Origin: Promethearchaeota archaeon
GTDB taxonomy: Archaea > Asgardarchaeota > Lokiarchaeia > Sigyniarchaeales > SOKP01
Direction: 5' to 3'
Length of the DNA stretch: 64,000 bases
NCBI GenBank assembly: GCA_016840165.1
Contig: JAEOSU010000038.1
Location: 25,816-89,815 of the forward strand
The notes beneath the pieces are model-generated. The model saw only the letters and a list, made by a program, of their open reading frames with translations. It made no database searches and was not told the origin of the DNA. Shown here one piece after another: positions 1 through 64,000 of this stretch (position 1 is its first letter; every line of letters starts with the position of its first letter). A program made the translations under genes and the position numbers.

Positions 1-2
1 TA

Positions 3-491
3 TTTTGGATTTGGAATAATTTTTGTTTTCCATGGGCGTCAAATCTCGCATTTAAGCTATGTGATATGAGAGTAGATTATAAAAGTACACTTTTTGATGG
101 GTGGAGCGATTTAGAATTTATATATTATGGCAATAATATGATGATTGGGCAAGGTGCTGTAGTATTATCGAGTGTAATAATCAGAATTGATAATATTGAC
201 TACCTGTTTATAAAAAAAGTAATTATTGGTGACCATGTTGTATTAGGAGGGCATTCGATTGTTGCTCCTGGGACTATCATAGGAAAAGGGACTACTTTAG
301 GGATTTGGGCCGTAACACATATCGGTCAGAGATTAGAACCAAATTACATTTATATTGGGAAACCTGCCCGTAAGTATCAACCAACGGATAAAGCCCGGGA
401 GGAAAGTAAAAAAGTTCTAATTCGAAGATTAGTTGATACAGGGGAAAGGATTCCTTTTGATATTAAATCTCTTGAAAAAGATTCAGATTAG
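3..491 (+). CDS. Hexapeptide-repeat (left-handed beta-helix) acyltransferase, 5' truncated by window edge
   Basis: Hexapeptide pattern (VIIGDHVVLGGHSIVAPGTIIGKGTTLG); the frame is open upstream of the listed ATG at 66 to the window edge and looks coding (FWIWNNFCFPWASNLAFKLCD...). Confidence 0.75.
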   Translation, partial: FWIWNNFCFPWASNLAFKLCDMRVDYKSTLFDGWSDLEFIYYGNNMMIGQGAVVLSSVIIRIDNIDYLFIKKVIIGDHVVLGGHSIVAPGTIIGKGTTLGIWAVTHIGQRLEPNYIYIGKPARKYQPTDKAREESKKVLIRRLVDTGERIPFDIKSLEKDSD

Positions 492-508
492 AATTAATAT
501 TAATAGTA

Positions 509-1216
509 TTATTCTATTTTAAAATAACTTTTAGCTTTTTTATGTTTAAACCATATTATGGATATTGAAGCGATTATTGTGGCAAATAAAAAAAAATTAC
601 CAAAGGGAACAACCACCACGACTTCTGATTCTACTAATTCCCATCGAAATATAGTGGTCTTATTAGTGATCTTTTCGATAAGTGTGGAAATGCCATTTGA
701 GTTATAGGTGATTTCCACGGTAGTGGTATTTTGATAATCTAAGAGGAGCGTAGAATTAATGAACGAATAATTAAGAGGTCCTGAGCTTTCAAGAGCATCA
801 CCAATCAAAGTTAAATTCACTGGTGTAGGAACAATAAGAGGTAAGGCATCTTGATATGCAATTTCTGACCAATTAAGATAATTTTGTGAAAAATTATATG
901 CCATATAAAACGTGTTTTCTTTTTCATAAATCCATACGAAATTGTGATAATAAGCTAAGGTATAATTTACAATGAGACAATTGGGTCCATCAGACCAAGT
1001 ATCATTATATATGTCAGTAACCGTGAACCTTATATAGGGAAAACCAGTATAAGGAGATTCAGTAGCATTTAAAGTCTCCCAACGTAGACTCTCTCCCTGT
1101 TCTAATGGAAATGTTGAGTCATAAATCGTAATTTGGCCGAGAGAAAGGGGACTAATGCCAATTCTTATTAAGAGGGTAAAGATCAAGGCTATAGTGATAA
1201 ATTTCCAAGTTCTCAT
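509..1216 (-). CDS. Secreted/membrane-anchored surface protein (signal peptide, C-terminal TM and basic tail)
   Basis: N-terminal hydrophobic segment, many N-x-S/T sequons, C-terminal hydrophobic helix followed by KHKKAK. Confidence 0.6.
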   Translation of the reverse strand: MRTWKFITIALIFTLLIRIGISPLSLGQITIYDSTFPLEQGESLRWETLNATESPYTGFPYIRFTVTDIYNDTWSDGPNCLIVNYTLAYYHNFVWIYEKENTFYMAYNFSQNYLNWSEIAYQDALPLIVPTPVNLTLIGDALESSGPLNYSFINSTLLLDYQNTTTVEITYNSNGISTLIEKITNKTTIFRWELVESEVVVVVPFGNFFLFATIIASISIIWFKHKKAKSYFKIE

Positions 1217-1373
1217 AATAAACTAAAATATAATTATAATTTGATTTTTTTAAGTCTATCTGATTGTAATAATCATATCAATATATTACTTTTAAATCTA
1301 AACATATTTAATCCCAACAAATTAATTATCAGATATATTATGTTAAGAAAGAAAAAAAAGGTAAATTATGATT

Positions 1374-2777
1374 TTACATTCGTTCCATTTCTTGTAGCTT
1401 TTTATGCTTTTTATCATGGAGAATAAGGATCTCTTTTCTAATATTGTCCCAGTACTCTCCTCTTATCGGATAGAATTTGAGTATCAACGCGGATAATAGC
1501 AGTGCTATTCCAGGAATAAGTAATGTGAATGATCGAATAGATAAAAATGCTTCAAATGGTTGGTTGAGATTAGGTGGGTTATTTCCAACTCTAGGTATAA
1601 ATCCGGATAAGTTAAGTAATAATGTAGGTATAATAATAGCTATACTTTGTGCTGGTTTAGTTACTAAAGCATTAATTCCGAAAAAAGCTGCTTCTCGACG
1701 TACGCCAGTCTTTAGCTCATCTTCATCAATAGTTTGAGCAAATAATAGATCGTTAAAAATTAATGGTCCAACGAAACCAATTCCCGCAATAAGTAAACAA
1801 ATATAGACAGATTCAGCTAATAAATATGAGAAGAAGAACGCAGCAATTAAGCTTACCCCACCAATAACTAAAAGAATTTGATCACTTTTCACCACACCCC
1901 ATTTTTTAGCCAATCGAGGTGTAAACCATATTCCGATTAACAGAGGAATGAAAATAAAAACCAATAGAATCAAAGATGATTGTTGAACGATATAGTCTGC
2001 TAACCAGAATACCGCACTAAGAATACTGGACTGAAAGAATATTACCATAAAGTTTGCCGTTATAAGAATAAGAAAGGATTTACTTTTGAAGGTGTATTTT
2101 AAAGCTTCAATTAATCCAAGAGGTTCATCTACTTTAGTAAATTCAGGTCGTTCTTTAAACTTATAGGTAGTAATGATTATTGCTATCGATCCAATTATAC
2201 CTACTACTATCATTGAGATAAGTAGTAATTCCCTTGAGATATTACGAAATAGTTCTGGTATAATAAATCCTAAAATCATCCCTATTAGGTTAAAGAAAGA
2301 AGCAAAAACTTTTAATTTATTTCTCTCGGGTTCATCCTCCGTTATCTCTGGTAGAAGAGCAGAATAAACAAGAAATACTATTGTATATGCTGTATCATAA
2401 AGACAAGTAGTAATCACCATCCAAATAAAAACCGCCCAAACCCCACTAGTTATATCGGGTGAGAACCAAATTAAAACGAAAGTCAATCCTAAAAATGGAG
2501 CTGTATATCGCATGAATGGTATACGTCTTCCTTTTCGCGCTCTCGAGCGATCTGAGAGAATACCAAATATTGGATCATTAAATGCGTTAACTAATAGAAA
2601 TATGATTTGAATATAAAATACAACTATTCCTTCACTTGAAAGTCCTAGATAATCATTATAGAAGATATTTATTAATGCCGCATAAATTCCATTTATTAAA
2701 GCCCCTCCAAAACTCGCAGATGCCCAATAAGCTCGCTCTTTTGGTGAGAATTTTGGTGCTTCTAATGTTGTTTCCAT
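1374..2777 (-). CDS. MFS transporter, GPH (glycoside-pentoside-hexuronide) cation symporter-like
   Basis: NDPIFGILSDRSRARKGRRIPFMRYTAP motif and multiple TM helices; paralog of the 16954-18360 product. Confidence 0.8.
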   Translation of the reverse strand: METTLEAPKFSPKERAYWASASFGGALINGIYAALINIFYNDYLGLSSEGIVVFYIQIIFLLVNAFNDPIFGILSDRSRARKGRRIPFMRYTAPFLGLTFVLIWFSPDITSGVWAVFIWMVITTCLYDTAYTIVFLVYSALLPEITEDEPERNKLKVFASFFNLIGMILGFIIPELFRNISRELLLISMIVVGIIGSIAIIITTYKFKERPEFTKVDEPLGLIEALKYTFKSKSFLILITANFMVIFFQSSILSAVFWLADYIVQQSSLILLVFIFIPLLIGIWFTPRLAKKWGVVKSDQILLVIGGVSLIAAFFFSYLLAESVYICLLIAGIGFVGPLIFNDLLFAQTIDEDELKTGVRREAAFFGINALVTKPAQSIAIIIPTLLLNLSGFIPRVGNNPPNLNQPFEAFLSIRSFTLLIPGIALLLSALILKFYPIRGEYWDNIRKEILILHDKKHKKLQEMERM

Positions 2778-2954
2778 TTTATTATCTCACTTTTTTTATA
2801 AATTATTGTATGGATTATTATTTGAGTTTTGAACTTTAAAAGATTTTCTTTTATAAAATCAACTACTAGCTTATCTATATATGATATAGTAAAATTATTT
2901 AATTTAATAAGAGTTAATTGATCTTAACAATAATTTTTAGATGATTAATGAAGA

Positions 2955-3701
2955 ATGAAGAAACTCGTCTTATTACGGCATGGAGAGAGTATCTGGAATA
3001 AAGAGAATAGGTTTACAGGATGGACTGATGTTGATTTATCAGAAAAAGGTATTGAGGAAGCAAAAAAAGCAGGAAGGATACTCAAAAAAGAAGGATATAC
3101 TTTTGATGTTGCTTATACTTCAGTATTAAAACGAGGAATACGAACATTATGGATTGTACTAGATGAGATGGATTTGATGTGGATCCCAGTCTATCGATCT
3201 TGGAGGCTTAATGAACGCCATTACGGTGCATTACAAGGCCTCAATAAAAAAGAATTAGCGGAAAAAATTGGTGAAGACGAAGTACAAATTCTTAGAAGGA
3301 GTTATGATGTTCCTCCACCACCACTTAAAACCTCTGATCCACGTTATCCTGGAAATGATCCACGATATGCAGATCTTAGTCGACAAGAAATTCCTTTGAC
3401 TGAATGTCTAAAGGATACTGTTGAGCGATTTTTACCCTATTGGCAGGAAGTTATTGTCCCTACTATCAAAGAGGGTAAAAAGGTATTAATATCGGCTCAT
3501 GGAAACAGTCTTCGTGCTCTTGTAAAATATTTGGATAATATGACGGAAGATAAGATTATTAAACTCAACATTCCTACCGGAATTCCACTTATTTATGAAT
3601 TAAATGATGACGATCTTAAACCAATTAGACATTATTACCTTGGAGATCCAGAAGAAATAGAACAGGCAATATCCTCAGTAGAAGATCAAGGAAAAGCATG
3701 A
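2955..3701 (+). CDS. gpmA: 2,3-bisphosphoglycerate-dependent phosphoglycerate mutase
   Basis: [55 protein letters not shown]. Confidence 0.93.
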
Positions 3702-3737
3702 TAATAACCAACTAGAAACGAAAACGGATTAAAAATA

Positions 3738-4523
3738 ATGAATGTGAAAAAAATAATTAATAATCCAGCCATTTCAAGAACAATATTTTATCCTAGAAAA
3801 GTTCCAATTCCAAGCAACTTAGAATCAAATATTAAACCTTTTGATTTGAAAATAGGATCAAATATAATAATTGGGGGTTATTTTTTTTTGAATGATAACA
3901 CTCTCCCCTCTATATTACTCTTTCATGGAAATGGTGAAGTTGCATTGGAATACTCCTACTTTGCCCCGATGTTTTTTAATTGTGGTGTAAACTTAGCTGT
4001 GGCAGACTTTAGAGGCTATGGTCATAGTAATGATCAGCCTTCTTATACAAGCTTAATTGATGATGCTGTTTTAATCTATAAGAAATTTCAAAATTGGTTA
4101 GATAGTGGTTCATACAACCCCAAAACTTTTGTCTTTGGTAGATCATTAGGAAGTATATGTGCCGCAGAAATTGGCTCAAAAGAGTTAGATCATCTGAGAG
4201 GAATAATTTTTGAAAGCGGATTCGCAAGTACTTATAATCTGATCAAACATTTTGGAATAGATATCCCAACCCTTACACCAGATTTAATAAGTCCTTATTC
4301 AAACGATACTCGAATCCGAAAATTTCATTATCCCACATTAATAATTCATGGCACTTCTGATTTTATCATTCCAACTTCGGAGGGGGAATTAATTTATAAA
4401 AATTTACCTAATGACGTTGAAAAGCAGCTTATTTTAATTGAGGGTGCCACACATAACAATATTATTACATTTAAAGAGGAATATTTTGAACCTCTAAAGA
4501 AATTTATCCATAAATATATGTAA
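3738..4523 (+). CDS. Alpha/beta hydrolase
   Basis: LFHGNGEVA, FGRSLGS nucleophile elbow (GxSxG variant), late Asp and His (HGTSDFIIP, GATHNNI). Confidence 0.8.
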   Translation: MNVKKIINNPAISRTIFYPRKVPIPSNLESNIKPFDLKIGSNIIIGGYFFLNDNTLPSILLFHGNGEVALEYSYFAPMFFNCGVNLAVADFRGYGHSNDQPSYTSLIDDAVLIYKKFQNWLDSGSYNPKTFVFGRSLGSICAAEIGSKELDHLRGIIFESGFASTYNLIKHFGIDIPTLTPDLISPYSNDTRIRKFHYPTLIIHGTSDFIIPTSEGELIYKNLPNDVEKQLILIEGATHNNIITFKEEYFEPLKKFIHKYM

Positions 4524-4667
4524 AAAGCCTAATTTTGAATTCTTCATTTTGGATTTTTAGTTTATTTATTTATTAATTGTCTTATGGGAGAAACATTTAT
4601 ATATAAGAGCAAATAGCTTATTGTAACTCGAAATCTAATTAAATAATATATAAAGTGATCAATTAAA

Positions 4668-5063
4668 ATGGCAGGACAAATCTCTAAACAATTAAAAATA
4701 TTGTTTCTTGTACATTTTTTTGTATGCATCATTCTGGGATTAGTCTTTTTAATCTTTGTTGAATCATTTACAGATTTAATTCAATGGCCTAATGTAGATC
4801 CGGTGGCTGGGCGATTACTAGGTGCTTCGTTGTTAGCATTTTCTACAAGCTCCCTACTTGCATGGAGAGAAACAGAATGGTTGAAAGTGAAACTCATTGT
4901 CCAGATGGAAATAGTATGGTGTGCTGTTGGATCTATAGTGCTTTTAATATGTGTTTTCACGCCCATTTTTTTACTCCCCTTTTTCACATGGGTGTTCATC
5001 GTTCTACTTCTATTTTTCCTTATTGTATTCGTCTGGTTCTACTTTCAACAAGAAAAGGATTAA
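4668..5063 (+). CDS. Small 4-TM membrane protein of unknown function
   Basis: Hydrophobicity pattern, complete ORF. Confidence 0.5.
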   Translation: MAGQISKQLKILFLVHFFVCIILGLVFLIFVESFTDLIQWPNVDPVAGRLLGASLLAFSTSSLLAWRETEWLKVKLIVQMEIVWCAVGSIVLLICVFTPIFLLPFFTWVFIVLLLFFLIVFVWFYFQQEKD

Positions 5064-5226
5064 TTTGACTTAAAATTTAATAAATTTTTTTATTTTTTTC
5101 CTTTAATATCCTTTTTTCGATTATATTAATCATTGGACTAAGAATCCTTTTAGTACTAAATAACATTTTGAAATCTTGAACAAGAATAAGATCAGTATGA
5201 AATTAAAAGGGAGTTGATATGATAAA

Positions 5227-5511
5227 ATGAATTACTGCCCCAATTGTGGAGCTAACTTGAAACATTTTGTAAATTTAGAACCAAATTTTTGTCCTAAGTG
5301 TGGAGTTAGATTAATAAAAAAAAATAAATACTGCTCAATTCGCATTCAATGTGCAATTTGCCATGAATATGTAGAAATTAATGCGAAAAAAATTATCTGT
5401 TCTTATTGTGGGAGCTCCTTCCATGAATCATGTGTTCGTAGATGGATTTTACAACATAATTCTTGTCCTTTATGTCAAAATATATATATTATTCCCAAAT
5501 CTAAAAGCTAA
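5227..5511 (+). CDS. Zinc ribbon plus RING-like zinc finger protein
   Basis: YCPNCG...FCPKCG zinc ribbon followed by CAICHEYVEINAKKIICSYCGSSFHESCVRRWILQHNSCPLC. Confidence 0.65.
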   Translation: MNYCPNCGANLKHFVNLEPNFCPKCGVRLIKKNKYCSIRIQCAICHEYVEINAKKIICSYCGSSFHESCVRRWILQHNSCPLCQNIYIIPKSKS

Positions 5512-5560
5512 GTTCCTTAAGATTTCAAATTCTATTTTCTTTAAATAATACCTAATTCTA

Positions 5561-5956
5561 TTAGATAAAAAAACCCTTAACAATTAGAATTGCCCCAATA
5601 TTTATTAAAATTAGTGCAACGCTTTCAATTGCTATTAGATCGATAATTCCTCCAATTAAATTGACAATGAGTCCTATAACTACTATAATTATCCCTAAAA
5701 AAAACCATTGTATTCTTCTTTTAGTTTCTCCTTCTGTTTTTCCAGTAATGATTGCATATTTGTATAAGACATAGATAAGCAATCCTACTCTGCTTATATT
5801 TACAAATGCATGCCAAATATCAGGAGTTATTGTATTGATAACTCCCTGTTCATATAACACTGGATCTGGATATGGTCTCCAGATAAAGTATCCGAAACTT
5901 AAAATTACCAAGATAATTATCATAATTCCTAAATATTTTAGATTTAATGCCACTTT
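5561..5956 (-). CDS. Membrane protein, apparently N-terminally truncated relative of the 9490-10206 product (listed ORF extends to 6028)
   Basis: C-terminal region resembles the second half of the 9490-10206 protein; residues upstream of ~LKYLGIM are antisense to the coding region of the TIR gene. Confidence 0.45.
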   Translation of the reverse strand, partial: KVALNLKYLGIMIIILVILSFGYFIWRPYPDPVLYEQGVINTITPDIWHAFVNISRVGLLIYVLYKYAIITGKTEGETKRRIQWFFLGIIIVVIGLIVNLIGGIIDLIAIESVALILINIGAILIVKGFFI

Positions 5957-7541
5957 TTGGGATTTTTCCAATATAAGAACAGTCATTATCAGAGAGATAG
6001 AGACGTTCCGTGAAGCAAAATTAACCAATAAAATCTTTGATTTAATCCCAAATTATGATCTATGTATAGTAATTCATTCAAAGGAACATCCATTATTGTA
6101 TTACCAAACAGCAATTGCTAAAGCTGCGGGCAAACCTCTTATTTTTTTGAAGGCAAAAGCAGAATCTTTATCATTCCATCTCAATCAAGAATTCAAGGTA
6201 GATTATGATCCTAACGATTTATCTGAAGAAAATGTTGAGGATATTATTAAAAATCTAATTACTAGAGTCAAAGATATTGAAATGAATGATTGGGAGGCTC
6301 TCCAACCATTTAGTTTTGAAAAGGTTCAGAAAATTAAAGATTCAATAAAAAATAATGGAATAAAAAAATGTTCCGTAATTGGACCTTTTGGGCAGGAAGG
6401 ATCAGAGATCAAGGAACATATTAACAGCGTAATTGACTATATAATTAAGCCAGGATTGAAAAAATTTGGTTTAATTCCATTTACAATTAATGATTTACTG
6501 TCAACTCTTGCTTCATCGAAACCAGGGTTACTTTCTGAGCGAAAGTCTAGATTACTATCTGAAGATACCCTTAGATTATTATCAGGACAAGTTTATAAAG
6601 CAATTTTAACAACTAATCTATGCATTGCGATCTTAACCTTCCCAGATCCATCCGTATTTTATGAATTAGGTATGGCACATTTTGAATCTCGTCCAGTTAT
6701 TAAATTAATGGATAAAGAGACCTATAAAAATTATCCTTTTGTTCTACGAAAAAAGAAAGATCTTATTCTCTACAATTATCAATATTTATCGCTAGAAAGC
6801 ATCTTTTATGACAAAACTTACACAAAACAGATTGTTAATTATATTAAGGACTTAGAAGCTAAAGACTGGAGAGTTGAGAATTTTCGATTTAAAGATCTCG
6901 TTATAAAAAATGAATTTAAGAAATATATTAAGAATATAATAGCAAAAACACATAGAGAAATAAAGTTTGACAGTTTGGTTTACAAAACAGGTTTAGAACC
7001 TTATATAGTTGAAAAATTGGTTGAGAAAATGATCCTCAAGAGAGAACTAAATGCTGAAATCATTAAAAATAAAGTAATTTTCAGACAATCTGATGTTAAT
7101 TCTGTTAGTTCAGCTCCTACTATATTGAATAGCAAAAAGTTTTTAATTTTCATTAGCTACGCAACTAAAGATGCTGATTGGTTTAAAATCAGAGAAGTTT
7201 CAAAAGTATTAACTTCCTATAATGAGATAGAAAATGTTCTTTATTGGCAAGAAGATATGAAAGATAATATTTTTGAATATATGGATCTGAATTTAGGTAA
7301 ATGTGATGTTATGCTCTTGTTTTGTTCTCCTAATGCTTTAAAATCAAAACCAGTAATAAAAGAATGGACGGCAGCTGACAGCATGGAAATACCAATCATT
7401 CCCATATTTTTCAGTCCGGACCATATACCCCCACTTTTAAAGTCTAGGTTAGGCGTTCAATTTATCCCTTTTGAGTTTGAAGAGAATGTAAATAAAATTT
7501 ATAAATTAATTATTAAAAAATGTGAACAAAACAGTCAGTAA
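5835..7541 (+). CDS. Nucleoside 2-deoxyribosyltransferase-like domains plus C-terminal TIR domain protein (true N-terminus uncertain; homologous part begins ~5970)
   Basis: NYDLCIVIHSKEHPLLYYQTAIAKAAGKPLIFL; CSVIGPFGQEGSEIKEHINSVIDYIIKPGLKKFGL...LCIAILTFPDPSVFYELGMAHFESRPVI; TIR: KFLIFISYATKDADWF...MLLFCSPNALKSKPVIKEW. Confidence 0.7.
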   Translation: MITPCSYNTGSGYGLQIKYPKLKITKIIIIIPKYFRFNATFWDFSNIRTVIIREIETFREAKLTNKIFDLIPNYDLCIVIHSKEHPLLYYQTAIAKAAGKPLIFLKAKAESLSFHLNQEFKVDYDPNDLSEENVEDIIKNLITRVKDIEMNDWEALQPFSFEKVQKIKDSIKNNGIKKCSVIGPFGQEGSEIKEHINSVIDYIIKPGLKKFGLIPFTINDLLSTLASSKPGLLSERKSRLLSEDTLRLLSGQVYKAILTTNLCIAILTFPDPSVFYELGMAHFESRPVIKLMDKETYKNYPFVLRKKKDLILYNYQYLSLESIFYDKTYTKQIVNYIKDLEAKDWRVENFRFKDLVIKNEFKKYIKNIIAKTHREIKFDSLVYKTGLEPYIVEKLVEKMILKRELNAEIIKNKVIFRQSDVNSVSSAPTILNSKKFLIFISYATKDADWFKIREVSKVLTSYNEIENVLYWQEDMKDNIFEYMDLNLGKCDVMLLFCSPNALKSKPVIKEWTAADSMEIPIIPIFFSPDHIPPLLKSRLGVQFIPFEFEENVNKIYKLIIKKCEQNSQ

Positions 7542-7567
7542 TTTAAAGAATAAAAATAAAAAAAAAT

Positions 7568-8209
7568 TTATTTCTTTCTTAACATTAGAATCCCGTTTTC
7601 GAAAAACCAAAACAAGTTAGCAAATAAGAACAGCCATTCTGCAAAACTTTGAAATTCGGGTGCTAATCCGGGATTCACCCGATTTAGGATAAGTAAGATC
7701 AAATACAAGATAAAAAAGGCAACAACAAGAATATTAAATAATACTTGCCATTTTGAAAAGATCTTTACCTTATTTTCTAAAATCGCATAACCAAAAAGAT
7801 ATAAAATCCCTGTAAAGAAGAATACCAATTCAAATATGAAATGATTTGTGTATGCTTCTTCTGTATTAAAAATTGACATCCCCATAATACCTACAGCGGA
7901 TAAAAAAGCAAGTATAAACAGTATCCACGTTCCTTTTTTTGCCAATCCCTTCTCTTGTAAATAAAGTGTAAATCCTAGCATAAAAAGGATGATAAAACAA
8001 GCTGTAATGAACCAAAAAACATTGAAAAAGATATATAATGAATTTGTTGGACCACCTAAATAACTAATATGGGTTTCGAAGAAATTAAAATTTGGATGTA
8101 CCACCATCGCAGGGACAAGTCCTATGAAAAAAACGAGTAAGCCGATAAAGGCAAAATAGCTAGCATTTATTTTGGTATAGATTTTATTAATTAATTCCAT
8201 ATTTCTCAC
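7568..8209 (-). CDS. DUF998-like multi-pass membrane protein
   Basis: TM pattern and NFNFFETHISYLGGPTNSLYIFFNVFW. Confidence 0.6.
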   Translation of the reverse strand: MRNMELINKIYTKINASYFAFIGLLVFFIGLVPAMVVHPNFNFFETHISYLGGPTNSLYIFFNVFWFITACFIILFMLGFTLYLQEKGLAKKGTWILFILAFLSAVGIMGMSIFNTEEAYTNHFIFELVFFFTGILYLFGYAILENKVKIFSKWQVLFNILVVAFFILYLILLILNRVNPGLAPEFQSFAEWLFLFANLFWFFENGILMLRKK

Positions 8210-8362
8210 TACTTTTGTAGTAAAGTTATTTTATAATTTGATATATCTTATTTCTTTAAAGTTGTATTTATATCTATAATATCCTTAATTAATTAATAGA
8301 TAGCAATCTCAAGAAAAAACAGTTTTGATAAAAGAATTAAAATAATTGAAATTTAGAAAAAG

Positions 8363-9253
8363 TTAAAGTAAGCTTCCTTTCGCAATAAGATAAACGTTTC
8401 CTCCTACCATGATATAGAATTTATTTTCCTTTTTATCAGCTCTAAGAAGAAGTAGTGAGTTTCTACCTATTTCATATCCTTGTTCCACTTTAATATCGAT
8501 ACTAGGTTTCCCAAAATATTCATGCCTTACCAAATAAGCAGCAAGGCATCCGGCAGCAGAACCAGTAGCAGGGTCTTCAGGAACTCCATAATAATCCGCG
8601 AAAAATCTAACATTAAGATCATTATTTTTATTATATGTTTCTGGACAAAATATCAGTATTGTTTTAGCTTCAATATTTTGAATTAATCTTTCATAGGGCT
8701 CAGTATTTATTTTGGCTCGTTTGACTGCATCTAAGGTTTTAAGAGGAACGATAATCGTCGGTACTCCGGTTGAAACTTCTTGAATATTAAATCGAGTATC
8801 AATATCTTCATCTTTAATTCCCAACACTTCAGCAAGGAATTCTGGAGCAAAGAATCCATGGAATGTGGGACTTTTATGTTCCATCCACACCTCATTGATT
8901 ATATCACCCTTGTATTTAAATAATACCGCAATAGATCCGAGCTTAACATTCAATGAAATTGTTTTTACTTTCTCTTTTATGAAAAACTTTTTAAGAATGT
9001 AAGCCGTACCGAGTATTGGATGACCAGCAAAACTTAATTCGGTGGTTGGAGTGAAAATCCTTACATCATAATTCTCAATAGAAGTGATAAATGTGGTTTC
9101 TGAATAGTTCATTTCCTTAGCGATTTTTTGCATCATTGTATCTGAAAGGATATCCTCAGAAATAACTACAGCGAGTTGATTTCCTTCATATTTATATTCC
9201 GCAAATACGTCTACAATATAGAATGTTAGCTCATTAGCTAGGATTTCTTTCAT
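8363..9253 (-). CDS. PhzF family isomerase
   Basis: YIVDVFAEYKYEGNQLAVV, FTPTTELSFAGHPILGTAYIL, EDPATGSAAGCLAAYL. Confidence 0.92.
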   Translation of the reverse strand: MKEILANELTFYIVDVFAEYKYEGNQLAVVISEDILSDTMMQKIAKEMNYSETTFITSIENYDVRIFTPTTELSFAGHPILGTAYILKKFFIKEKVKTISLNVKLGSIAVLFKYKGDIINEVWMEHKSPTFHGFFAPEFLAEVLGIKDEDIDTRFNIQEVSTGVPTIIVPLKTLDAVKRAKINTEPYERLIQNIEAKTILIFCPETYNKNNDLNVRFFADYYGVPEDPATGSAAGCLAAYLVRHEYFGKPSIDIKVEQGYEIGRNSLLLLRADKKENKFYIMVGGNVYLIAKGSLL

Positions 9254-9489
9254 TTGTTATCTCACAAATTTTGATATTAATTTACCTAAGTTTAATATAC
9301 ATTTATCCTATTTTAAATATTAAAGTTTGTTATCGTTAATTGCGCCTCTTTTTTTGGAAAAAAAATTTTTTAATTGAAAATATTTAAAAAAGCTTCCTAA
9401 ATAGTCAAAATCACTAAAAAATATTACTTTTATATAGATTTTAAGCTGATATAAAATAATAAAATAATAATATTTCAATTGTGATATAA

Positions 9490-10206
9490 ATGCTTTCCCC
9501 TATTGGTTGGCTTGATGGTCTAACTGCTTTGGCTGTTGTTCTTGCAGGAATAATTTTTGGACTTCTTAGTTTTTATAAGTCAATAAGATTAAAAGCAAAC
9601 CTTCTAAGTGTGACTGGATTAGCTACATTAAGCGTAGGATTTATATTACTGGGGCCTGCTATGGATTTATTAACGATTCTAATCACGGAAGATAATTTAG
9701 AACCCTTTTGGTTATATGGGTTACTTAGCTATAGTTGGACGGCTCCAATTGCAATATTTGGGCTATATATCGGTTCAGAACTCTTACTCCCAAAAAGGAA
9801 ATGGATAATTGTAGCATGTTATACTGGTTTAAGTATTATATTCGAAATAATTTTATTTGGTTTCTCATTAAATAATCCTGAAGTAATATTTCGTTATCCT
9901 GAGATTGATCCAAATGGAACGGAATTACTTAATACGAGTATTAATCCCACATCTATAGCTTTTATATTGATGTTAGTTTTTCTAATTTCTGGTCTCATTT
10001 TCAATGGTTTTGGCTTCTTAAGGAAGAGTCGTCAATCTTCTGGCGAATTAAAAAGAAAGTTCCTTTATCTTTCACTAGGATGGATTTTGTTTATAATCTG
10101 TGGAGCAGTAGACGGATTGGTCGATCCCGGGATATATACTTTCTTTATACGATTTGGCTTGATAATCAGTATAACATTCATGTATCTTGGTGTAAGAGTG
10201 AAGTAA
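9490..10206 (+). CDS. 7-TM-like membrane protein of unknown function
   Basis: Multiple hydrophobic helices; full-length relative of the truncated 5561 gene. Confidence 0.55.
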   Translation: MLSPIGWLDGLTALAVVLAGIIFGLLSFYKSIRLKANLLSVTGLATLSVGFILLGPAMDLLTILITEDNLEPFWLYGLLSYSWTAPIAIFGLYIGSELLLPKRKWIIVACYTGLSIIFEIILFGFSLNNPEVIFRYPEIDPNGTELLNTSINPTSIAFILMLVFLISGLIFNGFGFLRKSRQSSGELKRKFLYLSLGWILFIICGAVDGLVDPGIYTFFIRFGLIISITFMYLGVRVK

Positions 10207-10362
10207 AGATTAAGAAATCTTTAAAAAAATTTTATTTTTTATTAAAAATTCCATTTTTTCATTACTTTTCAGTTTAAGCAAATTTAATAAATTTACATTG
10301 ATATTGTTATTTAATCAAATTGATTTCCAACAGAAGCACATTAGGATTAGGTTAGAAAAGCT

Positions 10363-11787
10363 TTGAGGTTGAAAAAAGAGAATCTTAAAAAGATAAAGAT
10401 CTTATTTCTTCTCGGCGCAATTGTTTCGTTTGTATTATTATCTACATTCTTTATTGTATATACGCTAAATGTTAAAGAAATTTCTGAATTTTATGAAGTT
10501 TCTAGCAATCATTTAGAAATTACTGATATCCATATTAACAATCATTTAGGCATGGGCGATGTTAGCATTGAACAATCAATTAAAAACCCAAATAACGTTT
10601 TTGAAGCAAATTGGAATATAAAATATAAGGGGATTTACATCCCGAGTGAAATAATTATCATCAATTATGAAGTGAATATGTCTATATTTAAGATTAATAT
10701 TTATGGTAATCTTAATGAACAATCTATTGATAGAGATATTGTATATTCGCATCTCTGTTTAAATATTAATCCTGATTATCAAGTTTATCACTTTCATAGT
10801 GATAGCAAAAAAGGTAATATCAAAATAAATACTCGCAATATCAATATAAGTACTATTGAAATTGAATCCAGTTCTGGAGATATTGATGTTCAATTAAATA
10901 ATAGCAATATTCTTGATGATTTTGGTATATCTACTGATTCGGGAATAATTAATTTAGTTTTGGATAATATAAATTTCAGCACTGATTTTTTCAGTATTTC
11001 AGATTCGGGTTATCAATATTTTAATTTTTGGAATCTCAAATTTTCTTCTGGAGCAGAGCTAAGAGCTATATCATCAACAGGTATGATTAAATTAAAATGG
11101 GCAAATCATTACTTAAAATCTCAAAATGTTAATATTGTCTTATATTCTAAGAATAACGTCGAATTTCGCTTCTGGTCCCCTATTCAAATCATGAGATTTG
11201 ACATAACACTAGTTTGTTATGGGTCAGGATCAACCCGTTTCACCGGAGTTCCCACTATTTTTACTGAAATAAGCCCAGATCATTATCAGTCTAAAAATAT
11301 TGGTGATTCTGAAGTAGATATGTTGACTATTAAAGCCATATCTTCTTATGGTGAAGCTTACGTAAGACATATTGATTGCTTCAAAATGAAACGATTTTGT
11401 GATTATGATGATATTAATCCATATGAAGAGGAATTACAAGGAAATTATGAAATACCGAAGAAAGATCATGATATTAACCAAATCGAGCTATTTAACATTA
11501 GATATATCTATTTAAATGAAACTAAAGCCTTAAAACTAAATCTGGATTATCTCCAGAATACTAGTAGTAATATTATCTATTTTAACTGGGATATAAAATA
11601 TATGAGAGGGTCTTCGTATGGGAAAGCTTATCTTAAAATAGATATATCAAATAAAACAGAAGGGAATGAACTAAAAGTTTATATTCGACTTGATTTTGAA
11701 CTAGATCGCATGTTACCTTACATAGTTGAGTCCAACTTCACCGTTCTAATTCATCCTGATTATAGTTTCAATAATTATACTATATGA
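10363..11787 (+). CDS. Membrane-anchored extracellular beta-rich (DUF4097/adhesin-like) protein, TTG start
   Basis: N-terminal TM helix, repeated IEIESSSGDIDVQL / GISTDSGIINLVL / AISSTGMIKLKW strands. Confidence 0.5.
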   Translation: MRLKKENLKKIKILFLLGAIVSFVLLSTFFIVYTLNVKEISEFYEVSSNHLEITDIHINNHLGMGDVSIEQSIKNPNNVFEANWNIKYKGIYIPSEIIIINYEVNMSIFKINIYGNLNEQSIDRDIVYSHLCLNINPDYQVYHFHSDSKKGNIKINTRNINISTIEIESSSGDIDVQLNNSNILDDFGISTDSGIINLVLDNINFSTDFFSISDSGYQYFNFWNLKFSSGAELRAISSTGMIKLKWANHYLKSQNVNIVLYSKNNVEFRFWSPIQIMRFDITLVCYGSGSTRFTGVPTIFTEISPDHYQSKNIGDSEVDMLTIKAISSYGEAYVRHIDCFKMKRFCDYDDINPYEEELQGNYEIPKKDHDINQIELFNIRYIYLNETKALKLNLDYLQNTSSNIIYFNWDIKYMRGSSYGKAYLKIDISNKTEGNELKVYIRLDFELDRMLPYIVESNFTVLIHPDYSFNNYTI

Positions 11788-11808
11788 AATTAAACTTTGT
11801 ATTCAAAG

Positions 11809-12174
11809 CTACAAATAAAGATTTAATTTATCAATATCCTTTTTTATGTGGGATACTCTATGTTCTTGAATTTCCTCATTAGTCATACCTTGAATATCCT
11901 CCTCGATGTTTGGATTCTCCTCTTCATATGCCTCCTCTACCATCATACCATAACGTATCGAAAAAGCTACGAGTTCAGGGATTAGGGAGACCATTGCCTT
12001 AAAGCTGAAGATTCCGCTTAATCTACTTAAAATTTGGATCATCTCAGCAAAAGGATCAACATCCACATCAGGTTTTTTCATAATATCCATAATTCGCTTG
12101 AATAATACCTCATAAAAAAGTTCCAACTCTTCTTTATTTAGTCCGTACTCTTCTTCCTCTTCATTTTCCTCCAT
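11809..12174 (-). CDS. Acidic hypothetical protein
   Basis: Complete ORF in a minus-strand cluster. Confidence 0.5.
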   Translation of the reverse strand: MEENEEEEEYGLNKEELELFYEVLFKRIMDIMKKPDVDVDPFAEMIQILSRLSGIFSFKAMVSLIPELVAFSIRYGMMVEEAYEEENPNIEEDIQGMTNEEIQEHRVSHIKKDIDKLNLYL

Positions 12175-12283
12175 TTTAGCATCTCTCTAATTCATTAATG
12201 AATTGAATTTAAAAATATTTTGATATTAAAAATATAGCCTTAATAATATTTAAGAGAAGATGAATTCCTATATCAGTTCTAAT

Positions 12284-12502
12284 TCAACAAAGTGTGAGGA
12301 ATTCTTCTATTAAAATTGATTGATAAAGAGGGTCTCTTTCCTTAAATGGTATATCTTCAGTACCATCATATATATACTCAACTTCATGGTCAGCATGAAA
12401 AGGTTTGACAATTTCAGCGACTAAAGAATGAAAATATGGACCATTTTCTGTTAAATGTTCCAATCGATCCCTAAGATGCTCCTTCAATCGTCCTGAACTC
12501 AT
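12284..12502 (-). CDS. Small hypothetical protein with IYDGTExIxFxxRxP motif
   Basis: Complete ORF; motif shared with the neighbouring 12523-12699 small ORF. Confidence 0.5.
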   Translation of the reverse strand: MSSGRLKEHLRDRLEHLTENGPYFHSLVAEIVKPFHADHEVEYIYDGTEDIPFKERDPLYQSILIEEFLTLC

Positions 12503-12522
12503 TTTCTTACTCGATCCTGTTA

Positions 12523-12699
12523 TTATTTTTGACTAATTCTTTTATGGTACGTTCGAATAACATCTTCGAATTCTAATTTCATTAAGGCTTTAAAAATAGG
12601 GTGGCGACTGTTAAATCGAATTAACTCTGTCCCATCATAAATATCAGGTTTTTTTATCTTATTTTGAGAGTTATCATTAAATTTGTGCTGAACAATCAT
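12523..12699 (-). CDS. 58-aa small ORF not in the ORF track: MIVQHKFNDNSQNKIKKPDIYDGTELIRFNSRHPIFKALMKLEFEDVIRTYHKRISQK
   Basis: Translated by hand from the minus strand; shares IYDGTExIxFxxRxP with the 12284-12502 product and fills the gap to the RHH gene. Confidence 0.5.
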   Translation of the reverse strand: MIVQHKFNDNSQNKIKKPDIYDGTELIRFNSRHPIFKALMKLEFEDVIRTYHKRISQK

Positions 12700-12703
12700 T
12701 ATC

Positions 12704-13147
12704 TTATTCTTTGTATATCCTATCCCCTTTATATTTTAAATTCAAGCCCGATTTTTGAATCTTATCTCCTTGTGTAAAGAGTAAATACTTAACAGCCTTA
12801 ACATTAATTTTTAAATGTTCGGCCAAATCTTTTAAACTAATGTCATCGACCAATTGAAAAACCTGAGGTAATTTATCAATAATTTCTTTGATGTTACCTA
12901 TCATTGACGCCAAAGCTATTTCTTGAGTGATAATTTTCACATCAACTCCATAATTATCTTTTAATTTCTCGGAGTTATTTTCGATCCAATCATGGATTAC
13001 TAATCTTGTAGCTTCTGATAAGGGAATATTTCTATTATTAGACATATTGCTAATAACATTGTAATCGAATTCATCCAAACTCACTGTAATTCTGTCCATT
13101 TTTGGTTTCTTCCGTTCGTTCTCCTCATTACCACTATTTGATGACAT
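12704..13147 (-). CDS. Ribbon-helix-helix-like transcriptional regulator
   Basis: DRITVSLDEFDYNVISNMSNNRNIPLSEATRLVIHDWI N-terminal RHH pattern. Confidence 0.55.
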   Translation of the reverse strand: MSSNSGNEENERKKPKMDRITVSLDEFDYNVISNMSNNRNIPLSEATRLVIHDWIENNSEKLKDNYGVDVKIITQEIALASMIGNIKEIIDKLPQVFQLVDDISLKDLAEHLKINVKAVKYLLFTQGDKIQKSGLNLKYKGDRIYKE

Positions 13148-13324
13148 TTTTAGATCGACAAAAATACAGAGTTACTTAGGAGAAGATCATTAGAGTATTT
13201 AAACGTTTGCATAAGGGATCATAAGATGATCACGGAGTGCAACATTTAAATATAAGTTATGTCATATTGATATTATATTAATATCATCCATATATCACTT
13301 GGTCAAAAAAGAAAGAAAATATGC

Positions 13325-13975
13325 GTGATTGAGATGCTTGAACTTTATTCTCCGAATTTTGAATTATTAAATACTAAAGAGCGGGTTACAATGGATTTAA
13401 TTAAACAAGGAAAGGAATATTTGGAGCAGTTTGATGTAAATCCGGACTTAATGTTGGATACATACTCATTAGTATATAGATATTTAAGAAAAACAGGTAA
13501 AATCCCACACAATCTCTACAAATTTTTCATAGCGGCATATTACATAGTATCCCGCCATCCTTTTGCGTTTCCTGCCCACCAATCGAAAGCTGAATTTAGT
13601 AATCAATTCGATCTTCCTGTAAGCTCACTTGAGTATAGTGTTGGCAAAATTACTACAACTTTTAATTATATTTGTATCTTAGATGATATGAATTATCCAT
13701 ACTTCATTGATCCTAAACGTGATTTAAGTTTAAAATTCATAAAATCTATAGTAAGATCGAAAGTAGATAAGAAAATGATGCAGTTTTTGCTATATGAAAA
13801 GCCAATCAATTCTCAAATTCTTACTGAAGAGTTAGTTTCTGAGATACTTTTTGAACACAAAGCTTTTCCTGATGAACTGATGCGTCAATTATATGAGATT
13901 GTTTTTGAGTTAGTGGAAAATGAATTCAAAGATTATAATGAGTACGTTTCGCTACAAAAGAAAGTTTTTATTTAA
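13325..13975 (+). CDS. Hypothetical protein, possibly TFB/cyclin-fold-like
   Basis: KFFIAAYYIVSRHPFAFPAHQSKAEFSNQFDLPVSSLEYSVGKI resembles a TFIIB cyclin repeat by eye. Confidence 0.4.
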   Translation: MIEMLELYSPNFELLNTKERVTMDLIKQGKEYLEQFDVNPDLMLDTYSLVYRYLRKTGKIPHNLYKFFIAAYYIVSRHPFAFPAHQSKAEFSNQFDLPVSSLEYSVGKITTTFNYICILDDMNYPYFIDPKRDLSLKFIKSIVRSKVDKKMMQFLLYEKPINSQILTEELVSEILFEHKAFPDELMRQLYEIVFELVENEFKDYNEYVSLQKKVFI

Positions 13976-14064
13976 TTATTTAACTTCTTTTTTCTACTAT
14001 TTCTATCTCTCAAATTTTTAAAATTAGTCTTATAAAAGAAAAAAATAAGAAAAGAATCTCTAAA

Positions 14065-15102
14065 TTAAAGTCTTATGAGATGTATGAAGAGATTAGAAAA
14101 TCGATCAAATATAATTCTTTCTCGATATTTGGACGATAAAGCAATATCATAATTGAAAGCTTTAAGTTCTTTTTCATAATTGTTATCCCATTCGTGAAGT
14201 GCCAAGATAACATTAAGTACTTGCTTTTGTAAATTCACAGGAACGGAGAATTCATGAAAATGTAAGAAAGGGCTAACTTTATTTATTTTATTTGCATTTC
14301 GAGGGAGCCATCTAAATTCACTAATTTTTGAATGAGCATTTTTTCCAGGTTTATTGAACCGAGAGCATAACCGATTAGTAGAAAGAGTTATTCCAAGAAG
14401 TTCAGGAGAATGATATCTTTTCTTTCTAAGTGAAAAGTGAAAATCAAACAAGATATAAATATTTTCTTTAATCTTTATTACATATTTATCATTTACACCA
14501 ATCCAGATGATGGGTAGTACTAAGCTAAAGATAAGGTAACCAATCATTAGATTTCGAACAACAATACTATAAATACTATTATCAAAAACGAAAACCTCTA
14601 AATCAGTATAAATCATAAAAACAACAGATAGACTATTTAATAATACAAATAAGAGCCCACTGGTATACTTCTTTTGAAATTCATACCCCATATAATTTAA
14701 TTCTTCTTTAATGTAATTTATCAGGGATGGTGTAAATTTTACTCGAAGATGGTTTATTAAATAGAAAATTAAAAAGATCGAAGCGCTAAATAAAACCCAT
14801 CCAATTGTTAAATTTAAATTAATAGAATATGGGCGATAATTTGCAATTTGAAGATAGTTGAGAAATACTATTCTTGGTTGTAAATCTAGGATTACGTACC
14901 CAATTAAAATTAATAAAATTAAGCTAATTAAGCCACTTGCCTTTATTGATTTGATCAAGAACTCTCTTTTGAGTAATCTAATTGATTTTGAAATATTCTT
15001 CTCATCTTCAAAATTTAAATCTGAATTTTTCTTGAAAAAACGTTTCATTCCTCCAACCTCCATCCTTTTGTTTTTTTTAAACCTTCTAGCGGAGTTTCCC
15101 AA
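14065..15102 (-). CDS. Membrane protein of unknown function
   Basis: Four predicted TM helices; overlaps the 3' end of the upstream wHTH gene. Confidence 0.5.
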   Translation of the reverse strand: MGNSARRFKKNKRMEVGGMKRFFKKNSDLNFEDEKNISKSIRLLKREFLIKSIKASGLISLILLILIGYVILDLQPRIVFLNYLQIANYRPYSINLNLTIGWVLFSASIFLIFYLINHLRVKFTPSLINYIKEELNYMGYEFQKKYTSGLLFVLLNSLSVVFMIYTDLEVFVFDNSIYSIVVRNLMIGYLIFSLVLPIIWIGVNDKYVIKIKENIYILFDFHFSLRKKRYHSPELLGITLSTNRLCSRFNKPGKNAHSKISEFRWLPRNANKINKVSPFLHFHEFSVPVNLQKQVLNVILALHEWDNNYEKELKAFNYDIALSSKYRERIIFDRFSNLFIHLIRL

Positions 15103-15509
15103 TAACTCTGGACGATTTCTCTAAATAGAGTCAAATCTGGGTTATCATCCTCATTTAATTTTATAATATGAAATTTTGAAGTTTTCTTCTCGATGGTGAT
15201 ATAATTTTCATTTTCTAAGTATTCAAAGGCATGCCATAATTTGTCTAATCTATCGATATTTAAACTGTTCTTTATATCGGTTTTATTTACTACGGCATCC
15301 GGTGTAGTTAATTTCGCGATACTCATCATTACTTGACCTCCTCTTAAAGAGGCAATATTCGTTAATTTGTCAAAAATTATACAAACTTTTTCCATGAACG
15401 AATTAAGTTCATTATAAAAGTCTAATTTGGTGGTACCATTTAGCTCCAGTTTTTTTTTGAAATCATCTAATTCGTATTTTTTTACAAAATCTTGAAATAA
15501 ATTAATCAT
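15045..15509 (-). CDS. Winged-helix-like regulatory protein
   Basis: MSIAKLTTPDAVVNKTDIKNSLNIDRLDKLWHAFEYLENENYITIEKK wHTH pattern. Confidence 0.45.
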   Translation of the reverse strand: MINLFQDFVKKYELDDFKKKLELNGTTKLDFYNELNSFMEKVCIIFDKLTNIASLRGGQVMMSIAKLTTPDAVVNKTDIKNSLNIDRLDKLWHAFEYLENENYITIEKKTSKFHIIKLNEDDNPDLTLFREIVQSYWETPLEGLKKTKGWRLEE

Positions 15510-15514
15510 TATGA

Positions 15515-15529
15515 TTAACTAATAGTTAA
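15515..15529. repeat. 7-bp inverted repeat TTAACTA-A-TAGTTAA just upstream of the wHTH gene start
   Basis: Read directly from sequence. Confidence 0.8.
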
Positions 15530-15546
15530 GCTTTTATAAAAAAAAT

Positions 15547-15586
15547 ACTACTATTTGAAATATTTTATTCTCACTTTAATAGTAGT
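15547..15586. repeat. 9-bp inverted repeat ACTACTATT...AATAGTAGT
   Basis: Read directly from sequence. Confidence 0.8.
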
Positions 15587-15624
15587 CTGTCTAATTGTGT
15601 GTTAAGCTTCACAGTTTATGCGTC

Positions 15625-15651
15625 TTCTTATACGGATAATCCGTATAAGAA
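15625..15651. repeat. Perfect 13-bp inverted repeat with 1-nt spacer (TTCTTATACGGAT-A-ATCCGTATAAGAA)
   Basis: Read directly from sequence. Confidence 0.9.
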
Positions 15652-15793
15652 TACAGTTTTTTCTTAATTCAATACGAATCATGCTCATTATCACTTATAT
15701 AAGGGATCATCTAACTACTAAACAATATTGTAGAAAATTTGGATGTCTCTCTAAAAGTAAAAAATGGTGCGATAAACTATTACAGAAAAAGTT

Positions 15794-15991
15794 TTGTTTA
15801 AGACGTTTGAGCAAATCTGTTTAGATAAACTAAAAGAAATAGGAATATCTACTGCCTCAGAATGGTGTAAGGCCATGGGCTACATGCATCGCGGGTCACT
15901 TGCAAAAATTATCAGAAGGATCAAGCAAAACTCTCCGGAAAAACTCAAGATATATAATGGCAAAAAGCCAAGACGATATGAAGCAGTATAA
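15794..15991 (+). CDS. Small HTH-like protein
   Basis: ISTASEWCKAMGYMHRGSLAKIIRRIK resembles a helix-turn-helix; short ORF. Confidence 0.35.
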   Translation: MFKTFEQICLDKLKEIGISTASEWCKAMGYMHRGSLAKIIRRIKQNSPEKLKIYNGKKPRRYEAV

Positions 15992-15995
15992 ATCT

Positions 15996-16838
15996 CTATA
16001 TATTTAATTTTTCATCATATAAATCGCGATCAATAATCAATGAGTTAATCTTTGAAAAAAGACCTAAGATTAAACTCATCTCTTTTTTTGTCATCAAAGC
16101 TCGTTCTAATACATTCCTAAATGCGAAATAAACGCTTTTTTGTTTGTAATTACGTATTTTAAGGGTTCTAATAACATTGTCAATAATTTTGAGTAATAAT
16201 TTTCGCTCTTCTCTTTCTGCTAATAATACTGGATGCTTGCCTCTTCCAATGTTTAAATTATGAGTCGTTTTAAATACCTCATATAACACTATAGCACAAG
16301 CATGGGATATATTTAATGTGGGATACAAATTGTAAGTGGGAATCCGTAAGATGATGTCTGAAAAGCTTATCTCTTCATTTGTTAGTCCACGAGATTCTTT
16401 ACCGAATAATATTGCGATTTTTAGATTTTTTTTGGAGATTGGTAGTTCTAAATGTTCTGGAAATATAGCACTTCGCTTAATATTGGTATATCTTTTGCCT
16501 TTAGCCGTTGTCGCAATAATTAAATCAAATTGGTTCATTAGTTTTTCAAGTTCTTTAAGATGGTGCTGTTCATTTTCAAGCTGAATAACCTTAGCATTAA
16601 TAAGTATCTGTTTTCCATGCATTGCAAATCCTTGAGTTTCATAGCTAAAAATTTTCTCTATCTTCTCAATAGGGTTAAATATTATCAGATTTTGAAAATT
16701 AAAGTTCACCATTACACGAGCAATGGAACCAATATTTCCAGAATGTTCTGGTTGAACTAAAATAATACTAAATTGGAGATTTTCATATTCTTTTGCTAGT
16801 GTTGTTTCCTTAAAAGCATCTAAGTCTATATCTTTCAT
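15996..16838 (-). CDS. TrmJ/SpoU (SPOUT)-family RNA methyltransferase
   Basis: SIILVQPEHSGNIGSIARVMVNFNF; ILFGKESRGLTNEEI; RIPTYNLYPTLNISHACAIVLYEV. Confidence 0.9.
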   Translation of the reverse strand: MKDIDLDAFKETTLAKEYENLQFSIILVQPEHSGNIGSIARVMVNFNFQNLIIFNPIEKIEKIFSYETQGFAMHGKQILINAKVIQLENEQHHLKELEKLMNQFDLIIATTAKGKRYTNIKRSAIFPEHLELPISKKNLKIAILFGKESRGLTNEEISFSDIILRIPTYNLYPTLNISHACAIVLYEVFKTTHNLNIGRGKHPVLLAEREERKLLLKIIDNVIRTLKIRNYKQKSVYFAFRNVLERALMTKKEMSLILGLFSKINSLIIDRDLYDEKLNI

Positions 16839-16953
16839 TTTTTACACCAAAAGAGCTATTATTTTAGTAATTCACTCTATAAATAGCAAATTTTATGGAT
16901 GATAAAAATGTTTTTAATAGAACTTAGTAAAGAAAAAATAAAATAAAAATTAT

Positions 16954-18360
16954 TTAGTTAGAATTAATCTTGTTCCTTTTTTCATTGTGTAATGTTTCGA
17001 TATCGATTTTGATTTGTTCATATTTTTCTTTATTAATTGGAAATTTAAGTATCGCTATAATTCCTATACCAAGAGCAATCGCAGGAAATACGAATATAAG
17101 TATCTTTAAACCTATTTCAACGCCTAATATGCCCGTAGGATCCAAAGAAAACACTTTCCATCCAGTAGTTCTAAATACTAAATTAATCGTAAGAATTACT
17201 AAAATGGTAGATAGTTTCGTGATTAAAGCATTTATACCGTAAAATCCACCTTCTCGTCTTGTTTTAGTTAATAACTCATCTTGATCAATAATGGCTCCTA
17301 ATACAATATCGCCAAACAACAACGCTCCCGAGAGTCCAATACCTACTAGGAAAAAGATTAAAAATGCTATTTCCATACTGTTTATGAGTGTTAAAGGGAA
17401 AAGTGTAATAATAAAAACAGCAAAAGACAACATATAGCCTTTTTTCATACCAACTTTTAACGCGATAAATCGCCAGAGGATCATAAAAATGGCTGCAGAA
17501 ATGAAGGTAAATCCCAATAATAAACCCAATAACATTGATTCTTCTTCAGGTATATGTAATACAAAACTCCCATATAACGGAACAATCATCGGAAGCATAC
17601 CAATTACATACCAGTATGCTAAATTAGCCACAATAAAATACCGAAAGGATCTGTTTTTAATTGATATTTTTAAAGAATTTAAGAAAGATGGAGCTGTTTC
17701 GTAATCTTTTGAAAATTCCTTTTTTTCTTTAATTCCAAAAAAAATTAGCAAAATGACGCCAATGAACATTACAATCATCATTATGATAGCCGCAAAGCTA
17801 TAGTTCGAAAAATTATTTGGATCATCTAGTTTTCCTATAAGAAAAGGAGGAATAACAGATGCAACAATCAATCCAAGAACGGTAAATATTTGTTTAATCG
17901 CATTTGCTTTTGAACGCTCATTTAGATCTTTAAACATCTCCGGAAATAACGATGCATAATTTAAGTCATAGGTTGTATAAGAAATATCGAATAAAATAAC
18001 CATGATAATAAGATAAATAAACGAGAGTGGTAAAGAACTTGCTGGTGGAGTAAATAGAAACACAATGATTAGACATAAAGGAATTAATGCTAATATGATA
18101 TATGGTTTTCTTCTCCCAAATCTACTTTTTGTCCGATCTGATAACGCTCCCATCATTGGATCATTGAAAGAATTCCATAGTGACCAAATTATAAACGCTA
18201 TAGTAATAAAATCAACATCTATACCAACCACAGCAAAGTAAAAAGTAAAGACATACATATTAAACATCTGGATAACAATAGTATCTGAAAATTGTCCAAT
18301 ACCATATCCTACTGCCTTTTTTGTTGAATACGAATCTCTTTTCTTATCCATCATTTTCAT
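16954..18360 (-). CDS. MFS transporter, GPH symporter-like
   Basis: NDPMMGALSDRTKSRFGRRKPYIILALIPL; paralog of 1374-2777. Confidence 0.8.
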   Translation of the reverse strand: MKMMDKKRDSYSTKKAVGYGIGQFSDTIVIQMFNMYVFTFYFAVVGIDVDFITIAFIIWSLWNSFNDPMMGALSDRTKSRFGRRKPYIILALIPLCLIIVFLFTPPASSLPLSFIYLIIMVILFDISYTTYDLNYASLFPEMFKDLNERSKANAIKQIFTVLGLIVASVIPPFLIGKLDDPNNFSNYSFAAIIMMIVMFIGVILLIFFGIKEKKEFSKDYETAPSFLNSLKISIKNRSFRYFIVANLAYWYVIGMLPMIVPLYGSFVLHIPEEESMLLGLLLGFTFISAAIFMILWRFIALKVGMKKGYMLSFAVFIITLFPLTLINSMEIAFLIFFLVGIGLSGALLFGDIVLGAIIDQDELLTKTRREGGFYGINALITKLSTILVILTINLVFRTTGWKVFSLDPTGILGVEIGLKILIFVFPAIALGIGIIAILKFPINKEKYEQIKIDIETLHNEKRNKINSN

Positions 18361-18489
18361 TCAGTTTATCTAAAGATTAAATTTAATATTAAGTTGAATA
18401 AAGGTTTATTTATAGCTTTAGCAAATATATATTCAAATTAAATCAATAATTTAGATTTATACACAAAACTGTTAAATTTTGATGAGTTT

Positions 18490-20169
18490 ATGTCAGATGA
18501 AATGTTAGAAGAAATCACTGAAGCTGCTGCAGAAGGAAATTATAAAGAAATTGGACGTTTAGTTAGAAAGGCTCGGAGAAAAGGCTTTAAAGTAGAGGAA
18601 ATAATTGAAGCATTGTCAAGTGGGTTAACGGATACGAGTAAAAAATATAAATCCAAAGGAATGTATCTTGATGATATAATTAAATCTGCGGGAGCTTTTG
18701 AAGTAGGATTTCAAGCGCTAGGTCTTCCAGATCCGACTAAAGAACCTGAAGAGAAAATCATTCTTGGTGTAATGGGAGGGCCATGGACAATTGGAACTAA
18801 CATCGTATCGGCAAATCTTAAAGCTCATGGGTTTGAAGTTATTAATGCAGGGTCAGATGTCACGCCAGAAGATATTGCTAAGAAAACTCTAGAAACGGAT
18901 GCTCGAATAGTTGCTTTTGCTATATATTTAATGCAAACTAAAGGAGATGTTTCAAAATTAGAAGAAGAATTATGGAAACTAGGGATACGTCATAAAGTGA
19001 AAACGATACTCAGTGGTCCAGCAGCATCTTCAATTATGGCTCAAAAGTCAAATGTGGATGCATATGTAAAAGATGTAAACGAGCTAATCCTTAAGGTGAA
19101 AGAATTTTCTGAAGAACTTAAATCAGAAATGAGTTCATATGAGAGAGTAATGACTTCCGTTGCTCATAAAGAACCAGATAGGGTACCATTTATGCCTTTT
19201 GCTCAAACTTTTTCAGCTAAAGTAGCTGGAATTCCTTTCTCTCAGTATGTAAGTAAAGCGGAAAAATTCGTAGAGGGTCAAATAAAAGCTTATAAAATGT
19301 TTGGTTGGGATGCATTATGTTTCTCATCGGACGTAGGAATGTATGCGGAAGCCTGTGGGGCAAAAATTGAGTTTCCATATGATGATGTTCCACGAATTGC
19401 AAAACCCGTTTTAAGTCATGCTAACCTCTATGAGGATTTTAAAAAGTTAGATCTTCCAAATCCAAAGAAGGCTGGTCGGCTCACAGAATCAATTAATGCT
19501 ATTGAAATGGCGAAGAAAGAACTAGGAGATCTTGTTCCCTTGATAGGATGGACTGAGGGACCCTTTCAAGGGGTTACCTTGCTTTCAGGAGCTGATCCAA
19601 TGCAATTATTCTATGTACTAGATCACCCTGATGAATTTAGGGAAATGTTAGATTGGTATGCAGATTTTGAAATTGAAGTAGCTCGGGCAATGTATGAAGC
19701 AGGAGCTGATATTATCGGAGTAGGTGAGACTGCAGCCTATTTTATGTCTCCTAAATTTTTTGAAGAATTTTGTTTAAAACCAGAAAAAAAAGCATGCCAA
19801 GCAATAAAGAAAATGGGCATGATACCACTAATTCATTGCTGTGGATATGTACCGCAGTGTATTCATTTTGCTGTTGAAACTAATCCAGGAGGAGCTATTC
19901 AATTTGATTATCAAGTAGATTTAGCATGGGCTAAAAATGTACTTGCTAACAAAGTAACTATTATGGGGAATCTCAATTATAATAAGTTAACGAATTCAGA
20001 TACCCAAGGGGTATATGAGGATTGCAGAGAACATATTAAAATTGCTGCAAAAGGAGGAGGATTTTGGTTGGCATTTGGATGCGAAATTCCTCGTGAATTA
20101 CCAATTGAGAATATGAGAACAATAATGAGAGCTGTAAAAACAATAGGAAAATACCCAATAAAATCTTAA
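18490..20169 (+). CDS. Fusion of corrinoid (B12)-binding protein and UroD/MtbA-like methyltransferase
   Basis: N-terminal cap and Rossmann-type B12 module (VMGGPWTIGTNIVSANLKAHGFEVINAGSDVTPEDI) followed by a UroD-like domain with HCCG...GC zinc-site residues. Confidence 0.85.
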   Translation: MSDEMLEEITEAAAEGNYKEIGRLVRKARRKGFKVEEIIEALSSGLTDTSKKYKSKGMYLDDIIKSAGAFEVGFQALGLPDPTKEPEEKIILGVMGGPWTIGTNIVSANLKAHGFEVINAGSDVTPEDIAKKTLETDARIVAFAIYLMQTKGDVSKLEEELWKLGIRHKVKTILSGPAASSIMAQKSNVDAYVKDVNELILKVKEFSEELKSEMSSYERVMTSVAHKEPDRVPFMPFAQTFSAKVAGIPFSQYVSKAEKFVEGQIKAYKMFGWDALCFSSDVGMYAEACGAKIEFPYDDVPRIAKPVLSHANLYEDFKKLDLPNPKKAGRLTESINAIEMAKKELGDLVPLIGWTEGPFQGVTLLSGADPMQLFYVLDHPDEFREMLDWYADFEIEVARAMYEAGADIIGVGETAAYFMSPKFFEEFCLKPEKKACQAIKKMGMIPLIHCCGYVPQCIHFAVETNPGGAIQFDYQVDLAWAKNVLANKVTIMGNLNYNKLTNSDTQGVYEDCREHIKIAAKGGGFWLAFGCEIPRELPIENMRTIMRAVKTIGKYPIKS

Positions 20170-20287
20170 AAAAGAATATATAACATATAAATATCTTTTA
20201 TATTTTTTAATTACTATAATATCGAATTATTCAATGTTGTCAATGTATAGCCTAAACAACCCTCAATAAATCGATTCACCATAAATT

Positions 20288-20881
20288 ATGTTAGATTTTA
20301 ACAATATTTTGAATTATCTTGAATTTATTAATATAAGTACTGATGATCAATCTATTTTTGAATGGAAACCTCCAAATTCATATAAGAGTTACATGCTTGA
20401 TTTAAATATAGTTAAACAAAATAGAATGAGCAATATTTTCTTTCACCTTAATAAAGGCAATTTAAAAATTGTCCATATTAGAAAAGACAAATTAATCTAT
20501 TCGGCTGGAGCATCTAATGAAATTCAATTTCAGCTCTTAGAGGCTCTAATTGATCATATTTCAATAAAATTTTATGAAATATGGGATGTTGATTATGTTT
20601 TAAGCTATGAGAATTTTACACCTACAGTTTTTAATCCATTTAAAAAAGAAGTCCAAGAAATCATTGAGAAATTTCACACATTAGATTTAATTAAAATTAT
20701 TAATGTTGAGTGTATGGTATGCGAAAAGATACTACCCCTCATCGTAAAAGTAAGTTTGATAAAAAATGCTGAGTCATACCCAGTACCGATTGTTTTTGAT
20801 CATTTAGGACATTCAATCCTTTGCTACATTGATAAAAATTTTCATGTGCGAGGCATAGAACTCGTGAATAAAACAGGTTAA
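20288..20881 (+). CDS. Hypothetical protein, possible longin-like N-terminal half and CxxC-containing C-terminal domain
   Basis: LKIVHIRKDKLIYSAGASNEIQFQLLEALIDHISIKFYEIWD; CMVCEKILPLIVKV...VPIVFDHLGHSILCYID. Confidence 0.4.
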   Translation: MLDFNNILNYLEFINISTDDQSIFEWKPPNSYKSYMLDLNIVKQNRMSNIFFHLNKGNLKIVHIRKDKLIYSAGASNEIQFQLLEALIDHISIKFYEIWDVDYVLSYENFTPTVFNPFKKEVQEIIEKFHTLDLIKIINVECMVCEKILPLIVKVSLIKNAESYPVPIVFDHLGHSILCYIDKNFHVRGIELVNKTG

Positions 20882-20968
20882 TTTGTTTTACTGGGATTTA
20901 GGATTCTCTTATTTTAATCATCATTTAATAAGCAAATTATTAATACTTCATTTTTATTAATAAATAAT

Positions 20969-22036
20969 ATGGCTAATAACAATCATTCCGACGAGGATGT
21001 CTTCTTTGAAGATATCGTCAAAAAGACTAAAACGGGGATTACGTTTCCTAAGGAACTCCGAGATATTATGTTTAGTGAAGATGCTGAGATTTATTTTAAA
21101 TTAAAAGTTCCCAAAGATAAAAGTAAGATTATTTTAGAAGTAATTTCAGAAGCAGATGCAGAAAGTCACAAAAAAGTGGTTATTCTTAAATCAAAACCTG
21201 AGTTGAAATCTAAAGGAAAAAAGAATGGAGAAATTGTTAGTGGTGGGACTAGTTTAGCGCCTAATTGGGGTGATTATTTTGTATATGATTTTAAAAGTAG
21301 AGAAAAAGTTAAACCTATCTTAGAATCCGCGTTTTATAAATTTGCAGAAACTCCAATGAATTTAGAAGACGCCATGGGAAGAGTAAAATATGTCTTGGTT
21401 TCCTTTTTAACGTCAAAAGTTAAAACAGAAAATGCTAAACTCTATTATTCTGTTATAAGGTTTTTAAATGATATTATTGAAAAATTTAATCAACCTAATT
21501 TATTAGATTGGATTTTTGAAAAAATCATCCCTAATATTGAAAGTAAATTCCTATATGAGCTTGCTCTTTTAGATCTGGTCGAAATCTCATTAAAAGTAAA
21601 ACGATGGGAAAAAGCAGAATTATACATCTTTTATGTCCTAAAAAATATAGATGAATATCCTCCCTCAGAAATGTATAATGTGATGAATAGCTTTAAACAA
21701 TTAGTTAAGAAAGTGAAAGGTGTTGAACGTAGCGATAAAATTGATATATTACTTAAAGAGAAGTTGATGGAATATGCCGAAAATGTAATTAAGGAAGATG
21801 TTGATTATAAAATCCAGATAATTGAATTTTTAGAAGATTTAGATTATATCGAACTCGCTTATAAACTTGCAAAAGAATTAGAGAAAACTCTCCCCCCTAA
21901 GAGTGTTCGTATTGATGAAGTGAGAAAAATTGTTAAAAGATTATATATTGCTCCTATTGCTGAAAATAAACCACAATCGAGTATAGATTATGATGAAATT
22001 GATGAAGATGATAATACCGAAAAAGATCAGACTTGA
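20969..22036 (+). CDS. Hypothetical helical protein
   Basis: Complete ORF; helical-repeat-like C-terminal half. Confidence 0.5.
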   Translation: MANNNHSDEDVFFEDIVKKTKTGITFPKELRDIMFSEDAEIYFKLKVPKDKSKIILEVISEADAESHKKVVILKSKPELKSKGKKNGEIVSGGTSLAPNWGDYFVYDFKSREKVKPILESAFYKFAETPMNLEDAMGRVKYVLVSFLTSKVKTENAKLYYSVIRFLNDIIEKFNQPNLLDWIFEKIIPNIESKFLYELALLDLVEISLKVKRWEKAELYIFYVLKNIDEYPPSEMYNVMNSFKQLVKKVKGVERSDKIDILLKEKLMEYAENVIKEDVDYKIQIIEFLEDLDYIELAYKLAKELEKTLPPKSVRIDEVRKIVKRLYIAPIAENKPQSSIDYDEIDEDDNTEKDQT

Positions 22037-22101
22037 AATGTTATATTTAACCACGTTTATTACTAATACAATTATTAAAGTATTGGAAGAGGTAATTAAA
22101 G

Positions 22102-22719
22102 GTGATTGATCCATTTGTCATTAAGATATTTTTTCTCATTGTTATCCTTTCCTTTCTTGTTGGAATGTTTGTCCCAATGATAATAATAAAGAAGAAAGGA
22201 TATGATCCTCATGGAACACATGAAAGTGCTTCATTTCTAACCAAATTGACTCCTTATACAATTTTCACATGGCTTACATACATTATTCTATATATTATAA
22301 TGGATGAAGAAATCTTACTCTTTTTAGGATTAGATGTTTTAATTTCAGATTTTTTTGTTATCATGGGAATGATTATTGTTAGTTTAGGTTTATTATTAGA
22401 TTTATGGGGGACTCTCTCACTTGGAACTAATTTTAGGATTGAACTTCCAAAAGAAAATATTTCATTAAATACTACAGGAGTTTATAGGTTAATGAGAAAT
22501 CCTATAGTAGTAGGAGTATATTTTCTTCTGCTTGGAAGTTTTCTGATTATCCCAACCGTATTATCATTAATCTTCCTAATAATAAATATATTAACTTTTG
22601 ATTCTAAAGTAAGAGATGAAGAAAGATATCTTGCTAAAAAGTTTGGTAATGAATATAGGGATTATAGGGAAAAGGTAGGCAGATATTTTCCATTTAATAT
22701 TTTAAAGATAAGAGAATGA
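22102..22719 (+). CDS. Isoprenylcysteine carboxyl methyltransferase / phospholipid methyltransferase-like membrane protein (GTG start)
   Basis: GVYRLMRNPIVVGVYFLLLG...RDEERYLAKKFGNEYRDYREKVGRYFP. Confidence 0.75.
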   Translation: MIDPFVIKIFFLIVILSFLVGMFVPMIIIKKKGYDPHGTHESASFLTKLTPYTIFTWLTYIILYIIMDEEILLFLGLDVLISDFFVIMGMIIVSLGLLLDLWGTLSLGTNFRIELPKENISLNTTGVYRLMRNPIVVGVYFLLLGSFLIIPTVLSLIFLIINILTFDSKVRDEERYLAKKFGNEYRDYREKVGRYFPFNILKIRE

Positions 22720-22762
22720 ATATCTTTTCTGTAAATTAATAAATTTTAAAAATGAATTTAAA

Positions 22763-23398
22763 ATGGGTTTAAAAAAAAAGTTAGTGGCTCAAGTTAGAAA
22801 TCCAAGCGGGAAATTAGGGCGCTTTATCGCTAGAGGAATGAATAAGGGGCATGCTAAATTAGCTAAATGGGGTATATCTAAGATTTTGATCAAGCCAGAT
22901 TATTTTATTCTGGATATTGGGTGTGGAGGAGGAGGAAATCTCCATAGGTTTGGAGAGATGATAAAAGATGGAAAGGTTTATGGAATTGATTCCTCAGAGA
23001 CTTCAGTAAACATAAGCAAGAAAATAAATAAAAATCAAATTGATAATGGAATTATAGAGATACAAAAAGCCTCAGTATCTTCATTACCTTTTAATAATAA
23101 TTTCTTTAATTTAGTCACTGGTTTTGAATCATACTATTTTTGGCCAGATTTAATTAAAGACTTGAATGAAATATATAGAGTTCTTAAACCAAAAGGAAAA
23201 TTAATCCTTGTTAATGAAGGATATCTTTGCGATAACACGAAGAAAAGGAAAAAAGCTGAAAAATGGTCAATATTGGGAAATTTTCATATACATTCACCCA
23301 AAGAATATGAAGACTTCTTAACTAAAGCTGGATTTATTAATATTCAAATTTTTGAAGAAAGAAAAAAAGGATGGATTGCTGTTATTGGCGTTAAATAA
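22763..23398 (+). CDS. Class I SAM-dependent methyltransferase
   Basis: ILDIGCGGGGNLHRFGEM...VYGIDSSETSV...ASVSSLPFNNNFFNLVTGFE. Confidence 0.9.
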   Translation: MGLKKKLVAQVRNPSGKLGRFIARGMNKGHAKLAKWGISKILIKPDYFILDIGCGGGGNLHRFGEMIKDGKVYGIDSSETSVNISKKINKNQIDNGIIEIQKASVSSLPFNNNFFNLVTGFESYYFWPDLIKDLNEIYRVLKPKGKLILVNEGYLCDNTKKRKKAEKWSILGNFHIHSPKEYEDFLTKAGFINIQIFEERKKGWIAVIGVK

Positions 23399-23425
23399 AT
23401 AGTAATTCTAAAAGAATAGAAAGAA

Positions 23426-24658
23426 TTAGTCATTCTCTTCTTCTTTTTTATCTTTTTCTTCAAAAAATTCTTCGGCTCTCTCTAATTCACCTTCTAATAA
23501 TTCTTTTTCTTTTTGTTTAATTTGCTTTTCTTTTAATTCTAATTCGACTCGAGATAATTCATTTTCCTTTTCTATTAGTTCTTCTTTTATTTTTAACGCT
23601 TCTTCCTTCTTCTCAATTGCTTTTTCTTCAATTTCTTTTTCTCGTAATTCTAGTTCAAGTTTCTTCTTTTTCAGTTCGAAATCCTTCTTTTTAAGCTCTA
23701 TCTCTTTATCTAAGATATCAGATTCTTCCTTTTTTATTATTTTTTTAATTTTCTTTGGTAACTCTTCTCTTTTCGCAGGTTTTTCTATTTCATGATCAAT
23801 AATATCTTCTTTTATTTTCAATGCTTTTTCTTTTTCTTGAATAAATTGTTCTTCAAGTTGCTTTTCTTTTTCTTCCAATTCTAATTTTTTCTTTTGAATT
23901 GCAATTTTTTTCTTTTTTAACTCTAATTCTTTATCAGTGATTTCCGTTTCTTCCTGTTCTAAGTCGGATTCTTCTTCTACTATATCTTCTATACCATCGA
24001 CAGAAACTATAGATTTTAAAATCTTATCCGCATTTTCTTTTAGTTCCTTATCTTCCGGGAATTCTTTAACGTAATTAGAAATTATTTTTGTTATTAATGA
24101 TGGTTTATCTTTACCTATAGCAGTTAATGCTTGAATAGCTTTTTTCACTACGAAATCCTTTTCATCACTTAATTTTTCCGTAATCGCTTTAATCAAATCA
24201 TCATCTTCAATGTTCAATTCTCCCCCTGCTATAAAAATTAAGAGTTGAAGATCGGCCTCCCTTACATTGGGATCGTCAGAATTTAATAAATCTTTACTAT
24301 AAGGTAAAAATAAGTCACATTCATCTTCACACATTGATTTAAGTAATAGTAGAAACGAATAACGAAGAACTGAGTCTCTTTTTGATAAATTTTCTAGCAA
24401 GGAAGGAATATCAATGATTAAACGCTCAATTAAGAAACGAAGAACCGTTCTACCTCCATGTAAGAGCATAAGCGTCTCAATGATGTCTTCAAGACGATCT
24501 AAGTAATCTTCATCCGTCGCGTCTCCTAGATAAAGTGCGATAATATTTACGACATCATCAAATCTCTCATCTTTCATGAAATCTTTTATTTTACTTATTT
24601 CAGGATTTTCTTGTTGTTTTTCACTCAATTTTTTCTCTCCTTCATAATTTAAATCCAA
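23426..24658 (-). CDS. HEAT-like domain plus long Lys/Glu-rich coiled-coil protein
   Basis: Helical-repeat N-terminal half; duplicated KE-rich ~44-residue module in the C-terminal half. Confidence 0.6.
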   Translation of the reverse strand: MDLNYEGEKKLSEKQQENPEISKIKDFMKDERFDDVVNIIALYLGDATDEDYLDRLEDIIETLMLLHGGRTVLRFLIERLIIDIPSLLENLSKRDSVLRYSFLLLLKSMCEDECDLFLPYSKDLLNSDDPNVREADLQLLIFIAGGELNIEDDDLIKAITEKLSDEKDFVVKKAIQALTAIGKDKPSLITKIISNYVKEFPEDKELKENADKILKSIVSVDGIEDIVEEESDLEQEETEITDKELELKKKKIAIQKKKLELEEKEKQLEEQFIQEKEKALKIKEDIIDHEIEKPAKREELPKKIKKIIKKEESDILDKEIELKKKDFELKKKKLELELREKEIEEKAIEKKEEALKIKEELIEKENELSRVELELKEKQIKQKEKELLEGELERAEEFFEEKDKKEEEND

Positions 24659-25578
24659 ATTATATAAAAATCATTATATAAACGAAATAAAATATTAAAC
24701 ACTAAACGCAAGTCTCGATATCTAATGCCATTTTTTACATCGATATGTAATCTAATTTTTAGGTTTTCCTTTTTATCGATATATAAATTAATCTCTTTAC
24801 AAAATTGACTCAAAGCATCCAAATCATTAGCAAAAGTATTCCATAAATATTGATCCTTCTTATTATCATCATTTTCAGGTGGTTCTTGGCTTGTTCTGTT
24901 TAATATATCTTTAGGAATATAAGTTTTAATTTCAACACAATCATCTGGAATAAGATTTCGCTCAATTTCTGGAAAGTATAGAGAGGTGAATAAATCTGTT
25001 AAACCTTTTAATATTTCTAAGTTGGCGATCATCTCCCTATTGGCATTACATAAAGCATACTTTTCATTTAAAAAGATAATGTGTATCTTTTCTTCAAATT
25101 TAAAAATCAAATAATTTATTTTATTAGTCAAGAAATATTGAAAATCTTCATCTCGATTATTTATTCGATCTTTAAAAATATCAGTAGCTGCCTTAAAATC
25201 CCCTTTCGATAAAAATTTATTTAATTTTCTATAATCTCCATGAAAAAACACGTCTACAAAGTCTATTAAATACAAATACGTATCAAATGGTTTATAAATT
25301 ACCGTTTTATTTCGAAAATCACGTTGAATAATATTTTTGTGAACACTATAACAAAATTTCGGTTGATCTTCAAGACTTAATCCATTCAATATTCTAAGTT
25401 TGAGCAAAAATCTTTTAGAACACATTGGAGAGAGTGTGCATAAAATTCTATCACGCTCACATTCTTCAAAGCATAACTTTTTAATTCGGTTATTTAATAA
25501 TTCTAGCAATTCATCTTTAGTTTTCGAGTCTGATTCCGATGTAATAAACTTATCAATGTGTTCAGGGGTTAACGGCAT
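24649..25578 (-). CDS. Hypothetical protein with N-terminal Cys cluster, operonic with 23426-24658
   Basis: 4-codon-scale overlap with the downstream gene; CFEECERDRILCTLSPMC. Confidence 0.5.
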   Translation of the reverse strand: MPLTPEHIDKFITSESDSKTKDELLELLNNRIKKLCFEECERDRILCTLSPMCSKRFLLKLRILNGLSLEDQPKFCYSVHKNIIQRDFRNKTVIYKPFDTYLYLIDFVDVFFHGDYRKLNKFLSKGDFKAATDIFKDRINNRDEDFQYFLTNKINYLIFKFEEKIHIIFLNEKYALCNANREMIANLEILKGLTDLFTSLYFPEIERNLIPDDCVEIKTYIPKDILNRTSQEPPENDDNKKDQYLWNTFANDLDALSQFCKEINLYIDKKENLKIRLHIDVKNGIRYRDLRLVFNILFRLYNDFYIIWI

Positions 25579-25775
25579 TTCTTGAAATTTTTTTTCTTTA
25601 CTATATACATTAGTATTGATCTGATCTAATTGTAATTACTAATTTTTCATTTCATAAATTATTTTATTATCATTTATAATTTCGAATTTTGTAAACAAAA
25701 TATATTAATAAGTGTTTTTTATATTTTTATTAAGAATATTAATAGCGTTCCTAATAAGAAAGCAGAAAGATAAAA

Positions 25776-27284
25776 ATGTTAAGACAACTTCACGTTTTTC
25801 TCAAAAGTGAGTTATTATTTACTCATACATATGCAATGGCCGTTGGAGATGAAGAGGTAAGTAATGTTAAAAAAGTTCTTGGTTCTTTTCTTGAGATGCC
25901 AATGCCAGGTAAAACATTTCAATTTCCTGGCTCCAATTTTCAAATATTTCATCGAAGCAAGGATAATTTAATATTTATATTCATAACCGATTTAATAGAC
26001 AATAAGGACTATATTGAAAAGATCCTTATTAAAACAATTGACAAATTCCAATCTCTTTTTCCGAACATTGGTTCTATTGAGCATTCCATATTATCTTCAA
26101 ATGAATTTCTTGATTTTCTAAATAAAATCCAACATGAAATGCATTCAAAAATAGCACTCATGGGACCCTACAAATCTGGAAAGACTTCTCTTTATCAATT
26201 ACTTAAAGATAATGAAGAACGTGATATTGCAGATTTTGCAAAAGTATCTCTTTTTAATTTAAATAAACTTCAATTTGATTTATGGGATTTTCAATTACCT
26301 GAAAATTATCATGGATTATGGGGCAAATTCATAAAAGGCTCAGATTTAATAATACTCCTATTTGATATCTCAGACTATAATTTGAAGGTAATAGAACATT
26401 TTTTACAGTTATATAATCAAGAAAGTAAGCTTTCAAGACTTTTAATTCTAGGGAATAAGGCTGATTTAATTAATGAAGAGGAAATAAAACTAACTTCTAA
26501 TTTATTAAAAATAGGTAAATATCAAACGATATCTTTGAAACAAACTGATGCTGAACAAAAACTAAAAGAACTCATCGGGCAAAGCTTAAGGTTAAAAAAA
26601 GGATTACCAGATAAATTTAACATTTTAATCAAAGAAGCTGAACAAATAGAAAATGATAGAAATTATGTATTAGCAATAGCAAAATACAAAGAATTAATCA
26701 AGATTTGTAATGAATATCAAGACTTTCTTTATATCTCCGGATTTAAAGATAAAGTTGAGCAACTTACTGAAAAACTAGAAAAAGATAAAAAATTTAGACG
26801 TCAACAAGGAATTAAGCTTAAATTTGAGATTCCAAACCAAATTAAATTCCATCAAAAAGTTAGTGTCAAACCACTTCCTAGTGAAGGCCCACAAGAATTA
26901 ATAAAACCAGTTCCTCCCAAAAAAGGTTTTATTGAAATGCCTCTTGAGGGTACATATAAGAAAAAGAAATTAGAAAACCTTACCTTGTTTACTCAAGAGG
27001 ATAAAGAAGAGGCGGAAAAAAAGGAGTTCTTAGAACCAGAGGATATTAGTTTCGATATAAAACTAAAAGCTCCCGAAGAGAAAGAGCTTTCTATTGAAAA
27101 GGAGATCTCGAGTTCGGAATTTCCTAAAAAATTACAAACTCTTATTATAAAAAATGGAAGCTCTCTTAGCTTAAATTTATGTGAACATCTTATAAAAGAA
27201 TTAAAGAAAACGCTCGATAGGCCATTAACCATAGAGGATGTTGAAACCGCGGCGAAAATTTTTGTCAATCAAGAGAATCTATAA
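25776..27284 (+). CDS. Longin-like domain fused to Arf/Ras-type small GTPase domain with long C-terminal extension
   Basis: MLRQLHVFLKSELLFTHTYAM... longin-like N-terminus; G1 GPYKSGKTSL; WDFQLPE in place of WDxGGQ; G4 GNKADL. Confidence 0.6.
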   Translation: MLRQLHVFLKSELLFTHTYAMAVGDEEVSNVKKVLGSFLEMPMPGKTFQFPGSNFQIFHRSKDNLIFIFITDLIDNKDYIEKILIKTIDKFQSLFPNIGSIEHSILSSNEFLDFLNKIQHEMHSKIALMGPYKSGKTSLYQLLKDNEERDIADFAKVSLFNLNKLQFDLWDFQLPENYHGLWGKFIKGSDLIILLFDISDYNLKVIEHFLQLYNQESKLSRLLILGNKADLINEEEIKLTSNLLKIGKYQTISLKQTDAEQKLKELIGQSLRLKKGLPDKFNILIKEAEQIENDRNYVLAIAKYKELIKICNEYQDFLYISGFKDKVEQLTEKLEKDKKFRRQQGIKLKFEIPNQIKFHQKVSVKPLPSEGPQELIKPVPPKKGFIEMPLEGTYKKKKLENLTLFTQEDKEEAEKKEFLEPEDISFDIKLKAPEEKELSIEKEISSSEFPKKLQTLIIKNGSSLSLNLCEHLIKELKKTLDRPLTIEDVETAAKIFVNQENL

Positions 27285-27303
27285 ATACATTCAAATTTAA
27301 ACA

Positions 27304-28797
27304 TTAAAAGATAGAAATTAACATTCTATAGTAATTTGGTAAAAAAACATACATTATTGTGTTTCCTATCAGGAAAATGATTAATAATATTGCAATTAAA
27401 TTCACAAATTTATATTTTAATTTTGGTGTTGAATCTTTCTCTAAATAGGAACTGTTTTTACTTATGTAAACCTGAATAAAAAAGTGAGATGTGTAGAGAA
27501 GATTTATTAGAACTGAGATTATAAAAAAACTTATTGCGATAATATACACCAAGCTTATCAGCGAATTAATCAAGAGGAATGCAACCTCAAAATAGAAAAG
27601 GATAAAATAAATAAAGATTAAACTAACTGGAAATATCAATAATACACCAGAGAGAAATAATAACAATCCAAAAAATTTGTTATTTTTCCAAAAATTACCT
27701 AAGAACCTCACATTATCTTCATAAGATACATTCGCTACTTGTAGAAATGAATAAGACAGTAATAACTTAATAATGATTAAATTTGCATATAGAAAACCTA
27801 ATAAATTTAGCATATCACCACTATAAGACTCAGGGAACAGAGAAAAAATCATGAATAAAAATAGAACTAGATTAGAGTCACTTATTATGCTATAACCTAT
27901 TATCTTTTTAGTTGAATAAGTAAATCCATCTTGAGATGTATATAACTCCAAAATAATATAATAAATAGCGATGACTATACCTGTACCTGAAAAAATTAAA
28001 CTTATAAAAATAGTAATAAAATTAAGCAGACTAATAGCATGCAATATTCGTATAATGCTAACTAATGTTATGAAATTAAAAGCCATATAAATGATTAAAT
28101 GGAAAAAATTAATTTCCTGAAAATACAGTTTAAGATGAAAAACATAAAAGGGAAAAAATCCGCATGCTATGCCCATTCCAAGTATTAACAATATCGCTAC
28201 GATAGTACCAGCGATATCGGATGTTATAATAGCCCCGATATTATAAATCTGTATTGTGCCGGTATTAAAGTAATAGATTAATGCTGCTAATATGAGTAGG
28301 ATAATGCTTAGAACACAAGCTAAGAAATAAGTCTTTAATAGGTTAAACTCTTTCTTAAACTCTCCAAAATAAAAAATCATCCCTACCAGCATTGAGGTCA
28401 AGATAAAAAATGCGATTAAAGTTAAGAAATTGATACTGATAACCATACCTATAAGTGATAAAAAAATCAGTAATGAAAATGTATCAAATAAATAGGCATT
28501 TGGATACTCTTCTGAAGTAAACTTGATAAAAATTGAAAAAATGACTTGAAAGAGGAAAATAATTCCCATTAGGATATATTGATTTGAGGAAAAGAGAATA
28601 TTGAATATGGATTCTTGATGGGGAAAAAGAAGATTAAGTACGATAAGTATTAAAGTTATGATTAGATTTACAGATGATAAAATTAAGTGAATAGTTTTAC
28701 GAATTTCATAAGTTTTTACCACCAGCATTAATAATGCTCCAGCCAATAATAGAATAGCGGGAATTATTGCTATGAAAAGAAATATTGGAATGGTCAA
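27304..28797 (-). CDS. Polytopic membrane protein resembling NuoN/MrpD-type proton-antiporter subunits
   Basis: About 14 hydrophobic helices; GIACGFFPFYVFHLKLYFQEINFFHLIIYMAFNF region similar to the TM7-TM8 segment of this superfamily. Confidence 0.5.
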   Translation of the reverse strand: MTIPIFLFIAIIPAILLLAGALLMLVVKTYEIRKTIHLILSSVNLIITLILIVLNLLFPHQESIFNILFSSNQYILMGIIFLFQVIFSIFIKFTSEEYPNAYLFDTFSLLIFLSLIGMVISINFLTLIAFFILTSMLVGMIFYFGEFKKEFNLLKTYFLACVLSIILLILAALIYYFNTGTIQIYNIGAIITSDIAGTIVAILLILGMGIACGFFPFYVFHLKLYFQEINFFHLIIYMAFNFITLVSIIRILHAISLLNFITIFISLIFSGTGIVIAIYYIILELYTSQDGFTYSTKKIIGYSIISDSNLVLFLFMIFSLFPESYSGDMLNLLGFLYANLIIIKLLLSYSFLQVANVSYEDNVRFLGNFWKNNKFFGLLLFLSGVLLIFPVSLIFIYFILFYFEVAFLLINSLISLVYIIAISFFIISVLINLLYTSHFFIQVYISKNSSYLEKDSTPKLKYKFVNLIAILLIIFLIGNTIMYVFLPNYYRMLISIF

Positions 28798-28966
28798 GTT
28801 AAATCACCAATGTTATGATCAATTTTCTCTTTAGATTGAGAGTTTTCTCACGATCGTTATAGCACGATTGATTTAATATTAAATAACTTTCGAAATTTAA
28901 TAAATTTAATAATAACTCTTTAAATTAATTAATATTAAATTTTCTAATAATTAATTCAAAAGAAGT

Positions 28967-30466
28967 ATGATGAATGCAATTAATCAATTAAAAGAAGAGT
29001 TCACTGAAATTAGACGACTTCAGTATATCACAGCTCTATTAGGGTGGGATACCCAAGTCAATTTACCTCCAGGTTCATATAAAGGACGATCAGAGCAAGT
29101 TTCAATTATGGAAAAGATTACCCATGAAAAGCTAATTTCTGAAAAAATTGGTAAACTAATTTCAGAATGTGAAAAAATATCTGATTTAGATACAATAGAC
29201 TCTGCTATGGTAAGAGAAGCAAGAAGACTATATGATCATGAAGTAAAAATCCCTACAGAACTCGTTATAGAAATAGCGAAAACAAGTATATTAAGTCATC
29301 AAGCTTGGGAAAAGGCAAAAGAAAAGAGTGATTTTTCTATATTTGAGCCGTTACTTTCAAAAATGATTGAGCTTGAAATCGAAGTAGCAAAAAAATTGGA
29401 TACTGGACCTACATTATATTCCACATTAATAGATTTATATGAACCGGGTGCTACTTATAGCTGGATTAAATCTGTTTTTGATGGATTGAAACCGAGACTC
29501 GTAAGTATTATAGATAAGTTAACTTCTTCTAATGATAAACCAAACTTTTCAATACTGACTCGAAAATATGATCCTAAAAAGCAATGGGATTTTAGTGTTG
29601 AGGTTGTAAAGAAACTACAATTTGATACTAATTTCGGACGACAAGATAAATCAGTACATCCTTTTACGACAACATTATCTTCAACTGATACTCGAATAAC
29701 TACTCGAATAAATGAAAATTTCTTCTCCCCAGGTATATTCGGTTCAATTCATGAATGTGGTCATGCTCTTTATGAAATGGGCTTTAAAAAAGAAATTCAC
29801 GATACAATATTGGCTGATGGAGCATCAATGGGAATCCACGAATCCCAATCACGGATGTATGAGAATATAATCGGGAGAAGTAAAGAATTTTGGACTCATT
29901 TCTTTCCAATTCTTAAAAATAATTATTTTAAAGATACATTGAAAGATGTTAATTTAGATGAATTTCACCGAGCTATTAATACTGTACAACCTTCATTCAT
30001 CCGAGTTGAGGCTGATGAAGTTACTTATGCTTTACATATAATCCTTCGATTTGAAATCGAGCATGACATCATTGAAGGTAAAATTGAGAGTGCAGAGATC
30101 CCGACAATTTGGAATGAAAAGTTCGAAAAACTATTTGGCCTTCAGGTTATGAAAGATTCTGATGGAATGCTTCAAGATGTTCATTGGTCTGGTGGAGCCT
30201 TCGGCTATTTCCCTACATATGCACTAGGGAATCTATATGGCGCACAAATTTATTCAGATGCTTTGAGAAAACACCCTTCTTTACCTGAAGACTACAAAAA
30301 AGGAGATTTTACAAACATTTTAGCCTACCTAAGAGAAAATGTACATCAACATGGAAAGATATATCAACCACGAGACTTAGTAAAAAGAATAACTAATGAG
30401 GATTTAAACCCCGATTACTTTATAGAATATATTGAGAATAAATTTTATCCAATCTACAAAATTTAA
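28967..30466 (+). CDS. M32 family metallocarboxypeptidase (carboxypeptidase Taq)
   Basis: HECGHALYEMG zinc site, GIHESQSRMYEN, YALHIILRFEIEHDII. Confidence 0.93.
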   Translation: MMNAINQLKEEFTEIRRLQYITALLGWDTQVNLPPGSYKGRSEQVSIMEKITHEKLISEKIGKLISECEKISDLDTIDSAMVREARRLYDHEVKIPTELVIEIAKTSILSHQAWEKAKEKSDFSIFEPLLSKMIELEIEVAKKLDTGPTLYSTLIDLYEPGATYSWIKSVFDGLKPRLVSIIDKLTSSNDKPNFSILTRKYDPKKQWDFSVEVVKKLQFDTNFGRQDKSVHPFTTTLSSTDTRITTRINENFFSPGIFGSIHECGHALYEMGFKKEIHDTILADGASMGIHESQSRMYENIIGRSKEFWTHFFPILKNNYFKDTLKDVNLDEFHRAINTVQPSFIRVEADEVTYALHIILRFEIEHDIIEGKIESAEIPTIWNEKFEKLFGLQVMKDSDGMLQDVHWSGGAFGYFPTYALGNLYGAQIYSDALRKHPSLPEDYKKGDFTNILAYLRENVHQHGKIYQPRDLVKRITNEDLNPDYFIEYIENKFYPIYKI

Positions 30467-30576
30467 CTCTTTTTTATTTTTTTAAATTTAAAAATTGAAT
30501 ATTGATGAATTTAGATACTAAAAGGTATGCTGAAAAATTATTAATTCTATTAGGTAATAAAATTTTTCAAATATAT

Positions 30577-31239
30577 TTAGAATTCCTTGCGTATGAATAA
30601 AAATGATGAAATTGAAAGTAAGGATATAGGAATCGCGATTCCTATAACAGCTGCAAAAATAAACGGGTTTATGATATTAATAAATAATACTGGTAAAATG
30701 GAAAGTGCCGAGAGTTGATTACCAAGATATACAGATAAAATTGCTGCAACAGGAACCGAAGAAATGGTAATCCCAAATAACAGCCCAATCGAACATGAGA
30801 TTGCAATTGCCGCTAAACTTATAGCTAAAGATTCAAAAAGAGTAATTATCACCCCCTCTGTTAACCCACCAATCGTTATATAATCAATAATTAACCCTAA
30901 AGTTAGAGAGATGATAATAGCAATGACCAAACAAAAATATACAGCTATAAACTTTGCAATTAAAATAGTTATGCGGTTTATAGGTCTAATAAGGAATAAA
31001 TCATATACTTTCTGAGTGATTTCACTCGTTAATGAAGTACTAAGCATTGCAGAAGCAAGGGTTCCCCCTATTGTTGAAACTACAATTGATACAAGAACGG
31101 AAAAGGGGAATTCCTCCATATCAGGCTGAAAAAAATGCATAAGAATAGTCAATATAGGTAGACCAACCCATAATACAATCATAACTTTGGATTTATAAAA
31201 CCCACGCAATTCATCGAAAAATAGTATAAAGAATTTCAA
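30577..31239 (-). CDS. ABC-2 type transporter permease
   Basis: 6-TM permease pattern, overlaps the ATPase gene by 4 nt. Confidence 0.75.
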   Translation of the reverse strand: MKFFILFFDELRGFYKSKVMIVLWVGLPILTILMHFFQPDMEEFPFSVLVSIVVSTIGGTLASAMLSTSLTSEITQKVYDLFLIRPINRITILIAKFIAVYFCLVIAIIISLTLGLIIDYITIGGLTEGVIITLFESLAISLAAIAISCSIGLLFGITISSVPVAAILSVYLGNQLSALSILPVLFINIINPFIFAAVIGIAIPISLLSISSFLFIRKEF

Positions 31240-32246
31240 TGCATATCACCACTTATATAATTTAAATAAACTTTTTCAAGAGATGGTTTTAAAAATCTGA
31301 AGCTTCTGATATAACATTTTTGTTGAAAAATACTTCCTAAAATTTTATGGGAAATTTCATCAAGATCTGCTTCAGGATGTAAATAAAGCAATTGTTTTAG
31401 GTTGGACGCTACTTCAATTTTCTCGATTTCTTCAATATTTTCTAAATCTTTACAAATGTGTCCCTCTTTAGCATAAATTATTTCGATAATTTTTCCTACT
31501 TGGAATTGTTCCTGCAATTCAGTGGGAGTCCCAATCTTCATAATTTCACCCTGGTTTAAAATCCCTATTTTATTTGCAATATCTTCTACATCATTAAGGA
31601 TGTGGGATGAAAACAAAATTGTAATTTCTTTCTTAGCTAAAGCCTTTATAAGCGATTTAATCTGAAATCTGCTAGCAGGATCTAAGCCAGAGAGCGGTTC
31701 ATCTAAAATAAGTATTTTAGGTAAATTCAATAGAGCTTGTGCTAAGCGAAGTTTCTGGATCATGCCACTTGAAAGATGTTTAACTTTTTTTTCTTTAAAC
31801 TCATAAAGACCCACGAAGCTTAACAGGGAATCGATTCTATTTTTAAGTTTGATTTTATCTATCCCTGAAAGCCTTCCAAACGTATATAAGGCATGATTGA
31901 CTGTTCGCCAAGTTTGAAATCCTGTATCTTGTGGATGATAACCTAATATTTTAAATAAGTTATTCTGCTTTTTTGATATTAATTTACTGTTTATTAAATA
32001 ATTTCCTGAATAGTCCTTGATTAATCCTACCATAATCTTAATAGTTGTAGTTTTCCCAGCACCATTAGGACCTATATAGCCAAATATATCCCCCCTTTTT
32101 ATCTCTAGAGAAACATTTTTTAATGCAGTTATGGTTTTGTATTTTTTAAAAATATTTTGAAACTTTAGATCTTGAAATGTGTTCTCCTCTAAGTCCTCTT
32201 CATATTCATCAAGAAAATTATCTAAATTCCTTGTTTCAAGTGCCAT
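31236..32246 (-). CDS. ABC transporter ATP-binding protein
   Basis: GYIGPNGAGKTTTIK Walker A, LSSGM signature, ILILDEPLSGLDP Walker B. Confidence 0.93.
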   Translation of the reverse strand: MALETRNLDNFLDEYEEDLEENTFQDLKFQNIFKKYKTITALKNVSLEIKRGDIFGYIGPNGAGKTTTIKIMVGLIKDYSGNYLINSKLISKKQNNLFKILGYHPQDTGFQTWRTVNHALYTFGRLSGIDKIKLKNRIDSLLSFVGLYEFKEKKVKHLSSGMIQKLRLAQALLNLPKILILDEPLSGLDPASRFQIKSLIKALAKKEITILFSSHILNDVEDIANKIGILNQGEIMKIGTPTELQEQFQVGKIIEIIYAKEGHICKDLENIEEIEKIEVASNLKQLLYLHPEADLDEISHKILGSIFQQKCYIRSFRFLKPSLEKVYLNYISGDMH

Positions 32247-32404
32247 ATTTAGTTTATACTTTTCTAATTGGTATATACATTTTAAATATTACAAATAAAC
32301 ATGATTTATAATATTTTTTTAAAGATTTGAGAATTCAAACTCAGATTTATATATATATCCTTTTATAGTTTATTAAATTATTAATGCTTTAATTAAAATT
32401 AATT

Positions 32405-33391
32405 ATGTTTGTTTCAGAAATCAACATTAAACTTGGTATACTAGGGCTTTGGTCTTCTGGTAAAACTTCAATGGTGAACTTGTTCCTCAATAAGGAGTTT
32501 CCCGATATCTATATCCCTACAATTGGATCTAATATTGTCAGAAAAGAATATCAATTAGAAAATTATCAAATTAGAATTAATATTTGGGATGTGGGTGGAC
32601 AAAAAAGTTTTAATCCTCTCAATCCCGCATACTTCAGTAATTTGGATATAGTATTTCTTGTATTTGATTTATCTAATTTAAAAGAAACTCTTGTAGAATT
32701 AAAAAAGACCTATTTAAAATCGTTAAATAAATTATCTCCAGATTCTATTCGATTTTTAATTGGAAATAAATCGGATCTTATAAAACCCGAAGATTCTGAT
32801 ATTTTACTCAATAATATTAGACAATATGGAATTGAGGGTATACCAATAATTTTTGTATCAGCAAAAACTCGCGATAATCTTACAGAAGCATTTGAATTAA
32901 TAATCTTTGAATTTCTCAAAAAATTGGAAAATGAAAGCAAAAAACAACAGATCCAAGGATTAAGCGAAGAATTTTTACATAATTTAGGAAAAAATGAAGA
33001 AAATTTGTATAACTTACTAATTAATTTAGATGAAGTAGACTCTACGAGTATATATCAAAAAATTAGTCCTCAAATAGTTAAAAGAGTAATAAAAACAAAG
33101 GATAGAAAAGAAGAAATTAGGAAAAAAGAATTAGAGCCTACTATTAGTTTTCCTGAAGAGTTTTTTATTGTTGATAAAATTAAATCGAATGTAATGAAAT
33201 TATTTTATAATAATTTAAATTCGGTTCAAGAGTTAATTTTAAGTTTAAAGAGTACTCCAATTGATTATTTAATTAACAGAATCGATCTTGTTAATGATGA
33301 ACTCAATGGAATAAAAGATGATTTTGAGCTCAAACTGAATTCACTCTTTAACTTGAGAAAAAAAGGATTAGATTCGTATAAAAACGACTAA
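32405..33391 (+). CDS. Arf/Ras-like small GTPase with C-terminal extension
   Basis: GLWSSGKTSMVN (G1), PTIGSN (G2), WDVGGQ (G3), GNKSDL (G4), VSAK (G5). Confidence 0.9.
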   Translation: MFVSEINIKLGILGLWSSGKTSMVNLFLNKEFPDIYIPTIGSNIVRKEYQLENYQIRINIWDVGGQKSFNPLNPAYFSNLDIVFLVFDLSNLKETLVELKKTYLKSLNKLSPDSIRFLIGNKSDLIKPEDSDILLNNIRQYGIEGIPIIFVSAKTRDNLTEAFELIIFEFLKKLENESKKQQIQGLSEEFLHNLGKNEENLYNLLINLDEVDSTSIYQKISPQIVKRVIKTKDRKEEIRKKELEPTISFPEEFFIVDKIKSNVMKLFYNNLNSVQELILSLKSTPIDYLINRIDLVNDELNGIKDDFELKLNSLFNLRKKGLDSYKND

Positions 33392-33407
33392 ATTGAGGTG
33401 AAATAAA

Positions 33408-33926
33408 ATTCCAAAAACGGAAAAAACTGATAATGATGAGATTAATGTTCAGAATAATTTTAAAGAACAAATAAAACAACTTGAAATCAAAATAAAAGAT
33501 TTAAAAGAAGAAGTGGCTAAGAATCAAAAAGAAATGCTCCAGCGAATAGAAGAGACAATAAAAACCCAAGAGGAAATCATAATGGACATGATTAAAAAAT
33601 TCAATAATGAGTTTTATCAACATAAAACCAATGTTTTAGAGGACTTAGAGCATATTAAAAATCAGCAAGATGTTCTCAAAATCTCTTATACGGTAAATGA
33701 GAAAAAGCTTTTAGATAAAATAGAAAAAATCGTAATTAAAAAAGTTCATGAAAAAATTAATGGAAGGGAAAATGAAATTTTAATGAAAATTTGGGTAGAA
33801 GAATTTAAAGATATCATAGCTAATTTTGAAAAACTGAAAAAAGTAGACCCCAAAGAATTTAAAATTCGATTAAAAGAAATAACTGACACTATTGAAATGT
33901 TTAAATCTAAAATACTAATTGAATAA
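33408..33926 (+). CDS. Coiled-coil protein, probable ATT start (listed ORF starts at GTG 33513)
   Basis: GAGGTGA Shine-Dalgarno-like motif, then ATT CCA AAA ACG (MPKTEKTDNDEINVQNNFKEQIKQ...) in frame with the listed ORF; in-frame TGA just upstream. Confidence 0.5.
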   Translation: MPKTEKTDNDEINVQNNFKEQIKQLEIKIKDLKEEVAKNQKEMLQRIEETIKTQEEIIMDMIKKFNNEFYQHKTNVLEDLEHIKNQQDVLKISYTVNEKKLLDKIEKIVIKKVHEKINGRENEILMKIWVEEFKDIIANFEKLKKVDPKEFKIRLKEITDTIEMFKSKILIE

Positions 33927-33932
33927 GAAAAA

Positions 33933-35072
33933 TTAATTTAATTTTGGAGGAGGAACATAGACTCTTCTCATACCCTCAATTAATCTAATAGCATTTTCAG
34001 GGCAGAAATGTGCACAAACACCACAACCAATGCAAATTTTCTCATTTACTTCTGCAATATTTTCAGTATTCAAATGAATTGCCTCTACAGAACACTTTTC
34101 TACACAAATACCACATCCAGTACAAAGATCCTCATCAATAGAAGAGAGATAATTTGTGGAATTTATCATTGCTGTCATTCCACCCCTCCACCAATCGAGC
34201 GTTCCACAACAACATTTGCAACAGTTACATACACTTGTTTCGGCTTTTTGAATATCTGAATGTGGATGAAATGCCTTATGAACCAAACCATCTTGTTCAG
34301 ACTGCTTCATTATTTTTAAGGCCTCCTCTTTCGAAACTAATCTAGCAAATCCTTGTTCGGAAACGAATCTAGCTGATTTCCCGAAAGTAAAACAATTTTC
34401 TCTTAATTGAGTCTGCTTACATGGCTCTCCTAGTAAATCTTTGTGATTTCGGCAGAAACAATGACCCACGGCAATATCATCAAATTTTAGTATCAAATCT
34501 TCTATTCTTTGGGTCGGAATAATGTCTTCTTCGGGAACTTCTAAATTCTCATTAACGATAATCTGAACTTCATCTCCCGATATGTTTTTTTCTAAAAGGG
34601 GTAATGTCCTGTCAAAAGGGCGCATTTTTTCGAAGATCGGAATGATAGAGTCATAATTCATTTGTATAAAATCTTCAACCTCATCAAAATAACTAGCAAA
34701 TAACTCAGCAAGAGCTTTTTCATCTGCGGTATGCTGAATTTTTCCCATGAATGTGTATTCAAAAGCACCAACCATTACTAAAGGCATTAATCGATATACC
34801 ATAATCCCTTCAGAATTTGGTTGATTAAAGATATAACCTTTCTTTGCTAATGATTTGACAAGACGAAAAATTTGATCATCAGGCATCTTGCTACTTTTTC
34901 TTAATTCTTCAAGAGTTTGGGAAACCTTTCTTCTAAAGGCTTCAACCAAGGCTAATTCATCTTCATTAATCATTTGTTTAATGATACTAATTAAAGTCTC
35001 ATTAATAGGAAAAGGAAGTGAACCCGCCTTAATTATAATACGTGCGGCTTTATTATATTGTTCGACTGACAA
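33933..35072 (-). CDS. 4Fe-4S dicluster ferredoxin-type protein with N-terminal winged-helix-like region
   Basis: DEDLCTGCGICVEKCSVEAI and EKICIGCGVCAHFCPENAI; additional CHCFCRNHK and CNCCKCCC clusters. Confidence 0.85.
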   Translation of the reverse strand: MSVEQYNKAARIIIKAGSLPFPINETLISIIKQMINEDELALVEAFRRKVSQTLEELRKSSKMPDDQIFRLVKSLAKKGYIFNQPNSEGIMVYRLMPLVMVGAFEYTFMGKIQHTADEKALAELFASYFDEVEDFIQMNYDSIIPIFEKMRPFDRTLPLLEKNISGDEVQIIVNENLEVPEEDIIPTQRIEDLILKFDDIAVGHCFCRNHKDLLGEPCKQTQLRENCFTFGKSARFVSEQGFARLVSKEEALKIMKQSEQDGLVHKAFHPHSDIQKAETSVCNCCKCCCGTLDWWRGGMTAMINSTNYLSSIDEDLCTGCGICVEKCSVEAIHLNTENIAEVNEKICIGCGVCAHFCPENAIRLIEGMRRVYVPPPKLN

Positions 35073-35246
35073 TTTTGTTCAATAAATTTTGTCTGTAATA
35101 TTACTTCGTTAAATGATATATATCATTAATAGGTTTCATTTAAGAATTATTGGACTACTAATATTATAAAATAAATAGAAATTTTATTATAATTAAATAG
35201 GTTGTTTAAAAAAACCTTTTATATAAAAATTTCTGATATATTCATC

Positions 35247-35828
35247 ATGTCGCAATCTAATATTATAATAAAATTAAAAAATGATGCAGAAGCGGTATAT
35301 GCATTTCCAAATAAGAAAAAGGAATTTTTCATTGATTTATTCAATGCGAGTCCAAATTATTTACCTCAAGCAAAAATAAGAATTGAAGGTCCTCCCGAAG
35401 TTAAAATGCTTGTGAAATCTGAATGGTATGGAGGTGTACCGGCTGGACAATCCAAAAGACGCCTATATAGTATTATTCCAAAAGAAGAAGGAATATTTCA
35501 ATTTACTGCCTCTCTCACTAGTAAAACAAGACCAATAATCGATATCCCTTTCGAGGTAAGGGTAGGGAACGTTGCTGTGACTCCATTATTATCAAAACCT
35601 CCAACAACACCAAACGCTACTAAAGTAATGCAGAAAATCAACTGTCCTTACTGTCACGAATTAATTGACGATGATGCGTCTTTTTGTCCCCATTGTGGCT
35701 CAAGTATTCAACAAAAATTGGAGGAATCTAAAAAGGATGGAAAGGATACTAAGTTTTGTACAAAATGCGGCACCGAGCTTCCCATAGATGCAAAATTCTG
35801 TGCTAAATGTGGCACTAAATTAAAATAA
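35247..35828 (+). CDS. Beta-sandwich-like domain with two C-terminal zinc ribbons (listed ORF starts TTG 35202)
   Basis: CPYCHELIDDDASFCPHCG and FCTKCGTELPIDAKFCAKCG; ATG at 35247 more plausible. Confidence 0.6.
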   Translation: MSQSNIIIKLKNDAEAVYAFPNKKKEFFIDLFNASPNYLPQAKIRIEGPPEVKMLVKSEWYGGVPAGQSKRRLYSIIPKEEGIFQFTASLTSKTRPIIDIPFEVRVGNVAVTPLLSKPPTTPNATKVMQKINCPYCHELIDDDASFCPHCGSSIQQKLEESKKDGKDTKFCTKCGTELPIDAKFCAKCGTKLK

Positions 35829-35985
35829 ATACCTCTAATCTTTATTTTTATTGTTTACTGCTTTCATCACTAATTAAAATGACGCCAGAGTGTTTTCTCT
35901 AGAAATATAGAATAATATTTTTAAGCGAAAATAATATTATAGTCTGATATATACTGGGATTTTATAATTCATTTCAAAATTCAAT

Positions 35986-38178
35986 TTGAAATCTGATATG
36001 AAACTAACAAACCTAAAAATTAATGATTTTTTTAATGAAATTGATAAATTCACATTTTTGGTAGGCGCTGGATGTTCTATTGACAGTCCTTCTAACCTTC
36101 CTGCTGGTTTTGCGATGATGGAAGCCTTAATTGAACATACATGCCATCAATCAGAGTGGAAAGGTATTATTGAGCTTATGAAATCGGGACAATTGCGATT
36201 TGAAACCCTCGTTGAGATTATACGAGATCAATTAGATCCCACGCTTGAACTCATTGATTTCTATGGAATGTGCGATAAACCAAATATTCAACATTTTTTC
36301 TTAGCTGATATGTTAATAAAAGGTCATTTTGTAATGACCACTAATTTCGATCATTTGATTGAATATGCCCTAAATCATTCAGGTATACCTTTAGGAGATA
36401 TTGTTCCGATAATAACTAGAGAAGATTTTGAAAGATATACTGACCCTTATGAGTTACTAAATCAAGGAAAGAAGCTAGTTTATAAAGTTCATGGCTCTCC
36501 TACGAACTTAATAACTAAACAATCCACAAAAGATTCTTTAATAGCTACAATTCAGGCTTTTGGTTCAAATAAAGAAGCAGAAAACGTTTTTCAACTTGAA
36601 TCATTTAAACAACCTGCATTTGAAAACATCACTAAAGAACGTTCATTAGTTGTTATTGGATATTCAGGTAGCGATGACTTTGACATAGTTCCTACATTAG
36701 CAGTGTTAAGACAATTAAAGAATGTGATTTGGATTAACTATTCAAATGACATCAAAATGGGAAATGAGCAGATTTATGAGATTAATGAGAATACTTCTCA
36801 ATCATTAAATAAACTGGATTTGAATTTGAAAAAAGTAGTCCAGATCCTCTTAAAAATATGGCAGGCTCGAAATACTGAACATGTTTATTTAGTTAATGTC
36901 AATACATCCACTCTAGCCGAAGAGTTAATTGAATCCAAACCAAAGCTAAGTGTAGAAGACTTTTCCTTACAACCGACCGCTTATCTCAATAGAATTTATC
37001 CTGATGTAGAGGACGCTTTAAAATTCTATATACCTTACAAAATATATATTGATAAGGATTTATATGATAATGCTTTACCTTGTCTCAAAAAGTTACTTCG
37101 CGTTGCTGAAGATACAGATGATAAGAACTGGAAAATACTTACTCTGAATAATATTGGAGAACTTTATCATTCAATAGGAAATTATGCTGATGCTCTAACT
37201 AATTTAGAAAATGCATTGGAACTGGCTAAAAATTTAGGTAGTATATTTGGAATAAATATTAAATCCACTATCTTTAATAATTTAGCAACCGTTTATTCGA
37301 GCAGAAGAGACTATCCAGCTGCCATTAATTATTATAAGGACGCTGCGAGGATTCTTAGGCAAAATGGTAATTTGCATGGCACGATGGTTAATTTAAATAA
37401 TGTCGGAGATATTTATCGGACACAGGATCGCTTTCCTGAAGCGTTGAAATATTATGAAGAGGCATTAGATATTGCCAATCAAATTGGAGATATAAATGCT
37501 CGTGGTTTAATATTGAACAACAGTGGAACTATGTATGTCAGTCAGAGAAACTATTTAGAAGCAGAAAAACGATATAATGAAGCTTTAAAAATCTCAAAAC
37601 AATTAGGTGATAGAAGCTTAAATTCATCTTGTCTCCTTAATATCGGTAATCTAAGGCGAATCCAAGGGAATACCCAGGAAGCCTCCAGGTTATTCAATGA
37701 AGCACTTATCATAGCAGAAGAGATTGGAGATGTTGAAGCTAAATCCTCAATATTAGAGTACATTAAATTGAATAATCAACAAACTTCGGGAACACAAAAG
37801 GCACTTCTTTCTAAAGATATTGGCGTGGTAACTGAGGATATTGACTGCCATCCAAAATGGACTAATAACGATATAAAGAGTTTTATTAAAGGTTTTACCG
37901 AAGGTTTTTTTAATGAATTTCGAGATTCACTTAATTGGCAACGTATAAAAGTCGTTTATGAAGAACTCGATTCAAATACTTTTACAATCTCATCTGGTTC
38001 TCCAATAAAAGCAACGTTTCAAATATTAGAAAAAAGTAAGAAGAAAAAGATGCTTCAAATTAAATGGGAGGAGCGGAGTGACATAGCTAGGTCTGTATGG
38101 ATTGGCATAGTTAAACAATTTAGAATTGTTTTCTCAAATCCGGGGCTTAAATCCATTCAAAAATTAATAAAAAAATAA
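35986..38178 (+). CDS. SIR2-like domain plus TPR repeats plus C-terminal domain shared with the two downstream genes
   Basis: FLVGAGCSIDSPSNLP, MTTNFDHLIEYAL, YKVHGSP, VVIGYSGSD (SIR2); LNNIGELYHSIGNYADALTNLENALELAK-type TPRs. Confidence 0.85.
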   Translation: MKSDMKLTNLKINDFFNEIDKFTFLVGAGCSIDSPSNLPAGFAMMEALIEHTCHQSEWKGIIELMKSGQLRFETLVEIIRDQLDPTLELIDFYGMCDKPNIQHFFLADMLIKGHFVMTTNFDHLIEYALNHSGIPLGDIVPIITREDFERYTDPYELLNQGKKLVYKVHGSPTNLITKQSTKDSLIATIQAFGSNKEAENVFQLESFKQPAFENITKERSLVVIGYSGSDDFDIVPTLAVLRQLKNVIWINYSNDIKMGNEQIYEINENTSQSLNKLDLNLKKVVQILLKIWQARNTEHVYLVNVNTSTLAEELIESKPKLSVEDFSLQPTAYLNRIYPDVEDALKFYIPYKIYIDKDLYDNALPCLKKLLRVAEDTDDKNWKILTLNNIGELYHSIGNYADALTNLENALELAKNLGSIFGINIKSTIFNNLATVYSSRRDYPAAINYYKDAARILRQNGNLHGTMVNLNNVGDIYRTQDRFPEALKYYEEALDIANQIGDINARGLILNNSGTMYVSQRNYLEAEKRYNEALKISKQLGDRSLNSSCLLNIGNLRRIQGNTQEASRLFNEALIIAEEIGDVEAKSSILEYIKLNNQQTSGTQKALLSKDIGVVTEDIDCHPKWTNNDIKSFIKGFTEGFFNEFRDSLNWQRIKVVYEELDSNTFTISSGSPIKATFQILEKSKKKKMLQIKWEERSDIARSVWIGIVKQFRIVFSNPGLKSIQKLIKK

Positions 38179-38236
38179 TTATAAACTCTGACCTTATTAA
38201 AATACTTTTTTTAATAATAAATTATAGTGAGTAATA

Positions 38237-48954: not shown

Positions 48955-49701
48955 TTATACTAATAAAATCTTTAGGGGAGTATAGGTTGTTTCTGGGATA
49001 AATGATTCCCCATATGAAGAATCAATTTCGTTACCGCGTAAGATTGCAGTATCTTCTGCCCAATCTAAGACTCTCTCTAATACTTCTTTTTGAGAAGTAT
49101 ACACTTGTGAAAAGATTTCTTTCTTTTTCATCCAATAATGTTCAATATCAACAATTATGAATACTGAGCCTTCAATATATTGAAACTTACATGAAGGTGA
49201 TTCATAATAGTAAACACCATGAGGTTTCCAACTTCGCTCATGGCCTCCATATGCTTTGCCACTGGAACAATGATAGATTGCTTCCCTTGTTATTAAGGAT
49301 AAATTACGATGTACGCGGTGAAAATCAGAAAAATGGGGTATAAGAATGATATTTGGACGCAAATCACGGATCAAATTAGTTATTTGCGAGACCTTATTAC
49401 GTGTTATCTGCAAATCGGTGTAACTCAAACCCACTATCTTACAATTCAAGATTTTTTGGATAGCATCTAATTCAATTTTTCTTTGAGCAAGTATCCGGTC
49501 TTTCTGTTCATTTTTAGCATATCCTCCTAAACCCGATGTTGCTACTACAATGATGATTTCTGAGCCCAACTCTTGGTACTTAAGTAAAGTTCCTCCACAT
49601 GAAATAATCTCATCATCAGGATGCCCTGCAAACACCATAATTCGTTTTGGTACTACAATGGGGATATTTGTATCACAAATGAGATATTGATTTTGCTCCA
49701 T
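48955..49701 (-). CDS. PIG-L/LmbE family deacetylase
   Basis: VFAGHPDDEIISCGGTLLKYQELGSEIIIVVATSG; PHFSDFHRVHRNLSLITREAIYHC. Confidence 0.9.
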   Translation of the reverse strand: MEQNQYLICDTNIPIVVPKRIMVFAGHPDDEIISCGGTLLKYQELGSEIIIVVATSGLGGYAKNEQKDRILAQRKIELDAIQKILNCKIVGLSYTDLQITRNKVSQITNLIRDLRPNIILIPHFSDFHRVHRNLSLITREAIYHCSSGKAYGGHERSWKPHGVYYYESPSCKFQYIEGSVFIIVDIEHYWMKKKEIFSQVYTSQKEVLERVLDWAEDTAILRGNEIDSSYGESFIPETTYTPLKILLV

Positions 49702-49787
49702 AAATAAATGAATGAATTTAATAGGTTAAAAAAGTTATGACAACAAATCAGGAAAAAGTAAACGTGAGAAAGAAAGCTGTTTTGTTT

Positions 49788-50477
49788 TTATTCTCCTCTC
49801 ATAATTTTCTTTAAACGATTAAGTTCTTCTAACATTTCGTCTCGTAAAGAGCTTAATCCTCCTCCAGGTTTAGGTGCTGCCATTGGAGCAGTTGCAGTTG
49901 CAACAGGGGCACCAGGTGGTCTTGGAGTAGCTCCTGCGGGGGGAGCTGCCGGAGGTCCGGGACGTTTAGCAAATGTAGGTGCTTTTACAATACCAGAACT
50001 CGGTGCTTGAGGAGGGGCCGAACCTGGTGCGGGAGGAAGTTTTGGAGCAGGAGGAAGGCCTCCTCTTTTGGGAGGACCGCTACTGGGTGCTTTGGGAGGA
50101 CCACTACTAGCAGGAACCTTAGGAGGTCCAGCAGTAGGTGGTTTAGGTAAGCTAGATGCGGAGGAAGCTGCAGGGGTAGCTGCCGCTGGAGTACCTGTGG
50201 CTGGACTACCACTCAATAAGTTAAAGAGAGTACTTGCCGCAGCAGTTTTTGCGGTACTAGGTGCTGTTGGTCTCGCTATTTGCTTTGAAGAGGTGCTGAC
50301 CGTGGTGACTTCAGGTTCTACAGCGACTTCTTTCAAATCTTTCATTGCTTTATTCAAAGATTTAATAAAATCATTTATTCCCTTAACTGTATCTTCAAGA
50401 TCATCGGATAATGAAGTTAATCCTTTTTTCATAAAATTAATGACGCGTTCTAGTTTTTTTTGTTCTTTAGAAACCAA
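49788..50477 (-). CDS. Proline-rich low-complexity protein with N-terminal and C-terminal helical segments
   Basis: GGLPPAPKLPPAPGSAPPQAPSSG...RPGPPAAPPAGATPRPPGAP flanked by helical ends. Confidence 0.75.
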   Translation of the reverse strand: MVSKEQKKLERVINFMKKGLTSLSDDLEDTVKGINDFIKSLNKAMKDLKEVAVEPEVTTVSTSSKQIARPTAPSTAKTAAASTLFNLLSGSPATGTPAAATPAASSASSLPKPPTAGPPKVPASSGPPKAPSSGPPKRGGLPPAPKLPPAPGSAPPQAPSSGIVKAPTFAKRPGPPAAPPAGATPRPPGAPVATATAPMAAPKPGGGLSSLRDEMLEELNRLKKIMRGE

Positions 50478-50749
50478 TATTTACTCAAATCCTCTCGTTT
50501 TTTCAATAGTAGAATAATTAATATATATTTATAGTGATAATTCTATTATATTAATTTTTATTTTTATTTTTATATTTTTATTAAATTTTTCTATAGACCG
50601 TCCCTAAAAAATTAATTTTCAAATTTCAGCGAAATCTGAAAAAAATAAGTATTAAAAATGCGAAATCTAATAATATTATAAATAGTTATATACTATATTT
50701 CATTTGATAATTTTAATAATAATCCTTTAATATTAATAGGTGGTTTGTT

Positions 50750-51016
50750 ATTCCTAAGCGTGAACTCTTCATTAAAAGAGTCTATGAAATAGTAAATGAG
50801 CTTAAAATACCCTTAATCGATGAGCGAGTGTATGATAAGGTTGGTTTTAGTACTGGCGCTGCTATCGCTAAGGTTACTTTTAAATTCGAAGAAGATGAAA
50901 GTGTAATTCGAGGATTTCTTGGCCTTGCGGAATATTTCCATACAGTTGTTATTAAAAAAGGCGACCAGTTCTTTATTCCTCATGCATCTATTCTCTTTCA
51001 GCTGGTAAGTTCATAA
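50750..51016 (+). CDS. Small hypothetical protein, probable ATT start (listed ORF starts at GTG 50828)
   Basis: AGGTGG motif 6 nt before ATT CCT AAG CGT (MPKRELFIKRVYEIVNELKIPLIDERVYDK...) in frame with the listed ORF. Confidence 0.5.
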   Translation: MPKRELFIKRVYEIVNELKIPLIDERVYDKVGFSTGAAIAKVTFKFEEDESVIRGFLGLAEYFHTVVIKKGDQFFIPHASILFQLVSS

Positions 51017-51183
51017 ATTATTATTTTTTTTACTTTTCTTTTAAATTTTGAGGCTTATTCCTTATATAACCTAATTAAAACAATAATTCTTATATAATTT
51101 GAATTTTAATTTAAATTTAAAAGAAGGAAAACAAAATAAGGATTAATATTTATATAGATCACATAGATTGACACTAAAGGACA

Positions 51184-52404
51184 ATGAGAGATAAAAAATT
51201 AGACCTCTTAACCAAGTTTTTAGATGCATCACAAGTCATTAATATAAAAAAATTAAAGCTGGATGATATTGCCAACTTACCGACCTCAAGCTTTAAGTTT
51301 TTGACAGATGCAGATGCTGCGCTTTTCCAAGAATTATTAAACATCTCAACGATACGTCAATTTGCAGACCTTGACCCAGAGGAACCATTCTCAATCTTAT
51401 ATGAGGATAAAGCTACCAAACGAAAAATTGAACATATTCTCCAAACCGACCTTGAAATTGAGGAAAAGTTGCAAAAAGCGGTAACAATATCTTGTATAAT
51501 TAAGCGGATTCAAGAGGAATCAGAATCCTATGTATCTAAGGAACAAAAAATTGTCGTTACTGGGTTGGCAAATGCTGGAAAAACTACCATTTTACGTAAA
51601 TTTGGTGGTCAAATTGGAATTAAAGATTTAGCGAAACTCGCACCCACAAAAGGAGTACAACGAAAAGAGATAGTCACCCCAGATATGGCGCTAATTTTAT
51701 GGGATTTTGGAGGTCAAGAAGAATACAGAAATGTCTACTTGAGTAATCCTGAAAAATATTTCCTCAAGGTAGATCTAGTGATTTATGTCATTGATCTACA
51801 GGATCCTAAGAACTATGAAAAAAGTATCACCTATTTTAAACAGATCCTTGAAGTTTTCGAAAAATTAGAGGAAAGTCCTTACATCTTAATTTTTATCCAC
51901 AAATTTGATCCTGACGTAAAAGATGACCCTGAAATATTGCTTAACGTCGAATTGATAAAAGATATGATTAAAAATATGTTCCAAGAAACAAATAAGCTCG
52001 AATATGAAATTTATATGAGTTCTATATACTCTGCTATTGCTAGTGAACCAAAATTTTCCAGGTATTTAAAAAATACAATGGCACAAACAGGAGTATTAAC
52101 TGAGGGAAAACTGGAAGGGATGGCAACGGTTTTAGAAAGCACCCTAAACGGAATAATTCGATTATCAGAAAGTGTTATGGGTCAATATAATGAACTGGAC
52201 AGTAGAATAAGATCTCTTGAACGAAAAGTTCCTATTGACAAAGCAGAATTAAAACCTCCAATAAAAACAGAGGAAATCCCTTCCCAAACGCCTAGTCAGC
52301 ACTCTGAGGAAACCATAAGAGAAAGTCGGCATGTAAAATCCGCAATACTGGAAGAATTGAATGAACTTTTTGATAAAACCAAAAGACGTCAAAGTTCAAA
52401 ATAG
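51184..52404 (+). CDS. Rag/Gtr-like small GTPase with N-terminal helical domain
   Basis: TGLANAGKTTI (G1), ILWDFGGQEEYR (G3), FIHKFDPD in place of NKxD, resembling the Rag HKMD. Confidence 0.8.
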   Translation: MRDKKLDLLTKFLDASQVINIKKLKLDDIANLPTSSFKFLTDADAALFQELLNISTIRQFADLDPEEPFSILYEDKATKRKIEHILQTDLEIEEKLQKAVTISCIIKRIQEESESYVSKEQKIVVTGLANAGKTTILRKFGGQIGIKDLAKLAPTKGVQRKEIVTPDMALILWDFGGQEEYRNVYLSNPEKYFLKVDLVIYVIDLQDPKNYEKSITYFKQILEVFEKLEESPYILIFIHKFDPDVKDDPEILLNVELIKDMIKNMFQETNKLEYEIYMSSIYSAIASEPKFSRYLKNTMAQTGVLTEGKLEGMATVLESTLNGIIRLSESVMGQYNELDSRIRSLERKVPIDKAELKPPIKTEEIPSQTPSQHSEETIRESRHVKSAILEELNELFDKTKRRQSSK

Positions 52405-52529
52405 TATCATTACTAATTAGAATATTACTGCGTTTTTTTTGGTGAAAGCCACTTTACGTCATTTTTAAATAGTCGAAGTTGTTACTTATTTATAAGATAA
52501 TTTTTTCTTAAAAAATAGGGATTGATAAT

Positions 52530-53411
52530 ATGAAAAAAACCAAAATAATAGGCATAATTTTGTTTAGTTTACTCCTTTTATCTACTGTGAATCTTGCATC
52601 TGCAGCACCTCCAAGTTATGTCGGTTTTAGCGCGGGTCAAGAATATATTTGGACGCCAAGTATTAATTTTTCAAATATTAATACAACTGCAATATCTTTA
52701 GTTGGACAGGATAATTGGACCCTAGCCTATTCTATGCTTGAGGAGCTACTTGAAAATGAAACAGGGATGACTTTTGATATGCTGGGAGGCGTTGGCCTAA
52801 GGATGATAATTCATAATGTGACCGATGAACTTATTGACTCCGGAATAAGATACTCAGGTGCGTGGTTCAATATGGATGTTTCATATGCTGCAGGTATTTG
52901 GACTCGAGTAGTTAATGCAACTGATTCTACTTATCCTATGATTCGAATTATAAATCCAGCAGATGTAAATGAATCAACATTTATGTATTTATTTAGTAGT
53001 AGTCCATTTATGCCTATAGGATTAAATTATACTTTTGTCGCAACCCAGCTCAATAATTATTTAAGCGGAAACCCTTATACTGCTGGAAATATGAGTTTAG
53101 CCAAAAAAGATAATGGCTTTCAAATTACAATTTATGGAGACTATTTAGAGATGATGCTTGAGAGTATGGGGGAGCCTTTTAATGAAACTACTTTTGAATT
53201 GGATGATGTAATTGGAATTGTGCGATATAATAGTCTGGGTATACTTGAATATGCTTCAGTTTCATATGGAGGATTAATTCTTGCAAGTGCAGCACTCACT
53301 ACTGGTCTCGGTATACCAGGTTTTACTATTCCATTAGTTCTGGGCATATCGGCTGGGACATTAATTACCGTAATCGTTATTGTAAAGAAAAAGAATAAAA
53401 TAATTATTTAA
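52530..53411 (+). CDS. Secreted/membrane-anchored surface protein
   Basis: Signal peptide, N-x-S/T sequons, C-terminal TM helix and KKKNK tail. Confidence 0.65.
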   Translation: MKKTKIIGIILFSLLLLSTVNLASAAPPSYVGFSAGQEYIWTPSINFSNINTTAISLVGQDNWTLAYSMLEELLENETGMTFDMLGGVGLRMIIHNVTDELIDSGIRYSGAWFNMDVSYAAGIWTRVVNATDSTYPMIRIINPADVNESTFMYLFSSSPFMPIGLNYTFVATQLNNYLSGNPYTAGNMSLAKKDNGFQITIYGDYLEMMLESMGEPFNETTFELDDVIGIVRYNSLGILEYASVSYGGLILASAALTTGLGIPGFTIPLVLGISAGTLITVIVIVKKKNKIII

Positions 53412-53461
53412 ATTCTTTCTTTTTTTAATTCACTTAATAATTTTAAATTTAATAACTAAAT

Positions 53462-53734
53462 ATGGAATTTTTAGATTCATTATTCTTTTTAATTATATTA
53501 CTCGTGCTCCTCTGGAGTGTAAAAGCAGATTTATTTTTTGTTATATTTGGATTTGCTGTTTTAATATTTTTTTTATTTCAGTTATTTTTCATTGATCCAC
53601 TTGAAATATTATTTTCAATAACTTCTTTTTTATTATTAAATCCTGCCGGTTTCATTCTGTTATTCATTCCCTCAATAATTTCTATATTGAAATATATAAC
53701 CACAAAAATTTATAAAAAAAAAAGAGCTAAGTAA
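53462..53734 (+). CDS. Small membrane protein
   Basis: Hydrophobic ORF with a lysine-rich C-terminus. Confidence 0.4.
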   Translation: MEFLDSLFFLIILLVLLWSVKADLFFVIFGFAVLIFFLFQLFFIDPLEILFSITSFLLLNPAGFILLFIPSIISILKYITTKIYKKKRAK

Positions 53735-53736
53735 AT

Positions 53737-55386
53737 CTACTCTGTTCTTTTCAACTTTTCTATTCCAATTATTAGCAATAAAAGTGATATGGTAAATGAT
53801 ATGCTAATATTTATCAAGATGATTTGATTGAATCCAACAGTATAATTAAGAAAAGGAGTAAAGGGAATAAAAACAATTAATGATAAAATAAATGATAAAA
53901 CTTGAAGCAATGCTATGACATATATACTAAAATACATAAATTTCCCTTTCTCGTCATAGAGAGGTCTGATGCATTGAATAGCAGTCGCTTGCGTTAAAAT
54001 GATTAAGCTATGTACTAAATATGAAAGAAAAAATACAACAGCCGATAAAGTATCCATTAGAAAAATCAGCGAAAAAATTGCTGTTAATAGAAATGCTAAA
54101 ATCACACAAATAATAGTCATATTATACAAAAAAGAGAAAACGAGAATTTTTACACTTCTAATAGATTTTTTATATAGATAAACTATTTCCTTTGTATGAA
54201 TAAAGACATAAATTCCCATAAAAACCCCAAAAGTTAATCCTCCCATCCAAGATAAAATAAACACTATTGAGTAATTCAAATCAATAACTTCAATTATTAG
54301 AAGTGAATCACCAAATGAAATCTCGGTATTATTTATTAATGGTTTATTTAATGAGAGAGATAAAAATATCCCAAAAACTATATTTAGGGCAATAAGAAAA
54401 ATCATTTTGTTTATATTTTCTTTTTTTCTCACAAATTCCCTAAACTGTGTAATAACGGGAATTCTTATTTTACGTGGAGTTACTTTAGTTATAATTTTTA
54501 AAAAAAACTTTTCAATTTTCTTGGAATATTTTTGCTTTAGTATAGGTTTTTCTAAGTCATAAAATAATTCGGCTTTTTTATATGAAATATAAGCACATAA
54601 TAACGGAACTCCAATGATTAGTATGATATAAAGCCAAAAATTCAAGAAGTAGGTATCGATGGACGTTGGATCTACGAGATGGAGTAAAATATTTGAATAC
54701 CAAAAAGAAGGAAAAAAATTCGTTATGATTTTAAAATCAGGATATACTTCGAATATTTCGAAGATTATATGAAAGCTATATAATGCTAAAATGATTATAA
54801 ATGGTAGAATCGTAAAGAAAAAGTTATTTAGCAATGATTTGCGTGCTTTGGAAAAAATTTTATGTTCTATCCAATTTGCTAAGATATTCCCTACCAATAA
54901 TGCAAAAGCAATTAAAAAAAAAAGATTAATATAAAATAATAGATGATGCCATATAGTTAAATTCGAATTGATTTGCATTAGAACTGCTAAACCTAATGGG
55001 CCTATTGCTAAGACAATTAAAACATAGAATGGTAATTGACCTAAAAATTCGCCTAGAAATATATCTCCCGGTTTTGCGGGAGAAGATGATACTACTTCCT
55101 TTATACCTATTTCAAGTCTTCTGTAGAGCGTGATTAAGGGATAAATTAGGAATACGATAAATAACATCATAAAAGAATATTCAATAATAGGATGAAGAAT
55201 CGTTTCTAAGGAGCTACCATATGTTTTTAAAAGATCCGGTAAAAGTAAATCAATTATATAGGGCCCTAATAAAACTGCCCAGAATAGAAAGAGACCATAA
55301 ATTATCACAAAAAAAACTTTTCTTTGTTTTCTGAACTTAGAGGTCTTTAGTCTTATCTCTTTTTTAGCAATATGATACCAAATCAT
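53737..55386 (-). CDS. ABC transporter permease
   Basis: Polytopic; VSSSPAKPGDIFLGEFLGQLPFY; adjacent ATPase on the same strand. Confidence 0.7.
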   Translation of the reverse strand: MIWYHIAKKEIRLKTSKFRKQRKVFFVIIYGLFLFWAVLLGPYIIDLLLPDLLKTYGSSLETILHPIIEYSFMMLFIVFLIYPLITLYRRLEIGIKEVVSSSPAKPGDIFLGEFLGQLPFYVLIVLAIGPLGLAVLMQINSNLTIWHHLLFYINLFFLIAFALLVGNILANWIEHKIFSKARKSLLNNFFFTILPFIIILALYSFHIIFEIFEVYPDFKIITNFFPSFWYSNILLHLVDPTSIDTYFLNFWLYIILIIGVPLLCAYISYKKAELFYDLEKPILKQKYSKKIEKFFLKIITKVTPRKIRIPVITQFREFVRKKENINKMIFLIALNIVFGIFLSLSLNKPLINNTEISFGDSLLIIEVIDLNYSIVFILSWMGGLTFGVFMGIYVFIHTKEIVYLYKKSIRSVKILVFSFLYNMTIICVILAFLLTAIFSLIFLMDTLSAVVFFLSYLVHSLIILTQATAIQCIRPLYDEKGKFMYFSIYVIALLQVLSFILSLIVFIPFTPFLNYTVGFNQIILINISISFTISLLLLIIGIEKLKRTE

Positions 55387-55413
55387 TTTTTATAATCGAA
55401 GTTTATTATTCAT

Positions 55414-56199
55414 TTATTTCAAAATTCCAGTTTTCTTTTCCCAATTTGATAATTTATTGTTGTTAATGCCCATGAACTTGATATATGCGTCCTCCAAATT
55501 TTTTGCTTTCACTGATTCCATAATTTCTTCAGGAGATCCTTGAATTTTCATTACACCTTTATCTATAATACCAACAATGTCACATAGATCCTCGGCTATA
55601 GTGGTAATATGAGTAGAAATGAAAAATGTTTTGTCTGCGTTATTTATTAGACTAAATATAAGGTTTTTCACCATATTTGCTGCTGCGGGATCAAGATTTG
55701 ATGTTGGTTCATCTAAAAAAACTAGTTTGGGGTCATGAATCAATGTTACACATAAACTTATTTTTTGCTTCATCCCTCTTGAATAGTTTTCTAAGAGATC
55801 ATCTTCCCTCTGGTCTAAATCAAACAGTTCTAATAACTCATCTATTCTCGTAGTTATGATATCCTCTGATAGACGATACAGTGATCCAACAAATTCTAAG
55901 AATTCTCTTGCTGTTAATTTTTCATATAATCCAGGAGATTCAGCTAAAAATCCACAATTCATTTTTACCATATTTTTTTCCTTTTGAATATCATAACCTA
56001 ATACTTTTGCGCTACCAGAGCTAGGTCGGATAATTGCGTTGAGCATTCTAATTGTTGTGGTTTTACCTGCTCCATTTGGACCTAATAGTCCAAAAATCTT
56101 GCCATACGGTATTTTAATACTTAGATTTTTAACTGCTTGAACAGAACCGAAACTTTTAGCTAATTTATCACTGATTATAGCATACTCCTGTGAATTCAT
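55414..56199 (-). CDS. ABC transporter ATP-binding protein
   Basis: GLLGPNGAGKTTTIRML, YSRGMKQKISL, LVFLDEPTSNLDP. Confidence 0.95.
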   Translation of the reverse strand: MNSQEYAIISDKLAKSFGSVQAVKNLSIKIPYGKIFGLLGPNGAGKTTTIRMLNAIIRPSSGSAKVLGYDIQKEKNMVKMNCGFLAESPGLYEKLTAREFLEFVGSLYRLSEDIITTRIDELLELFDLDQREDDLLENYSRGMKQKISLCVTLIHDPKLVFLDEPTSNLDPAAANMVKNLIFSLINNADKTFFISTHITTIAEDLCDIVGIIDKGVMKIQGSPEEIMESVKAKNLEDAYIKFMGINNNKLSNWEKKTGILK

Positions 56200-56584
56200 T
56201 TTATTTTTTAAGAGAATTTTTGATTTACGTTCTATTAGTTATTTATAATAGAAATCAATTTATCCATAATTAAGTTTGACTTTTCTTGTCTTCTTAATAA
56301 ATCATTCAAGAAAGCTAAGAAAACTTTTAAATCACTCACTTAGGTAATAATCAATCTATTAATTAATCAACTACATCTAAGGAAAGTATTTTTTATAATT
56401 TTAGAAAGCAGTAATATATCACATATTCTCTCTAATCAACAATCTTTTCATTTTATATCATCAATTTTGGACATTTTTATCCATTAATTCAATAAATATA
56501 AAAACCTAAATTTTGTCTTATTATCTTAATCCAAAATTTTTTGGAGTCGAATTTATCTATAAATTAAGAATATATTGATGTTCT

Positions 56585-58990
56585 ATGAAAAAATTACAAA
56601 AAAGTAGATTTTTAATTTTATTAACCCTACTTATGGTTTCGAGTTTTTTAATGGTGTTTACCTATTTTCCAGCAGTAGTAGCTGGACCCGATATTCCAAT
56701 GGAAAGTGAGTATAATGGTTGGCATTGGGGAGTAGAGGTGGGTGATGAGCTTTATTTTGAGGCAGAAGCTAACATGAGAAATATGAGTTCTGGAGAGGTT
56801 GTTGCGATTTTTCGTGATATCTGGATTTATAACATTAGCTCGATTGAGAATGTTACAATGGAATGGCTTGGGTTTCATGAGTTTTCAGTAGTAAATGCCA
56901 CACGTTGTTATTATGATCCTGATACCATGGATCTCTTTGCTTGGGCGTCTCCCGAGGAATATGCGGTTTTTGGCTTTAATGAAACTGATCCAATAAATCA
57001 TCGATATCGAGCTGGATTTAGCGCGCTTCCACAAATCCTCCCTCTCAATAATAGTGCTTTAGAGCTTGATATCTTAACACCCGTTATTAATGAAACAATG
57101 TATACTCCATTAGCAGACATGGGTGTTTTTAATGCGTTTAATTATTACGAATATAATCCTGCTGCAAACAGTTTGCGATTTGAAAATTCATCAGGTTATT
57201 ATGCTTATGCTGAGTATTATGGAAATAATGGTACATTAAAATATGGTGAAGCCTCGATTTTAGCCAATATGGGAGATCTAATGATGATAAATGTGACAAT
57301 TCAGCGAGTTTTTAATTATGATATTACTGATGAAGTACAATGGGGCCTTGATATAGGAGAATCCGTTTATTATGATTATTATGAAGGATCTAGCGGATTT
57401 GGCGAAGCATATGATTTAAAACTTACTATAACTAACATAACAGATTATATTGTTCCTACTCCAGTTAATAGCTTTTATTTTGGAGAGGATATCCCAATGG
57501 TCTTCCAAGTTGTATTTGCCAATCTGTATGTGTGGAATGGGACCGATTATGAACTCGATGGTTCAGACTTTGTGATGGGAGCTGCTAATAATTTCTATCC
57601 TATGTTATTCGGAGGAGGAAGTCCTCCAGAATTCTTAATGATAATGCCTACTACTGCAACAGTAGAAGATTTAGAATTCATGTGGAATGAAGATAAATTA
57701 CGTATATGGGGGGCTCCACTTGATACTGTTGAATATAATGACAATGCAGAATTGGAATTTATTATCTCAAATTCAACAGGTTCCGAATATATCAGAGGAA
57801 TAGTTGATAAAACAACGGGTTTATTTAAATCATTATTAGCGCTTATGGGAGAAATTATTTATTATGAGCTAAAAGATATGACTTTAGTTGATTGGGTATT
57901 GGAACCAGAAGATACTTTACATTATAAGATAAATGAGAATGATAATGAAGATTCGATTGTTCGAGCGACAATTCTTGGTACTTTTTCTGTTTTTGCTAAT
58001 ATGACTTTACTTGAATTAGATTCTGGAGGATTATTTACAATACCATCTGATCAGCCAGAACTGCAATTCTTTTCAGCAATAATCGCAGATTTTGAAACTT
58101 GGAATCCTTTAACAGAAACTTGGGATTTTGATGCAAGTGAGATGGTTCTTGGTATGGCAAATACCTATTGGCCATTATCTCCCTTAGCTTTTTCAATGTC
58201 TTATGGCTTTCCAGTACTATTTCCGATGGGAGTAGTAGCTAGTGATTTCTCTGGTTTATTTGGGGCTTATAGTAGCATTTATGATGATATTAGCTATGGT
58301 ACTAATTACGTGACTATGACTAATACAACTTTAAATAGACAGCTCAGGCTTCATTTTGATAGCACATCTGGAATGACAACTTTTCTAGGTGGTTGGATCC
58401 GCCAACCAGGGAGTGCTCCCGATGATTGGAGTTACACTTCTGTCTATCCGTTAATCATCGAGAATCCAATTTTAGGTGTGTCAGAAATTGACATTCAAAG
58501 CATTCTGGTTTCAGATATTGAAATATCAGTCAATCTTAATACTAGCGGAACCTTTGAATATTTATATGCTTTGTATCCCTTTAATCCAGTCAATATTTCT
58601 CTTCCAAACGGAACTGCTCTTTGCTATTTTGATCACATCACAACCCACCCAAGTATGATAAGTGAAAATATTACTTTAACCATTACATTACCACTTTCAA
58701 TTAATCTAGCGACAACTCAAGTGTATTTATTTGCATGGAATGTTTCAGGCTCATCAACATGGGAATTGGCTCCTCCAGAAGCCTATGAAATAAATGTCTT
58801 GACTAATAGTATAATCGTTAGTTATCCTGCATTCTCAGCAGATTCTATTATATTTGCATTGTCTTATGACGCGCCTCCTACCCTTCCGGGAATTCCAGGC
58901 TACAATTCGCTGTTACTCATAATGGGGTTAACTTTGTGCGCAATTATAATTGCAAAAATTAAAAGCAAAAAGAAATTCAAATTTAATTAA
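56585..58990 (+). CDS. Large secreted surface protein with repeated modules and C-terminal TM anchor
   Basis: Signal peptide, sequons, internal similarity, C-terminal hydrophobic helix plus KIKSKKKFKFN. Confidence 0.7.
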   Translation: MKKLQKSRFLILLTLLMVSSFLMVFTYFPAVVAGPDIPMESEYNGWHWGVEVGDELYFEAEANMRNMSSGEVVAIFRDIWIYNISSIENVTMEWLGFHEFSVVNATRCYYDPDTMDLFAWASPEEYAVFGFNETDPINHRYRAGFSALPQILPLNNSALELDILTPVINETMYTPLADMGVFNAFNYYEYNPAANSLRFENSSGYYAYAEYYGNNGTLKYGEASILANMGDLMMINVTIQRVFNYDITDEVQWGLDIGESVYYDYYEGSSGFGEAYDLKLTITNITDYIVPTPVNSFYFGEDIPMVFQVVFANLYVWNGTDYELDGSDFVMGAANNFYPMLFGGGSPPEFLMIMPTTATVEDLEFMWNEDKLRIWGAPLDTVEYNDNAELEFIISNSTGSEYIRGIVDKTTGLFKSLLALMGEIIYYELKDMTLVDWVLEPEDTLHYKINENDNEDSIVRATILGTFSVFANMTLLELDSGGLFTIPSDQPELQFFSAIIADFETWNPLTETWDFDASEMVLGMANTYWPLSPLAFSMSYGFPVLFPMGVVASDFSGLFGAYSSIYDDISYGTNYVTMTNTTLNRQLRLHFDSTSGMTTFLGGWIRQPGSAPDDWSYTSVYPLIIENPILGVSEIDIQSILVSDIEISVNLNTSGTFEYLYALYPFNPVNISLPNGTALCYFDHITTHPSMISENITLTITLPLSINLATTQVYLFAWNVSGSSTWELAPPEAYEINVLTNSIIVSYPAFSADSIIFALSYDAPPTLPGIPGYNSLLLIMGLTLCAIIIAKIKSKKKFKFN

Positions 58991-59014
58991 TTCTTTCTTT
59001 TTTTATTATTATTT

Positions 59015-64000: not shown

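Follow-up and report, generated by a model that had tools for sequence, protein, structure and literature searches.

We asked whether a single open frame in Lokiarchaeal DNA could encode both the sensor and the effector of a nucleotide-triggered NAD-depleting switch, as a preliminary description made from the sequence had proposed. The frame (positions 5835-7541, + strand, 568 aa), which was found again in our ORF analysis, lies in a stretch of 64,000 nucleotides, hereafter the window, from a genome of ∼3.6 Mb. Among the genomes compared, the closest named relative of this genome is Candidatus Lokiarchaeota archaeon YT2_053. The intact gene has the architecture NDT-NDT-winged helix-TIR (NDT, a domain resembling nucleoside 2-deoxyribosyltransferase) and the copy in the window is truncated at its 5′ end. 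The features of the locus are the following:

5561..5996, - strand: divergent membrane-protein gene without its 5′ end, of which the last ∼150 of ∼231 aa remain (DNA 71% identical to the intact YT2_053 gene, L002)
5997..6000, no strand: deletion junction with ATAG microhomology (comparison with the intact ortholog, 647 bp absent)
5997..6306, + strand: NDT1-like domain, first ∼31 residues lost, Gln in place of the catalytic Glu (HPLLYYQTA) (phmmer, profile, alignment)
6282..6284, + strand: first in-frame ATG past the junction; the product from it would be NDT2-winged helix-TIR
6360..6872, + strand: NDT2-like domain (NDT/DNPH1 fold), Glu of DPSVFYELG at 6663-6665 kept (profile, predicted fold, alignment)
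6888..7070, + strand: winged helix of PCI type, residues 352-412 (Pfam PF01399, E 1.8e-4, 22.1 bits, cut-off 22)
7146..7541, + strand: TIR domain, candidate catalytic Glu at 7362-7364 (Pfam TIR_2 and an alignment of 33 family members)

The window copy has lost its 5′ end

One intact ortholog was found, a protein of 553 aa with 68% identity in Ca. Lokiarchaeota YT2_053 (L002/L063, coordinates L063:6001-7662), whose N-terminus reads MPKCFVISPYRVNRYDQ. In YT2_053 a complete 231-aa membrane-protein gene lies ∼295 bp upstream of the ortholog and runs in the opposite direction. The DNA of the window resembles this locus up to ∼5988, where the similarity is interrupted, and picks it up again at 5997; 647 bp of the YT2_053 locus, situated between two copies of ATAG (a 4-bp microhomology), are absent from the window. 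With them the TIR gene lost ∼31 codons and the membrane-protein gene ∼85, and nothing of the intergenic region is left. That the window copy of the latter is beheaded is independently supported by its homologs in about ten other genomes, where the membrane protein is approximately full length (matching from residue 3-8), whereas the window copy matches residues 80-231 only.

The deletion junction, together with the truncated membrane-protein gene on the opposite strand, means that the first ∼54 residues of the ORF are antisense. Therefore the TTG at 5835 is ruled out as a start. The preliminary description had the gene begin there; its TIR domain and two NDT-like regions stand, but residues 1 to ∼54 are the antisense of the divergent gene, and the true N-terminus was lost by deletion. 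As the start and the first ∼31 codons are deleted, the full-length protein cannot be made in the window genome, which could yield at most the NDT2-winged helix-TIR form from the ATG at 6282.

To judge from the sequence, the window copy is probably crippled. We consider it fairly probable that it represents a decaying gene or an artefact of the MAG assembly, with the promoter and start deleted and no protein made, since the 5′ ends of both divergent genes are missing in the window genome only and the in-frame starts left past the junction are TTG at 6096, TTG at 6147 and the ATG at 6282. Against this, the frame stays open for 1.5 kb beyond the junction and has no frameshift, so that either the loss is recent or the shortened product is still in use. 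This reading is about the condition of the window copy and can hold whatever the mechanism of the intact gene.

Among the neighbours scanned (RING-type zinc finger, alpha/beta hydrolase, membrane proteins) no defence gene was recognised. The 94-aa product of the zinc-finger gene, at 5227-5511 of the window, contains zinc ribbons and a finger of the RING type (zf-RING_2, E 1.3e-9), which is reminiscent of eukaryotes.

The TIR domain keeps its candidate catalytic residue

Pfam TIR_2 matched residues 438-552 with E 1.9e-13 and 51.4 bits, above the curated cut-off of 28, and the C-terminal TIR domain of the preliminary description is thus upheld by a profile match. For residue comparisons, TIR and NDT sequences were aligned per domain. 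The Glu of the KEW motif, put forward earlier as a catalytic candidate, recurs at the aligned position in 32 of the 33 family TIR domains, and the Trp right after it is invariant in all 33. This Glu would correspond to the catalytic position of TIR NADases. Rough dN/dS values against the YT2_053 ortholog, with dS near saturation, were below 1 in every domain and lowest in TIR (0.074), followed by the winged helix (0.15), NDT1 (0.18) and NDT2 (0.27).

TIR_2 is present in 46 of 58 related genomes and has eight copies in the window genome. The Lokiarchaeal relatives of the window TIR are 35-67% identical to it (mostly >45%) and have the same Glu. Fusion partners within the family comprise a Ras-like GTPase, 19 WD40 repeats, LRRs together with the same winged helix, an SMC/RecF-like ATPase and membrane segments. 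The window's own genome encodes a Ras-like GTPase fused to TIR (L021:8853-10184), and the reverse order, TIR-Ras, occurs in a relative (L038:7488-8684). Two WD40-TIR proteins of ∼1220 aa combine 19 WD40 repeats with a TIR domain of the same family (L022:10762-14427 and L036:6620-10306). LRR, PCI-type winged helix and TIR follow one another in two further proteins (L040:14408-16891 and L052:733-2208), an NLR-like plan in which no NTPase was recognised. At L184:3306-4025 a TIR domain is followed by a phosphopantetheine-attachment-like domain.

Two non-equivalent NDT-like domains and a winged helix precede the TIR domain

With Pfam PF05014 (Nuc_deoxyrib_tr) the window protein scored E 0.17 and 12.5 bits, below the cut-off of 28.8 that an Asgard relative (L184) attains, and a direct PDB search with the single window protein as query gave no match. 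An NDT family profile, made from the domains of the window protein and its ortholog and from relatives out of viral contigs, matched each of the two window copies (E ∼5e-24 and ∼3e-46; the window NDT2 is itself among its sequences) and, in the PDB, DNPH1/Rcl (E 0.0019). By phmmer, NDT1 and NDT2 match each other (E ∼1e-3 to 1e-5) and also match Asgard proteins with canonical NPNVFYELG motifs. The predicted model of NDT2 (pLDDT 74.8, pTM 0.73) had human DNPH1 as its best PDB match (E 1.1e-5, TM 0.62/0.72), and NDT and CMP N-glycosidase matched as well. The NDT-like regions seen earlier are thus borne out by the profile, by the fold of NDT2 and by the kinship of the two copies. A SLOG identity is ruled out by the fold, as the 50 best fold matches listed are NDT, DNPH1 and CMP N-glycosidase; nor was there a Pfam SLOG match in the window protein. 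The full-length AlphaFold model, run with two sequences, was too poor for domain contacts (pLDDT 48.5).

The two regions had been described together as resembling the NDT fold. Both are present, but with the catalytic Glu replaced by Gln in NDT1 and kept in NDT2 they are not equivalent. In an alignment of 35 NDT sequences this Glu is invariant save in NDT1, an invariance that is partly built in among the relatives because the pattern by which they were gathered included the Glu. In the PDB profile alignment the YELG Glu of NDT2 aligns with the catalytic Glu of DNPH1/Rcl, which we take to be Glu93. The second acidic residue of the NDT/DNPH1 active site is Asp69 in Rcl; the position aligned with it is non-acidic in the window NDT family, and the ADL motif of NDT2 has Ile where Asp is usual.

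While right about the TIR and NDT regions, the preliminary domain list had left out the PCI-type winged helix, the winged-helix half of a PCI domain, by which NDT2 is separated from TIR. The corresponding segment of the ortholog alone matched PCI with E 1.6e-5, and a winged helix of this type is common to the window protein and the LRR-winged helix-TIR proteins.

NDT-like domains are associated with TIR or SIR2 elsewhere

The complete NDT-NDT-winged helix-TIR architecture occurs in 2 of the 228 genomes of the phylum, the window genome and YT2_053, so that the evidence from conservation comes down to one ortholog pair. The bacterial search for the fusion covered plasmids and phages; viral contigs contained no relatives of the whole protein or of the TIR domain. 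The open-access papers searched held no described NDT-TIR fusion and no paper on Lokiarchaeota with a TIR domain. TIR-NLR-type systems are listed among the systems frequent in Asgard archaea (PMC11291487), and TIR is unmentioned in PMC12988326. The parts and the link between TIR and NDT are already known; none of the open-access papers searched described the single-chain combination of tandem NDT domains (one without and one with the Glu), winged helix and TIR.

The NDT family itself recurs in other settings. On a mobilizable Pseudomonas plasmid of 9.8 kb, an NDT-TPR-S gene is followed 7 bp on by a ThsB_TIR gene, a two-gene unit (L173:2896-4542) that the papers searched do not describe as a defence system. 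NDT-TPR-S, SLATT and ThsB_TIR genes are consecutive on a Rhizobium plasmid. In one Asgard genome 1 kb separates an NDT gene from a TIR gene on the same strand, and another (L183:1694-3364, - strand) encodes a fusion of SIR2_2 with an NDT-like domain in which Gly replaces the catalytic Glu. Three independent associations link the window NDT family to NADase-type effectors. The window protein had no match in PADLOC. That NDT is repeatedly met with TIR or SIR2, in Asgard archaea as well as on plasmids of bacteria, suggests the existence of a sensor module that this defence catalogue fails to pick up in the window protein.

Two further genes were seen near NDT-like genes. A SIR2-TPR protein with a C-terminal MIT domain is encoded ∼0.8 kb from one of them (L185:5751-7625). 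Convergent with another is the gene of a 1379-aa DUF4062-TPR protein with weak STAND/NB-ARC matches (L187:778-4917); DUF4062 has been reported as a TIR-like NADase (PMC13174449).

How the intact protein might work

For the intact gene (553 aa, YT2_053) we favour an NDT-gated TIR NADase acting as a single-chain immune or stress switch, a reading to which we give about an even chance of being correct. The tandem NDT/DNPH1-like domains would bind a nucleotide-type signal, the winged helix would couple or perhaps oligomerise the chain, and the assembled C-terminal TIR domain would cleave NAD+ through its conserved Glu. NAD+ cleavage would then stop or kill the cell, presumably in defence. NDT1, having lost the Glu, is most likely a pure binding domain, and NDT2, which has kept it, may in addition break down its ligand, which would reset or tune the switch. 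We prefer this mechanism because of the associations of NDT with TIR and with SIR2 and because TIR, DrHyd (NDT) and SLOG have been grouped as one class whose inactive members are nucleotide sensors (PMC9503650). A sensor and an effector in one protein is the best-supported reading in our analysis.

We ranked the NDT-gated NADase above two alternatives. NDT2, instead of sensing, could be catalytic, a second effector that works with TIR as an N-glycosidase or NADase. Its Glu aligns with the catalytic Glu of DNPH1/Rcl, its fold matches NDT, DNPH1 and CMP N-glycosidase, and Retron-Eco1, which has an NDT-like effector, is reported to work by NAD+ hydrolysis (PMC12405507). However, the family has no acidic residue at the Rcl Asp69 position and NDT2 has Ile for the ADL Asp, NDT2 evolves faster than TIR (dN/dS 0.27 versus 0.074), and the Glu is lost in the SIR2-NDT relative; we regard a dual enzyme as unlikely. 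Still less likely, in our judgement, is a non-enzymatic TIR domain that serves as scaffold or adaptor in a Lokiarchaeal signalling network of shuffled TIR, Ras, WD40 and LRR modules. The array of Ras-like GTPase, WD40, LRR and membrane parts fused to the same TIR does look more like signalling than like one defence system, but the Glu in 32 of 33 members and the position of TIR as the most constrained domain are as expected for an enzyme.

Taking the NDT-gated NADase further, we tentatively suggest that the NDT-like domain of the window family may be an exchangeable nucleotide sensor, which in Asgard archaea and bacteria stands in SLOG's place before NADases of the TIR and SIR2 types, and that the two copies seen here, one inactive and binding, the other catalytically competent, may form a sensor and a timer on one chain. 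A single protein that unites an inactive NDT with a possibly active one and with a TIR domain allows the roles of sensor and enzyme to be told apart by point mutations. The lineage from which the window gene comes is close to eukaryotes.

Comparison with known systems

Finally, we compared the gene with systems already described. Bacterial NDT-TPR-S genes belong to the same NDT-like family as the window protein (profile E 8e-37) and adjoin a TIR gene. In these bacterial systems NDT-TPR-S and the ThsB-type TIR are separate genes, whereas the window gene encodes one chain. The bacterial NDT protein carries TPR-S, in place of which the window protein has a second NDT and a winged helix (Pfam found no TPR-S in it), and the bacterial partner TIR is of the ThsB type, whereas the window TIR belongs to another TIR family. 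One bacterial case, that of the Rhizobium plasmid, includes a SLATT membrane effector. The bacterial NDT-TPR-S genes are annotated as ‘TRAFs-binding domain-containing protein’; components of the ASK signalosome go back to bacterial conflict systems (PMC8195603).

DNPH1/Rcl, nucleoside 2-deoxyribosyltransferase and CMP N-glycosidase share the fold and the Glu of NDT2, but identity to them is 12-17%, Rcl Asp69 is not kept, NDT1 is without the Glu and a winged helix and TIR are fused on. Retron-Eco1 (Ec86) likewise has an NDT-like domain, there in an NAD+-targeting defence (PMC12405507). In contrast to it, the window protein has a fused TIR domain and two NDT copies, one without the Glu, and on general inspection no reverse transcriptase was recognised among the neighbouring ORFs. 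From the other members of its Lokiarchaeal TIR family (Ras-TIR, WD40-TIR, LRR-winged helix-TIR, winged helix-TIR and membrane-TIR) the window protein differs in its N-terminal part, and NDT occurs within this family in the window gene and its ortholog only.

Thoeris pairs the TIR protein ThsB with ThsA, a SIR2-SLOG protein (PMC11204291). We did not assign the window gene to Thoeris or another catalogued system: there is no PADLOC match and no SLOG in Pfam or by fold, and no ThsA or ThsB partner was recognised among the neighbouring ORFs inspected. What the window protein has in common with Thoeris is a TIR domain, a Rossmann nucleotide-handling domain and the NADase logic, but it is one chain and has the NDT/DNPH1 fold instead of SLOG. 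The Asgard SIR2-NDT fusion has the same plan as ThsA.
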